Source of the DNA: Mogibacterium sp.
GTDB lineage: Bacteria; Bacillota; Clostridia; Peptostreptococcales; Anaerovoracaceae
Direction of reading: 5' to 3'
Assembly (NCBI GenBank): GCA_017403955.1
Contig: JAFRDH010000010.1
Coordinates: forward strand, 1 to 64,000
Length of the DNA stretch: 64,000 nt
The position numbers and the translations under genes are program-made. Numbering within the stretch: position 1 is the stretch's first letter; the number at the start of each line of letters is the position of its first letter. Positions 1 through 64,000 of the stretch are shown here, piece by piece. Under the pieces are notes generated by a model. It was not told where the DNA came from and ran no database searches. It saw only the letters and a program-made list of their open reading frames with translations.

Positions 1-72
1 ATTCGTCATATTCTCTTGTCTCCGAGCGACCATGATTTTCATGATCTCTTCCCGGCGTTCCGTTGCGGTCAC
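1..72 (-). CDS. Start of an HTH transcriptional regulator (partial)
   Basis: A GTG start at 72 follows a very strong ribosome binding site (AAAGGAGGTG, about 80-90). The 24 visible codons read VTATERREEIMKIMVARRQ and then run off the window edge. This N-terminus resembles the first helix of short winged-helix/DeoR-type regulators common in Clostridial integrative elements, but too little is visible for a firm family call. It is the first gene of the next leftward transcript after the 62-aa ORF. Confidence 0.55.
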   Translation of the reverse strand, partial: MTATERREEIMKIMVARRQENMTN

Positions 73-167
73 GACTCAGTTCACCTCCTTTCTCTTGATC
101 GTGTCTGTATGATAAAAGTCAAATAGGAAGGGTAATTTCCGCTTTGACAAAGTTTTGCGTAATTGTT

Positions 168-356
168 TTAATCTGCTGCCATCTGCTGCAGTGTTCCAAA
201 TATCTCCCAGAGTTCATTAACGGTGAGGGTTTCGAGGTCACTGATGCCATAAAATGCAAACTGGCTGTTTACAACATCTGCACCGTACTTTTCTTCGATT
301 GTCGCCGCCAGGTCATCAATGCTGGCGATCAAGCTTTCACGTTCTTTATTTCTCAT
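168..356 (-). CDS. Small hypothetical protein, 62 aa
   Basis: ATG at 356 is preceded by a good ribosome binding site (AAAGGAGAA with suitable spacing), which supports this as a real small gene. The protein is acidic and mostly helical in composition, with no membrane segment and no Cys or His cluster. I do not recognise the family. It lies downstream of the defence-operon terminator at 451-490 and upstream of the regulator start at 72, so it is probably a separate accessory gene of the island. Confidence 0.5.
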   Translation of the reverse strand: MRNKERESLIASIDDLAATIEEKYGADVVNSQFAFYGISDLETLTVNELWEIFGTLQQMAAD

Positions 357-450
357 GCCGAAGTTCTCCTTTCAGTTTCCTGATCTAACGGTACAATCAT
401 TTAGCGAAAAAGTAGTTAGCACAGGATTGGGCATGGTTGGCTAAGGTTGG

Positions 451-490
451 TAAAAAAAATAGAGCCCCGGAGCAATTGCTCCAAGGCTCT
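451..490 (-). terminator. Strong intrinsic terminator closing the defence operon
   Basis: Read on the minus strand, AGAGCC and GGAGCAATTGCTCC form nested arms that pair with GGCTCT and are followed directly by ATTTTTTTT. It lies 23 bp after the stop of the last gene of the operon (513). No comparable terminator is seen between 513 and 9443, which supports a single transcript for that stretch. Confidence 0.85.
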
Positions 491-512
491 GTGAAATGGG
501 CTTATAGCATAT

Positions 513-2294
513 TTACTTTATGCCGTTTAGCAGACCATATCTACCATCGTTTTCATCCTTAGTAAAATGAATTCTGTTAACGTTGTCATATGACACTGTA
601 TCCGGCACTTTATTCTCTATTATGATAGTCTGACGGGTCTCCTGATTATCTGTGAAGTATTTGAACAAAGACGCTTTCATACCCTGAGACGTTTTTATTT
701 CATCTGCTCTTTCCTTCAACGATAATATCGGAGAGTCGATTATTAATAACTTCGGTGAATAGGTTCCATACTGTTCAAGATAGCTTTGAATTGTGATTGC
801 CATTATGACGTTTAAGAAAGCTCTATATCCCTGCCCATATGATTTTTTCGGATGTCCATCGATTGTGACATCATAAGTATCTAAGTCAAAACTGGCAACA
901 TTGAAGGGGTCAAATTGCAAATCCCTCAACAGCGAAGAATATATCTCCATAAGTTTTTCTCGAATACTCTGATCGAAATGAGCATTCAAATTGAATGTAG
1001 CTTCGTCGGCAAGTTCCTCTTCTGTGTATTCCTCATACTCTCTCTGTAAATCCTCTGCGATCCTTTTTATAACAGACCTTTCACTATAGTTTTGCAATGA
1101 AAAGGTATACTCCGCCAGATTTTCGCGAAGTGTTTTAAGGCGAGGTCTCATATCGGATTTTATTGCCTCCTGCAATGCTGCCCGTTCTTCTGTTATTGCA
1201 GCTTTTTCTGACTGCTCTTCGTCGTATTCAGACTGCAATTCTTCCCTGGCTTCCTGTAAATCAGATATCTGCGGTAAAATCCTTTCAACCTCCGCATATG
1301 CAGCGGCTGCACAAGATTCCTCTTTTGCCTTTTCAATTTCACCATTACAAAACGGGCACCTAACCATCTCTGGAAGGCCTTCACCATGAGCATCTCCTTC
1401 TGCGATAAAATTCAGCCTTTTGATATCTGACTTATATTGGCTCATTAGAGCGTCGTATCGATTTAAAAGGACTTTATTCTCTGCAAGGCTCTCATTTAAT
1501 TCATAAATCCTTGTTGCCAGTTCCTTGCTACGCTCAACGGCTTGGGACAGGTTCCCCTCTGTTGATTCAATTTCCGTGAGGGTATCACTAATCTTCTCCT
1601 CTAACTGCGACGGCGTTAGGTTTGGTGTGTTCTCTGTAAGTTCTTTCTGCCTATCACCAAGTGCTCGCAACCGTCTATCTACAAATACTGCCAGAGCTTC
1701 TTTTTTGCCCCTTTGTATCTTGGGATCTACATACTGGTGTTCATCCAGATAATTATTCCCTGTCATTAGATATAGCAAAGCAGTTTTAGCTGCCGTTTCA
1801 TTGTAACCACGATCTGGCAGAATAATGCTGCTTTCTTTATCCACATTATTTTCATTAATATAAAACAGATGCCGGAACGAGAGTAACGTTAAAGCACTTG
1901 GCTTATAGTTGGCGTTACTGATGACCTTCTGTCCGTCCGGGATACCCATGAGTTTAAGCCAAACATCACCTATGACCATCTTGGCGTTTTTACGCTTATA
2001 CGTTCCATTTTCTATAGGGTATGGTGCACCGCTCACCTCAATATCATTACTACCAATTTCACGTTCCATCGTCATAGTGATGCCGTTTACTACGATGGAC
2101 ATTGTGATCTTCTCGTATCCCGTGTCTGGTGAAATTCGTATTTCCTTTGCACCGAACATATAGTCAATACAATCCGCCACATAACTTTTCCCTGTATTTG
2201 ACTCGCCATACACGATGTTTAGACCCGGTTCGAAATCAATCGAGGCAGGTTCAACACGAGAACCTGTTATAACTATTTTCTTGATATAGAACAT
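513..2294 (-). CDS. Rad50/SMC-like ABC ATPase (DUF3732-like), ATPase of an ABC-3C module
   Basis: A 593-aa ATPase. Walker A is at residues 30-37 (GESNTGKS). Coiled-coil-rich segments around 215-300 and 340-440 flank a CPFC pair at 313-316 that resembles a single-CxxC zinc hook. An ABC-signature-like KKSYGQGYRAF is at about 483-493, and Walker B is LLIIDSP at about 516-522. This is the DUF3732/Rad50-like layout. In ABC-three-component conflict systems such ATPases are encoded after a small middle component, exactly as here (2 bp gap). It probably senses or remodels invader DNA and controls a partner effector. The family is clear from the motifs; the anti-phage role is inferred. It is the last gene of the operon. 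Confidence 0.8.
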   Translation of the reverse strand: MFYIKKIVITGSRVEPASIDFEPGLNIVYGESNTGKSYVADCIDYMFGAKEIRISPDTGYEKITMSIVVNGITMTMEREIGSNDIEVSGAPYPIENGTYKRKNAKMVIGDVWLKLMGIPDGQKVISNANYKPSALTLLSFRHLFYINENNVDKESSIILPDRGYNETAAKTALLYLMTGNNYLDEHQYVDPKIQRGKKEALAVFVDRRLRALGDRQKELTENTPNLTPSQLEEKISDTLTEIESTEGNLSQAVERSKELATRIYELNESLAENKVLLNRYDALMSQYKSDIKRLNFIAEGDAHGEGLPEMVRCPFCNGEIEKAKEESCAAAAYAEVERILPQISDLQEAREELQSEYDEEQSEKAAITEERAALQEAIKSDMRPRLKTLRENLAEYTFSLQNYSERSVIKRIAEDLQREYEEYTEEELADEATFNLNAHFDQSIREKLMEIYSSLLRDLQFDPFNVASFDLDTYDVTIDGHPKKSYGQGYRAFLNVIMAITIQSYLEQYGTYSPKLLIIDSPILSLKERADEIKTSQGMKASLFKYFTDNQETRQTIIIENKVPDTVSYDNVNRIHFTKDENDGRYGLLNGIK

Positions 2295-2296
2295 GG

Positions 2297-2740
2297 TTAC
2301 CTTCCCTCCATCGATTTATTTTGAATCATTTTCATTAACTCTTGGTCTGAATATTGAGAGTATTCCTTTACTGCCTTTTCTGCATTTTTTCTATATTGCG
2401 AAGCGTACATTCCCTCAAATGAGTTAGCATACTTCTTGCCTGCAGAAGAAAGGCTATACTCGTAGCCATTGGTTATCTGTATTTCTATTATCCCCATCTT
2501 AGCCATCCTGCGAATAGCTTCTTGTGCCTGCTCTCGTTTGCTGGCAATCTCACTAAAGCGAAACATGCTATCGCCATGAAGATTTTCGGCAGAAACATTA
2601 AACTCTGCACCATACACTGTTATAAAATCCAGTGCAACAAGTTTGTCTAATGATATTGGAAAGCTTATCCTGGACAGTAGCAAAGACAGTCGCAGCTGCA
2701 TTTCATATGGAGAATTGAAAAGTCTATTCGTCATCGTCAT
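2297..2740 (-). CDS. ABC-3C middle component (MC2-like), 147 aa
   Basis: A small protein opening with MTNRLFNSPYEMQLRLSLLL, which resembles the middle component 2 family of ABC-three-component systems. Its composition suggests a winged-helix fold: a helical N-terminal half, a central AQEAIRRMAKMGIIEIQ recognition-helix-like stretch and a Tyr-rich C-terminal helix. It overlaps the gene before it by 17 bp and sits 2 bp from the ATPase gene, so the three are translationally coupled. Its expected role is adaptor between the ATPase and the partner protein. The ribosome binding site is weak, and an alternative ATG lies at 2734. The family call rests on remembered resemblance and gene order; a Pfam search would settle it. 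Confidence 0.7.
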   Translation of the reverse strand: MTMTNRLFNSPYEMQLRLSLLLSRISFPISLDKLVALDFITVYGAEFNVSAENLHGDSMFRFSEIASKREQAQEAIRRMAKMGIIEIQITNGYEYSLSSAGKKYANSFEGMYASQYRKNAEKAVKEYSQYSDQELMKMIQNKSMEGR

Positions 2741-3728
2741 AAACCCATTTCAGCCTTTCATCATTAACCAACATATGACAGACACCTTTCTTTTCTCCTG
2801 CGCCTACCCATCCAAGAAGTGACATCTCAAGATTTGGCGATAGCGGTAATGCTGCAGCAACCTTTAGAACGGCCTTCAACCGTTCAACGGGATTTTCATA
2901 ATCGTCATCACAAGTATCAATGACTCCGTCATAAGTTTCGTCTTTCAAAATGTCGAAGCCATCATTTTCATTCAGTTTTAACGTGTCTCTGGCAGACTGT
3001 CGGATTGTTTCAGCTGCATAATAGTCTTTTCGCTGCCTATTGAAACTTCGTTTATGAGACCCTTTCAGCCCTTCAGGATCAATTATAGTTACCCCTTCTG
3101 TATCACTGTAAGCACGGAGCAGCTCTGTTACATATGGCAATTCATGTTCTTCGATCTCTTCCGGTGGAGGAATCTGTTCTGGCTTTGGAAATTTTTCTCT
3201 GAGTCTTCTGTATTCCTGAACCTCGGGAGAATCGGCCAGAGCTTTTTCTCTGGCTTTTCTCTTCGAGGATCGTTTGTTGTTGTTTTTACATACGATTGCA
3301 TATAAAAATGTGTGCCCTAAAAAGGAACCGTAATCCTGATCATCATAGTATCCGAGCAGCTCATTTCTGACATCGTCTGCTATGCTGTCATCACCGATTA
3401 TTAGTCTCCGAATTTCGTTATATACTGCGGATTCCTTTTGCGATGATATAAGTTCAGGTATTACGGTATTATCGAAGTGGGATGGAGCTTCTTTTATGAT
3501 GATTGGATTGTCTGCCTGCTTCTGAAGAATCTTTACTATATTCGCCTGTTCTGACCACCAACGACTCACTTGATCTTTTTTTATTACATAAGGTTGGCCG
3601 TATTTATCGCACACAAAATCCTTGTTCGTTATGAAGTCGAACATTATTTGTGTAGCTCTAATATTATTAGGCTGTAGCATTCCCAGCTCGATAGCTTGAG
3701 CAAATGAAGCAAAATTCAGTTTGCTCAT
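2724..3728 (-). CDS. Putative first component of the ABC-3C module, 334 aa
   Basis: A soluble protein with no signal peptide or membrane segment. The N-terminal 130 residues are helical. A basic stretch follows (KRSSKRKAREKA, about 150-162), then a Pro/Glu-rich linker (about 180-195) and a conserved-looking C-terminal part with RQRKDYYAAETIRQSARDT at about 228-246 and an acidic end. The C-terminal part resembles C-terminal domains of ABC-3C proteins, but I do not recognise a catalytic domain at the N-terminus, so it may be a sensor or adaptor with DUF3883 as the nuclease. It lies 21 bp after the DUF3883 gene and overlaps the middle-component gene. The function is inferred from gene order only. 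Confidence 0.55.
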   Translation of the reverse strand: MSKLNFASFAQAIELGMLQPNNIRATQIMFDFITNKDFVCDKYGQPYVIKKDQVSRWWSEQANIVKILQKQADNPIIIKEAPSHFDNTVIPELISSQKESAVYNEIRRLIIGDDSIADDVRNELLGYYDDQDYGSFLGHTFLYAIVCKNNNKRSSKRKAREKALADSPEVQEYRRLREKFPKPEQIPPPEEIEEHELPYVTELLRAYSDTEGVTIIDPEGLKGSHKRSFNRQRKDYYAAETIRQSARDTLKLNENDGFDILKDETYDGVIDTCDDDYENPVERLKAVLKVAAALPLSPNLEMSLLGWVGAGEKKGVCHMLVNDERLKWVYDDDE

Positions 3729-3749
3729 CTTGTATCACCTCTGTCCTCA

Positions 3750-4640
3750 TTATTTAGGCAAAGTATTATAGACACTAAACAATTCGCTAAACAGGCAAAA
3801 TGGAATCGCGATATCCTTCCATTTACCGCCACCTACATCTTCTGGTATGTGCTTCTTCATGACTTCCACTGGTATCTTGGCAAACTTGACGCTGCCCGAC
3901 AACAGCCAAGCATAGAAATAATACCTACCCCTATTGCAAAGGCTCCATGCAGTATCCCACTCATTTCTTGAGATAATCATGTCGGCATGATCAATATCCT
4001 GAGTCGACGACTTTACTTCAATCAGTATTTTTTCGCTCGAAATCGAGTCTCTAAAGGAAATAATATCAAAACCTGCAAGGTTTGATTCTATTGCTTCCCA
4101 CTCTGCATCCTTTCCTGTGCGCGCCTTCTCATATTCCAGCGTTAACAGTTCTCCTGTTCTTCCGACCTCATTATTCTTATCTTGCTTCTCCGCTCTTACT
4201 TCATCTGCAATCTTATCCCACCAATTAACAACTTGAGTTGTTACAGGCTTTTTCATAAGGCCAGATTGAATAAAACATCTTTGCTCATCAGGAGTCATGA
4301 AAAGAAATGTCTCTTTTCTCCCCTTTGGAATCAGTCCCGTCCATGCAGGCCTACTAAGAGAAACATAATCAAACAGAATTCTTTGCCATAAAGACTCACT
4401 GACAGAATACCCATTAAATGCAGAAACAATAGAGTTCCCTTTAGGTGTAATAGAAATCAAAGAACCATCTGCATTTATCCAGTCACACTGTATTGCAAAA
4501 TCAAGTGCAGAATCTTTATTAATGCCATATGTAACATGTAATTCCCGAACTTGGTCTTTATCCGTACAGTTGAAATCATTGATCGACCTTAAAAGCAGCA
4601 AGGATTCAGAAACAAGTCCATCCGATATATAGCTTTTCAT
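3750..4640 (-). CDS. DUF3883 nuclease-like protein, 296 aa
   Basis: The C-terminal half matches the DUF3883 pattern of a restriction-endonuclease-like fold: GRTGELLTLEYEK at about 160-172, Asp192 in GFDIISF, and EVK at 208-210 in a hydrophobic strand, giving a PD-(D/E)xK-type set (Glu164, Asp192, Glu208, Lys210), followed by NEWDTAW. The N-terminal 150 residues look like winged-helix DNA-binding material. DUF3883 proteins are frequent in defence islands next to SNF2 helicases. Here it is 2 bp from the helicase gene and probably supplies DNA cleavage. All expected acidic and Lys residues are present, so it looks active, unlike the BglII-like protein nearby. Confidence 0.75.
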   Translation of the reverse strand: MKSYISDGLVSESLLLLRSINDFNCTDKDQVRELHVTYGINKDSALDFAIQCDWINADGSLISITPKGNSIVSAFNGYSVSESLWQRILFDYVSLSRPAWTGLIPKGRKETFLFMTPDEQRCFIQSGLMKKPVTTQVVNWWDKIADEVRAEKQDKNNEVGRTGELLTLEYEKARTGKDAEWEAIESNLAGFDIISFRDSISSEKILIEVKSSTQDIDHADMIISRNEWDTAWSLCNRGRYYFYAWLLSGSVKFAKIPVEVMKKHIPEDVGGGKWKDIAIPFCLFSELFSVYNTLPK

Positions 4641-4642
4641 AA

Positions 4643-6427
4643 TTAACTATCTCCGAAATACCTTGCAATTGCATTAATGTCATCAGTGGTTATATCGTCT
4701 TCATCAGATTCAAAATCAACGTCGTATCTCACGGTACCAATATCCAACGAAGGATCATTCAAAGCAGCAGCCATTACAGCAACCTTTGTTTCTAAGCGTT
4801 GCCTGATCACTTCATCAATACTGTCTTTGCATTCCACGATTTCTACTATTGGTATCTGATCTTCCTTGAGGCCAAGTCTATGAATACGATCTTCTGACTG
4901 CAAGTAATGCGCAGCATTAAAAGATCTGTCTACGTAAATTGCGTATTGACACACGGTGTGCAAACTTATTCCTTCAGATGCTGCTGCCGGGTTCGCCACT
5001 AACACCATCTTATTAGGATTCTTATGAAACTCTTTGATCTTCCATTCACGAGTATCGTCCTCATCTTCATCGCCTGCGTCGACACCACCGTGAATATAAT
5101 CTGCACCAATATCTTTTAAACGTTCTGCTATAAGCTCTACGTTTTCAACAAACTGTGACCAGATGATTACCTTCTTTCCTTCGGAAGCAAGCTCTCTGGC
5201 ACGTTGACATGCATATGTGATTTTCGGGCCACTATCATGAAGTAACAACTCACCAATTCTTTCATCAAAAATGTATTCCATATCTCGAGCGAGCAACGCC
5301 GGATTAGAGACAAACTGCATAACCTTCATGATTTTTTTATTTATATCTCTCAGCGATACCCGAGATAGATCAGAGAGCATTGGTATCAGTTGTCTTTTTG
5401 TTTCTGATTTAATTGATGTATATATTTCTCGCTGAAGCGGACTCATTTCCAGACTCACTAATCGATGTTCCACTTCCGGGATACCAAGTTGTCCACTTGT
5501 TGTCCTTACATAGATAGGCTGTATTAAAGATATTGCTGTATCCTCGTTAACAATACGATCCGGATACAGAAAAGTAAACTGTGGCACTAAATCCTTTTGA
5601 CTCTGCGGCATAGGTGTACCACTCATGATCAGTTTCTGTTTCGGTAGATATGAAGCCCCGAGTATTGCCTCAGCACTAATGCCTGCCCTACCACTCTTTA
5701 TTCGATGACTTTCATCTAAAAACATAAATACTTGATTATGTTCGAGATAGTGCTGTATCAGTTCTGCAACACGAGGATACTGTTGATATGTAATAATCGC
5801 AAACTTAGGAGATTCACGTAACAAAAGATCAATTCGTGCCTCTCCGCCACGCAGCCTTACAAAAGAATAATCCGATCTCTGCATGCATGATTCCAATTGT
5901 TCATCCCATGCCCCAAAAGCATTCTTTGGTGCAACGACCAGAAGCTTATCGTCCTCTTCAGCGTTTAGGAAAAAATAAGCTAATGCCTCCGTTGTCTTTC
6001 CTGCGCCTGGTACAGAAAAGGTGGCTCCTGCCGGAAGTGCTCCGATTTTACATAGGTTCGCCAATTGATTGTCTGTCAGTTTTCTTTTGAATCCAACCTT
6101 TTCAAGTCTGCTTTTAACGTATTCTTCTGACAAAGCAGTCTTTTTTGTTGCTGTAGTATAAGACTGTTTATTGGCCTCACGAAGAAATTCTTTTATTGCA
6201 TTTGTTAATACAACCTTTATGCCATGATTCCCGGAGTAATCCGCAATCGTATAACGAACAGATAAAAACCGTCTTATCGGAATATAAAGATTATCGCCCT
6301 TTTTCACAATACCCGGCACACTGTCATACAGCATGCGAGTAAGGGTTATCCACTTCCATTCATCTTTATCCTCTGGGGATAAGATCGCAGTTTTAAAGTC
6401 GCTGTCATAATCGATTCTAATAATCAT
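4643..6427 (-). CDS. SNF2-family helicase-like ATPase, 594 aa
   Basis: A superfamily 2 translocase with Walker A in FSVPGAGKTTEAL (about 137-149), a DESH box at 238-241, motif III-like SGTPMP, and motif VI QSEDRIHRLG near 510. The last two are hallmarks of the SNF2 branch. The N-terminal 120 residues contain no recognised domain. The protein is compact for an SNF2 defence protein (DISARM DrmD is far larger). It overlaps the ParB-like gene by 4 bp (ATGA) and is followed after 2 bp by DUF3883, so the three products should be made in similar amounts. Likely role: ATP-driven tracking on invader DNA coupled to a nuclease. Confidence 0.85.
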   Translation of the reverse strand: MIIRIDYDSDFKTAILSPEDKDEWKWITLTRMLYDSVPGIVKKGDNLYIPIRRFLSVRYTIADYSGNHGIKVVLTNAIKEFLREANKQSYTTATKKTALSEEYVKSRLEKVGFKRKLTDNQLANLCKIGALPAGATFSVPGAGKTTEALAYFFLNAEEDDKLLVVAPKNAFGAWDEQLESCMQRSDYSFVRLRGGEARIDLLLRESPKFAIITYQQYPRVAELIQHYLEHNQVFMFLDESHRIKSGRAGISAEAILGASYLPKQKLIMSGTPMPQSQKDLVPQFTFLYPDRIVNEDTAISLIQPIYVRTTSGQLGIPEVEHRLVSLEMSPLQREIYTSIKSETKRQLIPMLSDLSRVSLRDINKKIMKVMQFVSNPALLARDMEYIFDERIGELLLHDSGPKITYACQRARELASEGKKVIIWSQFVENVELIAERLKDIGADYIHGGVDAGDEDEDDTREWKIKEFHKNPNKMVLVANPAAASEGISLHTVCQYAIYVDRSFNAAHYLQSEDRIHRLGLKEDQIPIVEIVECKDSIDEVIRQRLETKVAVMAAALNDPSLDIGTVRYDVDFESDEDDITTDDINAIARYFGDS

Positions 6428-7830
6428 TTCTTTTCATCTACCCACTTCTGAATCTGGTCAGCTCTTTCACGAATAGTCTGGAGATGCTGTTCAACGCCAT
6501 CGATGCTCGCGTTATCAACCATTCCGATTGATATAGCGTTTTGCAAATCGCCTGCAATTTTAGCGAGTTTATGGACTAAGAAGAGGGCTTTGTCTTTTTC
6601 ATTCTGCAATTCCTTTTGTGTATCAATCGTTGATTTTATAGTTGTATGCAGATCAGACGTGGTTGCTCCATCATCCATCGCTTTGGAAACTACGCTTGCC
6701 TTATCAATTTCTACAGCTTCTCCGCCAGTAAGCAGTCCTAAATCATCATCATCATCATCGTCGTCACCATTATCGTCTGCTGGCACACTATCGGGTTTAC
6801 TCTCGGGCTTATCCTCTGGCTTTTGTTCTTGTATAGGCGACTCTTCTTCCTCTTTATCCTTACTGCCAGAATCATCCGGATTATATTTTTTATATAGATC
6901 AGAGGAGATAGCATGGATGTTATCTGCATATTCTTTAATCGTGGTATACAAACGTCCACTTGGCTTATCAGCAACCTCATCCGTACTCTCACTGATCAAA
7001 TCAAAAACTAATTTTTCGAACAGTTCCTGTTCATGGGGATTAGATATTTTTTTCCGGCCGTTCACTATTGATTCGAATGCGTAATACTTTTTATCAACCC
7101 TTGACCATTGGTTCTCATACCCTTTGCTCTTAAGATATTGTGCAGCAAATTGCCTGGCCTCAATTAGAGTTCTCAGTTGCTTCTTCGTGAGATCATATGA
7201 TTTTGCTACCTCTTGCTCTTTATATCCTTTAGCAAGATCTTCTTCTGCCATAAGTGCTTTTGTATGCCAATGATACTCGGCTCGCATGGTTTTCTGAATC
7301 TGAAGACGCTTTTCAATATCAGAAATGGCCTTCTCATCACAACCAACTAATACGGCAATACTAATCGTTTCGAAGCTCTTATATTTGACCTTGTCTTTAT
7401 AGTAAAGTTCTCGCCATGCACACAAACGGCGATTTCCGTTGACAACAACCCCTGTGTCAGTACAGATAATAGGTTCGGTTTGTTCTCTTTCACCGCTCTG
7501 GAAAGACTCCAGCAAGTCTTCCTCTTTCACCAGCTCCTTCAGAAGCTCATGCTGCACTCGTTGAGCTTCAAAAGCATCATGATCTTTTGTAAATAAATCC
7601 TTTGGAGCTTCCGGATGTGTAGACAAATACTCCAACTGGGAGCTTCTGGTTCTCCCATTAGCAAGTCTATAAACTGGCAGTTCAATACGTACCGTAATGC
7701 ACGCCAGTTTGCTTTGTTTCCCCATTATTTCCATCGGAAAAAACATGTCCGGTTTTTTTAACTTCTCAGAGATTTCTTCTTTACGCTTCAGTAACGAATA
7801 GCCGTATCTTTCTAATTCCTGAACATCCAT
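6424..7830 (-). CDS. ParB/Srx-like protein with HTH and poly-Asp linker, 468 aa
   Basis: ATG 7830 was chosen because GGAGGAAAG lies just upstream; an earlier in-frame start at 7863 has no such site. The N-terminal half carries a ParB/sulfiredoxin-type domain with the signature GVVVNGNRRLCAWREL at about 137-152, then an HTH-like stretch (YKEQEVAKSYDLTKKQLRTL). The middle is a low-complexity acidic linker with a run of eight Asp, and the C-terminus is helical. ParB-fold proteins bind nucleotides and DNA, and some are nucleases or DNA-modification enzymes. Between a methyltransferase/endonuclease pair and an SNF2 helicase it may be the DNA-recognition or CTP-switch part of the system. That is inference. 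Confidence 0.7.
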   Translation of the reverse strand: MDVQELERYGYSLLKRKEEISEKLKKPDMFFPMEIMGKQSKLACITVRIELPVYRLANGRTRSSQLEYLSTHPEAPKDLFTKDHDAFEAQRVQHELLKELVKEEDLLESFQSGEREQTEPIICTDTGVVVNGNRRLCAWRELYYKDKVKYKSFETISIAVLVGCDEKAISDIEKRLQIQKTMRAEYHWHTKALMAEEDLAKGYKEQEVAKSYDLTKKQLRTLIEARQFAAQYLKSKGYENQWSRVDKKYYAFESIVNGRKKISNPHEQELFEKLVFDLISESTDEVADKPSGRLYTTIKEYADNIHAISSDLYKKYNPDDSGSKDKEEEESPIQEQKPEDKPESKPDSVPADDNGDDDDDDDDLGLLTGGEAVEIDKASVVSKAMDDGATTSDLHTTIKSTIDTQKELQNEKDKALFLVHKLAKIAGDLQNAISIGMVDNASIDGVEQHLQTIRERADQIQKWVDEKK

Positions 7831-7846
7831 TATTATCTTTCCTCCA

Positions 7847-8305
7847 CTATTCCGAGAACCCAATGACGACTAATGGCATTGTTATCACTTGGTTAAATAT
7901 ATTCAGCTCTCTCATCAACCTCTCCATCGAAGCTGTGTTTGAAGCATATTGTTTACCACATTCACTTGTTGGAACAATTATTATTCCTGCCTTTATCTCT
8001 CCCTGAACAAATAAAGTTTGCAGTTTTAGTAAATCAGCATATACTCTGCTTACATTTCCTGTCTGTATGCAAAGCCCTATATCATCTTGTTCTCCGGTAA
8101 TGCTAATTTTTGATTTTCTGTCTAAGAAAATCTTGTCAGACCACCCCTTGATCTGAAGACCTGTTATTAGTTCTTTACGAATATCAGAGATTACATACTT
8201 CTCGACAGAGGTATGAATTGTTGAAAAAATATCCTTGATTTCCTTGATCATTTTGTCCGGAACAACCTCAACGCCGTTCCTATGGTTCTTTACCTCTGTA
8301 TTCAT
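7847..8305 (-). CDS. BglII-like restriction endonuclease relative with altered active site, 152 aa
   Basis: The C-terminal half follows the BglII/BstYI-type endonuclease layout: Asp74-Asp75, then GLCIQTGN at 77-84, Asp91-Leu-Leu-Lys94, GIIIVPT at about 107-113 and a closing PLVVIGF. In BglII the segment corresponding to LCIQ reads V-E-V-Q, with catalytic Glu93 and Gln95. Here Gln is kept but the Glu is Cys79 (codon TGC). The gene directly follows the methyltransferase gene (stop at 8306, start at 8305), the usual type II arrangement. Either it is a decayed nuclease kept for DNA binding or its chemistry has changed. The length is short for the family (BglII is about 220 aa). Confidence 0.65.
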   Translation of the reverse strand: MNTEVKNHRNGVEVVPDKMIKEIKDIFSTIHTSVEKYVISDIRKELITGLQIKGWSDKIFLDRKSKISITGEQDDIGLCIQTGNVSRVYADLLKLQTLFVQGEIKAGIIIVPTSECGKQYASNTASMERLMRELNIFNQVITMPLVVIGFSE

Positions 8306-9217
8306 TTACTCCTCCTTCCATTCCTCAGGAGTTTTTGATAGATTGCTGTTTTTCGGATCATATAGGGGCTTATCGAAAGGTCTATAGCTCACAGTGCCTG
8401 CTAACGTTTCCTCTAAACGATTATCGCCAACTTCAACATATTCATGCATCAACTCGCAACCCCAGAATTTTCTATCGTGTAGCAATGCCGCAACACCTGT
8501 AGATGCCACTCCACAGAAAGGATCAAACACTAATCCACCCTCGTCGGTCATTGACAAGACAAGTCTCTCAATAAGCCCTACCGGGAATTGACATGGATGA
8601 ATCGTTTTCTCAACATGATTGCTTTTTACGTTAGGTACATCCCAAACATCCTCTGGGTTTTTCCCTAACGGATTTCCTGACAACTTACCTTTATTCGGGC
8701 CTTTAAAATGTCTTTTACCAGGATACTTCGATGGAATGCGTACCGGATCAAGGTTGAAAATATAATCATCACCTTTTGTGTACCACATTATCACTTCATA
8801 TCTTCCGCTAAATCTTCTTTTATTATGCAAGCCATGTCCGAAATGCCAAATTATGCGATTTCTCAGCTGCATGTTTAAACCTTTGAAGATCGGTGCTAAT
8901 TCAATATCTAACGGCACAATACTACCGTTATTAACGTAGTTGCCGACCTCCCAGCAAAGGCTTCCAGTATCCTTCAAACGTACATATATTTTCTCGATAA
9001 TACGTTTTTGCCATTCAATATACTCTTCCAGAGGAATTTTCTTCTCATATTCTTTTCCAAGATCATAAGGCGGCGATGTCACTACCAGATCAAAGATTGG
9101 TTCCTCAGGTAGGCTATCTAAAAATTTTTCAACGTCCATTTCAAAAATGGCATTATCCGTAATCCGCACATTGTTAATCTCAGAGGTCTCGTTAATAATC
9201 TTTATATTTTCACTCAT
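8306..9217 (-). CDS. Beta-class DNA methyltransferase (N4-cytosine or N6-adenine), 303 aa
   Basis: The catalytic motif IV TSPPYDLG at 47-54 comes before the AdoMet-binding motif FDPFCGVASTG at 231-241, so the motif order is that of the beta class. TSPPY is more typical of N4-cytosine than of N6-adenine enzymes. HPCQFPVGLIERLV, just before motif I, is also characteristic of the family. The region between (about 100-205) would hold the target-recognition part. It sits 16 bp after the XRE regulator gene and abuts the BglII-like gene, so it probably marks self DNA for the operon. Specificity cannot be read from the sequence. Confidence 0.88.
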   Translation of the reverse strand: MSENIKIINETSEINNVRITDNAIFEMDVEKFLDSLPEEPIFDLVVTSPPYDLGKEYEKKIPLEEYIEWQKRIIEKIYVRLKDTGSLCWEVGNYVNNGSIVPLDIELAPIFKGLNMQLRNRIIWHFGHGLHNKRRFSGRYEVIMWYTKGDDYIFNLDPVRIPSKYPGKRHFKGPNKGKLSGNPLGKNPEDVWDVPNVKSNHVEKTIHPCQFPVGLIERLVLSMTDEGGLVFDPFCGVASTGVAALLHDRKFWGCELMHEYVEVGDNRLEETLAGTVSYRPFDKPLYDPKNSNLSKTPEEWKEE

Positions 9218-9233
9218 ATCAATATCTCCCTAT

Positions 9234-9443
9234 CTACTGCTCATCATTTGTAAACTCGATAATGTCATCGATTTTACAGTCAAGGGCAGTACATATTTTT
9301 TCCAACGTTTCCGTTGTAACATTCTCCCCTCTGTTCAGTTTATTAATAGTGTATTGACTGACGTTTGCCTTCTGAGCCAATTCCTTCTTCTTCATGTCTT
9401 TATCAATCAATAGTTTCCATAGTTTTTTATAACTCGTTGCCAT
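9234..9443 (-). CDS. XRE-family HTH regulator (controller-like), 69 aa
   Basis: A single-domain lambda-repressor-like protein: MKKKELAQKANVSQYTINKL forms the HTH and TLEKICTALDCKIDDII the closing helices. The start has a ribosome binding site (GAGGTGA). As first gene of the operon and directly upstream of a methyltransferase/endonuclease pair, it fits the role of a C-protein-like autoregulator that delays toxic gene expression until DNA is protected. A direct repeat in the promoter region (9486-9508) is a candidate operator. Confidence 0.85.
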   Translation of the reverse strand: MATSYKKLWKLLIDKDMKKKELAQKANVSQYTINKLNRGENVTTETLEKICTALDCKIDDIIEFTNDEQ

Positions 9444-9485
9444 TTTTCACCTCATATTATTTGTGACAGGTAAATTGCGAGTAGA

Positions 9486-9508
9486 ATAACACATTTTCAG
9501 CATAACAC
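9486..9508 (-). promoter_or_regulatory. Direct repeat, candidate operator of the defence operon
   Basis: ATAACAC occurs at 9486-9492 and again at 9502-9508 (plus-strand reading), 16 bp from start to start, about one and a half helical turns, 43 to 65 bp upstream of the regulator start. A -10-like TATTCT overlaps the proximal copy on the minus strand. No convincing -35 is seen, as expected for a promoter needing an activator. Binding is inferred. Confidence 0.4.
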
Positions 9509-9559
9509 ACTTTTTTTAATTAATCGATACTAAATTGAGCGATAACTAAATTTTTATTC

Positions 9560-9597
9560 CAAAAAATAAAATAGACTTCTGGTTTGTTCCCAGAAGC
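9560..9597 (-). terminator. Intrinsic terminator after the SymE-like pair
   Basis: On the minus strand CTTCTGG and CCAGAAG (9590-9596 and 9576-9582) form a 7-bp stem with a 7-nt loop, followed by TCTATTTTATTTTTT. It lies 34 bp after the stop of the 68-aa gene and separates that transcript from the defence operon. Confidence 0.75.
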
Positions 9598-9630
9598 CTA
9601 CTTAATCCTACCTAAGAAAACGAAGAATAG

Positions 9631-9837
9631 TTAACTTAAGCAATCTATTTCATCCATTACATCCCCAAAGAAATGCTCCATCCCCAAAGCCATCACCTTA
9701 TAGATGTCTCCTTTATTACCGCCGAGCCCATATACAAGAGCATCGACGTCGGCCTTTTCCAGACCGGGCACTCCGTTCTTCTTCTCATACTTTGTAATAA
9801 CCTGCTGCAATACTTCTGCATGATTAATTTTAGTCAT
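9631..9837 (-). CDS. Small protein cotranscribed with a SymE-like gene, 68 aa
   Basis: The start codon overlaps the stop of the SymE-like gene by 4 bp (ATGA), indicating translational coupling. The sequence is soluble and helical with a Gly-rich turn (YGLGGNKGD), and I do not recognise it. Its pairing with a SymE/AbrB-like protein suggests a toxin-antitoxin-like or regulator-partner role, which is inference from position only. Confidence 0.5.
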   Translation of the reverse strand: MTKINHAEVLQQVITKYEKKNGVPGLEKADVDALVYGLGGNKGDIYKVMALGMEHFFGDVMDEIDCLS

Positions 9838-10031
9838 CGTGCTACCTCCTGAATTGTATCTATCCGAGAAATAATTAATTTACCTTGCTCGCAGTGAACC
9901 TCGATATTATCACCACAATCAAACCCCAGCCTTTCAAGCCACTGGCCTTTCAGCATGATCGTCGGCGGATCTTTATACCACTTGCCCACTGCGCCATAAA
10001 CCTTGAGTTTCCTTATCTTCTTGTCTTTCAT
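9834..10031 (-). CDS. SymE-like / AbrB-fold small protein, 65 aa
   Basis: The core PTIMLKGQWLERLGFDCGD followed by IEVHCEQGKLII matches the SymE pattern (a swapped-hairpin AbrB-like fold): an xxLKGxWLExxGF segment, then a short beta hairpin. SymE of E. coli is an SOS-induced RNA-damaging or nucleoid-condensing toxin, and related proteins are spread on mobile elements. The start is supported by GGAAAGGGG upstream. It is the first gene of a two-gene transcript near the island end. Confidence 0.72.
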   Translation of the reverse strand: MKDKKIRKLKVYGAVGKWYKDPPTIMLKGQWLERLGFDCGDNIEVHCEQGKLIISRIDTIQEVAR

Positions 10032-10141
10032 TTTGACCCCTTTCCTATTTGAGTAGTTTTGCTATACGGTTATCCAAATGTGAAAAAATCACATTGTTTT
10101 CATAGTTACGCTAAATCTTTTATACATAACAAGTTACATAT

Positions 10142-10299
10142 TCACCCCACCCCGTTGCACAGTTTCACGACCACTCTCAGACACACCAGGCCAATGAAGG
10201 GTGCTCCGAAACCCACGATGCCGAGAAAGCCCGTGTTTCTGCGGTTTATTTGGCCTATGCGATTAGCTTCTGTCTGAAAAATGGCGATTCGCCTGTGAA
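10142..10299 (-). other. Island end region next to the comM junction
   Basis: No complete gene is seen between 10032 and 10254. On the minus strand a frame different from that of comM stays open across the junction down to a stop at 10142, with a hydrophobic C-terminal-looking stretch (NTGFLGIVGFGAPFIGLVCL). It has no start codon of its own inside the island and no ribosome binding site. It could be the fossil end of an island gene, or chance. An attachment site is expected here, but no repeat partner is visible in the window. Confidence 0.3.
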
Positions 10300-11238
10300 T
10301 AGGACACCGTTGTGGGCAAGCGATATTTCTCCGGGTACAGGATAATTACCGCCTCCTATGAGTCCTGCTCTTCCTATTGTGTGGTCAGGATGTCTGAATG
10401 GTCTGAGCAGTGACAGCTTGCCTCCCTGCCCGCCTTTTCCGGCAGCAGAATAAATGATCGATGTATCAAGCAGTTCTCTGCCGTTCATTGGAGGCATTAT
10501 CGTCGGTATCCTGCTCGAAAGCATAGTCTTCCCACATCCCGGGCTCCCGATCATCAATAATCCATGTCTCCCTGTTGCAGCGATCGTAATGGCCCTTTTT
10601 GCTGCTTCCTGACCGCATATACTTGCATAGTTACCATTCTCATTGTCTATCAGGTCATCCATCCTCACTGAAGCGATTTCTTCCGCCTTTGCCCGTAATA
10701 CTGCCGAGGGATATGGACGTTTTTCTATTTCACCGGTCATAAACAGAACACATTCCTCAAGGTTCCTGACAGGATAGATATCTATACCGCCTACCAAAGC
10801 CGCCTCCGCGGCATTCTCAGACGGCAAAATAACTCTGCCGATGCCTGATTCTTTCATTCTGAGAAGGATCGGTAATATACCGCTGACGGGAAGAACTCTT
10901 CCGTCAAGAGCGAGTTCTCCTATTATTCCGTAGGCCTCGGAAGAATCCGGATCTATATAAAGATTGGATGTCAGTATCCCGACCGCTATTGGAAGATCGA
11001 GGCAGCTCCCGTTTTTCCTGAGACTTGCAGGCGTAAGGTTGACGGTGATCCTCCCTCTGGGGTATTCAAAGCCGGAATTCAGGATCGCGCTCTTGATCCT
11101 TTCTCTCGACTCCATGATCATCGTAGACGCCAGTCCGACTATGAATATCCCGGGCAGACCTCTTGCAACATCGGTTTCTACAAAAACGTCTCTCCCTTCT
11201 ATCCCATGACATACTGCCGATCTGATCCTGCTGTACAT
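10255..11238 (-). pseudogene. comM: comM/yifB, Mg-chelatase-like AAA ATPase, truncated by the island
   Basis: The start at 11238 is set by a perfect AAGGAGGTG; an upstream in-frame start at 11262 would overlap yraN. The first ~310 residues match the ComM/YifB family: an N-terminal Lon-substrate-like domain (FVETDVARGLPGIFIVGLA), GxPGCGKT Walker A (IGSPGCGKTMLSS) near residue 232, and HNGVLF at the Walker B strand. The family then has LDELPEF; here it reads TGESPFF and stops within 14 residues, so Walker B and the last third (about 180 residues) are lost. ComM is a hexameric helicase acting in branch migration during natural transformation. This copy should be inactive unless the island excises. 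Confidence 0.85.
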
Positions 11239-11248
11239 AAACACCTCC

Positions 11249-11581
11249 TTACATGCAGTCAAGTATTAACTCAGTCATCACTTCGAATACATCGAATGAA
11301 ATGTAGCGCCACACGGCTCTCCTTCTGGTAATATAGCTCTCTGCAGTACGCCGTATCCTTGTTATTTTGGCTTCTGTGACAGCTTCAGCGGGATATCCGT
11401 AATCTATGCTGGTTCTGGTCTTGACTTCGATAAAATGCAGTACACCGTCCTTCAGGGCGATGATGTCTATTTCCCCATACCTTGTGGAGTAATTCCTCTC
11501 AAGTATCTGAAATCCCGATTCAGTAAGCACTTTCGCAGCAAATTCTTCCCCGCTGTCTCCGATCGTCTTCTTGTATCTCAT
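11249..11581 (-). CDS. yraN: YraN family (UPF0102) endonuclease-like protein, 110 aa
   Basis: The protein shows the UPF0102 pattern: GEEFAAKVL, ILERNYSTRYGEIDIIA with the acidic residues, and FIEVKTRTS, which form a PD-(D/E)xK-type core. ATG 11581 is preceded by AGAGGTG; a TTG one codon upstream is also possible. The gene runs straight into comM with a 10-bp gap, the usual rnhB-yraN-comM-dprA neighbourhood. The biochemical role of the family is poorly defined. Confidence 0.85.
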   Translation of the reverse strand: MRYKKTIGDSGEEFAAKVLTESGFQILERNYSTRYGEIDIIALKDGVLHFIEVKTRTSIDYGYPAEAVTEAKITRIRRTAESYITRRRAVWRYISFDVFEVMTELILDCM

Positions 11582-11702
11582 CAATTACACCTCTTTTCCG
11601 TTCATTTTTTCATGGTTCTGAAATGATACTCCGGAACTGAAAAACTGTCGAACGAAAGCCTCACGATATCCTGCAAAAACATCACGCTCATCAAAAAGAA
11701 CA

Positions 11703-11736
11703 TAAAAAAACAAGAGACACGCAGATGTCTCCTGTT
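11703..11736 (-). terminator. Intrinsic terminator after the HAD phosphatase gene
   Basis: Minus-strand ACAGGAGACA and TGTCTCTTGT form a 10-bp stem (one mismatch) with a 6-nt loop, followed by TTTTTTTATG. It lies 36 bp after the stop at 11772. Confidence 0.8.
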
Positions 11737-11771
11737 GGAAAGGCCGATTAATCGGTCGTTAATAGATGTGT

Positions 11772-12599
11772 TCACTTATTGAGGACGAATTTCTCGATTG
11801 CCATAGCGACTCCGTCCTCATCGTTAGTTCCCGTAATATGATCCGCATGTGACTTGGTTCCACCCCAGGCGTTGCCTACAGCGACACCTAATCCGGCGAA
11901 CTCGATCATTTCTATATCATTTGGTGCATCTCCGCAGCACATAAGTTCTTCTCTCTTTACATCGAGCATACTCATAAGCGCCTTGAGTGCGGTCTTCTTG
12001 CTGGTATTCGGGCCTCCGACTTCGAGATTATTCGCAAAAGAAGAGGTTATAGTTGCCTCCGGTATCATCTCGACCTGAGGTCTTGCTTTCTCCAGATCAG
12101 GGATGCTCCTGAAGCAGAAATTGACATTCTCGATCTTGTGCTTGTTCTCGATCAAAGAACCGATGATATCCGGAACCGGAGTCCTGCTCCACAGGACATA
12201 TTCGGCATTACGGTAGGAACAACCGTATTTCTTGATGTGATCATAGTATTCCGCATCGATATACGCTCTGCCGTCTACGAATATCTCTATCTTGGTATCC
12301 AGCGATCGGGCAAGTTCAGCTACTTTATATACTGCTTTTTCGGAAAGGAAATCGTTGTAGATCGCCTCGCCGGTCTTCATTATGTTGATATGTGCTCCGT
12401 TCGAAGTAATGGCATATTCGATAGCATCTATACTCTTGGCCTGCACCGGAAGTGACAAATAAGATCTGCCGGTGGAAACAACTATATGTACTCCCTGCCT
12501 GCCTGCTTCTTCAAGTGTCGCTCTAGTTCTGTCTGAGATTTTTCCGTCACTGTTAAGAGTCGTGCCGTCAAGATCCAGTGCTACCATTTTGATTGCCAT
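11772..12599 (-). CDS. Cof-type HAD-IIB family phosphatase, 275 aa
   Basis: HAD motif I is VALDLDGTTLN at about 6-16, motif II lies in VVSTGRSY, and the late motifs lie in CCGDAPNDIEMIEFAG, where Asp-Asp binds Mg2+. Length and the large C2B cap between motifs II and III are standard for the Cof/YidA subfamily, which dephosphorylates sugar phosphates and flavin-type substrates. The exact substrate cannot be told. The gene stands alone between two terminators. A TATAAT-like element about 85 bp upstream is a possible promoter without a good -35. Confidence 0.85.
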   Translation of the reverse strand: MAIKMVALDLDGTTLNSDGKISDRTRATLEEAGRQGVHIVVSTGRSYLSLPVQAKSIDAIEYAITSNGAHINIMKTGEAIYNDFLSEKAVYKVAELARSLDTKIEIFVDGRAYIDAEYYDHIKKYGCSYRNAEYVLWSRTPVPDIIGSLIENKHKIENVNFCFRSIPDLEKARPQVEMIPEATITSSFANNLEVGGPNTSKKTALKALMSMLDVKREELMCCGDAPNDIEMIEFAGLGVAVGNAWGGTKSHADHITGTNDEDGVAMAIEKFVLNK

Positions 12600-12735
12600 C
12601 TGTAACTGACCTCTTTCATTCCGGGCCGGATCACGTTAAATTCCCCGGACCTTATTTTTGCATTCATTCGGATTTTTATTATATAACAGCCATTGTCGTT
12701 TTGCCAGCATCGGGGCAAAGACATGTTACGAAGGC

Positions 12736-12764
12736 ATAAAAAAGCACGCGACCGGATCGCGTGC
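12736..12764 (-). terminator. Strong intrinsic terminator after the K+ channel gene
   Basis: Minus-strand GCACGCG and CGCGTGC arms with a 7-nt loop (12744-12764), followed by TTTTTTAT. It lies 10 bp after the stop at 12775 and closes the leftward transcript that includes nhaC and the cell-wall-like genes. Confidence 0.85.
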
Positions 12765-12774
12765 AGTGAGATGA

Positions 12775-13992
12775 TCAGAAGCTGATTTCATCAACGTATT
12801 TACTGATGTTTTCTTTTGTGTAGAGAAGGATCTTGTCCCCTTCCCTGAGAACCACATTCCCGTTAGGGACGATCATTTTATTATCTCGCTCGATCAGAAC
12901 TAAGTATGACTGCCTGGAGATATCAAGTTCAGAAATCTTCATACCATTCCATTTGTGATTTTTCTTGAGCTCGATCTCTTTCAGATCACTCAGGTACTCA
13001 TCCTGTACAGCTTCAGCACAGATAATGAGGCGATCGTTCGCGAGGATTTCAACATCTCCTCTCGGAATTACAGTGTCATTTTCTCTGATGATCGTAGCAA
13101 TGAGAGCTCCGTGCGGGATCCCGAGATTTTTTATCTTCTTGCCAACCCACCTGTCATTTTCTTTCACAAGTACCTCAATAAAGTGTACCGAACGTTCTTT
13201 CTCGATATCTGTCAGCTTCTTTACTTTCTGGTACTCTTCAACGAATCCCGCGGAAATAATACCTGTAGGAATGGCAACAAGACCGACACCGAGGAAAGCA
13301 ATTATTATGCCTATTACCTGACCGGCAAAAGTTACCGGATAGATATCACCATATCCGACGGTCAGCAGTGTTGAAGTAGCCCACCAAACACCTGAAAAAG
13401 CATTCGCGAATACATCAGGCTGCGCCTCATGCTCGACACTGTACATACAGAGGCTGGATGCCAGTATCAGGAGCACGATAATAAATACGGATGCCATTAT
13501 CTGAGTTTTTTTGGCGGACAATACGCTTCCGATTATGCTGAGAGAGTCATAATAGGCATTGATCCTGAAGAGTCTGAATATTCTGATGACTCTGAACATC
13601 CTGAACACAACTGCACCTGCCGGAAAGAATATCGGCAGATAATAAGGCAGGAACGACAGCAGGTCAATTATGCCATATCCGGAAAAAATATATTTTGCCG
13701 CGGCCTTAGCCCTTGAACATCCCGGGAAAAGCCTGTCCGAGGTAATGAGTCTCAGAGCATAGTCTATCGCAAAGAACAGTACTGTTAATGCCTCCAGCCA
13801 CGACAGTAACGTGTGATGAGCAGCATAAAAAGGCTCAAATGTCATCGCTACGCTGACTATTATGTTAATAATCAGCAATAGCGTACTGACAATATCGTAG
13901 CCCTGGTTCAGTCTGTCGTTGACAACTCCGACAGAGACCATATCAAACAGGCGGTCTTTGAAATGTGTGTAGTGGCGTAATTGCTTTTCCAT
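12775..13992 (-). CDS. Six-TM voltage-gated-type K+ channel with RCK-C domains, 405 aa
   Basis: Six membrane segments: S1 at about 34-52, S2 62-82, S3 107-124, an S4-like arginine segment at 131-143 (RMFRVIRIFRLFR), S5 165-185 and S6 222-246. The selectivity filter TVGYGD is at 211-216. The cytoplasmic C-terminus carries two TrkA-C-like modules (about 265-340 and 345-405). Such channels pass K+ and are gated by a ligand or voltage. It follows nhaC with a 23-bp gap and shares its terminator, so it may balance charge for the Na+/H+ antiporter. The ribosome binding site is weak. Confidence 0.88.
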   Translation of the reverse strand: MEKQLRHYTHFKDRLFDMVSVGVVNDRLNQGYDIVSTLLLIINIIVSVAMTFEPFYAAHHTLLSWLEALTVLFFAIDYALRLITSDRLFPGCSRAKAAAKYIFSGYGIIDLLSFLPYYLPIFFPAGAVVFRMFRVIRIFRLFRINAYYDSLSIIGSVLSAKKTQIMASVFIIVLLILASSLCMYSVEHEAQPDVFANAFSGVWWATSTLLTVGYGDIYPVTFAGQVIGIIIAFLGVGLVAIPTGIISAGFVEEYQKVKKLTDIEKERSVHFIEVLVKENDRWVGKKIKNLGIPHGALIATIIRENDTVIPRGDVEILANDRLIICAEAVQDEYLSDLKEIELKKNHKWNGMKISELDISRQSYLVLIERDNKMIVPNGNVVLREGDKILLYTKENISKYVDEISF

Positions 13993-14015
13993 CTGATGCT
14001 CTTTAAGTTAAAGTA

Positions 14016-15521
14016 TTAGTTCATAACGATTCCTGCAATGAGGAAGCATATTGCCGAGCATATAGCTCCCATAAGTCCATAAGGCAGCTGCGTCGTTGCA
14101 TGATCGAAGTTATTGCATCCGCACGCTGAAGATGTGATTACAGTAGCATCTGAGTAGAAGCAGATGTGTGATCCGAATACGCCGGCACTGAGAACAGCTG
14201 CAACAGCTACGGTCACATCAGCACCGGTTGAAACTGCCAGTGGAATAACAATAGGAAGAGCTATGATGTACATTCCCCAGTTGGTACCTGTAATAAACTC
14301 CGTTATCGACAAAGCGATGAATACTGCAAGCGGCAGGAATTTTGGTGAAACCAAAGCCGTTGCTGTCTCGATTACATACAGTGTGAAGTGGATCTGTTTG
14401 CTTACATTGGCAAAGAGGAACGCAAGAACCATCAGGATCAGTGGAAGGATCATGTTCTTGAGACCTTCCAGTGCAATATCGATGAACTCTTCTGCGTCAA
14501 TGATCCCCTGAGCAAGATACAGAACAAACATGACAGCGAGTGTGATAATTACGCCTGCCTGCATATCGATCTTGACTGTCGCAGCGATAAGGACCGCGAT
14601 CGGAATGACCATGTTCCAGATACTTGGATGCTCCGGTATCTCCATCTGTGTTCCCGCGTGGATATCGATTTTCTCACTTCCCGGAGGAGCGAGCGGACCA
14701 CCTTCTTCAACACGCTTGAATGCCTTTTTCATAGGTCCGACGATCGGAATGATGCCAAGCACTACAAGCGGAACGATAAGTGCTGCGAACCATCCGTAGA
14801 AATTGAACGGAATCGTCTTTATGAAGTATTTGAGTCCCTCACCTGCAGGAGCCCACTCATTTGCTTCGAGGATCCTGCTGCAGAATACAGACCATGTCGA
14901 AATAGGAATAATAACACACAGAGGTGCAGCTGTAGAGTCAACGACATATGCAAGGAACTCTCTTGGCACTTTGTGTCTGTCTGTTATTGGTGTCATGCAA
15001 GCACCGACTGTAAGGGAGTTAAGATAGTCATCAATGAAGATGAGGATACCCAGTATCCATGTCCATATAAGCGAAGAATTCCGCGTTTTAGCCCTTTTTG
15101 ATACCCATTCACCAAAAGCATAAGCACCGCCTGAACGCTCGATGAGAGAGATAATACTGCCCATGAGACCGCATACTATGATCAGCCATGCGATATCCTC
15201 ATCCATCATTGTCGCAAGCAGTGAGTCACTGAAATTCGAGAAAGTATTGCTTATCCATGTTCCTTCTCCGACAGTGACCGGACGTGAAACCATGATGACT
15301 CCCATCAGAGAAGCAAGAACCAGCGACTCGATGATTCTCTGTGTCATGAAAATATAGACAATAAGAAAGATCGCAGGTACGGTTGAGAAAAATCCAAAAT
15401 TCTCTACTTCCGGCGGAAGGAAATAAGTACCGATGAATGTTGCAGCCAGTATACATATTATTGCAATAAGAGTACGCTTACTGCTGTATGTATTCCTGGT
15501 GTCCTTGAATGGATTAAACAT
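14016..15521 (-). CDS. NhaC-family Na+/H+ (or organic acid) antiporter, 501 aa
   Basis: A polytopic membrane protein with about 11-12 hydrophobic segments and the family signatures LIFIDDYLNSLTVGACM and FITGTNWGMYIIALPI. Members exchange Na+ for H+, or malate for lactate coupled to ions, and the substrate cannot be told from sequence. Its start has a strong AAGGGGG ribosome binding site. It sits between the D-aspartate-ligase-like gene (26 bp) and the K+ channel (23 bp), and so shares a transcript with the MurT/GatD-like genes, an unusual association. Confidence 0.85.
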   Translation of the reverse strand: MFNPFKDTRNTYSSKRTLIAIICILAATFIGTYFLPPEVENFGFFSTVPAIFLIVYIFMTQRIIESLVLASLMGVIMVSRPVTVGEGTWISNTFSNFSDSLLATMMDEDIAWLIIVCGLMGSIISLIERSGGAYAFGEWVSKRAKTRNSSLIWTWILGILIFIDDYLNSLTVGACMTPITDRHKVPREFLAYVVDSTAAPLCVIIPISTWSVFCSRILEANEWAPAGEGLKYFIKTIPFNFYGWFAALIVPLVVLGIIPIVGPMKKAFKRVEEGGPLAPPGSEKIDIHAGTQMEIPEHPSIWNMVIPIAVLIAATVKIDMQAGVIITLAVMFVLYLAQGIIDAEEFIDIALEGLKNMILPLILMVLAFLFANVSKQIHFTLYVIETATALVSPKFLPLAVFIALSITEFITGTNWGMYIIALPIVIPLAVSTGADVTVAVAAVLSAGVFGSHICFYSDATVITSSACGCNNFDHATTQLPYGLMGAICSAICFLIAGIVMN

Positions 15522-15547
15522 TAAATAACCCCCTTTTCATATAATAA

Positions 15548-16762
15548 CTAAAGATAAGTCAGGAAACGTTTTTTCTGTCTGTGCATGAAGATCCTGACAT
15601 ATACATGATGTAACAAATTCCGGTCCGATCTGTAGTCTATCGGATTGCTGACACGATGCGCCTTATATTGAGCATCAACTTCAGCTCTGAGTTTTTCATC
15701 CTGCACGTATGCATTTATGATCGACTGAGGGATCTTGGAATACAGATGCGGTCTGTCTGTGACGATGCATCCGTCAAAGCTCTCTCCGTCGACCCATTCT
15801 TTGACGTACCACTCGGCAGTATTATATCCTGCGCCTGTAACATAGTAGCTGCTGCTGCCGAGACGTGTATTGATCTCGAAGAACTTATATACCCCATCTC
15901 TCGGGTCATATTTGATATCGAAATTGGCAAACCCTGTATATCCGATGGATTCCAGAAGTCTTACTGCACTTTCTTGTACGTTCTTATCCGGTAATTCAGT
16001 CAGGATCGCCACAGGATTACCGATCGAATTCTCTTCATGGTCTTCCATCATTGTGTGGCCTCCTGATACGAGGCGTACCTTGCTGTTCTTATCACAGTAG
16101 CAAGTGAGCAGATGCATCCCGGTATCATCACCCGGTACGAACTCCTGGATAAGGAACTTGTCACCATAGTCAGACTTTCCTACTCTTTCAAGAAGCTCGA
16201 TCAGTTCCTCTCTGGATCCGATCTTGTAGACCTTCTTCTGACCTTCGAAAGATGTATTGTAATATGCCGCGCTGTTAGACGGCTTGGCTATAACAGGATA
16301 CATCATGTCAGGGACCTGAACATCAGTGTTGCTGAAATCATAGACAAAAGTCTTAGGATATGCAACCCCGTATTTATCGCAAAGCTCGTAAAAATGCTCT
16401 TTGAGCACCAGCCGGTCGAGCAGTTCACGGTCTATATACGGAACTATGAACCCCATCTCCTTGAGACTCTTTTTGTTCTCTATCACCATTCTGACCTGCC
16501 AGTCACGGCAGCCAAGAACTATTTTGTGTTCCTCAGGGTTATTGTCCGCTACTTCTTTCATTGTCCTGAGAAAAACAGCCGGATCCGTCAGTTCAGGTTC
16601 AGCGATTGTCCTGAGTATACTTGTACGCGTATTCAGGACATTCGCAGCTGTCGTAACAGCAATTGAGGTAACTCCGTATGCCTCATGAAATGTTCTTGCC
16701 TGACTGTATGCTGCAAAGTCTCCGCCTACCAGTACAGGCAGAAGATCTTTTCGTTTATTCAT
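15548..16762 (-). CDS. ATP-grasp amino acid ligase, D-aspartate ligase (Asl)-like, 404 aa
   Basis: The sequence resembles D-aspartate ligase of Enterococcus faecium along its length: an N-terminal LPVLVGGDFAAYSQARTFHEAYG, a central YPKTFVYD and FPVIAKP-like nucleotide-binding strand (YPVIAKPSNSAAYYN), IQEFVPGDDTGMHLL, TGFANFDIKYDPRDGVYKFF and the metal-binding FEINTRLGSSSYYV. The E. faecium enzyme activates D-Asp and joins it to the lysine side chain of the peptidoglycan precursor as a cross-bridge. Substrate identity here is inferred. It starts 2 bp after the first GatD-like gene, so the three genes 18977-15548 form a tight unit acting in the cytoplasm. Confidence 0.75.
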   Translation of the reverse strand: MNKRKDLLPVLVGGDFAAYSQARTFHEAYGVTSIAVTTAANVLNTRTSILRTIAEPELTDPAVFLRTMKEVADNNPEEHKIVLGCRDWQVRMVIENKKSLKEMGFIVPYIDRELLDRLVLKEHFYELCDKYGVAYPKTFVYDFSNTDVQVPDMMYPVIAKPSNSAAYYNTSFEGQKKVYKIGSREELIELLERVGKSDYGDKFLIQEFVPGDDTGMHLLTCYCDKNSKVRLVSGGHTMMEDHEENSIGNPVAILTELPDKNVQESAVRLLESIGYTGFANFDIKYDPRDGVYKFFEINTRLGSSSYYVTGAGYNTAEWYVKEWVDGESFDGCIVTDRPHLYSKIPQSIINAYVQDEKLRAEVDAQYKAHRVSNPIDYRSDRNLLHHVYVRIFMHRQKKRFLTYL

Positions 16763-16764
16763 CT

Positions 16765-17610
16765 TTAATTCCTCTTATCGTTTATGAATTGTCTTGCCTC
16801 TTCAGCTGACTTGAGTTCCTGCTCGATCTCTTCGTCAGGCAGATCAAAACTGCCGGATAAAGTAGTTACACCTGCAGTCTTCGCTGCGCATTCAAGAAGA
16901 TGCGCCGCAAGCCATGGATTTCTGACAAGAACCGGACCGACACAGCCGGTATAAATAACGTTGCCGCTTCTTGCGCCCTCGTTTCCGCTGCCGTCATTCC
17001 CGCGTCCGTATATCACCTTTCCGAAAGGCTTCTGTCCATCTTGAAGTGTTACATCAAGAAGCTGTATCTGATTGCCTGTGACCTCTATTCCGTCTTCTGT
17101 CATTATCCACAGATCATCTCCGTGGACTTTTTCTCTTTCGGTCATAGTCATATGGAGAAGTCCGAGTCCGGATACTGAAGAACCATCAGTCCTGATAAAT
17201 TCATCTGCAAGGAGCGCTCCGCTGCTGCTGACTGCTGCGATCATTTTACCGTTCCCGGCAAATGTACGGAACTCCTCATCCCTGGTTTTAAGAGATCTAA
17301 GTATATCTTCCATACAAGTCAGATCCCCACTGGCAAAATAAATAATATCCGCCCAGTCAAAAGGTATTTCATCTGACAGTGAGTCAAGTCTTCTCATCTC
17401 TGCAGGAAGCCCCATGCTGCAGCTTACTCTCATAAGTGCCATAAGATCACCCCTGCCCCCGAACACGTTAAGTACGTCCGGATACATCCAGAGAATATGA
17501 AGAGCTCTCGTAGTTTCCGGAAGTCCGAGTGATTTCACATTGCTGAGGACAGCATCATGCCCGGATGTGTTGTTCCTTATTTCATTGAATATTTTATATT
17601 TTAAAGACAT
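16765..17610 (-). CDS. GatD-like class I amidotransferase homologue, catalytic residues lost, 281 aa
   Basis: A homologue of GatD, the glutaminase subunit that supplies ammonia to MurT for lipid II amidation. Shared landmarks are RALHILWMYPDVLNVFGGRGD, the strand before the nucleophile elbow, GRGNDGSGNEG, and GPVLVRNPWLA. The expected elbow Cys is Ser128 (AVSSSGALL in place of I-C-G-G-Y-Q), and the His expected in Y-x-H-G-P is Val224. The loss of both residues means ordinary glutamine hydrolysis is very unlikely. The gene lies 17 bp after its MurT-like partner. An N-terminal extension of about 35 residues before the family start is present. It may be a structural partner or bind another amine donor. 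Confidence 0.8.
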   Translation of the reverse strand: MSLKYKIFNEIRNNTSGHDAVLSNVKSLGLPETTRALHILWMYPDVLNVFGGRGDLMALMRVSCSMGLPAEMRRLDSLSDEIPFDWADIIYFASGDLTCMEDILRSLKTRDEEFRTFAGNGKMIAAVSSSGALLADEFIRTDGSSVSGLGLLHMTMTEREKVHGDDLWIMTEDGIEVTGNQIQLLDVTLQDGQKPFGKVIYGRGNDGSGNEGARSGNVIYTGCVGPVLVRNPWLAAHLLECAAKTAGVTTLSGSFDLPDEEIEQELKSAEEARQFINDKRN

Positions 17611-17627
17611 ATTGTTACTCTTCTCTA

Positions 17628-18977
17628 TTAGTTCTGTTTCTTAGGTTTTTTGTAATATGGGATCTCTTCTACAAGATAGACCGGTTTGTCGTCAAGCGGC
17701 TCGAGTGCTCCCGCAACGTCTTCTTCATAGCTCGCAGGAATTACCGTCATGTGATCCGGATCGAATCCGTCATACATCATCCTTACCGCCGCTGCACGTC
17801 CGATAGCTTTTGACATGCAGACAAAATGATTTAGTCCTGATCTTAATACAGGACGGAAATCGACGTCAAACAGTGCGAGAGTGTTGGTGAATGCAGGGTA
17901 ATAGTCCAGAGTTTCATCCAGCCCGAACAGGAATATCTTATCTTCCTTATCCTCAGCGACAAGGTTGAGCGATGACTGGATGGTTTCAGGATTCTCCTGC
18001 TTCATCTTGATATAATTGAGAGTCTTGCCTGCGATACTCTTAGTAGCAAGTCTTCCCCTGAGATCTGAGAACGTCTCGAATCCGTGTGCGATCTGATCTT
18101 CAGAAAGGCCCATTTCCTTAGCTGCCGCAAGAACGGAAATATAACAGTAAAGGAAATATGGTGTACTGAAATTGAACTGATACTTGCGGCCGGATGAAGT
18201 GAATGTGTGACCCTCGTAGTCTACCTCATCTACCAGATAGTCAGCTTTGCGTTCTCCGCCGTATCCGCACGAAGGACATACAAACGGTCCGATGTTTTCG
18301 ATATTGTGAGCATGGAAAACGATCGGCTCGTGACATCTTGCGCAAGGCATGGTCACAGAGAAGAAATCCGATTCCTTGTGATATGACTTGGAATTCTCTT
18401 TGACCGCATAGCTGACTGCGCGTCCGGCACTTTCGCCGAGTGCGAATGATCTTGGCTCATCCTGGTTGACAAAAGCAGTGAGATCCGGTCCGAGAGCTTC
18501 GGTTATCTTGCGTGAGATGACACCAGGCTCACCATTTCTCTGCGTCTGATCCTTCTGTATATTAGTGATAATAAGCTGATGTGCAGGAAGCTGTTTCCTG
18601 ATGAATTTAAGATATCTTTCATCAGTTTCCATGACCACATATTCAGAACGGATCCTGCCTGACAGACCGGAATCTTTGATAAGGGCTGTAGCTACTCCTG
18701 TAAGCATGTTAGCTCCATCAAGATTAGCGCAGACTTTCTTCCCACTGCTTGTGAAAACATGATGCAGAAGATTGACAGTCGTGCTCTTGCCGTTTGTTCC
18801 GGTAACAAAAACAGCCTTGTCAGGATCTATCCCTTTCATATGCTGTACGAAAAGAGGATCGATTCGCAGGGCTACTTGTCCGGGCAGATTAGTACCTCTG
18901 CCCTTTGCGATGATATTGATCACTATTACTGATAATTTAGATACCCATAATGCAATAAAAAATCTGATGCTGCTCAT
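17628..18977 (-). CDS. MurT-like Mur ligase with Zn ribbon, divergent subfamily (copy 1), 449 aa
   Basis: The N-terminal Mur ligase ATP-binding loop VTGTNGKSTT is at 58-67, a four-Cys Zn ribbon is at Cys212/215/234/237, and the C-terminal DUF1727-like domain is at about 310-440. Canonical MurT has a D-x-S-W segment before its Asp-rich strand, and that Asp completes the GatD triad. Here the position is Asn365 (NTLALFDVDF). KDQTQRNGEP and KQENPETIQ replace the usual R-D-Q-x-D-R-x-G and K-N-P-x-G segments, marking a separate subfamily shared with copy 2. It has its own promoter (19010-19038) and sits 17 bp upstream of the GatD-like gene. It probably activates a carboxylate with ATP; substrate and amine donor are unknown. 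Confidence 0.8.
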   Translation of the reverse strand: MSSIRFFIALWVSKLSVIVINIIAKGRGTNLPGQVALRIDPLFVQHMKGIDPDKAVFVTGTNGKSTTVNLLHHVFTSSGKKVCANLDGANMLTGVATALIKDSGLSGRIRSEYVVMETDERYLKFIRKQLPAHQLIITNIQKDQTQRNGEPGVISRKITEALGPDLTAFVNQDEPRSFALGESAGRAVSYAVKENSKSYHKESDFFSVTMPCARCHEPIVFHAHNIENIGPFVCPSCGYGGERKADYLVDEVDYEGHTFTSSGRKYQFNFSTPYFLYCYISVLAAAKEMGLSEDQIAHGFETFSDLRGRLATKSIAGKTLNYIKMKQENPETIQSSLNLVAEDKEDKIFLFGLDETLDYYPAFTNTLALFDVDFRPVLRSGLNHFVCMSKAIGRAAAVRMMYDGFDPDHMTVIPASYEEDVAGALEPLDDKPVYLVEEIPYYKKPKKQN

Positions 18978-19009
18978 CTATATATATTGTTCCTTTCATT
19001 ATTAATCAC

Positions 19010-19038
19010 ATTATACAGTATTATTGTCTCAGTGATAA
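19010..19038 (-). promoter_or_regulatory. Promoter of the murT1-gatD1-ligase unit
   Basis: Minus strand: -35 TTATCA (19033-19038), 17-bp spacer, -10 TATAAT (19010-19015), about 33 bp before the ATG at 18977, with AAGGAA as ribosome binding site between. It shows the second pair and the ligase can be expressed apart from the first pair. Confidence 0.65.
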
Positions 19039-19079
19039 GACATAGTTATATAATATGACCAACAATATTAATTATTTTG

Positions 19080-19877
19080 TCAGGAGTTCATTTTAGATTC
19101 TATGAACTGTTTCTTGAGCTTCATCGACTTTCGCTCAAGAGTGAATTCCGGATCCCTTTTGCTGATCTCAAGGCCCTTCACCTCAGCAGCTGTCCGTATT
19201 ATGCGGACAGTGAGCCATGGATTATTGACAAGTACCGGACCGAGCATATTAGTGAAGATAGAATTCACATGAACAGCCCCTTCTATTCCATCACTCCCGT
19301 TATTTCCTCTTCCATATATAACCGAACCGAATCTCTTAAACTGATCATTCTCTGTGAAACCATAATCCGCCATCTGTATCTGGCTGCCGATAAGTTCCAT
19401 TGAATAACCGCCGTACTCAGCTCTTATATCGAGATCATTACCGTATACGAGTTCTCTCTCATATGCCTCCGTATTAATTATGCAAAGACCGTCGATCACA
19501 TCGTTTTTATCGTTTTCCGGTGCCCAGCGGACGATTTTCTCGCCGAACAACGCTACGGTTGTTCCAACAGCAATAAGAATTCTCCCTGAGGAAATATATT
19601 CTGCAAGACTGTGTTTGTATCCTGAAATATCATCAATAACAGATCTGAAAGAAGATATTTCGCCAGGCCCGTAGAAAAGAATATCATAATCAAATGGATC
19701 GAAATCCTCTGTTCCGAGGTCTATCCTTCTGACATGCGGTGTCAGGCCCAGTTCCATCGTATAACGGACAAGAGCCATGATGTTGCCTCGTTCCCCATGC
19801 AGATACAAAGTATCCGGGTACATCCATGCTATATTGATTCTGTCGTCTGTCATCTCGGTTACTTCTCCCTGCTTCAC
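19080..19877 (-). CDS. GatD-like homologue, catalytic residues lost (copy 2), 265 aa
   Basis: A GatD-family protein with INIAWMYPDTLYLHGERGN at the N-terminus, GRGNNGSDGIEG and GPVLVNNPWLT. The nucleophile position reads AVGTTVALFG, so the Cys is Gly105, and the Y-x-H-G-P His is Leu212 (NMLGPVL). The pseudo-enzyme state is therefore shared with copy 1 but through different replacements. A GTG start at 19877 overlaps the stop of its MurT partner (GTGA); ATG 19853, preceded by GGGAG, is the alternative. A basic C-terminal helix ends the protein. It probably works only as a heterodimer with the MurT-like protein encoded just upstream. Confidence 0.8.
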   Translation of the reverse strand: MKQGEVTEMTDDRINIAWMYPDTLYLHGERGNIMALVRYTMELGLTPHVRRIDLGTEDFDPFDYDILFYGPGEISSFRSVIDDISGYKHSLAEYISSGRILIAVGTTVALFGEKIVRWAPENDKNDVIDGLCIINTEAYERELVYGNDLDIRAEYGGYSMELIGSQIQMADYGFTENDQFKRFGSVIYGRGNNGSDGIEGAVHVNSIFTNMLGPVLVNNPWLTVRIIRTAAEVKGLEISKRDPEFTLERKSMKLKKQFIESKMNS

Positions 19878-21244
19878 GATCTTGCCTTACCGGCATATTC
19901 TTTCATCTGCTCAAACAGATACATTTTGACTGTGAGATAAATATTGCTGCATTCACACTTTGAAATGATCTCGAAGATTTCTTTTACATCACTTGTTGGA
20001 ACGACCTCAATACGCGAGGAGTCAAATCCGCCGTAGATAAAGCAGTTCGCAGCGTCATATGCAATAGTGTCAGTCACAAAGATGATCTTACTGACATTTG
20101 CATCAGCTAATACCGAGTAGTCACAGTCAAAAGCGTAGAATGAATTGATATAGTGCGGATCATAGTCACTTACAGTTCCGAACCCCATGATCAGGACTTT
20201 TTCGTTCTTGTCAGCAGCTGCTGAGTTCAGGAAGTTCTGCAGTGTATCAGGATTCTCCTGTTTGAATCTGAAGTACTTAACAGTCTTACCCGCATACTCA
20301 ATACTCTCGATACGGCCTTCAGGTATAGTGAATGTTTCAAGAGCTTTTGATGTCTCTTCTTCACTGATACCGGCCAGTTCTCTGCATACTGCTGTCGCTG
20401 CAGCGTAATTATACAGCATATAAGGCTCAGCATAAGGCATCGAAAAAGCAGTGCCGTTGATATTGAATGTTCCTTTGTCAAAATCAGCGTCACGCACTGT
20501 ATATCCGGCATTTTCCATGCCGTTATTATTGGTATAGCCGCATCCTGAGCATTTGAAAGACCCCATGCCGTCATTGTTATAATAATCGAATACGATACGG
20601 GATCTGCATTTCGGGCATGGCAGGGTAACAAATGTGTCATCCTTGATAAAAGCACGCCCGTGTCTGTCCGCTGAGTAATAAATCACACTTTCTGCACGAT
20701 CTGCGAGTGAGCACGATCTCGGTTCGTCACCGTTCAGAAAAAGTCTCATTTTATACTCATCTGCTACTGCTGCTATTTTTCTATATACAAAATCAGGGTC
20801 GCCATTTCTCTGGACCTGATCTTTTTCAAGGTTAGTTATCAGAAGATTCCCGCAAGGGACCTGGTCGCGTATCTGATGCAGATAACGTTCATCTGTCTCA
20901 AAGATGCAGTAATCAGCATTTATTTTTCCTGATATATCCGCACCTTTGACCAGAGCCGCTGCGATTCCTGATGTAAGGTTTGCTCCTCCGGTATTGGAGA
21001 TCACACTGAATCCCTTAGAAGTCAGGATATGAACGATCATATTGGTAACAGTGGATTTCCCGTTAGTCCCCGTAACAAAAAGAACTCTGGAAGGATCGAT
21101 CCCTTTCAGACCGCATAGGAAATCAGGGTCGATGTTCATCGCCTTCTTTCCTGCCCAGATGGTTCCTCTGTTCTTATCTATGATGCTTATAATAAACGCG
21201 CCGAGTTTACCCGTAATAAGCGCTCGTGTAAATTTGAAACTCAT
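19874..21244 (-). CDS. MurT-like Mur ligase with Zn ribbon, divergent subfamily (copy 2), 456 aa
   Basis: The ATP loop is VTGTNGKSTV (57-66), the Zn ribbon is Cys210/213/232/235, and the C-terminal domain is DUF1727-like. As in copy 1, the segments KDQVQRNGDP and KQENPDTLQ are present and the triad Asp is replaced by Asn367 (NSFYAFDCDY). The two MurT copies resemble each other more than canonical MurT in these marker segments, suggesting duplication within this subfamily. There is no good ribosome binding site before ATG 21244, which lies just after the rpsA terminator, so translation or promoter may be weak or condition-dependent. Confidence 0.78.
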   Translation of the reverse strand: MSFKFTRALITGKLGAFIISIIDKNRGTIWAGKKAMNIDPDFLCGLKGIDPSRVLFVTGTNGKSTVTNMIVHILTSKGFSVISNTGGANLTSGIAAALVKGADISGKINADYCIFETDERYLHQIRDQVPCGNLLITNLEKDQVQRNGDPDFVYRKIAAVADEYKMRLFLNGDEPRSCSLADRAESVIYYSADRHGRAFIKDDTFVTLPCPKCRSRIVFDYYNNDGMGSFKCSGCGYTNNNGMENAGYTVRDADFDKGTFNINGTAFSMPYAEPYMLYNYAAATAVCRELAGISEEETSKALETFTIPEGRIESIEYAGKTVKYFRFKQENPDTLQNFLNSAAADKNEKVLIMGFGTVSDYDPHYINSFYAFDCDYSVLADANVSKIIFVTDTIAYDAANCFIYGGFDSSRIEVVPTSDVKEIFEIISKCECSNIYLTVKMYLFEQMKEYAGKARS

Positions 21245-21251
21245 ATCTTTA

Positions 21252-21292
21252 TTAAAAAACTAAGACCGGGATCAAAAGCTGAACCCGGTCTT
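21252..21292 (-). terminator. Intrinsic terminator after ispH-rpsA
   Basis: Minus-strand AAGACCGGG and CCCGGTCTT (21284-21292 and 21262-21270) form a 9-bp stem, followed by AGTTTTTTAAT. It separates eno-ispH-rpsA from the MurT/GatD-like block and ends only a few bases before the murT2 start codon. Confidence 0.8.
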
Positions 21293-21312
21293 GAATGTCA
21301 TATGGAAGCTGA

Positions 21313-23313
21313 TTATTCTTCTTCCTTAGCGTCTTCAGCAACTACTTCTTCAGCGGCCTCTTCTGCAGGAGCTTCAGCTGCCTCTTCAGGGAGAGCTGCC
21401 TTGATGCTCAGGCTGATTCTTCTCTTGTCAGGGTCGATCTCCATGATCTTGACCTTAACAGTCTCGCCGACCTTAAGCTCGTCACTGACGTTATCAACTC
21501 TCTTGTTAGCGATCTCGGAAATGTGTACAAGTCCGTCAAGTCCTGCTTCGAGCTCAACGAATGCACCGTATTCCTTAGTCTGTACTACCTTGCCGTCAAG
21601 TACATCACCGATCTGATACTTCTCGCCTACGAGAGTCCATGGCTCAGGCTGAGTCTGCTTGAGTCCGAGTGAAATCTTGCCCTTTTCTTCATTGAGTGAA
21701 AGAATCTTAACATTGATGATGTCGCCGATCTTAAGAACTTCCTCTGGGTGTTTAAGCTTGCCCCATGAAATCTCGGAGATGTGAAGGAGTCCGTCAACTC
21801 CGCCGATATCAACGAATGCACCATAGTCAGTGAATCTCATAACCTTACCTTCGACTACGTCGCCGACATTCAGGTTGCTCCAGATCTCTGCTACAGCTTT
21901 GCGCTTCTCCTCAACTAGTACAACTTTGCGTGAGAATACTGCTCTGTTACGCTTAGTATCGACTCTGATAACTCTAACATCTACATTCTGTCCGAGGAAC
22001 TCATCTGCGTTCTCAACATATCTGTCGGAAAGCTGTGACATCGGGATGAATCCTGTGATCTCCTTGTAAGCTGCGATAACACCGCCGTTTACTGCTCTTA
22101 CAAGTTTAACATTGATTACATCCTTGTTCTCCATTGCTTCCTCGAGCTCTGTATAGTTCTCAACTGCAACGAGTCTCTTCTTGGAAAGAAGGATTCCGCC
22201 TTCTCCCTCATCAGACTTGATAACCTTAGCCTGAATATCATCGCCTTCCTTGAAAAGATCTGACAGCTTCTGTCCTTCTTCGAGAACAACTTCATCAGCT
22301 CTCAGGATTCCGTCCTTCTTGCAGCCCATGTTGACGATTACCTGATCGTCCATAACCTGCTCAACTTTACCCTCGATGATGTCTCCCGGCTTTGGCAAAC
22401 GTAAAGATTTCTCAATGTCATCCATAAAATCCATCATTGGATTCTGTTCCATATTCTTAGTGACATTTTCGCTCATACTAGAAATAACCTCCTTGATAAT
22501 CCACTCGGGCGTCGATGCGCCCGCTATAATGCCTATTGTATTATATTTTGAAATGTCATTCAACAAAAAATTGGACGCATTTTCAATAAAATAGCTTATT
22601 TGGTTATTATTTTGGGCAATTTCAAACAATTTCCTTGAATTCGAACTATGTTTGTCGCCCACAACCACCATAGCATCCACTTTTGCAGCAAGCTCCCTGC
22701 AGCTCTCCTGCCTGTCTCTTGTCGCATTGCAGATCGTATTGCGGATATCATAGATTATTCCCGCTCTGTCAAAAACATCCAATATTTCCTGCAGAAGCTC
22801 AGCCTTAATGGTAGTCTGGCATACTATTACAGGCTTGATGCCCTCAAGCTCAGGAACTCTCTCGAGTGCCTCTTCAGGGCTGCCTATTACAAACGCCTTA
22901 TAACCGCACCATCCGTTAGTCGCCTTGACTTCCTGATGATTACGGTCACCTATAAGGACTACCGGCTGACCGGAAGCGTGAGCAGCAGAAACTATATCAT
23001 GTATTTTCTTGACAAAGACACAAGTTGTATCCACAAGATGAATACCTTTTGCTTCTGCTTCTTCGTAAAACTCTCTGGGTTCTCCATGAGATCTAACGAT
23101 GACTGTATCCCCCGGCTCGGCTTCAGCAAGTGATTCTATAAGAATTACACCTTTTGATTCAAGTCTTTCTACGACCGCTGCGTTATGAATGAGATGTCCG
23201 CAGGTAAGAAGCCTGCCATCTCTATCTTTTTTATCTGCTTCGGTGAAGGCAAGATTGATTGCTCTGTCAACACCGAAGCAGAATCCGGAATGCTTAGCTC
23301 TTATAATTTCCAT
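21313..23313 (-). CDS. ispH-rpsA: IspH fused to ribosomal protein S1-like domains, 666 aa
   Basis: Residues 1-280 are 4-hydroxy-3-methylbut-2-enyl diphosphate reductase (IspH), last step of the MEP isoprenoid route, with the three Fe-S cysteines in HSGFCFGVDRAI, VDTTCVFVKKI and ICNATRDRQES and substrate-binding SNSRKLFEIA. Four S1 RNA-binding domains follow (about 300-368, 385-455, 470-540, 557-628) and an acidic Ala/Glu tail. The same fusion is known across Clostridia, where the S1 part may act in translation. It follows eno with a 3-bp gap. Confidence 0.93.
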   Translation of the reverse strand: MEIIRAKHSGFCFGVDRAINLAFTEADKKDRDGRLLTCGHLIHNAAVVERLESKGVILIESLAEAEPGDTVIVRSHGEPREFYEEAEAKGIHLVDTTCVFVKKIHDIVSAAHASGQPVVLIGDRNHQEVKATNGWCGYKAFVIGSPEEALERVPELEGIKPVIVCQTTIKAELLQEILDVFDRAGIIYDIRNTICNATRDRQESCRELAAKVDAMVVVGDKHSSNSRKLFEIAQNNNQISYFIENASNFLLNDISKYNTIGIIAGASTPEWIIKEVISSMSENVTKNMEQNPMMDFMDDIEKSLRLPKPGDIIEGKVEQVMDDQVIVNMGCKKDGILRADEVVLEEGQKLSDLFKEGDDIQAKVIKSDEGEGGILLSKKRLVAVENYTELEEAMENKDVINVKLVRAVNGGVIAAYKEITGFIPMSQLSDRYVENADEFLGQNVDVRVIRVDTKRNRAVFSRKVVLVEEKRKAVAEIWSNLNVGDVVEGKVMRFTDYGAFVDIGGVDGLLHISEISWGKLKHPEEVLKIGDIINVKILSLNEEKGKISLGLKQTQPEPWTLVGEKYQIGDVLDGKVVQTKEYGAFVELEAGLDGLVHISEIANKRVDNVSDELKVGETVKVKIMEIDPDKRRISLSIKAALPEEAAEAPAEEAAEEVVAEDAKEEE

Positions 23314-23316
23314 TAA

Positions 23317-24612
23317 CTACTTTTCGAAAGGGCTTCTGCCGCTGAATGCAGCTTCATCGCCAAGTGCCTCCTCGATTCTGAGGAGCTGGTTGTACTTAGC
23401 AACTCTCTCTGTTCTTGCAGGAGCTCCGGTCTTGATCTGTCCGGTAGCTGTTCCTACTACGAGATCTGCAATTGTTGTATCCTCAGTCTCGCCGGATCTG
23501 TGGGAAACGATAGCGTTCATGCCAGCTTCCTTAGCCATTGAGATAGCTTCGAGTGTCTCGCTGATAGTTCCGATCTGGTTGAGCTTGATCAGAATAGCAT
23601 TTGCCGCCTTGAGCTCGATGCCCTTTGCAAGTCTCTCAGGGTTAGTTACGAACAGGTCATCGCCTACGAGCTGAACTCTGTCGCCGAGTTTCTCAACGAG
23701 GAGCTGCCAGCCTTCCCAGTCCTCTTCGTCCATACCATCTTCGATGGAAGCGATAGGATACTTGTCACAGAACTGTACCCAGTTCTCAACGAGTTCTGCT
23801 GCTGTGAACTCTCTGCCTGACTTAGGCATTCTGTACTTACCAACTTCATCTGTCTTCCAGCCGCTTGCTGCAGCGTCGATAGCGAATACGAAATCTTCGC
23901 CCGGCTTGTAACCGCAGTCTGTAACAGCCTTCATCATATAGTCCATTACCTCGAACTCATCCTTGAGGTCAGGAGCGAATCCGCCCTCATCACCAACGCC
24001 TGTTGAAAGGCCTGCCTTCTTGAGTTCCTTCTGGAGCTGATGATAAACCTCAGCACACCATCTGTAGCACTCTCTGAAGCTTGGTGCTCCTACAGGCATG
24101 ATCATGAATTCCTGAACGTCTACAGTGTTGGAAGCGTGCTCACCGCCATTGAGGATGTTCATCATAGGAACCGGGAGAAGCTTTCCGTTAACACCTGAAA
24201 GCTCACCGAAGAACTTGAAGAGAGGCTTCTTCTGGGAAGCAGCAGCTGCTCTTGCACATGCAAGTGATGTTGCGAGGATAGCGTTAGCTCCCATGTTGCT
24301 CTTATCCTTAGTTCCGTCAGCTTCCATCATAGCCTTCTCGAGCGCCTTGATGTCAGCAGCGTCCATACCTGTAACGACCTTGGAAAGTGTCTCATTTACA
24401 TTTGCAACAGCCTTGAGTGTACCCTTGCCGCCGTATCTTGCCTTGTCTCCGTCACGAAGTTCAAGAGCCTCATAGATACCTGTGGATGCTCCGCTTGGTG
24501 CATCGCCGAATGCGATAGTTCCGTCTTCGAGTTCAACCTCTACCTCAACTGTCGGGTTTCCTCTGGAATCAAGGATCTCACGTCCAAGTACTCTTACGAT
24601 TTTTGTTGACAT
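23317..24612 (-). CDS. eno: Enolase (phosphopyruvate hydratase), 431 aa
   Basis: Full-length enolase, interconverting 2-phosphoglycerate and phosphoenolpyruvate in glycolysis. It starts with [20 protein letters not shown] and contains [23 protein letters not shown], the active-site signature [14 protein letters not shown] and [15 protein letters not shown]. The start has AAAGGAGAG and its own promoter (24694-24722). The ispH-rpsA gene follows with a 3-bp gap, so both are probably on one transcript. PPDK, which uses the product PEP, is encoded at the far right of the window. Confidence 0.97.
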
Positions 24613-24666
24613 TGTTTCTCTCCTTTTCTTGTATATATTTGTGGTTAATTATTTGGCCAATAACAA

Positions 24667-24691
24667 ATGCGATGCTGAAATCGCATCGCAT
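24667..24691 (-). terminator. Hairpin between the Mrp operon and eno
   Basis: ATGCGATGC and GCATCGCAT form a perfect 9-bp stem with a 7-nt loop, followed on the minus strand by TTGTTATT. It lies just downstream of the Mrp operon end and just after the eno -10, so it may terminate the Mrp transcript and also sit at the 5' end of the eno mRNA. Confidence 0.5.
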
Positions 24692-24693
24692 TA

Positions 24694-24722
24694 ATTATAC
24701 TATATATGCTCCATACTCTCAA
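24694..24722 (-). promoter_or_regulatory. Promoter of eno
   Basis: Minus strand: -35 TTGAGA (24717-24722), 17-bp spacer, -10 TATAAT (24694-24699), about 80 bp upstream of the eno start and 8 bp after the last Mrp gene. Confidence 0.75.
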
Positions 24723-24730
24723 GGAAGAAC

Positions 24731-26497
24731 TTATTTCATTACCAATACTGCACCTACAAGCATGATGATAAACACAGTAATAATAACCGTGATTATATCT
24801 CCTATCAGACGGTTCTCATTTTCAAATGAGAATTTACGGATCTTAACATTACTGCTGTTAACAGTCCACAGACTCGGATCACCGAGATGAGTTCTCAGAT
24901 AATTTGCAAAAGCACCGGCCCTTCCGTCGCACCAAACGAATATTCTGTGCGCAATTTCCGAAAGAAGGAGGATCAGCGCATTGAGTGGTTTTCTGTAGAA
25001 CCAGTCAAAGTCGATCGTTATTTCATCATGCGGTTTCATCTTCTTGAGATACAGGAAGAACGGAATAGAACCGCCTGCGAATATTGCGATGTATTCCAGA
25101 ACATGTCCCATATTATACGGATCAACGATCGTAGCATTTGGCATCAAAGCGTAGAATTTTGCCGGGAAGAAGCCGATCAGCATCGTTATGATCGTACCGA
25201 GGATCATAGCGAGTTCCATAGTGAACGGTATCTTTCTGACTACTTTTGATTCCTCCGGATCATCGCACGGCCCGAAAAATACGAACCAGTTTATCTTCAG
25301 TGTGATGGACAGGAGTGTTCCGACGCCGCCTGCAGTTACCAGAAGACCCGGGATCACAAATCCACCCTCATGAAGGCCGTCCATGATAAGTGCCTTACTG
25401 ACAAAGCCTGAAAGGCCCGGAAGTCCGGCTATAGCGAGTGATGAGATCAGGAAGCATATTGCAGTTACAGGCATTTTCTTTGCCATTCCGCCGAGTTCAG
25501 TGATCTTGCTCTTCCCTGTTGCGTAGATCACCGCGCCTGCACCCATCATCAGAACACCTTTGAACATGATATTAGTGATCGCATGTGCTGTAGCTGCGTC
25601 TGCGCCTATAGCTCCGCCTACACCTATTGCAGCGATCATCATACCGAGCTGGCTGATGATGTGATATGCAAGAAGTCTTCTTATGTCATTTTCCATGATC
25701 GCCATGCATGCTGCATAAATCGATACGATCGCACCGATCCATACCAGCGATTCAAGTCCGGCAAACATTCTGATCATCAGATAGATAGCTGCTTTGGTCG
25801 TGAATGAAGAAAGATATACCGTTCCGGTCGCCGTAGATTCAGGGTAAGCATCCGGGAGCCATGCATGGACAGGCGGTATCGCTGCATTGACGGCTACTCC
25901 GATAGCTATCAGCCAGAAGCAAGGCTCACCATAGCAGTTAACGATGTTCTCGATCTGATTACCATAGTGGAACATGTAGATGATGAGACCTGCAAGTAAC
26001 ATATTACCGCCAAAAGCATGCATCAGAATATATCGGAATGATGCTCTTGCAGATTGCCTGTCGTGCTTGGCGTAGATCACATACATCGAAGCGAAAGCTG
26101 ATACTTCCCAGAATACGATGAGTGATATGCAGTCTCCTGCAAGTACTACCCCCATTACACTTCCCGCGTAGACAAGTGACATACCGCACTCATATCTGTG
26201 CTGGATCCCTTCTCCGTAGAATCCGTTTAAGATCGCAATGATACAGAATGCCAGCATGAACGCAAATGAGAGACCATCAAAATGGATAAACTCCATATGT
26301 ATATATGAAGCAATATCATAAGTCAGACTACTCTCTTCTGTCATCTGGAACAATGCATAAGTTGCTGCAATTGGCGCGATAAGACCCAGAGGCTTCCTGA
26401 AAGGACGAGGAAGAAGCATCACAATAATACCGAAGCCTATCATTATAAGGCCCGGGTGAAGCATTCCCTTGATCATTTCAAAAATCATTCCTGTCAT
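24731..26497 (-). CDS. Large antiporter-like subunit (NuoL/MrpA-type), 588 aa
   Basis: A polytopic protein of the proton-conducting transporter family with about 14 core membrane segments. It contains the family Glu/Lys-bearing core: FWEVSAFASMYVIYAKHD, the broken-helix region PPVHAWLPDAYPESTATGTVYLSSF and RRLLAYHIISQLGMMIAAIG. The C-terminus adds a long amphipathic part and a last TM. It is the last gene of a ten-gene leftward operon (33630-24731) and lies 15 bp after the 218-aa gene. It likely forms one of three ion channels of an Mrp/Mbh-like complex exchanging Na+ for H+. Confidence 0.85.
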   Translation of the reverse strand: MTGMIFEMIKGMLHPGLIMIGFGIIVMLLPRPFRKPLGLIAPIAATYALFQMTEESSLTYDIASYIHMEFIHFDGLSFAFMLAFCIIAILNGFYGEGIQHRYECGMSLVYAGSVMGVVLAGDCISLIVFWEVSAFASMYVIYAKHDRQSARASFRYILMHAFGGNMLLAGLIIYMFHYGNQIENIVNCYGEPCFWLIAIGVAVNAAIPPVHAWLPDAYPESTATGTVYLSSFTTKAAIYLMIRMFAGLESLVWIGAIVSIYAACMAIMENDIRRLLAYHIISQLGMMIAAIGVGGAIGADAATAHAITNIMFKGVLMMGAGAVIYATGKSKITELGGMAKKMPVTAICFLISSLAIAGLPGLSGFVSKALIMDGLHEGGFVIPGLLVTAGGVGTLLSITLKINWFVFFGPCDDPEESKVVRKIPFTMELAMILGTIITMLIGFFPAKFYALMPNATIVDPYNMGHVLEYIAIFAGGSIPFFLYLKKMKPHDEITIDFDWFYRKPLNALILLLSEIAHRIFVWCDGRAGAFANYLRTHLGDPSLWTVNSSNVKIRKFSFENENRLIGDIITVIITVFIIMLVGAVLVMK

Positions 26498-26512
26498 CGA
26501 CTATCCCCTTGA

Positions 26513-27169
26513 TCAGTCTTCGTTCATGTTCTCATAAATAAGGTCAAGAATAACCTTTTTGGTTGCTTTGTCAGGGAGTTCAATACCCATTGACTCAGCG
26601 ATTTCAATAAGTTCTGCCTTGTTCATCCTCATAGAAGGCTTGCGCTTGCCGGTCTTTCTGCGGGCAGGCTTCTCAGGCTCAGCAGGCATTTGCGGTTCTT
26701 CCGGTTCCGCCGGAACTTCAAGCTCAGCCTCAGGCAGTGATTCAATCTGCTGTTTGTATGCTTCTTCAAGACTCTTCCGGATATCTTCAAGGTTCTCTTT
26801 ATGCTCATCATGCTCGTCCGGAACCTCAGGCAGAAGGTCTTCAGCTTCAGGTCCAGACTTTTCTTCTGCTGTAAGGCCCGGCATGATTTCTTTATCGATA
26901 AGATGCATCTCGGCGGCCTGCTCAACAGATATCTTAGGATCTACATGGATATTTTCTCCTGTCAATTCACCTTCCGGATTGGTTTCCATCTCATCATTGA
27001 TGCTGAGCCCGGCGCTGTTAAGCATGAGTTCTTCCTGGTACAGTTCCGCAGCATTGTAATAATCCGCAGGTCTCCTTATGAGGAACTGCAGTATGATCTT
27101 GCTCAGCACTATAAGAGCTGCCGAGCTGACAAATGCTATTAAGAAATACCGGAGTGTTTCGTGAACCAT
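26513..27169 (-). CDS. One-TM protein with acidic linker and SAP/HeH-like C-terminus, 218 aa
   Basis: Residues 8-31 form one membrane helix followed by Arg-Arg, predicting a cytoplasmic C-terminus. A long acidic, Pro/Glu-rich linker (about 50-170) follows, then a basic patch (ARRKTGKRKPSMRM, about 169-182) and a short helical motif, MNKAELIEIAESMGIELP, resembling SAP/HeH/Rho-N type nucleic-acid-binding motifs. It is encoded between two antiporter subunits (26 and 15 bp gaps). I know of no standard Mrp subunit of this kind. The membrane role is clear from sequence; nucleic acid binding is inference. Confidence 0.65.
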   Translation of the reverse strand: MVHETLRYFLIAFVSSAALIVLSKIILQFLIRRPADYYNAAELYQEELMLNSAGLSINDEMETNPEGELTGENIHVDPKISVEQAAEMHLIDKEIMPGLTAEEKSGPEAEDLLPEVPDEHDEHKENLEDIRKSLEEAYKQQIESLPEAELEVPAEPEEPQMPAEPEKPARRKTGKRKPSMRMNKAELIEIAESMGIELPDKATKKVILDLIYENMNED

Positions 27170-27195
27170 ATCAGTTTTCTATAAAATAATTATCG

Positions 27196-28704
27196 TTACA
27201 TCAGCGGTGTAAAAATAGAGTTCCCTGCCATGATCGAGAAGTCGAACAGATGCAGGCCAATATTCGGTGCGATGCCGAGTATTATTGAGATTATTGCAGT
27301 TATTACAAGAGGCACCAGCATACACAGAGAAGCTTCTCCCCTGGCTGCAAAATCAGGATTCTCAACTTCTTTCTTGAACGCGATCAGTACAACCGGCATC
27401 AAGTATGCAAGAGCCAGCAGAGCGCTGACGATCAGTGTGGCAACGAAGAAAGGTTTTCCCATTGCGACAGCACCGAATATGATATTTGCTTTACTTACAA
27501 ATCCCGCAAAGAACGGGAAGCCTGCGATACCGAATGAGGCAAGTGTGAAGCATGCCATAGTAACAGGCATTCTCTTGCCTAATCCGAGCATTTCTCTGAT
27601 ATCTTTCTTGTGTGTTGTAACGAATATCGCACCTGCAGCCATAAACAAAGTGATCTTCATGAATGCATGCGCAACTATGTGATACAAAGCACCGGCAGTA
27701 CTGAAAGGTGTCAGTATGCATATACCAAGAACGATATATGAAAGCTGCCCTACAGTAGAAAACGCCAGTCTCGCCTTGAGATTCGTCTTCTTGAGTGCGA
27801 TCAGTGACGATACCAGAATAGTGAATACCGCCATCCAGGCTAAAATATCTGCTCCGTGACAGGATTTGGCAAGTGTCGGTCCGAAGACATACAGAACCAC
27901 TCTGAGTGTGCAGAACGCTCCGGCTTTGACTACAGCTACAGCATGGAGAAGCGCACTTACAGGTGTAGGCGCGACCATCGCTGCAGGAAGCCAGCTGTGA
28001 AGTGGCATCACGCCGGCTTTGACCATGCCTGCTCCGACCATCATGAAGAATACGATGAGAGCCCATGGCATCGGAAGCATTTCTTCTGTCAGGAATCCGC
28101 CGGGTGTGAATTCCATGGTTCCGGATACCGCGTATACAATTACTATAGCTGCAAAGAATATCTGTCCGCTGATCAGTGTATATGCAAGATACTTACGTCC
28201 GGAGATCGTGCCTTCTTTGTCTCTGTAGTGGGCAACCAGCGGATATGTCGCAACAGTAAGTACTTCATAGAAAATGAAGAATGTTATCAAATTGGCCGCA
28301 AAGCAAATACCTGTCGCAGCGCTTAGGCACATTGCAAATGCCGCATAATAACCGGTCTGATTCTGCTCTCCATGTCCTCGCATATATCCGATCGAATAAA
28401 CTGATGTAAGGATCCATAGTGTCGAAGCTACGCAGGCGAATACCATACCTGCCGGATCGACATTGAACGCAAATGATACGCCTTTGACTATACTGAATAG
28501 TTCAAGATGTATCTCCGTTCCTTCGAGGACGTACGGGATCATCGAATATACGATGATTATCTTGAGTGCCGATGCAATAAGTGTGATAGCTTCTCTGGCG
28601 TTAGGTCTGATATGTTCTCCGAGAACATATATTAGGCCGGATGCAATAAGAGAAACCATTACTGCAAGGAGGGGTCTGTATTCAATTGCCGTTATGAATG
28701 TCAT
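27196..28704 (-). CDS. Large antiporter-like subunit (MrpD/NuoN-type), 502 aa
   Basis: A polytopic member of the NuoL/M/N family with about 14 membrane segments. Core motifs are FFIFYEVLTVATYPLVAHYR with the TM5-type Glu, MPLHSWLPAAMVAPTPVSAL, KARLAFSTVGQLSYIVLG and ALYHIVAHAFMKITLFMAAG. It overlaps the preceding MrpD gene by 4 bp. Together with 28701-30176 and 24731-26497 it gives the complex three antiporter-like channels, where classic Mrp has two. Confidence 0.85.
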   Translation of the reverse strand: MTFITAIEYRPLLAVMVSLIASGLIYVLGEHIRPNAREAITLIASALKIIIVYSMIPYVLEGTEIHLELFSIVKGVSFAFNVDPAGMVFACVASTLWILTSVYSIGYMRGHGEQNQTGYYAAFAMCLSAATGICFAANLITFFIFYEVLTVATYPLVAHYRDKEGTISGRKYLAYTLISGQIFFAAIVIVYAVSGTMEFTPGGFLTEEMLPMPWALIVFFMMVGAGMVKAGVMPLHSWLPAAMVAPTPVSALLHAVAVVKAGAFCTLRVVLYVFGPTLAKSCHGADILAWMAVFTILVSSLIALKKTNLKARLAFSTVGQLSYIVLGICILTPFSTAGALYHIVAHAFMKITLFMAAGAIFVTTHKKDIREMLGLGKRMPVTMACFTLASFGIAGFPFFAGFVSKANIIFGAVAMGKPFFVATLIVSALLALAYLMPVVLIAFKKEVENPDFAARGEASLCMLVPLVITAIISIILGIAPNIGLHLFDFSIMAGNSIFTPLM

Positions 28705-30176
28705 AGGCCCACCCCCTCAAGTGTCAACATCAGAATGTCAAAGAGCTTGACGTTGAAAATACCGATACCGAGTATTGCGATAAAGCACACGACAACAGGC
28801 AGGATGATCGTCAGAGGGAGCTCAAGTTCGCCTTTGCTCCACTTATCATCAAGGCCCTTGTCCTGCTGAATGAATACTTTCTCGATAACTTTAAAGAAGT
28901 AAACAGCATTGAGCAGACTGGAGATCACAAGTACTGCGATATATATCCATTCGTGACGTCCCGCTGCTCCGAGTGCGAGATACCATTTACTGAAGAATCC
29001 TGCTGTCGGCGGAATACCGATCATCGAAAGTGCTGCTACTACGAGCAGTCCGCATGTAAGCGGCATTTTCTTATAAATCCTGCCGAAGTCATCGATATTT
29101 ACTGTTCCATATTTGAATCTGATCGCTCCGGTGCAGAAGAACAGACCGCCCTTCATGAATGCATGTCCGATCATATGAAGGAATGAGCCCGCAAGAGCCA
29201 CAGGTGTTCCGATAGCGAATCCGAGCGAAATATATCCGATCTGAGCAACTGATGAGTATGCAAGGATCTTGCGTATATCACTCTGTCCCATAGCCATGAG
29301 CGAACCGTATAGCATGCCGAATACTGAGAACACCCCAAGAAGAATGAGCAGGTATTTGACATATATATAATCTGTGCCATAGATACAGTAGAAATACCTG
29401 AACATCGCAAGAGCAGGTATCTTGCCCATTACTCCGGTGATAAGAGGCCTCGTGCCCGGTTCAGCATGTGTATATGCTGACGGCTGCCATCCGTGGAACG
29501 GGAAAAGAGCCATTTTGATACCGAATGCCGCTATCAGGAAGCTCATCGAAACCAGCATCACATCGTCATATCCGCCTTTATTGAGGATCGCGGACAGATC
29601 GCCCATATTAAGAGTCCCTGTCGCTGAATATAATATGCCGATCCCCAGAAGATAGAACGTAGCAGCTATAGTACCTACCAGCATATAACGATATGCGGAG
29701 ACAACGCCCTTGCTGCCGCCCATCGCGATAAGGCAATATGCAGACAATGATGTGATCTCCAGGAAAACATACAGGTTGAACATGTCCCCTGTCGATGTCA
29801 TTCCCAGAAGTCCTGTAATGAGCAAAGCGAGAATAGCGTTGGCACTGCCTTTTACTACAGGTCTGTCATCACCGAAATTCTCTGCAAACAGAACGGTCAG
29901 GAAGCCGATGATAGAGATCATGACAATGATCAAAGCGTTAAGTGAATCTATGACGAGCTCGATCCCGAACGGCGGCTCATATCCCCCTACCGCATAGTGG
30001 ATCGTTCCTTCAGTAATAACTGTCCTGAGCTGAATAACAGACAGCACAAGAGAGCCTGCAGTCGCAAGCACAACAAGAGCACGCCCGAGGCGTTTATGTA
30101 GTCCTGTGAGCAGAAGACATAAAAGTGCCGAGCAGAGCGGGAGCAATATTATCAATACAGGTATATTTTCCTTCAC
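28701..30176 (-). CDS. mrpD: Na+/H+ antiporter subunit D (MrpD), 491 aa
   Basis: A polytopic protein with the MrpD core: FNLYVFLEITSLSAYCLIA with the key Glu, PFHGWQPSAYTHAEPGTRPL, RKILAYSSVAQIGYISLG and LHMIGHAFMKGGLFFCTGAI. It overlaps MrpC upstream and the second MrpD-like gene downstream by 4 bp each, as in tightly coupled complex subunits. It transports Na+ or H+ across the cytoplasmic membrane. Confidence 0.88.
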   Translation of the reverse strand: MKENIPVLIILLPLCSALLCLLLTGLHKRLGRALVVLATAGSLVLSVIQLRTVITEGTIHYAVGGYEPPFGIELVIDSLNALIIVMISIIGFLTVLFAENFGDDRPVVKGSANAILALLITGLLGMTSTGDMFNLYVFLEITSLSAYCLIAMGGSKGVVSAYRYMLVGTIAATFYLLGIGILYSATGTLNMGDLSAILNKGGYDDVMLVSMSFLIAAFGIKMALFPFHGWQPSAYTHAEPGTRPLITGVMGKIPALAMFRYFYCIYGTDYIYVKYLLILLGVFSVFGMLYGSLMAMGQSDIRKILAYSSVAQIGYISLGFAIGTPVALAGSFLHMIGHAFMKGGLFFCTGAIRFKYGTVNIDDFGRIYKKMPLTCGLLVVAALSMIGIPPTAGFFSKWYLALGAAGRHEWIYIAVLVISSLLNAVYFFKVIEKVFIQQDKGLDDKWSKGELELPLTIILPVVVCFIAILGIGIFNVKLFDILMLTLEGVGL

Positions 30177-30571
30177 TCCTTCTCTCCTGTTTTTGTTTTA
30201 TTCTCTCGTCTGATAAGATCGTCTTCTTCGATCGTGCCGTATTTCTCAGTAATTCTGAAAAGCAATGATAATCCGACGCCTGTAGTACCAAGGCTGACAA
30301 CGATAGCTGTCAGCATCAGTCCGTGAGGCAGCGGATTGATATATTCTGAAGCTTTGACGACTTCGCTTAGTGCAACAGGGATCGTACCTCCCGTTTTCTG
30401 TCCGAAGCAAAGGAAGAAGAAGATGACCGCTACCTGCATGACATTCATGCAGATAAGTTTCTTCATATAATTGTTGCACACAATAATGCCTGCCGCTCCG
30501 AGTGAAAGCAGGATCAGTGTGAGCAAATATATTCCTTTTGCAGCCAGAAATGCATTAATCGTTGTCATCAT
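30173..30571 (-). CDS. mrpC: Na+/H+ antiporter subunit C (MrpC/NuoK-like), 132 aa
   Basis: Three membrane helices with the NuoK-like signatures LICMNVMQVAVIFFFL and PHGLMLTAIVVSLGTTGVGL. It overlaps the MnhB-like gene by 17 bp and MrpD by 4 bp. Two adjacent ATG codons at the start are equally possible. The C-terminal tail is charged and cytoplasmic. Confidence 0.88.
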   Translation of the reverse strand: MMTTINAFLAAKGIYLLTLILLSLGAAGIIVCNNYMKKLICMNVMQVAVIFFFLCFGQKTGGTIPVALSEVVKASEYINPLPHGLMLTAIVVSLGTTGVGLSLLFRITEKYGTIEEDDLIRRENKTKTGEKE

Positions 30572-31325
30572 CGAATGATATCCTCTCCCTGAGGGCGTTC
30601 AGAATTGTGATGATCGTACCGGCAACACCTATCGTGACTCCGATCTCAACTGCGGTGATGCCGATTGAATGAAGCTCAGCTTCGTGGATGTTGAAAGGCA
30701 ACTTGTTGTACTGCAGATAAAGGCCTCCGCCTATGAAGCAGATGATTCCTGTCAGTGCGTAGATGAAAGGCCCAAGGCCGGCTATTGCGGCAGACATGAA
30801 CTTGGTAAGGTTCATGATCGGTTTATCTCTCTTGACTGCCATGACATCCAGCAGATAAGTCATTCCTATCAGGGCTCCTGCCTGGAAACCTCCTCCGAGA
30901 CTGACTTCTCCATGGAACAGTACATACATTGCGTATATGAGTATCAGCGGCTCGATCGTTGAGATCATTACGTCTTTGTTGATCGTCTGATAAATCGGAG
31001 TACCGCCTGTATTCCTTGTCCGTTTGAAATCTCCCGGCGACGGAATTCTTCTGCGCGGTTTGTTGGCCATGATGAGAACGACCGAGATGCCGGCAAGGAA
31101 CATTACTGTTGTCTCGAACATAGTATCGAAAGCCCTGTAGTCTACAATAACTGCAGTTACCATATTAGGAGAATTGCACTCATCGATAGCATGTTCAATA
31201 TAATAATCAGACACATGAGAATTAGGGGGCGACTCAGGGTCCCCTATTGCCGGCAATACATCGAACGCAATGAACGGTACGGTGATCACCACTATTAACA
31301 TGATAATTGTCAATACTTTCCTCAT
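30555..31325 (-). CDS. MnhB-type subunit with N-terminal extension (MrpB/MbhEF-like), 256 aa
   Basis: The C-terminal half is the MnhB domain with the signature VLFHGEVSLGGGFQAGALIG and four membrane helices. The N-terminal third has one TM, a Ser/Pro-rich extracytoplasmic loop and a second TM, matching the extra MbhE-like part of Mbh/Mbx-type complexes. It lies 6 bp after the DUF4040 subunit gene. It is a structural membrane subunit of the antiporter. Confidence 0.82.
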   Translation of the reverse strand: MRKVLTIIMLIVVITVPFIAFDVLPAIGDPESPPNSHVSDYYIEHAIDECNSPNMVTAVIVDYRAFDTMFETTVMFLAGISVVLIMANKPRRRIPSPGDFKRTRNTGGTPIYQTINKDVMISTIEPLILIYAMYVLFHGEVSLGGGFQAGALIGMTYLLDVMAVKRDKPIMNLTKFMSAAIAGLGPFIYALTGIICFIGGGLYLQYNKLPFNIHEAELHSIGITAVEIGVTIGVAGTIITILNALRERISFDDDND

Positions 31326-31331
31326 GTAATG

Positions 31332-31571
31332 TTATTTGGTCTTCCTGTTGACCGATCTGAGAATGATAATGAAAAATACTGTTGAGATAACTCCGATAAC
31401 TGCTTCTGTGAAGGCTACGTCAGGAGCTCCCATAACTATATAAAGGAACATAGTGATGAAACTGAAAGCACAGTAAATAACGACAGAGGTCATAAGATCT
31501 TTGCCGAATATGATCGCTACTGTTATTCCAATGAGTCCGAGCAGCAGAATTGCTTCAAGTATCAGTGTCAT
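31332..31571 (-). CDS. DUF4040 / MbhD-like antiporter subunit, 79 aa
   Basis: Three membrane helices with the pattern YCAFSFITMFLYIVMGAPDV followed by AFTEAVIGVIS, typical of the DUF4040 domain that is part of MrpA in aerobes and a separate MbhD subunit in anaerobes. It starts 15 bp after mrpG and ends 6 bp before the MnhB-type gene. The separate state of this domain matches the Mbh-like subunit set of anaerobes. Confidence 0.85.
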   Translation of the reverse strand: MTLILEAILLLGLIGITVAIIFGKDLMTSVVIYCAFSFITMFLYIVMGAPDVAFTEAVIGVISTVFFIIILRSVNRKTK

Positions 31572-31586
31572 CGGTTCGTCCTTTAA

Positions 31587-32753
31587 TTAATTATCTGTAT
31601 CTGTATTCTTGTTCTTGTTATCTCCGGACTGCTTATTGCCGGACTTCTTGTTTCCTGAAGATCTCTTCCTGCCGGATGAATTCCTGCGTTTCTTGCCGGA
31701 ATTGCTCCCCTTATTTTCAGAAGGCTTGTTTTCAGATGTCTTGTTCTCAGACGCCCTTTTCTCAGGAGTCTTACTTGCAGTTTCCTGCTTGACTTCATTC
31801 TTTGCCTCAGCGCTGTCCTTGTCCGCAGGCTTCTTGTTTCCTGGAGATCTCTTTCTGCCGGATGAATTTCTGCGCTTCTTGCCGGAATTGCTTCCTTTGT
31901 TGTCAGAAGTCTTGTTTTCAGAAGTCTTATTATCGGAAGTCTTACTTGCAGGATCCTGCTTGACTTCGTTCTTAGTCTCAGTGTTGTCTGTTTCTGCAGG
32001 TTTCTTGCTTCCTGAAGATCTCTTCTTGCCGGATGAGTTCCTGCGCTTCCTGCCGGAACTGCTTCCTTTGTTGTCAGATGGCTTATTGTCAGAAGTCTTA
32101 TTATCTGAAGTCTTGGTATCTGCTTCCTGCTTGACTTCGCTCTTAGTCTCAGTGCTGTCTGTTTCTGCAGGTTTATCTGGCTTCTTCTTGCCCTGATTGC
32201 GTCTCCTGTTATTTCTCTTCCTCGGCTGAGACTTCTTTTCAGCCGGCTTTTCAGGAGTCTCTTCAGTACCCTTCTGTTCGGATTCTTCCGCAGAAGGCTC
32301 TTTTACAGTTGATTCGATTTCTTTCTTTTCCAGTTTAGCCGGTTCCTTCTCTTCAAGTATTGGCTCCGTTGTATCAGGAGTCTTGCGCAGTTCATCCATC
32401 TCGATCACAGGCTCATCAGAAGGCTGTCTTTCAGTAGATTTGCCCGATGCTGTACTGTTGTAGTCCAGATAATCATCTCTGCGAATCGCCGCTATCATCA
32501 TAAGATTCGTGCCAAGCGGATTGGTCAGAACGATAATGAAGAAAATCAGAAGGATCTTGAGTGACAAAAGGTTAAAGCCTGTCATCAGGATCATTCCGGT
32601 CATAATCAGCAAAGCCCCAAGCGTATCTCCTATTCCCTGTGCATGAAGTCTGGTGAAAAAGTCAGGGAATCTGATGATACCGATCAGTGCAAAAGAAATG
32701 AACAAAAGACCTGCCACCGATAGGACGATCGTAAGTAACTGTAATACTGTCAT
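31587..32753 (-). CDS. mrpG: Na+/H+ antiporter subunit G (MrpG) with a 280-residue repetitive basic tail, 388 aa
   Basis: Residues 1-95 are MrpG: three membrane helices, RFPDFFTRLHAQGIGDTLGA and FFIIVLTNPLGTNLM. Classic MrpG ends near residue 110. Here an acidic linker (110-170) is followed by Arg/Lys-rich segments and three tandem repeats (196-252, 253-309, 310-371) rich in Ser, Asn, Lys and Arg, each holding KRRNSSG(R/K)KRS. The positive-inside pattern puts the tail in the cytoplasm. The gene overlaps mrpF by 4 bp, so the tail is part of a real operon gene. Function of the tail is unknown; binding to RNA, DNA or acidic partners is possible. Confidence 0.85.
   Translation of the reverse strand: MTVLQLLTIVLSVAGLLFISFALIGIIRFPDFFTRLHAQGIGDTLGALLIMTGMILMTGFNLLSLKILLIFFIIVLTNPLGTNLMMIAAIRRDDYLDYNSTASGKSTERQPSDEPVIEMDELRKTPDTTEPILEEKEPAKLEKKEIESTVKEPSAEESEQKGTEETPEKPAEKKSQPRKRNNRRRNQGKKKPDKPAETDSTETKSEVKQEADTKTSDNKTSDNKPSDNKGSSSGRKRRNSSGKKRSSGSKKPAETDNTETKNEVKQDPASKTSDNKTSENKTSDNKGSNSGKKRRNSSGRKRSPGNKKPADKDSAEAKNEVKQETASKTPEKRASENKTSENKPSENKGSNSGKKRRNSSGRKRSSGNKKSGNKQSGDNKNKNTDTDN
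31641..32168 (-). repeat. Three tandem ~171-bp coding repeats in the MrpG tail
   Basis: Units lie at 31998-32168 (57 codons), 31827-31997 (57 codons) and 31641-31826 (62 codons, one extra 5-codon S-E-N-K-x step). Each encodes an E-V-K-Q segment, several S-(D/E)-N-K steps and a K-R-R-N-S-S-G block. Units differ at many synonymous sites, so they are not a very recent expansion. Confidence 0.85.
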
Positions 32754-33016
32754 CTCTTACGCCCTCCTATATACTTGGCAAGTATAACCGATGTGACGAA
32801 ACCGAGGATGGAATAGCTCATTGCGATATCAATATACATATCCTCTCTTCCGTCAATAAAACCTACGGTCAGGATCAGAAGGACAATGACCGTATTCATT
32901 GCGAATATGTAATTCAGTTTGTCCAGAGTTGTTTTCCTGACAAACATGAGGACCAGCATTGCAACAAGTATCAGCACCAGTCCTATCAGCACCAGCTGCC
33001 AGAAACCTGTCATCAT
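32750..33016 (-). CDS. mrpF: Monovalent cation/H+ antiporter subunit F (MrpF), 88 aa
   Basis: A small protein with three membrane helices and the MrpF pattern KLNYIFAMNTVIVLLILTVG followed by a Tyr-Ile-Asp-Ile-Ala-Met-Ser-Tyr stretch. It overlaps mrpE upstream and mrpG downstream by 4 bp each. It is an accessory membrane subunit of the Mrp-like complex. Confidence 0.87.
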   Translation of the reverse strand: MMTGFWQLVLIGLVLILVAMLVLMFVRKTTLDKLNYIFAMNTVIVLLILTVGFIDGREDMYIDIAMSYSILGFVTSVILAKYIGGRKR

Positions 33017-33630
33017 GCTTTTTTCCTCCTGACTATAAATCTCTTAGGAGCATAATTCTCTTCTTGTTTCACAATGTGTTCCGGTACTTCAGACTCATCT
33101 ACCGGGCGGAAATTGATCGTTTCCCCATAGAGCCACGCAACTTTATTCTGCATAGTACCATCGAGGAGGCCCTCTCTGACACTCCTTGTGAGAGCGTGCA
33201 CAGAGAAAATACCGCTTTCCGTAATGTCTATGGTGATTGTTCCCGGAGTAAGAGTAATAGAGTTAGCAAGTATCGCTCTGGCAGAAGGATTATCATAATC
33301 TGCCATGAACCACGCGATGCTCGGCTCAACTTCAGAGCGTCTGAAAAGAGTAACACCTGAAACATAGACTGCGGACTTGATGATCTGATAGATCAGCCAG
33401 CCAAGATACATTATGAATTTGACAGGATTGACTGCAAGCAGATAGTACGTCCTGTCAGTAAGAGCGCCCTTCATATTGAGTGTCTTCGTGCATGCAAAAG
33501 CGATCAGAATACTTGACAAAGCACCGAGGATGAGGAATTTTGTCTCAGTCTTCCCGGACATAACAAACCACAGTGCCATAAGAAGCACTGCGGTAACTAT
33601 GAAATTCAAAACTTTGTTGTTCTTCTTCAC
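33013..33630 (-). CDS. mrpE: Na+/H+ antiporter subunit E (MrpE), 205 aa
   Basis: First gene of the operon. It has two to three N-terminal membrane helices and a cytoplasmic domain with the MrpE signatures ILANSITLTPGTITIDITES and FSVHALTRSVREG. The start is GTG at 33630 with GGGGAAAG upstream. The intergenic space to the divergent radical SAM gene (33631-33873) should hold its promoter; only a -10-like TATACT without a good -35 is seen. Confidence 0.88.
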   Translation of the reverse strand: MKKNNKVLNFIVTAVLLMALWFVMSGKTETKFLILGALSSILIAFACTKTLNMKGALTDRTYYLLAVNPVKFIMYLGWLIYQIIKSAVYVSGVTLFRRSEVEPSIAWFMADYDNPSARAILANSITLTPGTITIDITESGIFSVHALTRSVREGLLDGTMQNKVAWLYGETINFRPVDESEVPEHIVKQEENYAPKRFIVRRKKA

Positions 33631-33764
33631 ACTTTCCCCGCCATATTACGCAAAATGTATCATTCATAGTATACATTAAATGCATATAAAATTGCACAAA
33701 AACAATTCGCAAAACGTTCAAAAATACACAATGGTTGTCAATTGAATAACTATCGTCGCAGTTA

Positions 33765-33793
33765 TTTACAAACAATTGTTCGAGTGCTATAAT
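33765..33793 (+). promoter_or_regulatory. Promoter of the radical SAM-lexA operon with LexA box
   Basis: -35 TTTACA (33765-33770), 17-bp spacer, extended -10 TGCTATAAT (TATAAT 33788-33793). The spacer holds AAACAATTGTTC (33770-33781), which matches the Gram-positive SOS box GAAC-N4-GTTC except for the first base and is an almost perfect palindrome. A repressor bound there would cover the promoter, so lexA and the radical SAM gene are probably autoregulated and DNA-damage inducible. Confidence 0.75.
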
Positions 33794-33873
33794 AAGGAAA
33801 CCGTTATTTCGGCATAATAAAACACACTATATCGAATGGGGTTTCCCCACTCTTATTGGAGATTGTACCTAGA

Positions 33874-34707
33874 ATGAACAAAGTTTTTCCCAAAGTAGGA
33901 CCTACCGTCACAATGTTTGTCCCTTACGACTGCAACAACGCTTGCCCTTTCTGTGTTAACAAGAAGGAATATAGGGACACGTCCGGATTTGATATCCAGA
34001 GATGTTACAGAGCTCTGGATCTGATGAACAGAATTTTTCCTCACAATGATGTAGTACTGACCGGAGGCGAACCTCTTGCAGAGCTTGAATCCCTTCAGGA
34101 TATTCTCGATCATATCGAGGACGGACATCACATTTATATCAACACTACACTCCCTGTTCCGGAAGGAAAGACGATCGAAGATGTAGCTGCTGTTCTCAAC
34201 AAGTATGCAGACCGTATCAGCTGTATCAATGTTTCCAGACATCTCAAGCATTATGTCAAAGAGTGTCCGGATGAGATTTTCGATCTTCTCAAATTCAGAA
34301 CAAGAATCAACTGTGTAGTATTCGAAGACGCTAAGGATCCTTCCACAAGAGACAAGCTTATAGCATTTCTGAACAGATTCAAAGGTCATGAGATCCAGCT
34401 CAGAGCTAATTACTCCTACCTGAACCTCGAGAACGTATTCGATACAGAGAATGACAACCTTTTCAAGTTGATATCAGATATCTGTGAATACAAGTATCCT
34501 CTTGAGAAGGAACGCTTCAGAACAGGTTTTGTTTTTGAGCGCGAAGGCAGCAAGATCACATATCACAAGACCCTTCCTTTTGCCAAGGTCGATGGTATCG
34601 TTGGTGATATTATCATTCGTCAGAACGGAAGGATTTACGATGACTGGAATGAATATGGTTCAGAGCTTAATATCAATGATCTGGTAGATCACGCCTATAA
34701 GCTATAG
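33874..34707 (+). CDS. Radical SAM protein, likely SOS-controlled, 277 aa
   Basis: The canonical [4Fe-4S]/AdoMet motif is Cys20-x3-Cys24-x2-Cys27 (CNNACPFC), followed by VVLTGGEPLAEL, the glycine-rich AdoMet strand. The rest of the TIM-barrel-like domain spans about 200 residues and there is no extra Cys-rich SPASM domain. ATG 33874 was chosen; a TTG at 33856 lies upstream of the GGAG site and is unlikely. The substrate is not recognisable from the sequence. It shares a LexA-box promoter with lexA 16 bp downstream, which suggests a role in DNA damage or stress. It does not look like spore photoproduct lyase. Confidence 0.8.
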   Translation: MNKVFPKVGPTVTMFVPYDCNNACPFCVNKKEYRDTSGFDIQRCYRALDLMNRIFPHNDVVLTGGEPLAELESLQDILDHIEDGHHIYINTTLPVPEGKTIEDVAAVLNKYADRISCINVSRHLKHYVKECPDEIFDLLKFRTRINCVVFEDAKDPSTRDKLIAFLNRFKGHEIQLRANYSYLNLENVFDTENDNLFKLISDICEYKYPLEKERFRTGFVFEREGSKITYHKTLPFAKVDGIVGDIIIRQNGRIYDDWNEYGSELNINDLVDHAYKL

Positions 34708-34723
34708 CCAAAGGAGATTCGAT

Positions 34724-35359
34724 ATGAAGAAGAGCGAACAGCGCCAGAATGAGATTCTGGATTTCATGAAGAAGACTATTGCTGCAAAGGGCTACTCCCC
34801 TACAGTCAGAGAGATTTGTCAGGCTCTTGACATCAAGTCTACTTCAACAGTCCACAGCGACATCAAAGTATTGGAAGACAAAGGTCTTGTACGTAAGGAC
34901 CCTTCGAAACCTCGTACAGTTCTTCCTGTCAGCAACGAATACATCAAGACGCCTGTTACCGATGATATCAACACAGTATCACTCCCGGTGATCGGCCGCG
35001 TAGCTGCCGGAGAACCTATACTTGCCGAACAGAACATAGTCGACGAGATGCCGATGCCTGCAAGATTCATTGGTCCTGGCAACAACTTCATTCTCACAGT
35101 TCATGGTGACAGTATGGTCAACGTCGGGATCAATGACGGAGACTATCTCATCGTTCAGGAATCTCATGAGGCAAACAATGGTGAGATCGTTGTAGCACTT
35201 GTCAATGACGGCTTCGATTCCGGAGCAACGGTCAAGAGATTCTTCAAAGAAAGCGATCATATCAGACTGCAGCCTGAGAACGACTACATGGAACCTATTA
35301 TCGCGAAAGATGTAGTTGTAGTCGGCAAAGTCAAAGGCGTATTCAGATATCTCAACTAA
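34724..35359 (+). CDS. lexA: SOS repressor LexA, 211 aa
   Basis: An N-terminal winged helix (SPTVREICQALDIKSTSTVH, about 25-44) and a C-terminal S24 self-cleaving domain with the Ala95-Gly96 scissile bond (VAAGEP), Ser130 nucleophile (HGDSM) and Lys171 (TVKRF). All catalytic parts are intact and the length is typical. It lies 16 bp after the radical SAM gene and has an AAAGGAGA ribosome binding site. A LexA box sits in the shared promoter. Confidence 0.95.
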   Translation: MKKSEQRQNEILDFMKKTIAAKGYSPTVREICQALDIKSTSTVHSDIKVLEDKGLVRKDPSKPRTVLPVSNEYIKTPVTDDINTVSLPVIGRVAAGEPILAEQNIVDEMPMPARFIGPGNNFILTVHGDSMVNVGINDGDYLIVQESHEANNGEIVVALVNDGFDSGATVKRFFKESDHIRLQPENDYMEPIIAKDVVVVGKVKGVFRYLN

Positions 35360-35372
35360 CAGCGTTTCATTC

Positions 35373-35399
35373 CACTGCTCGCCCAATTTGCGAGCAGTG
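35373..35399 (+). terminator. Hairpin after lexA
   Basis: CACTGCTCGC and GCGAGCAGTG form a perfect 10-bp stem with a 7-nt loop, 13 bp after the lexA stop. The following bases (TTATATAG) give only a poor U-tract, so termination may be partial or Rho-aided. Confidence 0.6.
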
Positions 35400-35519
35400 T
35401 TATATAGCGGGCATTTGCATTCTGTATCTGCTTATTGTTCTATTAAGCAGTATCTGATTGTTATCCGCCCGCCTTTTTTATGTTCTTCTCACCTTTTTAA
35501 AATGACCCCAATACGCTTC

Positions 35520-35548
35520 TTGACATAACATAAATAAAGGATGATAAT
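35520..35548 (+). promoter_or_regulatory. Promoter of proC
   Basis: -35 TTGACA (35520-35525), 17-bp spacer, -10 GATAAT (35543-35548), about 67 bp before the proC ATG. Confidence 0.75.
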
Positions 35549-35615
35549 AACACTGTACTCAAGTTTGGACTACGGTACAATAAATAATGGCAATTATAAT
35601 TCGGAGGTTAAATAT

Positions 35616-36413
35616 ATGAAAATAGGATTTTTCGGTGCAGGTGCCATGGGCGGCGCTATTCTTTCCGGCGCTATCGAAACTGGCGTTATCAGACCTGAAG
35701 ATGCTTACGTTTACGATCTTGCCGTTGCGATCAAAGAGAAATACAAAGCTCTTGGCTGCAATATAGTAGAATCTGCTACAGAGCTTGGTGAATCATCTGA
35801 TATCGTAGTAGTGGCACTCAAGCCTCAGTATGCTCAGGGCGGTCTTGCTCAGCTGGAAGATTCAGTTGATGGAAAGGCTCTTATTTCTATCATGGCAGGT
35901 CTTACCACTGAGACGATCCGTTCATGGACAAAGGGCGATTTCAGACTTCTCAGACTTATGCCTAATACTCCTGCCCTTGTTGGCGCAGGCGCATTTGCTC
36001 TCGATTCTGAGACTGACCTCACTACAGATGAAAAAGATTTTGCAGAGAAGCTGTTCACATCCATTGGTATTGTTGAGTGGATGCCTGAACACCTCATCGA
36101 TACAGCTTGCGGACTCTCCGGAGCAGGCCCGGCTTATATCTATCTCGTTATTGAGGCTCTTGCAGACGGCGGCGTTCTTAAGGGACTTCCGAGACCTACA
36201 GCAATGAAGCTCGCAGCCCAGACAGTTTACGGTGCTGCCAAAATGGTCCTCGAGACAGGTAAGCATCCGGGTGAACTTAAGGACATGGTCTGCTCACCTG
36301 GCGGCAATACTATCGTTGGTATCAAAACTCTTGAAGATCACGGAGTAAGAGGCGCATTCATCGACACAGTCGGAAAAGCAACGGAAAGAGCTCAGGAGCT
36401 CGGCAAGAAGTAA
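35616..36413 (+). CDS. proC: Pyrroline-5-carboxylate reductase, 265 aa
   Basis: The last enzyme of proline synthesis, reducing pyrroline-5-carboxylate with NAD(P)H. The N-terminal Rossmann motif is KIGFFGAGAMGGAI; RLMPNTPALVGAGAFAL, LSGAGPAYIYLVIEALADGG and MVCSPGGNTIVGI are family signatures. ATG 35616 with TCGGAGG upstream is the start; an in-frame ATG 75 bp earlier lies inside the promoter and is rejected. Single-gene transcript ending at 36441-36470. Confidence 0.95.
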   Translation: MKIGFFGAGAMGGAILSGAIETGVIRPEDAYVYDLAVAIKEKYKALGCNIVESATELGESSDIVVVALKPQYAQGGLAQLEDSVDGKALISIMAGLTTETIRSWTKGDFRLLRLMPNTPALVGAGAFALDSETDLTTDEKDFAEKLFTSIGIVEWMPEHLIDTACGLSGAGPAYIYLVIEALADGGVLKGLPRPTAMKLAAQTVYGAAKMVLETGKHPGELKDMVCSPGGNTIVGIKTLEDHGVRGAFIDTVGKATERAQELGKK

Positions 36414-36440
36414 GAAACGAGTCAGATCGACACAAGAAAA

Positions 36441-36470
36441 ACACCCATTCAGTTCATCGCTGAATGGGTG
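36441..36470. terminator. Bidirectional terminator between proC and the COG2426 gene
   Basis: ACACCCATTCAG and CTGAATGGGTG form an 11-bp stem. The plus-strand side is followed by CTTCTTTTTGTTTTC and the minus-strand side by TTTTTCTTG, so it can stop both converging transcripts. Confidence 0.85.
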
Positions 36471-36488
36471 CTTCTTTTTGTTTTCTTT

Positions 36489-36947
36489 TCAGGAGAATAA
36501 CGCTCCGGCTCCATATGTCAGTGTCGTTACGATCACTCCGGCAACAAGTACTCCAACTATAATGGCCGGCATCGCCCTCTTGAGCCTCATATCCATCATC
36601 GCTGCGACAAGCGCACCTGTCCATGCTCCGGTACCCGGCAGCGGTATCGCTACAAGTATCATCAGACCCAGGAATTTATATTTCTCAACTATATCCCTTT
36701 TCGCTTCTGCTTTTCTCTCGAGTTTCTCGACCATCCTGTTCAGTCTCTCGCTCTTGGTTCTGAGCCATTCGAAGACCTTGCGGGTAAAAACTATCAGAAA
36801 CGGGATCGGGAGCAAGTTTCCGATGACAGCAAGTATGAAAGCTGTATGCACACTAAGACCGGCAACGACTCCGTAAGGAATCGCCCCTCTCAGTTCGATT
36901 ACCGGTATCATAGACATCAGAAAAGTTATTAGTTTAGCGTGCCACAT
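36489..36947 (-). CDS. COG2426 small multidrug-export-type membrane protein, 152 aa
   Basis: Four to five membrane helices with the family signatures IPVIELRGAIPYGVVAG near the N-terminus and VAIPLPGTGAWTGALVAAMM near the C-terminus, separated by a charged loop (about 60-90). The family name (small multi-drug export) is historical and transport has rarely been shown. The gene starts 5 bp after the aminopeptidase stop, so it is cotranscribed with it. Confidence 0.85.
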   Translation of the reverse strand: MWHAKLITFLMSMIPVIELRGAIPYGVVAGLSVHTAFILAVIGNLLPIPFLIVFTRKVFEWLRTKSERLNRMVEKLERKAEAKRDIVEKYKFLGLMILVAIPLPGTGAWTGALVAAMMDMRLKRAMPAIIVGVLVAGVIVTTLTYGAGALFS

Positions 36948-36952
36948 ATTAT

Positions 36953-38335
36953 TTATTCAGCGTGCTTAAGAAATGCCTTGTATCCTTTGTATGCTTCGTA
37001 GAGGTCGCACTTTGTTATAGTTTCCCATGGAGCATGCATTGAAAGCACCGGAATTCCGCTGTCGATGACCTGCATGCCATAGAGTGAAAGAATATATGCG
37101 ATAGTTCCGCCTCCGCCGACATCTACCTTGCCAAGCTCTGCTGTCTGGTAAACGACTTTGTTATCATCGAAAATCTTGCGCAGTTTTGCGATATATTCAG
37201 CGTTAGCATCGTTTGAACCGGACTTGCCCCTGCCGCCTGTATATTTGTTGAATACAAGGCCATGTCCGAACTTAGCAGCATTCTGCTTTTCGAATTTGTC
37301 TGCATAAAGCGGATCATATGCAGCACTTACATCGGATGAGAGCATTCTGCTGTTTCTGAGACATCTTGTGAGGTTGAGTTCGCTGTAGATTCCCATTCTG
37401 TCAAGGACTTCTCTCATCATGTCTTCGAAGAAATGAGATTCCATTCCTGTTGCGCCGACACTTCCGATCTCTTCTTTATCTACAAACAATCCACATGCAG
37501 TGACTTTGACTTCAGGTACATCTGTCATAGCTGCAGCTGAAGGATATGCGCAGCATCTGTCATCATGACCATATCCGAGGATCATGCTGCGGTCAAAGCC
37601 GGCTTCTCTTGCCTTGCCTGCAGGAACTGCTTCGATCTCTGCTGAAATAAAATCATCCTCTTCGATCCCATATTCGTCCTTGAGAAGTGAAAGAACTGCA
37701 GCCTTTACAGCATCCTTTTCTTCTCCCTGAAGAGGCTTCGTACCAACCAAAATATCAAGGTCTTCACCTTCAATCACTTTGGCGGCTACTTTCTGCAGCT
37801 GGTCCTGAGCAAGGTGAATCAGAATGTCACTGATGAAGAAAACAGGATCATCAGGCTTCTCTCCAATGCTGATTTTTACAACAGTTCCATCGGTCTTTGC
37901 TACAACTCCGTGAAGAGCAAGCGGCATAGCTACATACTGGTATTTTTTAACTCCCCCATAATACTGCGTATTGAGATATGCGAGTTCATCACTCTCATAA
38001 AGAGGAACCTGCTTGATGTCAAGTCTCGGTGAATCTATGTGAGCACCGAGGATATTCATTCCATCCCTGACGATATCCTCACCAATGTTGAGCATCATCA
38101 TTGACTTACCCATATTGACTGCATATACTTTGCTGCCTGCAGCGAGGGCCTCATCATTAGCAATAACCTCTTCGAGATTTCTGTACCCATGAGCTTCTGC
38201 AAGAGCGATCAGCTCATCCGTACACTCACGTTCAGTCTTACCCTTGTTAAGGAAGCTGATATAATCTCTGCTGAGCTTCTCGAGTTCAGCAAGATCAGCA
38301 TCCGAATAAGTAGTCCATGCATTATCGTGAATCAT
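36953..38335 (-). CDS. M18-family aminopeptidase, 460 aa
   Basis: A zinc metalloaminopeptidase of the M18 (aspartyl/LAP4) family: metal ligands in LGAHIDSPRLDIKQ, the catalytic DKEEIGSVGATGM and the late SMHAPWETITKCDLYEAY. Length is typical. It is cytoplasmic and trims peptides from their N-terminus. The start has GGAGG and there is an extended -10 promoter at 38390-38398. The COG2426 membrane protein gene follows after 5 bp. Confidence 0.92.
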   Translation of the reverse strand: MIHDNAWTTYSDADLAELEKLSRDYISFLNKGKTERECTDELIALAEAHGYRNLEEVIANDEALAAGSKVYAVNMGKSMMMLNIGEDIVRDGMNILGAHIDSPRLDIKQVPLYESDELAYLNTQYYGGVKKYQYVAMPLALHGVVAKTDGTVVKISIGEKPDDPVFFISDILIHLAQDQLQKVAAKVIEGEDLDILVGTKPLQGEEKDAVKAAVLSLLKDEYGIEEDDFISAEIEAVPAGKAREAGFDRSMILGYGHDDRCCAYPSAAAMTDVPEVKVTACGLFVDKEEIGSVGATGMESHFFEDMMREVLDRMGIYSELNLTRCLRNSRMLSSDVSAAYDPLYADKFEKQNAAKFGHGLVFNKYTGGRGKSGSNDANAEYIAKLRKIFDDNKVVYQTAELGKVDVGGGGTIAYILSLYGMQVIDSGIPVLSMHAPWETITKCDLYEAYKGYKAFLKHAE

Positions 38336-38389
38336 CTAAAACCTCCAAAAAAATAATATCGGAATGCATAAACATGCATCCAATTACGC

Positions 38390-38398
38390 ATTATAGCA
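38390..38398 (-). promoter_or_regulatory. Extended -10 promoter of the aminopeptidase gene
   Basis: Minus-strand TGCTATAAT, an extended -10 with consensus TATAAT (38390-38395). The -35 position (TTACTT) is weak, as often with extended -10 promoters. It lies just beside the hydrogenase-operon terminator. Confidence 0.6.
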
Positions 38399-38417
38399 TG
38401 AATGAGCATATAAAGTA

Positions 38418-38447
38418 AGAGTCCCGCTCAATTAAGAACGGGACTCT
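38418..38447 (-). terminator. Terminator of the hydrogenase operon
   Basis: AGAGTCCCG and CGGGACTCT form a perfect 9-bp stem with a 12-nt loop, 26 bp after the hydrogenase stop. The T-tract on the minus strand is short (TACTTTATAT). Confidence 0.7.
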
Positions 38448-38473
38448 GATATAAATCTTTGTAAAGATTGTGA

Positions 38474-40240
38474 TTATTCGTGATCAGCATTGACCTTTCT
38501 TGCTACGTATGAAGTGTGGAGTGCATGATGTGCCTTCTCACTGCCATATGAGCCATACCATTCATCATAGAGCTTGATGATGCTTGGATTCTCGTGAGAT
38601 CTTCTCAGAGGTCTGTCAGCATCGAGGTCATAGAGGCCCTTAGCTCTTACTTCACGAACATCCATGAAGTTCTTGATCTTGGATGGAACGATTGGCTGTC
38701 CGCCGCCGTTTACGCAGCCGCCTGGGCAAGCCATGATCTCGATGAATGTGTAGTTCTTCTCACCGGACTTGACCATTTCAAGTACCTTACGTGCATTTGC
38801 AAGGCCGGATGCAACAGCAACGCTGACTTCAAGTCCGCCAACCTTGTAGCTTGCTTCCTTAACGCCTTCAACACCACGAACATCCTGGAACTCAAGGAGA
38901 TCCTTACCGAACTTCTCTCCTGTGATCCATTCAACAGCTGTTCTGAGAGCAGCTTCCATAACACCGCCTGTTGCTCCGAAGATAACAGCAGCACCTGTGC
39001 TCTCGCCCAGAGGATCATCATAAGGTTCGTCAGGGAGATTAACGAAGTCGATACCTGCTTCGCTGATCATTCTGCCGAGTTCTCTTGTTGTCAGAGCGTA
39101 ATCGACATCAGGGATTCCAGGGCCGGCTGCAGACTGATCGTCTCTGCCGCACTCGAACTTCTTAGCTGTACATGGCATTACCGATACGGAAACGATATCC
39201 TTAGGATCAATGCCCTTCTTCTCTGCGTAGTATGTCTTAACTACAGCACCGAACATCTGCTGCGGTGACTTGCAGGAAGAAACGTTAGGAAGAAGTTCAG
39301 GATAGTAATGCTCGATGAACTTGATCCATCCAGGTGAGCATGAAGTGATCATCGGAAGTACGCCGCCGTTTGTTACTCTGCCAATCAGCTCGTTAGCTTC
39401 CTCAACGATTGTGAGGTCAGCGGAGAAGTTTGTATCAAATACAGCGTCGAATCCGAGTCTTCTCATACCTGCAGCAAGCTTTCCTTCAACCTCAGCGCCG
39501 ATTGGCATACCGAAGCATTCGCCGAGTCCGACTCTTACGGATGGAGCAGCCTGAACTACTACGTGCTTTGTTGGGTCTGCGAGAGCAGCCTTAACAGCAG
39601 CTGTAGAATCGTTCTCGTGGAGAGCTCCAACAGGGCAAGCTACGATACACTGACCGCAGTTTACGCAGGAAGTCTCAGCGAGAGGAAGTTCAAATGCGCT
39701 TCCGATATGTGTGTCGAAACCTCTTGCATTAGCGCCGATAACGCCGATGCTCTGATACTTCTCGCATGCAGCAGTACATCTTCTGCAGAGGATGCACTTG
39801 TTATTATCTCTTACGATAGATGGCGAAGAAGCATCGATTGTGAACTCATTCTTGTAGCCTGCATAATACTCTGTGTTTTCAACACCGTATCTCTTGCAGA
39901 GTGCCTGAAGTTCGCAGTTTGTGCTGCGTACACATCCGAGGCAGTCCTGATCGTGATCGGACAGGATCAGCTGGAGTGTTTTACGTCTGTAATCCTTGAT
40001 CTTCTCGGTGTTGGTATGAGCTACCATTCCGTCTGTGCAAGGATATACGCAGGCAGCGACAAGAGCTCTAGCTCCTTCTACTTCACATACGCACATTCTG
40101 CAGGCACCGATCTCGTTGATGCCTCTCAGATAGCACAGTGTAGGTACGTCGATGCCCGCCTTATGGGCTGCATCCAGCAAGGTGGAACCTTCTGGTACAG
40201 TAACCGTAATATTGTCAACTGTTACTTTAATATCTGCCAT
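38474..40240 (-). CDS. hndD: [FeFe] hydrogenase catalytic subunit (HndD/HydA type), 588 aa
   Basis: Domains in order: [2Fe-2S] ferredoxin-like (CYLRGINEIGACRMCVCEV), His-Cys cluster (HDQDCLGCVRSTNC), two [4Fe-4S] (CILCRRCTAAC, CVNCGQCIVACP) and the H-cluster domain with L1 TSCSPGW (299-305), L2 MPCTAKKFE and L3 MACPGGCVNGGGQP. L1 has Ser where many enzymes have the proton-relay Cys (TSCCPGW). ATG 40240 was chosen for AGGAGGTGAG upstream. With HndC and HndA it forms a soluble NAD(P)-linked, probably electron-bifurcating hydrogenase that makes or uses H2. Confidence 0.95.
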   Translation of the reverse strand: MADIKVTVDNITVTVPEGSTLLDAAHKAGIDVPTLCYLRGINEIGACRMCVCEVEGARALVAACVYPCTDGMVAHTNTEKIKDYRRKTLQLILSDHDQDCLGCVRSTNCELQALCKRYGVENTEYYAGYKNEFTIDASSPSIVRDNNKCILCRRCTAACEKYQSIGVIGANARGFDTHIGSAFELPLAETSCVNCGQCIVACPVGALHENDSTAAVKAALADPTKHVVVQAAPSVRVGLGECFGMPIGAEVEGKLAAGMRRLGFDAVFDTNFSADLTIVEEANELIGRVTNGGVLPMITSCSPGWIKFIEHYYPELLPNVSSCKSPQQMFGAVVKTYYAEKKGIDPKDIVSVSVMPCTAKKFECGRDDQSAAGPGIPDVDYALTTRELGRMISEAGIDFVNLPDEPYDDPLGESTGAAVIFGATGGVMEAALRTAVEWITGEKFGKDLLEFQDVRGVEGVKEASYKVGGLEVSVAVASGLANARKVLEMVKSGEKNYTFIEIMACPGGCVNGGGQPIVPSKIKNFMDVREVRAKGLYDLDADRPLRRSHENPSIIKLYDEWYGSYGSEKAHHALHTSYVARKVNADHE

Positions 40241-40255
40241 AGTTCTCACCTCCTG

Positions 40256-42133
40256 TTACTTTCTGCTTATTGCACCGAATGCGCAGTTCTCCATACAAGC
40301 ACCGCACTTGATGCACTTCGATGTATCGATAACGTGTGGCTGCTTGACAGCTCCTGAAATAGCGCCAACCGGGCAGTTGCGAGCGCACTTTGTGCAGCCC
40401 TTGCACTTATCAGGATCGATCTGGTAATTGAGGAGAGCTTTGCAGACGCCTGCAGGACATCTCTTCTCTACGATATGAGCTTCATACTCATCTCTGAAGT
40501 GCTCGATTGTTGAAAGAATCGGGTTAGGCGCAGTCTGTCCGAGTCCGCACAGAGCGTTAGCCTGAATGTAATGAGCAAGCTCATCCAGCTTGTCGAGGTC
40601 TTCAAGCTCGCCTCTTCCTTCGGAGATCTTCTCAAGGATCTCGAGCATACGTCTTGTACCGATTCTGCAAGGTGTGCACTTTCCGCAGGATTCGCTTACT
40701 GTGAATCCGAGATAGAACTTAGCGATATCTACCATGCAGTTGTCTTCGTCGAGTACGATCATTCCGCCGGATCCCATCATGGAACCGATAGCCTTCAGTG
40801 ATTCATAGTCGATAGGTACGTCATATGACTTAGCAGGGATACATCCGCCGGAAGGTCCGCCGGTCTGAGCAGCTTTGAATTTCTTTCCGTTTGGAACGCC
40901 GCCGCCGATCTCTTCTACTACCTGTCTGAGTGTAGCACCCATAGGAACTTCTACAAGGCCGGTGTTGTTAACCTTACCGCCAAGAGCGAATACCTTGGTT
41001 CCCTTGGATGTTTCAGTACCATACTGATTGAACCAGCTTGCACCGTTAAGGATGATCTGTGGAATATTAGCATATGTCTCAACGTTGTTGAGAACTGTAG
41101 GTGCTGAGAACAGTCCCTTTACAGCAGGGAATGGAGGACGTGGACGAGGCTCACCTCTGTTGCCCTCGATCGATGTCATAAGAGCTGTTTCTTCGCCGCA
41201 TACGAATGCGCCGGCACCGAGTCTGAGATCTACGTCAAAGTCAAATCCTGAACCGAAGATGTTCTTGCCGAGGAGGCCGTATTCTCTGGCCTGATCGAGA
41301 GCGATCTTAAGTCTGTCTACAGCGATAGGATACTCTGCTCTTACGTAGATATAGCCCTGGCTTGCTCCGATAGCATAGCCTGCGATTGCCATAGCCTCAA
41401 GAATTGAGTGAGGGTCTCCCTCAAGGATGGAACGATCCATGAATGCGCCCGGGTCACCTTCGTCGGCGTTGCAGGCAACATACTTCTGGACCTTGCCCCT
41501 GTTAGCAGAAGCGAACATCCATTTTCTTCCTGTAGGGAATCCGCCGCCTCCTCTTCCTCTGAGACCTGAATCGACAACTTCCTGAATAACTTCATCAGGT
41601 GTCATCTCATTGAGTGCCTTAGCAAGCGCCTGATAACCGTCTCTTGCAATGTACTCGTCGATGTTCTCAGGGTCGATCTTACCGCAGTTACGGAGTGCCA
41701 TTCTGAGCTGATTGTTGTAGAATGCGGACTCTACATACGGGATCTTCTCGCCGTTTGAGAGTTCTTCTACCATGAGATATTCTTCAACAGGTGTTCCGCC
41801 GAGGATGTGCTCTTCGAAGATTCTGTCTACCATCTCAGGCTTTACTTCCTGATAGAAAACGTTTCCAGGATGAACGACCATGATAGGTCCCTTAGCGCAC
41901 AGACCCTGACAGCCTGTCTGAATGATTTCGACCTCGTCCTTCTTGCCGGCAGCATCGATGAGCTTGTTCAGCTCTTCCATGATCTCCCAGCTGTGGTTGG
42001 AAGTACATCCGGTACCTCCGCATACGAGAACGTAGATTTTTTCAGCAGCTTCAGCAGTATCAGGATTGAACCTGATATCGATCTGGCCATGCTTCGCCGC
42101 CTTGATGTCTTTTAAATCTTGCAGTGTTTTCAT
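40256..42133 (-). CDS. hndC: NAD(P)H-binding diaphorase subunit of hydrogenase (HndC/HydB, NuoF-like), 625 aa
   Basis: An N-terminal thioredoxin-like [2Fe-2S] domain (CGGTGCTSN and CQGLCAKGP), a NuoF core with the NAD-binding RGRGGGGFPTGRKW and FMN-binding ADEGDPGAFMDRSILEGDP, the [4Fe-4S] motif ESCGKCTPCRIGTRR, and a C-terminal pair of [4Fe-4S] ferredoxin sites (CKGCTKCARNCP, CIKCGACMENC). This is the usual layout of bifurcating hydrogenase and NADH-dependent enzymes. It lies between hndA (19 bp) and hndD (15 bp). Confidence 0.95.
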   Translation of the reverse strand: MKTLQDLKDIKAAKHGQIDIRFNPDTAEAAEKIYVLVCGGTGCTSNHSWEIMEELNKLIDAAGKKDEVEIIQTGCQGLCAKGPIMVVHPGNVFYQEVKPEMVDRIFEEHILGGTPVEEYLMVEELSNGEKIPYVESAFYNNQLRMALRNCGKIDPENIDEYIARDGYQALAKALNEMTPDEVIQEVVDSGLRGRGGGGFPTGRKWMFASANRGKVQKYVACNADEGDPGAFMDRSILEGDPHSILEAMAIAGYAIGASQGYIYVRAEYPIAVDRLKIALDQAREYGLLGKNIFGSGFDFDVDLRLGAGAFVCGEETALMTSIEGNRGEPRPRPPFPAVKGLFSAPTVLNNVETYANIPQIILNGASWFNQYGTETSKGTKVFALGGKVNNTGLVEVPMGATLRQVVEEIGGGVPNGKKFKAAQTGGPSGGCIPAKSYDVPIDYESLKAIGSMMGSGGMIVLDEDNCMVDIAKFYLGFTVSESCGKCTPCRIGTRRMLEILEKISEGRGELEDLDKLDELAHYIQANALCGLGQTAPNPILSTIEHFRDEYEAHIVEKRCPAGVCKALLNYQIDPDKCKGCTKCARNCPVGAISGAVKQPHVIDTSKCIKCGACMENCAFGAISRK

Positions 42134-42152
42134 GACTTACCTCCATTATGCG

Positions 42153-42641
42153 TTACTCGTATTTGGAGAGAACTCCGGCTACTCTGTCCGGTGTCATCTT
42201 ACCATATACATCTCCGTCAACGATCATAACAGGTGCGAGTCCACATGCTCCAACGCAACGACAAACTTCCAACGAGAATTTGCCGTCTGATGTACATTCA
42301 CCGTCCTCGATACCAAGAACCTTCTCGATCTCTTCGAGAATAGCTCCTGCACCTTTTACATAGCAAGCTGTTCCGAGACACATCGCAACAACATACTTGC
42401 CCTTAGGCGACATCGAAAACTGTGCATAGAAAGTAGCTACACCATAGATTTTCTCGATTGGAATGCCAGTCTCGTCAGAAATAATCTTCTGTACCTGGTA
42501 TGGAAGGTATCCGTAAATCTCCTGTGCCTCCTGCATGATTGGCATAAGAGCGCCCTTCTGTCCCTTGTACTTAGCGATTACTTCAAGCAGCTTAGCTTCC
42601 TGTTCCTTAGTTCCTTTAAAAGGAACGCTCGATACTTTCAT
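42153..42641 (-). CDS. hndA: [2Fe-2S] hydrogenase subunit (HndA/HydC, NuoE-like), 162 aa
   Basis: A thioredoxin-like NuoE-family protein with the four cluster ligands in VAMCLGTACYVKGA and CRCVGACGLAPVM, and GVATFYAQFS before them. Length is standard. First gene of the three-gene hydrogenase operon, with a promoter at 42712-42740. Confidence 0.95.
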   Translation of the reverse strand: MKVSSVPFKGTKEQEAKLLEVIAKYKGQKGALMPIMQEAQEIYGYLPYQVQKIISDETGIPIEKIYGVATFYAQFSMSPKGKYVVAMCLGTACYVKGAGAILEEIEKVLGIEDGECTSDGKFSLEVCRCVGACGLAPVMIVDGDVYGKMTPDRVAGVLSKYE

Positions 42642-42711
42642 CTGCCTGATCCTCCTTAAATACTTTACATTACTTCAACGTCTACTACATCTGCATTAGT
42701 ATGTATGGTTA

Positions 42712-42740
42712 ATTATCGCACAGATAAAAAAGCATGACAA
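42712..42740 (-). promoter_or_regulatory. Promoter of the hydrogenase operon
   Basis: Minus strand: -35 TTGTCA (42735-42740), 17-bp spacer, -10 GATAAT (42712-42717), about 70 bp before hndA. Confidence 0.65.
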
Positions 42741-43121
42741 ATCTAGTTATCAAATTAACCTATACCACATTAATTATAGATAAAAATATAACGAACTTCA
42801 ACAGTCAAACACCATATTCTTCCAAATAATAAGAAAAAATATATAAGAATATTAGGATTCAGCAATGTCAAGGATTTCAAGTTCTCTATGCAGTTTTGCA
42901 TAGGATACGGACTGATTTTCCTGCCTTCTGGTTTCATCTGGCTAGGGGTTTTTTTACCACGTATTTTGTTAAAAAAAGCTTGGATGTTCTTTAATAAGTT
43001 CAAAACACTTTTGCACTTTGATTAAGAAAAGCTTAACTAACTTTTTCGAAATTATATAGCCATTACTGCCATTTAGAATTATAATAGCTGTGTTATTATT
43101 CACAGAATATCGGAGGTTGAA
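42741..43121 (+). other. Intergenic region between hndA and the S66 peptidase; possible small RNA
   Basis: No protein gene is supported here. A perfect hairpin, CTATGCA-gttt-TGCATAG, lies at 42886-42903. A second, imperfect hairpin (about 42921-42949) runs into GGGGTTTTTTT at 42946-42957 and looks like a plus-strand terminator with no gene before it, which suggests a small RNA. No convincing promoter for it is seen. A -10-like TATAAT (about 43080-43085), a short hairpin and CGGAGG precede the peptidase start at 43122. Confidence 0.35.
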
Positions 43122-44141
43122 ATGTTTTATCCTAAGTTCCCTCAAGAAGGCGATGTTATCGGTATTTGCGCTCCGAGCGCAGGTGTAGGCGGCAAGTCAG
43201 AGTCATTCGATCTTTCTATGGAAGTATTCCATGAAATCGGTCTTAACACATATGAAACTGACAGTGTGAGGAATGATGACTGCCCTTCTGCTCCTGCATG
43301 GATTCGCGGGGAGGAATTCAACAGTCTCTTTGCGGATGATGATATATCAATAGTAATGAGTGCGTCCGGAGGCGACTTCACTGTGGAGATGCTTCCTTAC
43401 ATCGATCAGGAACTGGTCAGTGCCAAGCCTAAATGGTTTTCCGGTTATTCAGATCCTACAGCTATCGAAATGCTCCTCACTACAAAGCTGGATATTGCAA
43501 CGATCTACGGCGTGAATGCAGGTGCCTGGGACTGGAGACCGCTCCATGAGTTTCAGGTCAAAGCACTCGAGATCCTGACAGGATACATCACTCCGCAGGA
43601 TTCCTATGAAGAATACTCTGCATCAGGATTTGATGAAGAAGCAGGATGTTATGTCATGGATGCTCCTGTAGAATGGTCATTACTGCGTACATACGACGGA
43701 GAATTCTACGAAGATGATTATCTGGATGTTACAGGCAGACTGATCGGCGGGTGCATAGATGTTATCGACTGGGTCATCGGAACTCCATATGAGGATCTTA
43801 AAGGATTCACAGAAAGGTATAAGGATGACGGATTCATCTGGTTCTTCGACAACTTCGAACTGAATCCTATGAATCTGTTCTATGCTATGGTCAAAATGAA
43901 ATTAATGGGACTCTTCGATGATGCACGAGCTGTTATCTTCGGGCGCGTTTGCTTCCCGGGCGATGCAACTGACATCGACTATCTCGAGCAACTCGAAAGA
44001 GTATTCGGTGAAATGGACGTTCCTGTCATCTGGGGCGCTGACATAGGACACACAAAGCCGTCGATGACGATCATCAACGGCTCTATGGGTTGTCTCAAAT
44101 ATTACGACGGAAAAGCCCGTCTGGAAATGTTTCTTGAATAG
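43122..44141 (+). CDS. S66-family LD-carboxypeptidase (MccF/LdcA-like), 339 aa
   Basis: An S66 serine peptidase: GDVIGICAPSAGVGG at the N-terminus, the nucleophile Ser in WFSGYSDPTAI, catalytic Glu in the IWFFDNFEL region and His in GADIGHTKPSM. No signal peptide, so it is cytoplasmic. Family members cut L,D bonds in murein tetrapeptides during recycling, or cleave acyl-AMP-like antibiotics (MccF). The sequence does not decide between these. The start has CGGAGG. It converges with galT. Confidence 0.88.
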   Translation: MFYPKFPQEGDVIGICAPSAGVGGKSESFDLSMEVFHEIGLNTYETDSVRNDDCPSAPAWIRGEEFNSLFADDDISIVMSASGGDFTVEMLPYIDQELVSAKPKWFSGYSDPTAIEMLLTTKLDIATIYGVNAGAWDWRPLHEFQVKALEILTGYITPQDSYEEYSASGFDEEAGCYVMDAPVEWSLLRTYDGEFYEDDYLDVTGRLIGGCIDVIDWVIGTPYEDLKGFTERYKDDGFIWFFDNFELNPMNLFYAMVKMKLMGLFDDARAVIFGRVCFPGDATDIDYLEQLERVFGEMDVPVIWGADIGHTKPSMTIINGSMGCLKYYDGKARLEMFLE

Positions 44142-44151
44142 TAAGGATACG

Positions 44152-45633
44152 TCAGATCGTATCCAGAAATCTGATAAAAGCAGCTTTGCCGGCTTCGTCT
44201 CTCTTGTACACTCCCGCATGTTCGAGTACCTTGGAGAAAACGATGCCGGTTTCTTTTTTGACTATGTCAAGAGCATTGCTTTCATTTATCTCATAATTGC
44301 TTCTGAACGATTCCGCCCATGCTGCATGTTTAGCTGTGAGTTCATCCGCCTTGAGGTCGGCACCGCTTACAAGTGCTCTCGCTACTGCTTCAAGCTCGCT
44401 CTTCAGTCTTGCAGGAAGTACCGCAAGTCCCATGACCTCTATGAGTCCGATATTCTCCTTCTTGATATGATGAAGTTCTGAATGAGGATGATAGACACCA
44501 AGAGGATGTTCATCAGTCGTAATATTGTTTCTGAGAACCAGATCGAGTTCGTATAGTTCCCCTCTCCTTCTGGCGATCGGCGTGATCGTGTTATGAGGAG
44601 TTCCGTCAGTCTCTGCGAAAATAAGAGCAGATTCATCGGTATATTCTCTCCATGCTGAAAGAACGTGGTCAGCAAGTTCGATAAGTCTTGCAGGATCTTC
44701 CGAAGCTATTCTAAGAACGGACATAGGCCACTTCACGATCCCCGCTTTTACATCTTCAAAGCCTTTGAATACAAAAGGTGTCTCAATTTCTGCCTTAGCC
44801 ATCGCGAATGTGTACCTTCCGCCCTGGAAATGGTCATGAGCCAGGATCGACCCGCCTACAATTGGAAGATCGGCATTAGAACCTACAAAATAGTGCGGGA
44901 ACTGTCTTACAAAATCCAGGAGTTTGCCAAAGCACGCTCTGTCGATCTTCATCGGTGTATGTTCACTGTTAAAGCAAATGCAGTGTTCATTGTAGTAAAC
45001 GTATGGAGAATACTGCAGGAACCATTGTGAGCCGTTGATAGTTACCGGAACGATCCTGTGGTTCTGTCTCGCAGGATGATTGACTCTCCCTGCATATCCT
45101 TCATTTTCAGCGCAGAGCTGGCAAAGAGGATATGCGGATACCGGAAGATCTCTTGCAGCTGCAATCGCCTTAGGGTCTTTCTCCGGTTTGGACAAATTGA
45201 TAGTGATGTCGAGCTCGCCGTATTCCGTCGGAGATTTCCATTTGACGTCTCTCCTTATACGGTCACGTCTGATGTAATTCGTATCTCTGCTGAAGTCGTA
45301 ATACCAGTTGGTAGCGTCTTCAGGGTCTGATTCATATCTCTCAGCGAACTCTTTTCTTACAGCCGCAGGACGCGGTGTGATCCTCCCCATTATCTCCGTA
45401 TCGAACAGATCTCTGTAAACGATGGAATTCTCAGCGATGACACCATTTGCAAATGCATAGTCAGTCAAAGCATCAAGTATCTCTGAGAGTTCAGCCTTTT
45501 CGTCTATTTCGATCTCAGGCAGCGAATCTGCTTTCAACACATCAAGGATCGTGTTGACGGCCCAGATCTCCTCCCCCTGTTCGATCAGTCCCTTTGCCAG
45601 TGCATAATCTCTAAGTGCAATTACGGCATTCAT
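44152..45633 (-). CDS. galT: UDP-glucose-hexose-1-phosphate uridylyltransferase (Gram-positive GalT type), 493 aa
   Basis: GalT of the long Firmicute type (class II): INLSKPEKDPKAIAAA, YPLCQLCAENEGY, FNSEHTPMKIDRACF, GGSILAHDHFQGGRYTFAMA carrying the active-site His, and HPHSELHHIKKENIGLIEVM. It moves UMP between glucose and galactose phosphates in the Leloir pathway. No galK or galE lies next to it. The start has GAGAGGAC, directly after the hairpin at 45656-45685. Confidence 0.93.
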   Translation of the reverse strand: MNAVIALRDYALAKGLIEQGEEIWAVNTILDVLKADSLPEIEIDEKAELSEILDALTDYAFANGVIAENSIVYRDLFDTEIMGRITPRPAAVRKEFAERYESDPEDATNWYYDFSRDTNYIRRDRIRRDVKWKSPTEYGELDITINLSKPEKDPKAIAAARDLPVSAYPLCQLCAENEGYAGRVNHPARQNHRIVPVTINGSQWFLQYSPYVYYNEHCICFNSEHTPMKIDRACFGKLLDFVRQFPHYFVGSNADLPIVGGSILAHDHFQGGRYTFAMAKAEIETPFVFKGFEDVKAGIVKWPMSVLRIASEDPARLIELADHVLSAWREYTDESALIFAETDGTPHNTITPIARRRGELYELDLVLRNNITTDEHPLGVYHPHSELHHIKKENIGLIEVMGLAVLPARLKSELEAVARALVSGADLKADELTAKHAAWAESFRSNYEINESNALDIVKKETGIVFSKVLEHAGVYKRDEAGKAAFIRFLDTI

Positions 45634-45655
45634 TATTATGTCCTCTCTTCATATC

Positions 45656-45685
45656 AAAGCCCCGACCATCAGGCCGGGGCTTTTT
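45656..45685. terminator. Hairpin between hppA and galT
   Basis: AAAGCCCCG and CGGGGCTTT form a strong 9-bp stem. The plus-strand side is followed by a TTTTT tract; the minus-strand side has only TTTGAT before the galT ribosome binding site, so some hppA transcripts may read through into galT. Confidence 0.7.
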
Positions 45686-45705
45686 GCTTTATTCGTATAC
45701 AGTTA

Positions 45706-47823
45706 TTACAGCAGACTTACTGAAGCGATAAGGCCTGCAAATACGATGGATACCATGGATACGAGCTTGATCAGGATGTTGATCGATGGGCCGGATGTAT
45801 CCTTGAACGGGTCGCCGATCGTGTCGCCGACTACAGCAGCCTTATGGTTATCGCTGCCCTTGCCGCCAAAGTTACCAGCTTCGATGTACTTCTTAGCATT
45901 GTCCCATGCTCCACCGGAGTTAGCCATGAAGATAGCCATGATAAATCCGGAAACAGTAGCACCGCAGAGCATTCCGACTACTCCGAGTCCTCCGAGGATA
46001 AGTCCTGTGATGATAGGAGCTGCGATACCTACGCAAGCAGGGAGAATCATTTCCTTGAGTGAAGCCTTTGAGCAGAGGTCTACACAACGAGCATAGTCAG
46101 CTTCTGCTTTACCTTCCATAAGTCCAGGGATCTCCTTGAACTGACGTCTTACTTCTACTACTACGCTCTGAGCGGCACGGTTAACAGCACCCATTGTCAG
46201 AGCTGAGAAGAGGAACGGCAGGCAAGCGCCGATGAAGAGTCCGACGAGGACCTTAGGGTCGAGCAGGTTGAGCTGCAGATCCTGTCCATCAGGCATGTAA
46301 ACGAGCAGTTTCTCTTTGAAGTTAGCGATCAGAGCGAGAGCTGTCATTCCAGCAGAACCGATAGCGAAGCCCTTACCTGTAGCAGCTGTTGTGTTGCCGA
46401 GTGAGTCAAGAGCATCTGTTCTCTGACGAACTTCAGGTGGAAGTCCTGCCATTTCAGCGATACCGCCGGCATTATCAGCAACAGGTCCGTAAGCGTCTGT
46501 AGCAAGTGTGATACCGAGTGTTGAAAGCATTCCTACAGCAGCGAGGGAAATACCATAGAGTCCGATGCTTGATGGAGCAACGTCTACAGGGCAAAGTCCT
46601 GAGCAGTAGTATGCGATAATAATAGCTGCACCTACGATGAGGATCGGCAGAGTTGTTGACATCATTCCTGTGCCGAGTCCGCTGATGATAAGTGTAGCGG
46701 TACCTGTCTGAGAAGACTCAGCGATCTTCTGAGTAGGCTTGTAAGTATCTGAAGTGTAGTACTCTGTGCAGAGTCCGATCAGAACGCCTGCAGCAAGTCC
46801 TGCGATGATAGCAAGATAGAGTCCGTAGAACTCTTTTCCGAAGAGCCACCATACGAGGATGAATGAGAAAATTGCAGTAGCAATAGCCGAGAAGTTAGTT
46901 CCGCGGCGGAGAGCTGCGAGAAGGTTCTTCTGGCTTGCGCCTTCCTTAGTCTGTACGAAGAATGAGCCGATTATCGAGAATACTACTCCGACAGCTGCCA
47001 TAAGAAGCGGCAGAGCTACAGACTTAACTCCGAGACCGGATGCATAGAATGCGATAGCACCAAGTGCGCATGTGGAAACCATGGAACCAACATAGGATTC
47101 ATAGAGGTCGGCTCCCATACCTGCTACGTCACCAACGTTATCTCCAACGTTGTCTGCGATTACAGCAGGGTTACGAGGGTCATCCTCAGGGATACCGGCT
47201 TCTACCTTACCTACAAGGTCAGCTCCTACGTCAGCAGCCTTTGTAAAGATACCGCCGCCTACACGGGCGAAAAGTGCCATTGAAGAAGCTCCCATTCCGA
47301 AGGTTACCATTGCAGCTGTGATGTTCTCGAGAGTTTCGTGGAATACGAGGTCTAGAAGAGCATACCACAGAGAAATATCAAGCAGTCCGAGTCCGACTAC
47401 TGTGAATCCCATTACGGATCCTGCTGAGAATGCAACTCTGAGTCCCTTATTCAGACTCTGCTGAGCTGCGCATGCTGTACGGTCATTAGCACGTGTAGCG
47501 ATGCTCATTCCGATGTAGCCCGAAAGACCGGAGAAGAAACCGCCTGTGATAAATGCGAATGGTACATACCATGTCAGCTTGTGTGCAGCTGCCATTCCGC
47601 AGAGCACGCAGAACATGAAAATGAAGAAAATGATTACTGTACGATACTGGCGCTTGAGGAAAGCACTTGCTCCTGTACGTACGAATCTGGATATCTGTTT
47701 CATCCGGTCTGTACCCTCATCAGAGTTAAGAACCTTCTTAGCCTGAGCATAGGCGAAGATGAGTGCGCAGATCGAAGCAAACAGACTTATCCAATACAGA
47801 TGAGATAACAAATACTCTTGCAT
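45706..47823 (-). CDS. hppA: Membrane-bound ion-translocating pyrophosphatase, 705 aa
   Basis: About 16 membrane helices and the substrate-site signature [20 protein letters not shown] followed by the Asp-rich [19 protein letters not shown] carries Ala at the site where K+-independent H+-pumps have Lys, so this is a K+-dependent type, often Na+-pumping. ATG 47823 was chosen for GGAGGCAATC upstream. It uses PPi to energise the membrane, fitting a Na+-based economy together with Mrp and NhaC and the PPi-forming PPDK reaction. Confidence 0.95.
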
Positions 47824-47914
47824 TTTTGATTGCCTCCTTAACAATACTGCAACAATTCAACCTACCAACAAAAATAACTGCTGATATTTCATACATATAG
47901 CTATGCATATAGCT

Positions 47915-47942
47915 ATTATACTATTACATCCCCTATCCTCAA
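47915..47942 (-). promoter_or_regulatory. Promoter of hppA
   Basis: Minus strand: -35 TTGAGG (47937-47942), 16-bp spacer, -10 TATAAT (47915-47920). The presumed start region just downstream carries ATAGCTAT twice, a self-complementary pair that could be an operator or a leader hairpin. Confidence 0.65.
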
Positions 47943-48110
47943 CAGTATTTCTATGTAATAAATTGTTTTTTAGTGTTTCTTAAGTATAACAGATTGCTTG
48001 AAAAATACAACAAAACAAACAAAAAATTTTGTTTTTTTGACAGTAATAAAAAAATGCATTTTTGTATCCCGGCACAAAAACGCACCGCCTTTTTGTGTCA
48101 TCAAGCCACA

Positions 48111-48145
48111 AGTGTGTCATCGGGGACGGTTCTTTCTGACACACT
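48111..48145. repeat. Palindromic REP-like element
   Basis: 9-bp perfect inverted repeat AGTGTGTCA / TGACACACT around a 17-nt core containing GGGGACGGTTC. Elements with GTGTCA arms and a GGGGACGG core are familiar to me as dispersed REP-like repeats in Clostridia and other bacteria, in some cases near IS200-like transposases. Only one copy lies in this window and no transposase is present. Confidence 0.55.
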
Positions 48146-48201
48146 TTCAGAACACTGCGTCTATCCTGCACACCTGAATAAGTTCTCGCACTGAAAACGT
48201 G

Positions 48202-48233
48202 AAGATCCCCGGTACATATTGACCGGGGATCTT
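48202..48233. terminator. Long hairpin downstream of the BspA-like gene
   Basis: AAGATCCCCGGT and ACCGGGGATCTT form a perfect 12-bp stem with an 8-nt loop. T-tracts on both sides are short. It lies about 150 bp past the stop at 48382. Confidence 0.55.
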
Positions 48234-48381
48234 TTAATGTAACTGGATTAATTCAAAATGTCATAATGATATTCTTCACTTAAGCAATCCCATTTTTTAG
48301 TTATAAGAGAAACATACTTACTTCAACTGCATCCTCTTTGTTTGTACATTTTAAGATATAGCCACAGCATCGAGCAATTCA

Positions 48382-51300
48382 CTATTTAGTCTTGACAGGC
48401 TTGCGTTTAGACCACTTGGAGACATGTACCACGCTACCTACTTTCTTATAGGCCCTGACCCTGACATAGTATTTTTTCTTTGCCTTAAGTTTTTTGAGCT
48501 TCTTTGAGATCGTTGTTTTCTTTACAGTGACAGTTTTAACGCCTTTCTTAAATGATTTATCTGTACTATACTGAATCTGGATTTTTGCGATTTTATTAAG
48601 GTTTTTCTTACTTAGTTTCTTCCACTTGATTGTAAAGGACTTTTTAGCAGGTTTTATCGTTAATATCTTGATTGCAGGAAGATCAATTAACTCTTTTTTA
48701 TGAGTTATGGCTGAGTTAGAAGAGCTGCTCCCAGGTGTAGGTTCTACTGTCTGTCCGCCTGAATCTGTTCCACTCGACTTCTTTACAACCCGGAAGGATG
48801 CAGTCATCTCTCCCGTATAGTCACCTGTCCCACTTATATACGCTGTTCCCGTATTCTGTGTAACGTTGAAAAGAACCGTATAGTCTTTATATTCTACAAG
48901 ATCTTTTCCGTTATACTTCAAAATTATCTGTGGTTCAAAAGTGTTATCATCATATTCACAATCAGAAATCGTGACGGATGCATTATTGATGTCGATAGCC
49001 GTGCCTCTATGATATATGAATATCGCTTCAGCACCATAATCAGCAGTGATATCTATGTTGGCTTCTATTGGATCATAACCGTCAACATCAGGCGCATCTA
49101 CAGAGACAATTTGACCATATTCAGATTCAGCAGAAATGTCATTTCTTATGCGATTTCCTTTTTCATCGATACATTTTATTGTATACGAACAAGCGTTGTT
49201 GAACGTAACATCATATTCTTCCTCAAAACCCATATATGCAATTACTGCTTTTGAATTGCCCGGCACTCTTTCTCTGAAGAAGCAAACTGAATCTTCAGTA
49301 ACATCTTTCTCTGTGCCATCCTGGTATATGGCAAAAACCTTCATGCCTGAACTATCTGCATCATCATCAAGTTCATAAGCAGTTTTATCCGGATAAGCAT
49401 CAACTTTTATCCCAACAACTTCCGGTTCTTTTACATCTGTATTGATACCTGCGTCTGCAGCATATTCATTTACTATTGTTGACTCCCCAGCATTGATCGT
49501 GAGGTCATTGCTGCAATCAACAAACACTTCCTCGCCCAAAGAAGGATCATCTTCAATAAACACTTCTCTGAGTCCAGAGCATCCACAGAAAGCATTGTCG
49601 CCTATACTCTTTACAGATTGAGGAATGAATAGATAATTAATATCTGTGACGGTATCAAATGCATTGCTGTCCACAGCTGCTACATTTAATTCATCGACCT
49701 TCTCTGGAAGATCAATGAATGAATACTCCTCATCAGTGTTCTGTAATGCCTTTGATCGAAGTGTTCTATTACCTGTCGAAGAAACACCCTTAAGGATAGC
49801 TACGCCATTTTCAATCCTGTATACATACGGCATATTAGCATTTCTTAAACAATTTTTAATATACTGATCGTAATTTAGCAATCTACTGCAACCGTCATAG
49901 ATTATACTAATTTTTCTTGCCTGTTCTTTCGTTCCCACCTTTTCCGCATAAGGAACACCCTGTTTCAGTGTTTCCATCTTGAGAGTATAAAGGATTTTGT
50001 AGTCGCTCCTCAATTTTGCCGGATCTTTCCCGAGTCCATCACGGTAATTTAGAATTATTTCCGCATATTTTTTAATCAACGCTTTATCAATAATATTATA
50101 GTTCCGTGAGATAATAGCTAATTTGTTCATATCATCAATGGTTGAACCAGGAATCAAATAACTTATCCCTTTGCACGCGAGATCACCAAAGAAAAACAAA
50201 CCACCTGTAGATTTATCAACTCCTTTGGAAATCAGTTCCTTGGCCTGAGAAGCAACTAAATCCTGCATCATATGATCAAAGAACTCTGCTCCGTATCTTC
50301 TTGGATCATTAAGCTTATTTTTTATTCGTTTAAGTCCTCTGTAAATCGGAGTATCCTTGTCATCTCTGAATTCATTAAGGAGATAATCCACTGTTGCTTC
50401 ATTAATCTGTTCGGTAGCTAAACCTGCAATGATCGCATCACCGGCATCTATTCCGTATTGTGCCAAATCGATAATATCGTCAGAAGTATCTGAATACTTT
50501 TTCTGACCTTTTAGTATATTTTTTACTGCTTTTTCGGAATATGTTTTGCTTTTCCCAGACATCTCAGCATATTTATCGACAAGTTTTTTAATTTCTGAAT
50601 CGAATTTATAAAAATTCTTAGGTAAGGAATATGCGAAGTCCATCCAAGTAAAATTCTGGTTGCTAAATTCTATAACTTCTGTCAGAGTGTCGTCATTTCC
50701 TTGTACGGTAAGCATTAGTTCTCTAGCAATCTCTTCCTCTAGTTCATCCTCATGTGGTGTTTTCCCGTTCAGATGTGTTAAAAAAGTAATAAAATTTTTA
50801 CCCGCTCCTTGTCTCAATGTAGTCTTCAATGCAGATAGCGTTAAGTGATTACTTACTCTATTCCATATGATCTCATACTCAACGTCCGCCAACTTTCCAA
50901 CAATTGATTTAAATGCTCTATTGTTGAGGTAATAAGCATATTCGCCGTAAAGCATCTCCTCGGTTACATTATTGTTCACTATATATACAGGTTCATCTCT
51001 TACCAGAACCATGCTCGGTCCATTTTTCGGCAATGCTGAATATTGTCCGCCATTTAAATCATACATCACACCACCAAGCGGTATGTCTAAATTAACATTT
51101 CTAGGAGTAATTAGTGTTTTCAGATTGTAACGTTGAATCATACCACTTGCGTTAGTTACAGAGCTCATATCAAAGCTGCTCAAATCCAACTCTTTCAGAT
51201 GCGTGCATCTGGAGAACAATAATTCCATATTTAATACATTACTTGTATCAAAAGAACTGACATCAAGAGATTCGAGGTCTTCACAGCCATCAAACATTTG

Positions 51301-52122
51301 CGTCATATATAAAACATTCTTCGTATCAAAACTACTTATATTTAAGTTCTTAAGTCTAAAGCAACCGCGAAACATCCAGCCCATGTGAACAACATTGCTT
51401 GTATCAAAATTGCTCAAATCTAGTGTAGTCAAATAAGGAATCGATTCAAACATACTACCCATAAATCTAACATTACTTGTATCAAAACCCGAAACATCCA
51501 ACTCAGTTATTTGACCACAACCAGAAAACATAAAATCCATCGATTCTGCCTTCGATGTATCAAGTTTTGAAAGATCTATATTGCTCAGGCTGTCGCAATC
51601 CCTGAACATTGACGAAAAACCAACTGCTTGCGATGTATCAAATTGTGAAAGATCTATATTGCTCAGGCTTTTACAATTATCGAACATTCCTGAGAAGTCA
51701 ATTACTTTGCTAGTATCAATGTCTGCAAAATTGATACTAGCGAGCTTATTACAGTTTTCGAAAAGTCCTTCAAGGCTTGTAGTATTGGATGTGCTGAGGT
51801 TTGTAAAATCAATACTTTTGAGACTATTACAGTCATAAAACATATAGTCCAGTGCACCGTTGCTTATTACATTTCCTTCAAATCTGCAACTTGTTAACAA
51901 CGCGTCTTTCCATGGCCAATCAAGATCATCATCGGGATCAATATAATCAAATTCCTGATTATACCCGTCCTTTCCTATAATCAGTTCATGCTCAGAAGTA
52001 ATACGCCAGTTAACGCCATGGAACACACCTGAAAGTATATCATCTTCTGCACAAACAATCTGTGCAGAGGCAATCAACATCATCAGCGTGATTACGACTA
52101 TAAAAATCTTTTGCCTATTCAT
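48382..52122 (-). CDS. Secreted BspA-like multidomain surface protein, 1246 aa
   Basis: ATG 52122 follows AAGGAGAAT. A signal peptide is at 1-26 (cut after SAQIVCA). About ten DUF285/BspA repeats of the type F-D-T-S-(N/K)-V-x-x-M-x-x-M-F lie at about 85-330. A helical region of unknown type is at about 390-750, LRR_5-like BspA repeats at about 770-880, an Ig-like domain at about 910-980, a MucBP-like domain (about 985-1050), a short beta domain and a C-terminal FnIII-like domain with KKLKAKKKYYVRVRAYK. No LPxTG motif, SLH or TM anchor is seen. Such proteins mediate binding to host or other cells in oral and gut anaerobes. Confidence 0.82.
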   Translation of the reverse strand: MNRQKIFIVVITLMMLIASAQIVCAEDDILSGVFHGVNWRITSEHELIIGKDGYNQEFDYIDPDDDLDWPWKDALLTSCRFEGNVISNGALDYMFYDCNSLKSIDFTNLSTSNTTSLEGLFENCNKLASINFADIDTSKVIDFSGMFDNCKSLSNIDLSQFDTSQAVGFSSMFRDCDSLSNIDLSKLDTSKAESMDFMFSGCGQITELDVSGFDTSNVRFMGSMFESIPYLTTLDLSNFDTSNVVHMGWMFRGCFRLKNLNISSFDTKNVLYMTQMFDGCEDLESLDVSSFDTSNVLNMELLFSRCTHLKELDLSSFDMSSVTNASGMIQRYNLKTLITPRNVNLDIPLGGVMYDLNGGQYSALPKNGPSMVLVRDEPVYIVNNNVTEEMLYGEYAYYLNNRAFKSIVGKLADVEYEIIWNRVSNHLTLSALKTTLRQGAGKNFITFLTHLNGKTPHEDELEEEIARELMLTVQGNDDTLTEVIEFSNQNFTWMDFAYSLPKNFYKFDSEIKKLVDKYAEMSGKSKTYSEKAVKNILKGQKKYSDTSDDIIDLAQYGIDAGDAIIAGLATEQINEATVDYLLNEFRDDKDTPIYRGLKRIKNKLNDPRRYGAEFFDHMMQDLVASQAKELISKGVDKSTGGLFFFGDLACKGISYLIPGSTIDDMNKLAIISRNYNIIDKALIKKYAEIILNYRDGLGKDPAKLRSDYKILYTLKMETLKQGVPYAEKVGTKEQARKISIIYDGCSRLLNYDQYIKNCLRNANMPYVYRIENGVAILKGVSSTGNRTLRSKALQNTDEEYSFIDLPEKVDELNVAAVDSNAFDTVTDINYLFIPQSVKSIGDNAFCGCSGLREVFIEDDPSLGEEVFVDCSNDLTINAGESTIVNEYAADAGINTDVKEPEVVGIKVDAYPDKTAYELDDDADSSGMKVFAIYQDGTEKDVTEDSVCFFRERVPGNSKAVIAYMGFEEEYDVTFNNACSYTIKCIDEKGNRIRNDISAESEYGQIVSVDAPDVDGYDPIEANIDITADYGAEAIFIYHRGTAIDINNASVTISDCEYDDNTFEPQIILKYNGKDLVEYKDYTVLFNVTQNTGTAYISGTGDYTGEMTASFRVVKKSSGTDSGGQTVEPTPGSSSSNSAITHKKELIDLPAIKILTIKPAKKSFTIKWKKLSKKNLNKIAKIQIQYSTDKSFKKGVKTVTVKKTTISKKLKKLKAKKKYYVRVRAYKKVGSVVHVSKWSKRKPVKTK

Positions 52123-52249
52123 ACCTATTCTCCTTAACTTGCTATACAATCAGGAATAAAACAAATCATGTTTTCTGTGACCTATTTCAAATGCAGGAAT
52201 ACAATTAATACGATCCATTCCGGAAAACAAAAGGACTTATTGATATTAG

Positions 52250-54490
52250 TTACTTTGTCTTGATTGCCTTCTTAGGGCTCCATGCTGAGTAGTACTTAGT
52301 GCCATTAACGACCTTGTATGTCCTGACGCGTACATAGTATTTCTTCTTGGCCTTAAGCTTCTTTACTTTCTTGCTTACAGTGCTTTTCTTGTTGATGTTT
52401 ACTGTCTTCTTACCTTTAGTGAAGGACTTATTTGTTGCCAGCTGTATCTGGTAGCCATTCACTCCGGAGACCTTCTTCCACTTGACTGTGATCGCTTTCT
52501 TTGCACGGGTAAGCTTGACTATTTTAGTTGCATGTGGCTTGGTTACAGGTTTCACTGCCGCTGTTGTGCTTCCCGAGGTTCCACTTCCGGAACCGTCACC
52601 TCCTGAAATATCTCCAGGCTGACCACCCTGTCCCGAGTCATCTCCCGTGCCTGATCCACCGCCTGAGCTTCCGGATTCAAATTTTACGAATATCCATTTC
52701 TGCGAGGATGCAGTGCCCGGATAATCCATCTGGACATTTGCGCCGTTCACTGCACTGCCGCCTTTTATGCTTACTGCCTTTCCTCCCGTTCTGCAGGTCA
52801 TCCTGTATGATCCGTCAGAGTTTCTCTTGAGCAGCCACATCTGATTGGTGTCACCAGAATATGTCCACTGGCGGAGATTTGCGCCTGATGCTCCGCTCTT
52901 GCCTTCAACATCGAACCCTTTTCCGGATTTAGCATTGGTGATGCTGTAATATCCTGCTCCGATATGCTCCACATACCAGCTCTGGTTCGGATTGCTTACC
53001 GTTGGATACAGTCTGATGTTCGCTCCGTCTTCTGTCGACTCGCTTGCTACTGTTATGAATTCTGTCCTGTCCATTGCTGACGCAATGTAGTAACGGCCGT
53101 CAGCAAGCGGATTTGTTCCGTCATATTCAACTAGATAGAACTTCTGGGCTTTCGAACTGTCTCCCGTACTGACTATGATGTTTGTGCTTTTTGCTGCACT
53201 TCCGCCATTGAGATAGAGGTATTTGCCGCTGCATTTTGCTCTCAGGCTGTATGTTCCGTCTGAGTTCTTCACTACCACCCATTTCTTTGCATCGCTCAGG
53301 GTCGCATTTCCTTGCTGTACATTTGCTCCTGTGTGTACGCTGCCTCCTGCGACTTCCATATATTTCCCTGAGTTATAGCTCTGTATCGAATAGTATCCGT
53401 CGCTCAGATATTTGAATGTGAATGTCTGCTTGGCATTGGCCCTGCTTGTGTAAAGCTGGATGTTCGCTCCATCAGCTGTGGATTCACTGCTTACTGTAAC
53501 ACATTCATTATCATCGAGTGCTGATACGATCTGGTATCTTCCGTTAGATACGACCTGGCTGCCTACCGGTGTCCATTGTGCCACCAGTGAGAAATCCGAG
53601 CCTTCTCCTCCGTCCTTGATCCAGTTGCTGTTGATCGTCATGGAATAGCCGCTGTCATATGCACGTGGAGTATAGTTGTTCTTCTCGATCTCTGACCATG
53701 TGTACCATCCCATGTTGCCGACATACCATTTGTTATCTTTGAGTCTTCTCAGATACCAGCATTTGAAGGTCTCTCCGCTTTTGGTCGGCTTTCCGCTGTA
53801 GATCGTGAACTGCGAATTGTAGGCTACATTCTGGGTCGCAAAACTTCCGCTGCCCCCGTTCAGGTTGTATGAAACCTTATATGAAGAAGAAGTATTGGAA
53901 TAATTTGGGGTGACATATGCAACAATGTTGAAGTCACTGGTTGTTGATCTGGTTCTTTCCATGACTGTTGCTAAGGAAGGAGTATCATTTCCTGTGTTTC
54001 CTTCAATAGTTTTTACATTTGTCAATGGCGAGCTGCAGTTCTCACGAACTATTCCGACATGCGTCCACCAATAATCCCCATCACTACTAAAAATAATAAG
54101 GTCACCCTTACGAGGCTGATAAGATTTATTTAAATATGCCCTTGCATTAAAATTGCTCTTTTTTGCTTTATAAAAAGTCTCGTTAACAAAAGTAATTGTT
54201 CCATTTTTATTGTTAACAATAGAGTATGCCAAATTATTAACGTCTTCGCATCCTGATGTAGGAATTATAGAGGAATAGCCAAGTTGTGAAGAGCAATGCT
54301 CGACAAACCAAGCACACCATTTTCCACTTGCTCCACTGCTGTCAGTAAATTGACTCACTTTCTGTCCGATATGACTCTTCGCATGTGCTATTAAATCGTC
54401 AGCACTAAAAGATGCTGCATATGAAATCATAGTATGAATCGTAAAAACAATGGACATCATAAGTACCATTGATAATAGTTTTCTTTTCAC
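52250..54490 (-). CDS. Secreted CHAP-domain protein with InlB-type repeat, ricin-like lectin and FnIII domains, 746 aa
   Basis: GTG 54490 lies 7 nt after GGAGG; ATG 54496 is too close to it. A signal peptide is at about 1-25. The CHAP domain (about 27-190) has Cys59 in GKWCAWFVEH, His144 in WWTHVGIV and Glu163/Asn165 in IEGNTG, so it should be an active peptidoglycan amidase or endopeptidase. It is followed by a Listeria-Bacteroides (InlB-B) repeat (about 200-300), two ricin-type beta-trefoils (about 315-605) with repeated G-K-x-x-x-x-x-G-G steps, a Gly/Ser-rich linker and a FnIII-like end almost identical in its core to that of the BspA-like protein next door. Likely a secreted autolysin or a lytic factor against competitors. 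Confidence 0.85.
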   Translation of the reverse strand: MKRKLLSMVLMMSIVFTIHTMISYAASFSADDLIAHAKSHIGQKVSQFTDSSGASGKWCAWFVEHCSSQLGYSSIIPTSGCEDVNNLAYSIVNNKNGTITFVNETFYKAKKSNFNARAYLNKSYQPRKGDLIIFSSDGDYWWTHVGIVRENCSSPLTNVKTIEGNTGNDTPSLATVMERTRSTTSDFNIVAYVTPNYSNTSSSYKVSYNLNGGSGSFATQNVAYNSQFTIYSGKPTKSGETFKCWYLRRLKDNKWYVGNMGWYTWSEIEKNNYTPRAYDSGYSMTINSNWIKDGGEGSDFSLVAQWTPVGSQVVSNGRYQIVSALDDNECVTVSSESTADGANIQLYTSRANAKQTFTFKYLSDGYYSIQSYNSGKYMEVAGGSVHTGANVQQGNATLSDAKKWVVVKNSDGTYSLRAKCSGKYLYLNGGSAAKSTNIIVSTGDSSKAQKFYLVEYDGTNPLADGRYYIASAMDRTEFITVASESTEDGANIRLYPTVSNPNQSWYVEHIGAGYYSITNAKSGKGFDVEGKSGASGANLRQWTYSGDTNQMWLLKRNSDGSYRMTCRTGGKAVSIKGGSAVNGANVQMDYPGTASSQKWIFVKFESGSSGGGSGTGDDSGQGGQPGDISGGDGSGSGTSGSTTAAVKPVTKPHATKIVKLTRAKKAITVKWKKVSGVNGYQIQLATNKSFTKGKKTVNINKKSTVSKKVKKLKAKKKYYVRVRTYKVVNGTKYYSAWSPKKAIKTK

Positions 54491-54537
54491 AATCATCCCT
54501 CCATAATTCAGTTCGTTTTTACTCATCCATTAGCAAA

Positions 54538-55215
54538 TTATTGATCTTTAATGCACATTTTGCTTACTATCATCAGCTCCAGATGTGTGAAATCACCATC
54601 ACTGTAGTCTCCTAAATAAACTGTATTATTACCATTTTCTACTGTTTGTGTTTTTCCATTTTTCTCATATTCATATATAAACTGGTACAGTTGATCATTC
54701 CACCCTTGTTCCAATTTCCACGTGCCCTCACAAGAGTCATATCCATTGACATCGTCCAAAGTAAATGTGTAGTCTTCGTTTATTCTTACTGTATAATCGT
54801 CATCATATTTTGACACCCATGTCCCTACTAAGTATTCACTTAGTGCATCCAAGGTTGATAATCTTTGATCCTCTACCGCTACTTCATTTGCATAATATAA
54901 TTCACTTGCCACATCATAAGTATAAAAATGCCAGTCTCCTTCTGTATCATATAAGTATGGTTCTTCTTCATCTTCAATGTATTCATATGTCGATGAACTA
55001 CCCATAGCGCTTGTCAAAGTGACTCGATTATCATCAACTACATATGTTCCTCCTATGTCTTCAAGTGAATACGCGCCATCTTCCGATAAGAACAATTCAT
55101 TCATATTCTCATCGTACCAACTACCTATGACCTTCTTCTCTGTCGAATTACCACAGGAAGCCATGGTAATAATCATTATTATTGCGATGAACAATAATAT
55201 AAGCTTCTTTTTCAT
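54538..55215 (-). CDS. Putative lipoprotein, 225 aa
   Basis: ATG 55215 follows GAGGAAC. The N-terminus MKKKLILLFIAIIMIITMAS ends in a lipobox (MASC) with Cys near residue 21, so the mature protein is membrane-anchored outside the cell. The body contains two copies of a similar beta pattern (VIGSWYDENMNELFLSEDG and LVGTWVSKYDDDYTVRINED), as in lipocalin-like or DUF5640-type domains that start with a G-(S/T)-W motif. Function unknown. It lies 47 bp before the CHAP gene with no terminator between, so both may be cotranscribed from 55276-55304. Confidence 0.75.
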   Translation of the reverse strand: MKKKLILLFIAIIMIITMASCGNSTEKKVIGSWYDENMNELFLSEDGAYSLEDIGGTYVVDDNRVTLTSAMGSSSTYEYIEDEEEPYLYDTEGDWHFYTYDVASELYYANEVAVEDQRLSTLDALSEYLVGTWVSKYDDDYTVRINEDYTFTLDDVNGYDSCEGTWKLEQGWNDQLYQFIYEYEKNGKTQTVENGNNTVYLGDYSDGDFTHLELMIVSKMCIKDQ

Positions 55216-55275
55216 CTTAGAGTTCCTCCTCATCTGAAACCATTCGAATTTTCCTGAACATTATTAAAAGAAATA

Positions 55276-55304
55276 TATCAATATGTTGCTTTTGTTATGT
55301 CAAA
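55276..55304 (-). promoter_or_regulatory. Promoter of the lipoprotein-CHAP unit
   Basis: Minus strand: TTGACA (55299-55304) is formed by the end of the T-tract of the upstream kinase terminator, followed by a 17-bp spacer and a -10-like TGATAT (55276-55281). The -10 is weak. Confidence 0.45.
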
Positions 55305-55331
55305 AAAAACAGCGGAATTACCGCTGTTTTC
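55303..55331 (-). terminator. Intrinsic terminator after the Ser/Thr kinase gene
   Basis: AACAGCGG and CCGCTGTT form an 8-bp stem with a 5-nt loop, followed on the minus strand by TTTTTTTT. It lies 22 bp after the kinase stop. Confidence 0.88.
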
Positions 55332-55353
55332 GCAATTTTGAATTGACTAAGTT

Positions 55354-57189
55354 CTATCCTCCGAAGTATTCGTCGTCTCCGCTTTCGAAGTACCCTCCGG
55401 AGTCTTTTTTGCTTTTAGTTTTTGTTGTTTTCTTTTTAGTGTTCGTGGATGAATTTCTGTAAACGACCACCGGCGCAGGGTCCTCAACGCTTATTTTTGT
55501 TGTAATTGATGTTCCACCTGCGTTGATATTAATGTTAGTATTCCCTGCTTTAACGGCTTTAATTTCTCCGCTTTTACTGACTGTAGCTACAGACTTGTCT
55601 TTGCTGCTGTATGTGATTTTCTCATTAGCAAATTCAGGAGGTTCAAGAACAGGGATCAGCTTCATGGTATCGCCTGTGATCATTTTGTAAGTTTTCTCGA
55701 CCCCGGTTATATCCGTCACCTTAGGCACTACTGATATATGAACTGTTTCGGTATACTCTTTTGCATGCATGATCAGATCAGCTTCTCCTATCGAAACTGC
55801 AGCCAACGCACCATCTTTATTCACAGTGAACACATCCTCATCAGTCGACAGAAACGCTATAGGTTCATCCTCAAACCATTTTGGCTCTATAACATACTCC
55901 GGATTGAGAGTTGCATCATAAAACATGGAAACTTCCGGATCAAGGCCGGTAATGTCAGTCACTTCCTTCGGGATCGATATATAAGTAGCTAATAGTGTTA
56001 GAATCAGAACCAATACCAATGCGAATATGAAGAACTCTCTTCGAACTATGGAATCATGGTTTGATTGGCCGGTTTCTGCGTTGTTATGATATGTAATGGT
56101 TTCATTCAGCGCGCCGTCTGCAGGCCGGCTTTCTTCCAAATCTGTGTGTAGCTGTATTTTGATTTCTTTGTCAGGTATCCATGTATCTCTCCTGCTTATG
56201 GATGGATCCTTTACCTGTTGTGATTTGGCGCTCCGCGTTCTTTTGTTCTTGATCCGTTTATTCCTCTTCAAATGAAGTTCTTCAAGGTCGGAAAGCATTT
56301 CAGATGCGTTGCTGTAACGATCGGCGGGATTATATGCGCATGCTTTGAGAACGATTTTATTGAGTTTGTCAAAACCAAGTGCAGGTGCAGGAAGCTTGCG
56401 TCCGGACATCCTCTCTGAAAAAGCTTTCTCAGCATCGTCATACTGGATTTTGTCAGGAAAAGGCGGCATAAATGGGCCGCGTCCGTGATTGAGATATTTA
56501 TACATAACAATACCGAGCGAGTAGAGATCGGCTGACTGTCCGTAAGCTTCCCCATGGAAAACCTCCGGTGCCATGTACGTGTATGTGCCTTTTCTCGACA
56601 GATTGACTTGCGTCTCTTCGGCCACACGCGCAATGCCAAAATCTCCAAGCTTGTATGTTCCGCTCGGTCCTATGAAAATATTCTCAGGTTTGATATCCCT
56701 ATGGATAATATTGTACTGTCCACAGAATTGCAGTGCTCTGCATATATCTATGCCCAGTTCTATAACTTCGTTCACTTCAAGCGGATGTTCGATCGCATGC
56801 TCGACCAAGGGTGTCAAAAGCTCTGTCTTGATCAGTACATCCCACCTGAACTCGTCTTCATCCTCAATGATCAGATGATCTTCATAGTTGACAATATAAC
56901 TGCTTCCCTTCAGCTGAGCAAGATACTGGAATTCTGTTGCGATCTTTCCTACCAGATCACAATAATAATCCTTCAGATCTCCCGGCTGTACCCCTGTAGA
57001 AAGCGCGCGCTTGATGTCATCAGGTCCTTCCGGCAGTGAGATGACTTTGAGCGCCGCTTTATAAGTTTTGCCCAGGTCCTCTCTTTCTATCTCATAGACC
57101 TGCCCTACAGCTCCTTTTCCTATTCTGTTTTTTATATACCATGATCCGAAAATCGGTTCATATTTCTTGTAACGGATTTCTTCTGACAT
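55354..57189 (-). CDS. Transmembrane Ser/Thr protein kinase with extracellular Big2-like domains, 611 aa
   Basis: PknB-type kinase domain (about 15-300): GKGAVGQVYE loop, AALKVISL Lys, IIHRDIKPENIF catalytic loop, LGDFGIARV and MAPEVF, all intact. A basic Arg/Lys-rich juxtamembrane stretch (about 308-325) and one TM (about 386-405) follow. The outer part has two Ig-like Big2 units (KVTDITG and ITYSSKDKSVATVSKSG) and an unusual Lys/Ser and Gly-rich end. Classic PknB/Stk1 has PASTA repeats instead, so the ligand is probably different. ATG 57189 is used; GTG 57195 is possible. No clear ribosome binding site; translation may be coupled to the gene before it. Confidence 0.85.
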   Translation of the reverse strand: MSEEIRYKKYEPIFGSWYIKNRIGKGAVGQVYEIEREDLGKTYKAALKVISLPEGPDDIKRALSTGVQPGDLKDYYCDLVGKIATEFQYLAQLKGSSYIVNYEDHLIIEDEDEFRWDVLIKTELLTPLVEHAIEHPLEVNEVIELGIDICRALQFCGQYNIIHRDIKPENIFIGPSGTYKLGDFGIARVAEETQVNLSRKGTYTYMAPEVFHGEAYGQSADLYSLGIVMYKYLNHGRGPFMPPFPDKIQYDDAEKAFSERMSGRKLPAPALGFDKLNKIVLKACAYNPADRYSNASEMLSDLEELHLKRNKRIKNKRTRSAKSQQVKDPSISRRDTWIPDKEIKIQLHTDLEESRPADGALNETITYHNNAETGQSNHDSIVRREFFIFALVLVLILTLLATYISIPKEVTDITGLDPEVSMFYDATLNPEYVIEPKWFEDEPIAFLSTDEDVFTVNKDGALAAVSIGEADLIMHAKEYTETVHISVVPKVTDITGVEKTYKMITGDTMKLIPVLEPPEFANEKITYSSKDKSVATVSKSGEIKAVKAGNTNININAGGTSITTKISVEDPAPVVVYRNSSTNTKKKTTKTKSKKDSGGYFESGDDEYFGG

Positions 57190-57204
57190 CAGCACTATTT
57201 AATT

Positions 57205-58287
57205 CTATGATTTCATGTAATCGAATTTGAGCCTGCGTCTTTTGTAGCTTGCTCTTAATTCCTGTCTGAGCATGAGCATTTCACTTACTGCCTGCTGCTC
57301 ATCCTCTTCGTTCAATTCTATATTTACATTGCCATTAATGAATTTTTCTTTATAAAGTCGCGGCAGAGGATGTTCCGTCTCCCACTTTTCGAGTTCAGTT
57401 ATGAGGATCTGGTCATCAGGATCCTCTTTGTTAAGAGGCAGATAACCCATCAACTCAAGATATTGGTCAATTTCTCCTGTTGCCATTCCCAATGCAAGTG
57501 AAATCGCAATATGTGATTTCCTTGATTTAGGGATCTGTTTCACATCCGGCACTCTTTCCCCGGTCCGGACATTTGTAACATTCACAGTCTCAGGAGAACC
57601 ACTCAGATAATTGATCATGGAATCGTCGAGCCAGCCACGCAATGATATCAGTGAGTCACTGTGCCCTTTTGATGATGATTTTCCATTCGTTGAGAGAATG
57701 CAGTCCCGATATGTTGCGAGCATTCTGCGTGGTTTTGCGTAAGCGGTTTTAAAGGAGTCTATATTTTTTATGACAAAATTCTTGAGCTCTTCAAAGCCTC
57801 CTTCTTCACCGATCTCCGCCAGTCTATTGTCGAGATCAGAAGTGTCCTGACTACCCGAGATCAAATCTGTCCAGACCGCCATGTATGTTTCAAAAGCAAC
57901 TTGCTGAAAAGCGTCATACTCCCTGTAGTAATTCCTCACAGCTTTCTCGCCATCAGCGCATGAATTTTGCTTAAGATTGCATTCGATCAGATATATCCAG
58001 ATAAGATCCTCTGTGAGATTCTTACTGTAAAGTCTGCTCTTGTTTCCGTAATGAGTGATCCAATTATTGATGACCTCTACAGGCTGACAAAGTGCCATTC
58101 CAATGCCTATGAACATTCTGCGCTTCTTTGGGATCTTTACATAAAACCCTATATCCCTCTGATATGTCAAATCAAGATAATCGCATATGTCTTTCAGTGT
58201 ATTATTTGTTTCCAGACAGAGATTATTCAGTTCCTTCTGCCACTGTTTGAGCTTGCGACTTTCTATCATTTTTTTCACCTTCAACAT
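57205..58287 (-). CDS. Unknown protein with two HTH-like segments, partner of the kinase, 360 aa
   Basis: I do not recognise a named family. Two segments look alike and resemble the second half of XRE-type HTH proteins: RRMFIGIGMALCQPVEVINN (about 56-75) and SRKSHIAISLALGMATGEID (about 258-277), each followed by a short Tyr-Gly or Gly-Tyr turn (HYGN; LMGYLPL). The rest is helical and charged, with no TM or signal. It stops 15 bp before the kinase start, so it is likely a cytoplasmic partner or substrate of the kinase. ATG 58287 (weak AGGGAAG site) or ATG 58269 (GAAGGTG site) could be the start. Confidence 0.6.
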   Translation of the reverse strand: MLKVKKMIESRKLKQWQKELNNLCLETNNTLKDICDYLDLTYQRDIGFYVKIPKKRRMFIGIGMALCQPVEVINNWITHYGNKSRLYSKNLTEDLIWIYLIECNLKQNSCADGEKAVRNYYREYDAFQQVAFETYMAVWTDLISGSQDTSDLDNRLAEIGEEGGFEELKNFVIKNIDSFKTAYAKPRRMLATYRDCILSTNGKSSSKGHSDSLISLRGWLDDSMINYLSGSPETVNVTNVRTGERVPDVKQIPKSRKSHIAISLALGMATGEIDQYLELMGYLPLNKEDPDDQILITELEKWETEHPLPRLYKEKFINGNVNIELNEEDEQQAVSEMLMLRQELRASYKRRRLKFDYMKS

Positions 58288-58346
58288 GATTCTTCCCTGA
58301 CCGTTTCTTCTGAATCCGCCAATTCCTTTGACATCTTATTTTGGAT

Positions 58347-58376
58347 TCTACAACCGGCCAGCTGAACAAGTGTCAA
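58347..58376 (-). promoter_or_regulatory. Candidate promoter of the kinase operon
   Basis: Minus strand: TTGACA (58371-58376) after a run of T, 18-bp spacer, TGTAGA (58347-58352), about 60 bp before ATG 58287. The -35 is perfect, the -10 poor. Confidence 0.45.
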
Positions 58377-58443
58377 AAAAAACAGACGGAAAAAGAATGA
58401 TCCTTAGAAATCATCATATCTATCACGTTTTCTATTCTAAATA

Positions 58444-61257
58444 TTATTTTTTTATCTTCACTGTTTTCACTTGTGAATAAGCGCTGCAAACGATCCTTCC
58501 GTTGATTTTCTTGAACGCTACAACCTTGTATTTATACTTCTTTCCTTTTTTAAGACCTTTATGTGTTACAGACTTGACCTTAGCGTTTTTGGTCAGTCTG
58601 AGTTTATACTTTTTATCCGAAGGTCCTTTTATATATATTTTGTAGCCATCAGCGGATTTTACCTGTGACCATACCAGTTTGACTTTCTTGCCTTTCAGAT
58701 TCTTTGCAGAGAGTTTCGGCGCAGCCAATGTAACATTAATAGTCACCTTAGCAGTGGCCTCCTTGTATTCAGTGGTTTCACCGGCAGATGCAGTGATCAG
58801 AGCCTTGCCTGGCCCGGTAATTCTGACGAGGCCTTTCGCATCAACCGTTGCCACTCTGGTATTATTACTTTTATATGAAATGCTTGTTTTCGCTCTCGCG
58901 CCAATATTAAAGTTGCTGCTATTCGTTGTTTTGTTAAATGCTGACGCACTGGTTACAACTGATTGAGCAGCTTTCTCAGGCGGATCTATGACCGGATCAT
59001 CAGGTTTCTGCGGATCGTTGTTATCATCGCCGCCTGTGTTATCAGGGTTTGGATTCTGGCAAAACAGAGTAATACTATCCTGAATTTGCTGCGGCAGTAT
59101 TGAATGTTTTGATCCATCTGCTTCATACATCTCAGATCCCAGCTGGACAGAAATACTTACGTTTCTCGGAGTTTCAAGAGTCGATGGAACAACGCCGTAT
59201 AACATATAGTCAGCGCTTGTAACTCCGGACATATCAAATCCCGACAGATCCAACGTTTTGAGAGATGTACAGTTCCTGAACATCCGATTCATGTTCCTAA
59301 CGCTTGATGTATTTAATCCGGTCAAATCAATGCTCTCAAGCGAACTGCAGCCTTCAAACATGCATTTCATATCTGTGACCTTCGAGGTATCAAAGCCGGA
59401 TATATCAACTGTAGTTGTATCCATGCATCCGAAGAACATGTTATGCATATCCGTCACATGCGAAGTTATGAGTCCGCCGAGTTCGAAACTGGCAACAGAT
59501 TTCATATCGCTGAACATGAATGATAATCCGCCATAGCAATCAACAGTGCCTGCTACACGCACACTTTTGATAGTTTCTCTGTAATCATTCCAAGGATAGT
59601 CTGCTTCTGCCCGGCTTTCTTCTTCCAGATTCCCAAGACTCTGTGTAACCCCGTCTTTTCCGATAATGAGTTCCAATTCCGGAGTGATCATCCAGTCAAC
59701 ACCCTCATAAACACCCGACATGTTATTACCTGGATCCTCAGGTTCTGTACCTCCGGAGGAGCCACCAGTTGTAAGTTCAGTGAACTTATATCCATTCTGA
59801 ACAGCATACTTTTGCGCATTTGAACCAGGATTCGCATGAATCGTTGTGTAATACGGGGTTCCTAGAGAACACATATCCAGAAGCTCGATGTCATCATTCA
59901 GGACATAAACATCTTTACTTGGCGGCTCTGCCCCGAGTGCACTTTGTCCAACAGATACTACTCCTGAAGGAATGATTACTGAATCAAATCTGCTCCCTCG
60001 GAATGCATGATCACCTATCTCAACAAGCGTTTGAGGAAATTCAATATCCCCGAAATTACCGGTCCAGTAAAATGCCCGGTCTCCAATTATACGCAGCTTT
60101 TTGTTCAGAATCATTTTGGCATCATTTAGAAGAAGATATGTGCCATCATGTCCTGAGTTAAAAGCATCATCACTAATGATAACGACCGAATCAGGTATTA
60201 CAATGTCTTCAGAGAAACTGCAATGCGAAAAAACCGTATTGCTGATTTTAGTAAGTGATGAAGGTAGTTTAAGTCTGCCCCCAAATGTGTTTTCACAGAA
60301 GGCTGCACTTCCTATTTCGGTTACACTATCAGGAAGAATAAGATCACCGCTAAGGCCTTTCACAGAAGGATCATCCGGATCATAATAGCTTGCAAAAAAA
60401 GCACTTTCGCCTATATATTGAATTCCATCAGAAATCGTCAATGTTCCGGTAAGCCTTGTTCCTGAAAATGCATACCCCTGAATTGAGGTAACTGAGTATC
60501 CATCGATCACTGATGGTATGAATGGGTCCTTCCACGTATTTAGCTTGTAACCTTCTATTGTGCAACTGGTTCCATCAGTATTTACGCTGTATTTAATATA
60601 TGATCCTGCATTATTGTGCGGAACTGCTTCACCGCTGTTACGAGTCAGCACAATACTATTACTACGAGATACAGGCAAAAATGTGAATTCTTTGCCTGCC
60701 GAGTCATACATAGGAACTGTTAGTTCAACTTCATGCCTGAAATTAAGAGGAGTCATCAGCTCATCAGGATCAACACCCAACAGCATTGCACCCCATGAGG
60801 TGACTTTTCTTAAATCGAATCCTGAAAGATCAAGCTTTGTTAGTTCGCGGCAATCCCTGAACATCTCATTGATGTCAGTGACTTCTTTTGTATCAAGGCC
60901 GGCAAGATCAATGGATCTGCAATATTGCATATCAGCAAACATTCCGCAAAGGCTGCCGTTCGCCTTAACAGTGCCTTTAAAACTGATACTTGTTATCTTA
61001 TTACGATATGCATCCCATGGATAAAGAGCACTACTGCGACTTATGTTATTCTCAAGAATCTGTGTCTGCCCTTCAGTGCCTATTATCAGTTCATAGTCCT
61101 CAGTAATACTCCAGTCAACGCCTTCATAGTTTCCCGCATCAACAGAACCGGAAGTAGAATTTGCAGATAAATAAAAGCCCTCCTCAGCCCAGACAGCAGA
61201 GCAGGAAAATAACAGAATGGAAAAAAGCAAAATAATACTTCGAGTAATTCTTTTCAT
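58444..61257 (-). CDS. Secreted BspA-like surface protein with two DUF285 blocks, 937 aa
   Basis: ATG 61257; no good ribosome binding site is visible. A signal peptide is at about 1-24 (FSCSAVWA). A first DUF285 block (about 50-170), LRR_5 BspA repeats (about 240-500, with IGESAFF, IGSAAFCENTF and IGDHAFRGSRF type steps), a second DUF285 block (about 515-720, with F-D-T-S-K-V-T-D-M), an Ig-like Big2-type region (about 760-840) and a FnIII-like C-terminus (about 845-937) rich in Lys. Domain order differs from 48382-52122, but both use the same building blocks. No wall-anchor motif is seen. Confidence 0.82.
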   Translation of the reverse strand: MKRITRSIILLFSILLFSCSAVWAEEGFYLSANSTSGSVDAGNYEGVDWSITEDYELIIGTEGQTQILENNISRSSALYPWDAYRNKITSISFKGTVKANGSLCGMFADMQYCRSIDLAGLDTKEVTDINEMFRDCRELTKLDLSGFDLRKVTSWGAMLLGVDPDELMTPLNFRHEVELTVPMYDSAGKEFTFLPVSRSNSIVLTRNSGEAVPHNNAGSYIKYSVNTDGTSCTIEGYKLNTWKDPFIPSVIDGYSVTSIQGYAFSGTRLTGTLTISDGIQYIGESAFFASYYDPDDPSVKGLSGDLILPDSVTEIGSAAFCENTFGGRLKLPSSLTKISNTVFSHCSFSEDIVIPDSVVIISDDAFNSGHDGTYLLLNDAKMILNKKLRIIGDRAFYWTGNFGDIEFPQTLVEIGDHAFRGSRFDSVIIPSGVVSVGQSALGAEPPSKDVYVLNDDIELLDMCSLGTPYYTTIHANPGSNAQKYAVQNGYKFTELTTGGSSGGTEPEDPGNNMSGVYEGVDWMITPELELIIGKDGVTQSLGNLEEESRAEADYPWNDYRETIKSVRVAGTVDCYGGLSFMFSDMKSVASFELGGLITSHVTDMHNMFFGCMDTTTVDISGFDTSKVTDMKCMFEGCSSLESIDLTGLNTSSVRNMNRMFRNCTSLKTLDLSGFDMSGVTSADYMLYGVVPSTLETPRNVSISVQLGSEMYEADGSKHSILPQQIQDSITLFCQNPNPDNTGGDDNNDPQKPDDPVIDPPEKAAQSVVTSASAFNKTTNSSNFNIGARAKTSISYKSNNTRVATVDAKGLVRITGPGKALITASAGETTEYKEATAKVTINVTLAAPKLSAKNLKGKKVKLVWSQVKSADGYKIYIKGPSDKKYKLRLTKNAKVKSVTHKGLKKGKKYKYKVVAFKKINGRIVCSAYSQVKTVKIKK

Positions 61258-61430
61258 TTTGAGGAAACAAATACGTATTTTCAAGATTTAATTGCGGCTT
61301 AATTATCAACAATTAATCATTATGCAGTTCAGAAACATTCATTGCTTATTTATATTACCAAATAATCGTGATAATTGTTATACAGTATCGGATTTAAAAA
61401 AATAATTAGCTCAATTATCTGCTATATGAA

Positions 61431-61466
61431 AAACCCTCTGCCGTTTGATTGGCAGAGGGTTTCTGT
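61431..61466 (-). terminator. Intrinsic terminator of ppdK
   Basis: AAACCCTCTGCC and GGCAGAGGGTTT form a perfect 12-bp stem with an 8-nt loop, followed on the minus strand by TTCATAT, with further T in the stem end. It lies about 30 bp after the ppdK stop. Confidence 0.85.
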
Positions 61467-61492
61467 TGTTGTTTCATGCAATGCATTTCGCA

Positions 61493-64000
61493 TTAAGCGT
61501 TCTGGCTTCTCTTTTCTTCGATTGCTGCCTGTGCTGCTGCGAGTCTTGCGATTGGAACTCTGAATGGTGAGCAGGAAACGTAGTTCAGACCAACATTGTG
61601 GCAGAAGTGTACGGATGATGGATCTCCACCGTGCTCTCCGCAGATTCCGAGCTTGATGTTAGGTCTTGTCTTCTTTCCGCCATCAACAGCCATCTTAACG
61701 AGTTTGCCGATTCCGGACTGGTCGAGTGACTGGAACGGATCGTTCTCGAGGATTCCGTTTGCAACGTATTCCTTGATGATAGCGCCTGTGTCGTCTCTGG
61801 AGAATCCGAATCCCATCTGTGTCAGGTCGTTAGTACCGAATGAGAAGAATTCAGCTTCTTCTGCGATCTCATCAGCTGTAAGAGCAGCTCTTGGGATCTC
61901 GATCATGGTTCCTACCATGTACTTCATGTCAGAACCAGCTTCAGCGATCATCTTGTTAGCTACCTCAACGATAGTCTTCTTAACGAACTTGAGCTCGTTA
62001 ACATGTCCTACCAGCGGTACCATGATCTCAGGAACGATATCGAGGCCTTCCTCAGCGCGAACTTCGAGAGCTGCGGAGATGATAGCCTTTGTCTGCATTT
62101 CTGCGATCTCAGGATATGTTACAGCAAGTCTGCATCCACGGTGTCCGAGCATCGGGTTGAACTCGTGGAGTTCGAGAGTCTTGTTTACGATCTTCTCATA
62201 AGGGATTCCGAACTGCTCAGAAACCTGCTTGATGTCTTCGTCTGTCTTAGGCAGGAACTCGTGCAGAGGTGGGTCCAGGAGTCTGATTGTAACAGGTCTG
62301 TCGCCCATTGCCTTGTAGATTCCCTTGAAGTCTTCCTTCTGATATGGGAGAAGTCCTTCGAGAGCTTCTTTTCTTTCTTCTACTGTATCAGCAAGGATCA
62401 TTCTTCTGATCTTAGGAATTCTCTCATCCTCGAAGAACATGTGCTCTGTTCTGCAGAGTCCGATACCTTCAGCGCCGAATTCTACAGCCTGCTTAGCATC
62501 TCTTGGGTTATCAGCGTTAGTTCTTACCTTGAGTGTTCTAGCCTCATCAGCCCACTCCATGATCTGACCGAAGTCACCGGAGAGCTCAGGTGCAAGAGTC
62601 TTGATTGCTTCTGTGAATACGTTACCATCAGTACCGTTCAGGGAGATGCTGTCTCCTTCGTGATATACCTTGCCGGCAACTGTCATAGTCTTGTTAGCTT
62701 CGTCAACTACGATTTCCTTGCAGCCTGCTACGCAGCACTTACCCATTCCTCTTGCAACTACTGCAGCGTGGGAAGTCATACCGCCACGAGCTGTCAGGAT
62801 ACCTTCAGCAGCTACCATACCAGCGAGGTCCTCAGGGCTTGTCTCTTCTCTTACGAGGATGACCTTCTTGCCTTCTTCAGCGAATGCAGCAGCGTCATCA
62901 GCGGAGAATACGATCTGGCCTGTAGCAGCACCAGGAGATGCAGGAAGTCCCTTAGCTACAGGAGTAGCCTTCTTGAGTTCTTCAGCATCGAATACAGGGT
63001 GCAGCAGCTGGTTGATCTGATCAGGCTCAACTCTCATTACAGCTGTATCCTTGTCGATGAGACCTTCCTTTACGAGGTCTACAGCAACCTTAACTGCAGC
63101 TGCAGCTGTTCTCTTACCATTACGTGTCTGGAGCATGAAGAGCTTACGGTCTTCTACTGTGAACTCCATGTCCTGCATGTCTTTGTAGTGGTTCTCAAGA
63201 GTGTCAGCGATCTTCTCGAACTGTGAATATACTTCAGGGAAAGCCTGTGCCATCTCGGAGATAGGCTGAGGTGTTCTGATACCTGCTACTACGTCCTCAC
63301 CCTGAGCGTTTACGAGGAACTCACCAAAGAGCTTGTTCTCGCCGTTTGCAGGGTTACGTGTGAATGCAACACCGGTACCGGAGTTGTTTCCGCTGTTACC
63401 GAATACCATTGACTGTACGTTTACAGCTGTTCCGAGTGAATCGGAGATCTCGTTCAGCTTTCTGTAAAGAATAGCTCTGTCGTTATTCCATGATCTGAAT
63501 ACAGCCTTGATAGCCTCGAGGAGCTGTTCCTTTGGTTCCTGTGGGAACTCTCTTCCGAGCTCTCTCTTAACTACTTCCTTATATCCTGCGATTACTTCCT
63601 TGAGGTCTTCTGTTGTAAGCTCAACGTCGAATTCTACGCCGGCTTTCTTCTTCTGGCCATCAAATACTTCGTCAAAGTTTGACTTCTTGATTTCCATTAC
63701 GACATCGCCGAACATCTGGATAAATCTTCTGTAGCTGTCGTAAGCAAATCTTTCGTTATTTGTCTTCTTAGCAAGTCCTTCAACGGCTACATCATTGAGT
63801 CCGAGGTTGAGGATAGTATCCATCATACCAGGCATTGATACAGGTGCTCCGGATCTTACGGAAACAAGAAGTGGGTTCTCGTTGTCACCGAACTTCTTGC
63901 CCATTACTTCTTCGAGCTCAGCAATGTGCTCCCATACTTCATCGATAACTTCCTGAGCAAGAACGCCGCCGTCCTCAGTGTACTTTCTGCATACATCTGT
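61493..64000 (-). CDS. ppdK: Pyruvate, phosphate dikinase (5' end beyond the window)
   Basis: The frame is open to the window edge; the ATG at 63904 is internal, because the 32 codons before it continue the protein (TDVCRKYTEDGGVLAQEVID). About 835 of the usual ~875 residues are visible, so only about 40 N-terminal residues are missing. The phospho-His domain motif GGMTSHAAVVARGMGKCCVA and the PEP-domain Cys in LGICGEHGGDP are intact. The enzyme interconverts PEP, AMP and PPi with pyruvate, ATP and Pi. In anaerobes it usually serves PPi-linked glycolysis, in keeping with hppA and eno in this window. Confidence 0.96.
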   Translation of the reverse strand, partial: TDVCRKYTEDGGVLAQEVIDEVWEHIAELEEVMGKKFGDNENPLLVSVRSGAPVSMPGMMDTILNLGLNDVAVEGLAKKTNNERFAYDSYRRFIQMFGDVVMEIKKSNFDEVFDGQKKKAGVEFDVELTTEDLKEVIAGYKEVVKRELGREFPQEPKEQLLEAIKAVFRSWNNDRAILYRKLNEISDSLGTAVNVQSMVFGNSGNNSGTGVAFTRNPANGENKLFGEFLVNAQGEDVVAGIRTPQPISEMAQAFPEVYSQFEKIADTLENHYKDMQDMEFTVEDRKLFMLQTRNGKRTAAAAVKVAVDLVKEGLIDKDTAVMRVEPDQINQLLHPVFDAEELKKATPVAKGLPASPGAATGQIVFSADDAAAFAEEGKKVILVREETSPEDLAGMVAAEGILTARGGMTSHAAVVARGMGKCCVAGCKEIVVDEANKTMTVAGKVYHEGDSISLNGTDGNVFTEAIKTLAPELSGDFGQIMEWADEARTLKVRTNADNPRDAKQAVEFGAEGIGLCRTEHMFFEDERIPKIRRMILADTVEERKEALEGLLPYQKEDFKGIYKAMGDRPVTIRLLDPPLHEFLPKTDEDIKQVSEQFGIPYEKIVNKTLELHEFNPMLGHRGCRLAVTYPEIAEMQTKAIISAALEVRAEEGLDIVPEIMVPLVGHVNELKFVKKTIVEVANKMIAEAGSDMKYMVGTMIEIPRAALTADEIAEEAEFFSFGTNDLTQMGFGFSRDDTGAIIKEYVANGILENDPFQSLDQSGIGKLVKMAVDGGKKTRPNIKLGICGEHGGDPSSVHFCHNVGLNYVSCSPFRVPIARLAAAQAAIEEKRSQNA

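Follow-up and report, generated by a model that had tools for sequence, protein, structure and literature searches.

In the MurE reaction, the γ-carboxyl of D-Glu receives L-Lys or meso-DAP, and in type B murein an amino acid is carried by the α-carboxyl of this residue, from which the cross-links start; descriptions of such walls reportedly date back to the classification of Schleifer and Kandler. In the open-access literature, we found no named enzyme for the loading of the D-Glu α-carboxyl in type B walls. The closest described relative of the genes analyzed here is the lipid II isoglutaminyl synthase MurT/GatD, for which structures are available from Staphylococcus aureus (6gs2, 7q8e) and Streptococcus pneumoniae (6fqb). 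In the S. aureus enzyme, the GatD substitutions C94S and C94G and the MurT substitution D349N each kill or severely reduce the glutamine-dependent activity (PMC6113224, PMC3266927). MurT alone had no activity in the S. aureus assays described, and MurT together with C94G GatD kept ammonia-driven lipid II amidation at pH 8.5, for which GatD was still required (PMC3266927). The same report describes that S. aureus MurT, when put in the place of MurE in vitro, yields UDP-MurNAc-Ala-Glu-Lys (PMC3266927).

Here we analyze two tandem MurT/GatD-like pairs in a 64,000-nucleotide stretch of DNA from Mogibacterium sp. (contig JAFRDH010000010.1, positions 1 to 64,000; hereafter, the window). They share with the lipid II isoglutaminyl synthase the two-gene unit, the middle and C-terminal domains of a Mur ligase, the zinc-ribbon cysteines, the P-loop, the acceptor-binding residues, and a partner of the class I amidotransferase type; they differ from it in the absence of the GatD Cys and His and of the MurT Asp, and in changed donor-side loops with a two-residue insertion. 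We consider it somewhat probable that these pairs and the subgroup to which they belong, called KQENP in the following, are glutamine-independent peptidoglycan ligases that put a diamino acid, likely D-ornithine and next D-lysine, on the D-Glu α-carboxyl.

Organization of the Gene Cluster

The first-pass annotation had assigned the range 15548..21244 to the two pairs. The four MurT/GatD reading frames are indeed placed as it had them, but the low end of this range (15548-16762) is a separate ATP-grasp gene (Table 1). MurT2 matches Pfam Mur_ligase_M and MurT_C and stays far under the cut-offs of the NCBIfam MurT models, and GatD2, for which there was no Pfam match at 0.001, reaches 74.8 bits with NCBIfam GatD against a cut-off of 400. 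All four MurT/GatD proteins of the window miss the NCBIfam equivalog cut-offs widely (MurT, 119-145 of 800; GatD, 48-82 of 400-450).

Table 1. Genes of the MurT/GatD-like cluster in the window.
Gene	Coordinates	Strand	Product
murT2	19874..21244 (21244-19874)	-	MurT-like ligase, 456 aa, KQENP subgroup
gatD2	19080..19877	-	glutaminase-dead GatD partner, 265 aa; 4-base overlap with murT2
murT1	17628..18977	-	MurT-like ligase, 449 aa; second sub-branch of the KQENP subgroup
gatD1	16765..17610	-	glutaminase-dead GatD partner, 281 aa
ATP-grasp protein	15548..16762	-	404 aa, begins 2 bases past gatD1

In our tree, murT2 falls on the same branch as its counterparts from Acetobacterium, Eubacterium callanderi and E. 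barkeri, while the relatives of murT1 are L042, L159-L172 and a protein from genome G339, to which it is 53% identical. A recent tandem duplication of one pair was rejected, since the window copies lie in different old sub-branches and are only 38% identical (MurT1 versus MurT2); coming from two old sub-branches, copies 1 and 2 need not share a substrate. The ATP-grasp gene occupies the same position in four genomes of the genus, and copies of its product with 82-83% identity were found in L049, L052 and L053 only. Its matches are weak and D-Ala-D-Ala ligase/CPSase-like only; the protein is possibly a second amino-acid ligase.

Replacement of the Catalytic Residues

We assigned residues by alignment with relatives and with the proteins of known structure from S. 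aureus and S. pneumoniae. In agreement with the first-pass annotation, the GatD Cys (S. aureus Cys94) is replaced by Ser128 in GatD1 and by Gly105 in GatD2, the GatD His (S. aureus His189) by Val224 and Leu212, respectively, and the triad Asp of MurT by Asn365 in MurT1 and Asn367 in MurT2. The broader claim that the entire triad is gone holds for the Cys and the His and for the MurT Asp, but the identity of the third triad residue is disputed: it is MurT Asp349 in a model of the S. aureus enzyme (PMC6113224) and GatD Asp32 in one of the S. pneumoniae enzyme (PMC6085368). The aligned counterpart of GatD Asp32 is still acidic in GatD2 (Glu29) and is Gly52 in GatD1.

Across the KQENP subgroup, the Cys is gone from 76/76 GatD rows, the His is present in 0/76, and the MurT Asp is altered in 76 of 78 rows. 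Other triad-lost subgroups sometimes keep this Asp (e.g., L036, L056, L060, L063, L068 and L069); as judged from the alignments, the constant feature of the triad-lost group is the loss of the GatD Cys and His. A shift of the catalytic Cys and His to other positions was rejected on the basis of sequence: no alignment column holds a Cys in more than 43% of the 76 KQENP GatD rows (the two of the window counted), and the sole common His (93% of the rows; His27 in GatD2, Phe50 in GatD1) lies at a different site, aligned with the channel-plug Tyr30 of S. pneumoniae.

Because the same single changes abolish or strongly impair glutamine use by the S. aureus enzyme, the window pairs have probably lost the use of glutamine, as had been proposed. 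The C94G precedent from S. aureus likewise supports, by analogy, a GatD that acts as a required non-catalytic partner.

Conserved Ligase Residues and Remodeled Loops

At the positions aligned with Lys59, Asn85, Glu110, Asp112, Glu113, Asn132 and Arg304 of S. pneumoniae MurT, whose roles are described in PMC6085368, 22/22 KQENP rows have the identical residue. The same rows, those of the window included, are invariant in the four zinc cysteines and the P-loop Lys, in agreement with the intact zinc-ribbon cysteines and ATP loop noted before. The segments of both MurT copies that had been called atypical of MurT are so by alignment: canonical RDQxDRYGE has become KDQxQRNGxP, and K-NPxG has become K(two extra residues)NPxT. 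Both remade loops lie at the GatD side, near the donor.

The lack of the triad in both copies could be read as a sign of decaying, inactive genes. We consider this extremely unlikely in view of the intact KQENP-type reading frames in records from Clostridia, Actinomycetota and Bacilli, the invariant ligase residues, and dN/dS values of 0.024-0.070 in the 5 of 19 sequence pairs that were computable, the window pairs being outside these five. An acceptor other than peptidoglycan, with a different product, would fit with the occurrence of Mur-type ligases in many pathways, with weak NCBIfam matches to pseudomurein, cyanophycin and F430 ligases, and with two non-identical pairs in one genome. It is very improbable, in our judgment, when set against the conservation of the acceptor-side Asn85 and of the Mg-binding Asp112 and Glu113 and against the replacement of the canonical MurT/GatD by the KQENP pair, which is the sole MurT_C match in 14/17 named genomes (e.g., Acetobacterium, E. 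callanderi and E. barkeri).

Phylogenetic Distribution and Wall Type

Triad loss defines a clade: one branch with a support of 100/97 has 53 triad-lost MurT rows on one side and 14 of the canonical type on the other, and 52/52 GatD rows on the triad-lost side lack both the Cys and the His. The window pairs thus belong to a widespread group that is divided into several subgroups and are not an isolated pair of oddities. Group f49 (L087, L092) stands apart and combines a canonical-looking MurT with a GatD devoid of Cys and His; two further odd pairs (L202, L203) are from Actinomycetota. In the window genome, the two window copies are the only Pfam MurT_C matches; a search for a canonical murT-gatD in the rest of this assembly, which has 25 contigs, is 95% complete and may have a gap, found none. 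G339 possesses a copy-1-type pair, with an intact KQENP MurT reading frame of 444 aa, and also a canonical pair elsewhere in its gene set.

The KQENP pair occurs in Acetobacterium, E. callanderi and E. barkeri, which belong to a lineage with type B murein. We take the walls of Acetobacterium woodii, E. limosum and C. barkeri to be of type B, and the type B2 walls of the Eubacterium lineage presumably contain D-Orn or D-Lys. Eubacterium is listed under type B 2-alpha (PMC11382707), and contents of 12.1% ornithine and 9.0% lysine are given for the wall of the E. limosum type strain (PMC4791908).

The pairs might still amidate D-Glu, using free ammonia in an ammonia-rich gut or rumen, with GatD as a scaffold only. 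The S. aureus C94G enzyme provides a precedent (PMC3266927), and such a reaction suits group f49 well. However, the KQENP MurT is altered precisely at the donor and GatD loops, a change that ammonia does not call for; the linkage to racemase and arginase genes also argues against it, and amidation would block the type B cross-link site in Eubacterium. We therefore regard amidation by free ammonia as unlikely, albeit with an appreciable chance of being correct.

Association with Ornithine Racemase-Like Genes

A gene of the ornithine racemase (Orr) family (NF040742) lies directly 3' of gatD in 12/80 named KQENP loci, 66 of which extend 2 kb beyond murT, and additionally in G105. In 6 of the 12 linked loci, the next gene encodes arginase, the enzyme that produces ornithine. 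The linked loci include Collinsella (Actinomycetota), the wall of which we take to be type A, and a record titled Bacilli. The linkage has almost a single origin: the 13 linked rows need three changes and fall within one clade of 15 rows that is distinct from the murT2 branch. The racemase gene is unlinked to MurT/GatD in the window genome (G000:C12:101113-102180; 347.6 bits) and in Acetobacterium and Eubacterium.

In a class sample of 293 genomes, Orr-like genes (E<=1e-60) are present in 10/11 KQENP genomes, the exception being G339, and in 37/282 others (Fisher 4.6e-8). Within the window's own family this co-occurrence is uninformative, since all 6 sampled genomes have Orr with or without KQENP. 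Six Orr-carrying genomes (G142, G236, G118, G174, G261, G319) have high MurT_C scores that presumably reflect canonical MurT, and in L030 an Orr-like gene lies two genes from a canonical MurT/GatD pair.

Each of 28 chosen KQENP genomes carries an Orr-like match of at least 325 bits, 4 of them above the curated NF040742 cut-off of 480 bits. In the class sample this cut-off is exceeded by 32/37 non-KQENP carriers versus 1/10 KQENP carriers (G325), and the linked copies that were scored are below it (345-458 bits for four of them; 411 bits in G105). Being Orr-like but mostly under the cut-off, the KQENP racemases may have lysine or a different amino acid as their substrate.

Some bacteria are known to bear diamines on D-Glu. 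In Cyanophora, putrescine is attached to D-Glu at the lipid stage (PMC3266927). The KQENP pairs could hence ligate another amine (glycine, an L-amino acid, or a diamine of the cadaverine/putrescine type), with Orr serving, e.g., ornithine fermentation; its presence in non-KQENP genomes and the Orr-free G339 with its copy-1-type pair would agree with this. The racemase and arginase genes right after gatD point instead to a D-diamino acid, as do the D-Orn or D-Lys presumed for type B2 walls, and a different amine is in our estimate unlikely.

A Proposed Model for the KQENP Pairs

In our preferred scheme of a D-diamino acid ligase, MurT would bind the lipid-linked precursor in the manner of canonical MurT and spend ATP on activating its D-Glu α-carboxyl. 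In place of GatD-derived ammonia, the attacking amine would be a diamino acid in free form, with D-ornithine as the most likely candidate and D-lysine next, supplied by the ornithine-racemase-like enzyme. The product would carry the D-diamino acid on the α-carboxyl as a branch for type B (B2) cross-linking. GatD, no longer splitting glutamine, would keep MurT in an active state and possibly shape the way in for the amino acid. Like MurE, the window pairs would use ATP to couple a D-Glu carboxyl with a diamino acid; unlike MurE, they have a GatD partner and no UDP-binding N-terminal domain, and would use the other carboxyl and a presumably lipid-linked substrate.

MurT2/GatD2 is likely the housekeeping ligase of the window genome. 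MurT1/GatD1 and its ATP-grasp neighbor would form a divergent sister pair, probably for another amine or a longer branch; the donor of copy 1 may differ from that of copy 2, as its relative in the Orr-free G339 suggests. A possible analog of the ATP-grasp protein is, we assume, the D-aspartate ligase of enterococcal and lactococcal cross-bridges, although the window protein shows only its weak D-Ala-D-Ala ligase/CPSase-like matches.

With somewhat less than even confidence, we extend this proposal to the glutaminase-dead MurT/GatD pairs overall. They may represent the missing D-Glu α-carboxyl ligases, with one loss of glutaminase giving rise to a family of amino-acid ligases with several donor specificities (D-Orn/D-Lys for KQENP; other amines for KHENS, KDKNALA, KGENSTATS and others), in some cases as a single fused protein and in others together with branch-lengthening ATP-grasp ligases.

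The first-pass annotation had envisaged a new ligase family with a donor other than glutamine-derived ammonia; D-ornithine or D-lysine as the specific candidate donor is new and comes from the gene context. If the proposal is correct, a missing step in the synthesis of a rare bacterial wall type would gain a named enzyme, with a testable gene pair for D-Glu α-carboxyl loading in the culturable Eubacterium and Acetobacterium, and wall type would become predictable from genome sequence. Many similarity-based annotations as lipid II isoglutaminyl synthase would then belong to genes that make no isoglutamine, and an amidotransferase would have become an amino-acid ligase through loss of its glutaminase, with the dead subunit retained.

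Gene Cluster and Catalytic Residues

Five closely packed genes on the minus strand (positions 15548-21244 of the window) comprise two MurT/GatD-like pairs, copy 2 (murT2/gatD2) and copy 1 (murT1/gatD1), and an ATP-grasp gene. NCBIfam assigns all four MurT/GatD proteins to MurT/GatD with scores far under the curated cut-offs, and the whole genome (25 contigs, 95.1% complete) contained no MurT_C match beyond murT1 and murT2. By eye, the protein encoded immediately upstream of murT2 looks like an IspH-S1 (LytB-RpsA) fusion. The transporter-like and potassium-channel-like genes beyond the ATP-grasp gene are retained in three loci of the genus (L049, L052, L053).

Coordinates of the gene cluster, its neighbors and features of fetched loci (L-numbers)
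Feature	Location	Strand	Remarks
IspH-S1-like protein	window 21313-23313		666 aa; by eye
murT2	window 21244-19874	minus	Pfam Mur_ligase_M + MurT_C
gatD2	window 19877-19080	minus	4-base overlap with murT2; no Pfam match at 0.001
murT1	window 18977-17628	minus	Pfam Mur_ligase_M + MurT_C
gatD1	window 17610-16765	minus	Pfam GATase_3
ATP-grasp gene	window 16762-15548	minus	last of the five
Transporter-like gene	window 14016-15521	minus	by eye
Potassium-channel-like gene	window 12775-13992	minus	by eye
Copy-1-type pair of genome G339	L227:7166-9373		
ATPgrasp_ST proteins	L038:3338-4342, L039:8577-9578, L040:8856-9860, L041:4960-5979		adjoining triad-lost MurT/GatD of other subgroups
Fused MurT-GatD	L196:2909-5134, L201:2823-5048		single 741-aa ORF
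Putative MurT-GatD fusion	L197:2864-5143		759-aa ORF; judged by length

Residue positions were read by alignment to the S. aureus and S. pneumoniae proteins of known structure. The alignment bears out the first-pass annotation, which had proposed that both pairs lost the glutaminase triad (GatD Cys and His, MurT Asp): the Cys position is occupied by Ser128 in copy 1 and Gly105 in copy 2, the His position by Val224 and Leu212, and the counterpart of MurT Asp349 is Asn365 and Asn367 in the two window proteins. In vitro, activity is abolished by the GatD substitutions C94S and C94G, and abolished or severely reduced by MurT D349N (PMC6113224); judged from the alignment, the changes in the window pairs closely resemble these deliberate mutations.

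A Clade of Triad-Lost Pairs

MurT_C is present in 21 of 60 relatives searched and in 153 of 293 sampled genomes of the class; 24 and 40 places, respectively, were fetched from these sets. Triad loss defines a clade, a point that the first-pass annotation had left for checking: in a tree of 67 MurT rows, 53 triad-lost sequences form one branch (support 100/97) apart from 14 canonical-type ones, and the window pairs belong to this clade rather than being two oddities. Outside the canonical-type group, every GatD row (52 of 52) lacks both Cys and His. Within that group, the partner GatD possesses both residues in 11 of 14 cases and Ser/His in one (L088), while two loci of family f49 (L087, L092) combine a canonical-looking MurT with a GatD devoid of both. 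These f49 pairs, which lie apart from the KQENP clade, are possibly ammonia-only amidases.

We named the triad-lost subgroups after the loop following the MurT Lys (KQENP, KHENS, KDKNALA, KNENSTT, KSQN/KGQN). This loop is two residues longer than the canonical K-NP in all of them, and most triad-lost MurT proteins have RN instead of the canonical RY/RF in the loop lining the GatD side. Both window copies fall into KQENP (22 rows, support 100/100). The four cysteines of the Zn ribbon, correctly described as intact beforehand, are identical in 22/22 KQENP rows, as are the counterparts of MurT Lys59, Asn85, Glu110, Asp112, Glu113, Asn132, and Arg304, which serve ATP, Mg or acceptor binding (PMC6085368, section 11). 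By residue content, the ligase half of KQENP pairs is intact; the glutaminase half is not. In KQENP GatD, GxQIQ mostly replaces the canonical FENHxGRT stretch, and the Tyr30 plug position is His in 93% of the rows; both may be candidates for a changed donor path.

A named scan hit 533 stretches, of which 314 count as relatives; the best 80 were used. They include Acetobacterium species, Eubacterium callanderi, E. barkeri, E. aggregans, Emergencia, Hornefia, Aminicella, Mogibacterium, and Anaerofustis, together with one Collinsella (L157), one Bacilli-titled record (L158), and many MAGs. Of 78 MurT rows in this set (window rows included), 73 have N at the Asp position, three V and two D. Of 76 GatD rows, 73 have G in place of the Cys, two A and one S, and none has the His; the unrelated CobB-like match L109 is left out of the 76. 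A single MurT_C match was found in 14 of 17 named genomes searched whole; additional matches occur in G354 (115.9 bits, a canonical-like score), G352 (24.8 bits), and G351, where it is of another triad-lost type (L194).

Among Actinomycetota, 119 of 218 genomes contain MurT_C. Twenty loci were fetched, with low-scoring ones favored; seven are triad-lost (L195-L201) and 11 canonical, L202 lacks both Cys and His but looks different from the triad-lost set, and L203 lacks only Cys. Triad-lost MurT and GatD are fused in L196 and L201 (Pfam Mur_ligase_M, MurT_C, GATase_3, the last slightly below cut-off in L201), and putatively in L197. By eye, a carbamate-kinase-like gene lies near the KGENSTATS-type triad-lost pairs of L195, L198, L199, and L200. 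The arginine deiminase pathway is also a source of ornithine.

Linkage to Racemase and ATP-Grasp Genes

A gene resembling ornithine racemase (Orr-like) directly follows gatD in 12 of the best 80 named loci, 66 of which extend >2 kb beyond murT, and an arginase-like gene comes next in 6 of these 12; comparison genome G105 has the same order of gatD and racemase. Four linked racemases reach 345-458 bits against the NCBIfam model racem_Orr, whose cut-off is 480, and no more than 27 against alanine racemase. For two arginase-like proteins the rocF model gives 206-210, below its cut-off of 227.6. Arginase yields ornithine, which the racemase would convert to D-ornithine.

KQENP is sharply set off in the 293-genome sample (11 genomes at ≥534 bits, the next at 282). 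Orr-like proteins (E≤1e-60) occur in 10 of these 11 versus 37 of the 282 other genomes (Fisher 4.6e-8, on non-independent genomes, the 11 coming from five families), and sub-cut-off copies alone, counted post hoc, in 10/11 versus 15/282. As controls, genomes with other triad-lost MurT have them in 4/20 cases, all in the window's family, and those with canonical-type MurT in 0/13 (G339 among them).

Orr exceeds the cut-off in 33 of the 293 genomes, one of them KQENP (G325). Because Orr elsewhere probably serves ornithine fermentation, its presence alone is weak evidence. Orr-like proteins also occur in six genomes whose high MurT_C scores make their MurT presumably canonical (G142, G236, G118, G174, G261, G319), and an Orr-like gene lies two genes away in canonical locus L030. 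In a 92-row tree, the 13 rows with the linkage (G105 and the 12 named ones) require three changes and sit together in one 15-row clade (98/98); racemase linkage is old and nearly of single origin. Its sister, with weak support (82/86), is a 14-row branch holding murT1; murT2 lies within a 46-row branch (100/98) shared with Acetobacterium and Eubacterium. G339, a KQENP genome without Orr, holds a canonical and a copy-1-type pair, the MurT of the latter being 53% identical to murT1 and 40% to murT2; copy 1 may therefore have another donor. Canonical and KQENP systems are able to live together in one genome, as seen in G339.

The order murT1-gatD1-ATP-grasp occurs in four genomes of the genus (the window, L049, L052, L053; 82-83% identical). 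No ATP-grasp relative turned up in L042, L227, and L159-L172; several of these loci stop shortly past gatD. Beside other triad-lost subgroups, four scanned loci (L038-L041) carry a different kind of ATP-grasp (Pfam ATPgrasp_ST). The ATP-grasp protein is possibly a second ligase lengthening the branch.

A Possible Role in Type B Walls

In type B walls, common to A. woodii, E. limosum, and C. barkeri, cross-links start from the D-Glu alpha-carboxyl. A description of 2-4 cross-links lists Eubacterium with type B 2-alpha alongside type A variants (PMC11382707, section 4), and the E. limosum type-strain wall contained 12.1% ornithine, 9.0% lysine, and 3.4% serine (PMC4791908).

GatD C94G with MurT kept ammonia-driven amidation at pH 8.5, either subunit alone was inactive, MurT stood in for MurE in vitro with the Lys tripeptide as product, and Cyanophora adds putrescine to D-Glu at the lipid stage (PMC3266927). 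A dead GatD can thus serve as a working partner, and a diamino acid can be accepted by MurT. Our literature searches found no paper on triad-less MurT/GatD pairs, and the portions of the distribution literature drawn on here (PMC6085368, PMC6113224, PMC11915815, PMC12786226) do not mention them; we rate the fold and acceptor chemistry as already known and the donor side as new. Since canonical MurT/GatD amidates the very carboxyl from which type B cross-links start, the economical reading is that the KQENP enzyme would replace it in type B species and load an amino acid, likely D-ornithine or D-lysine, onto the D-Glu alpha-carboxyl.
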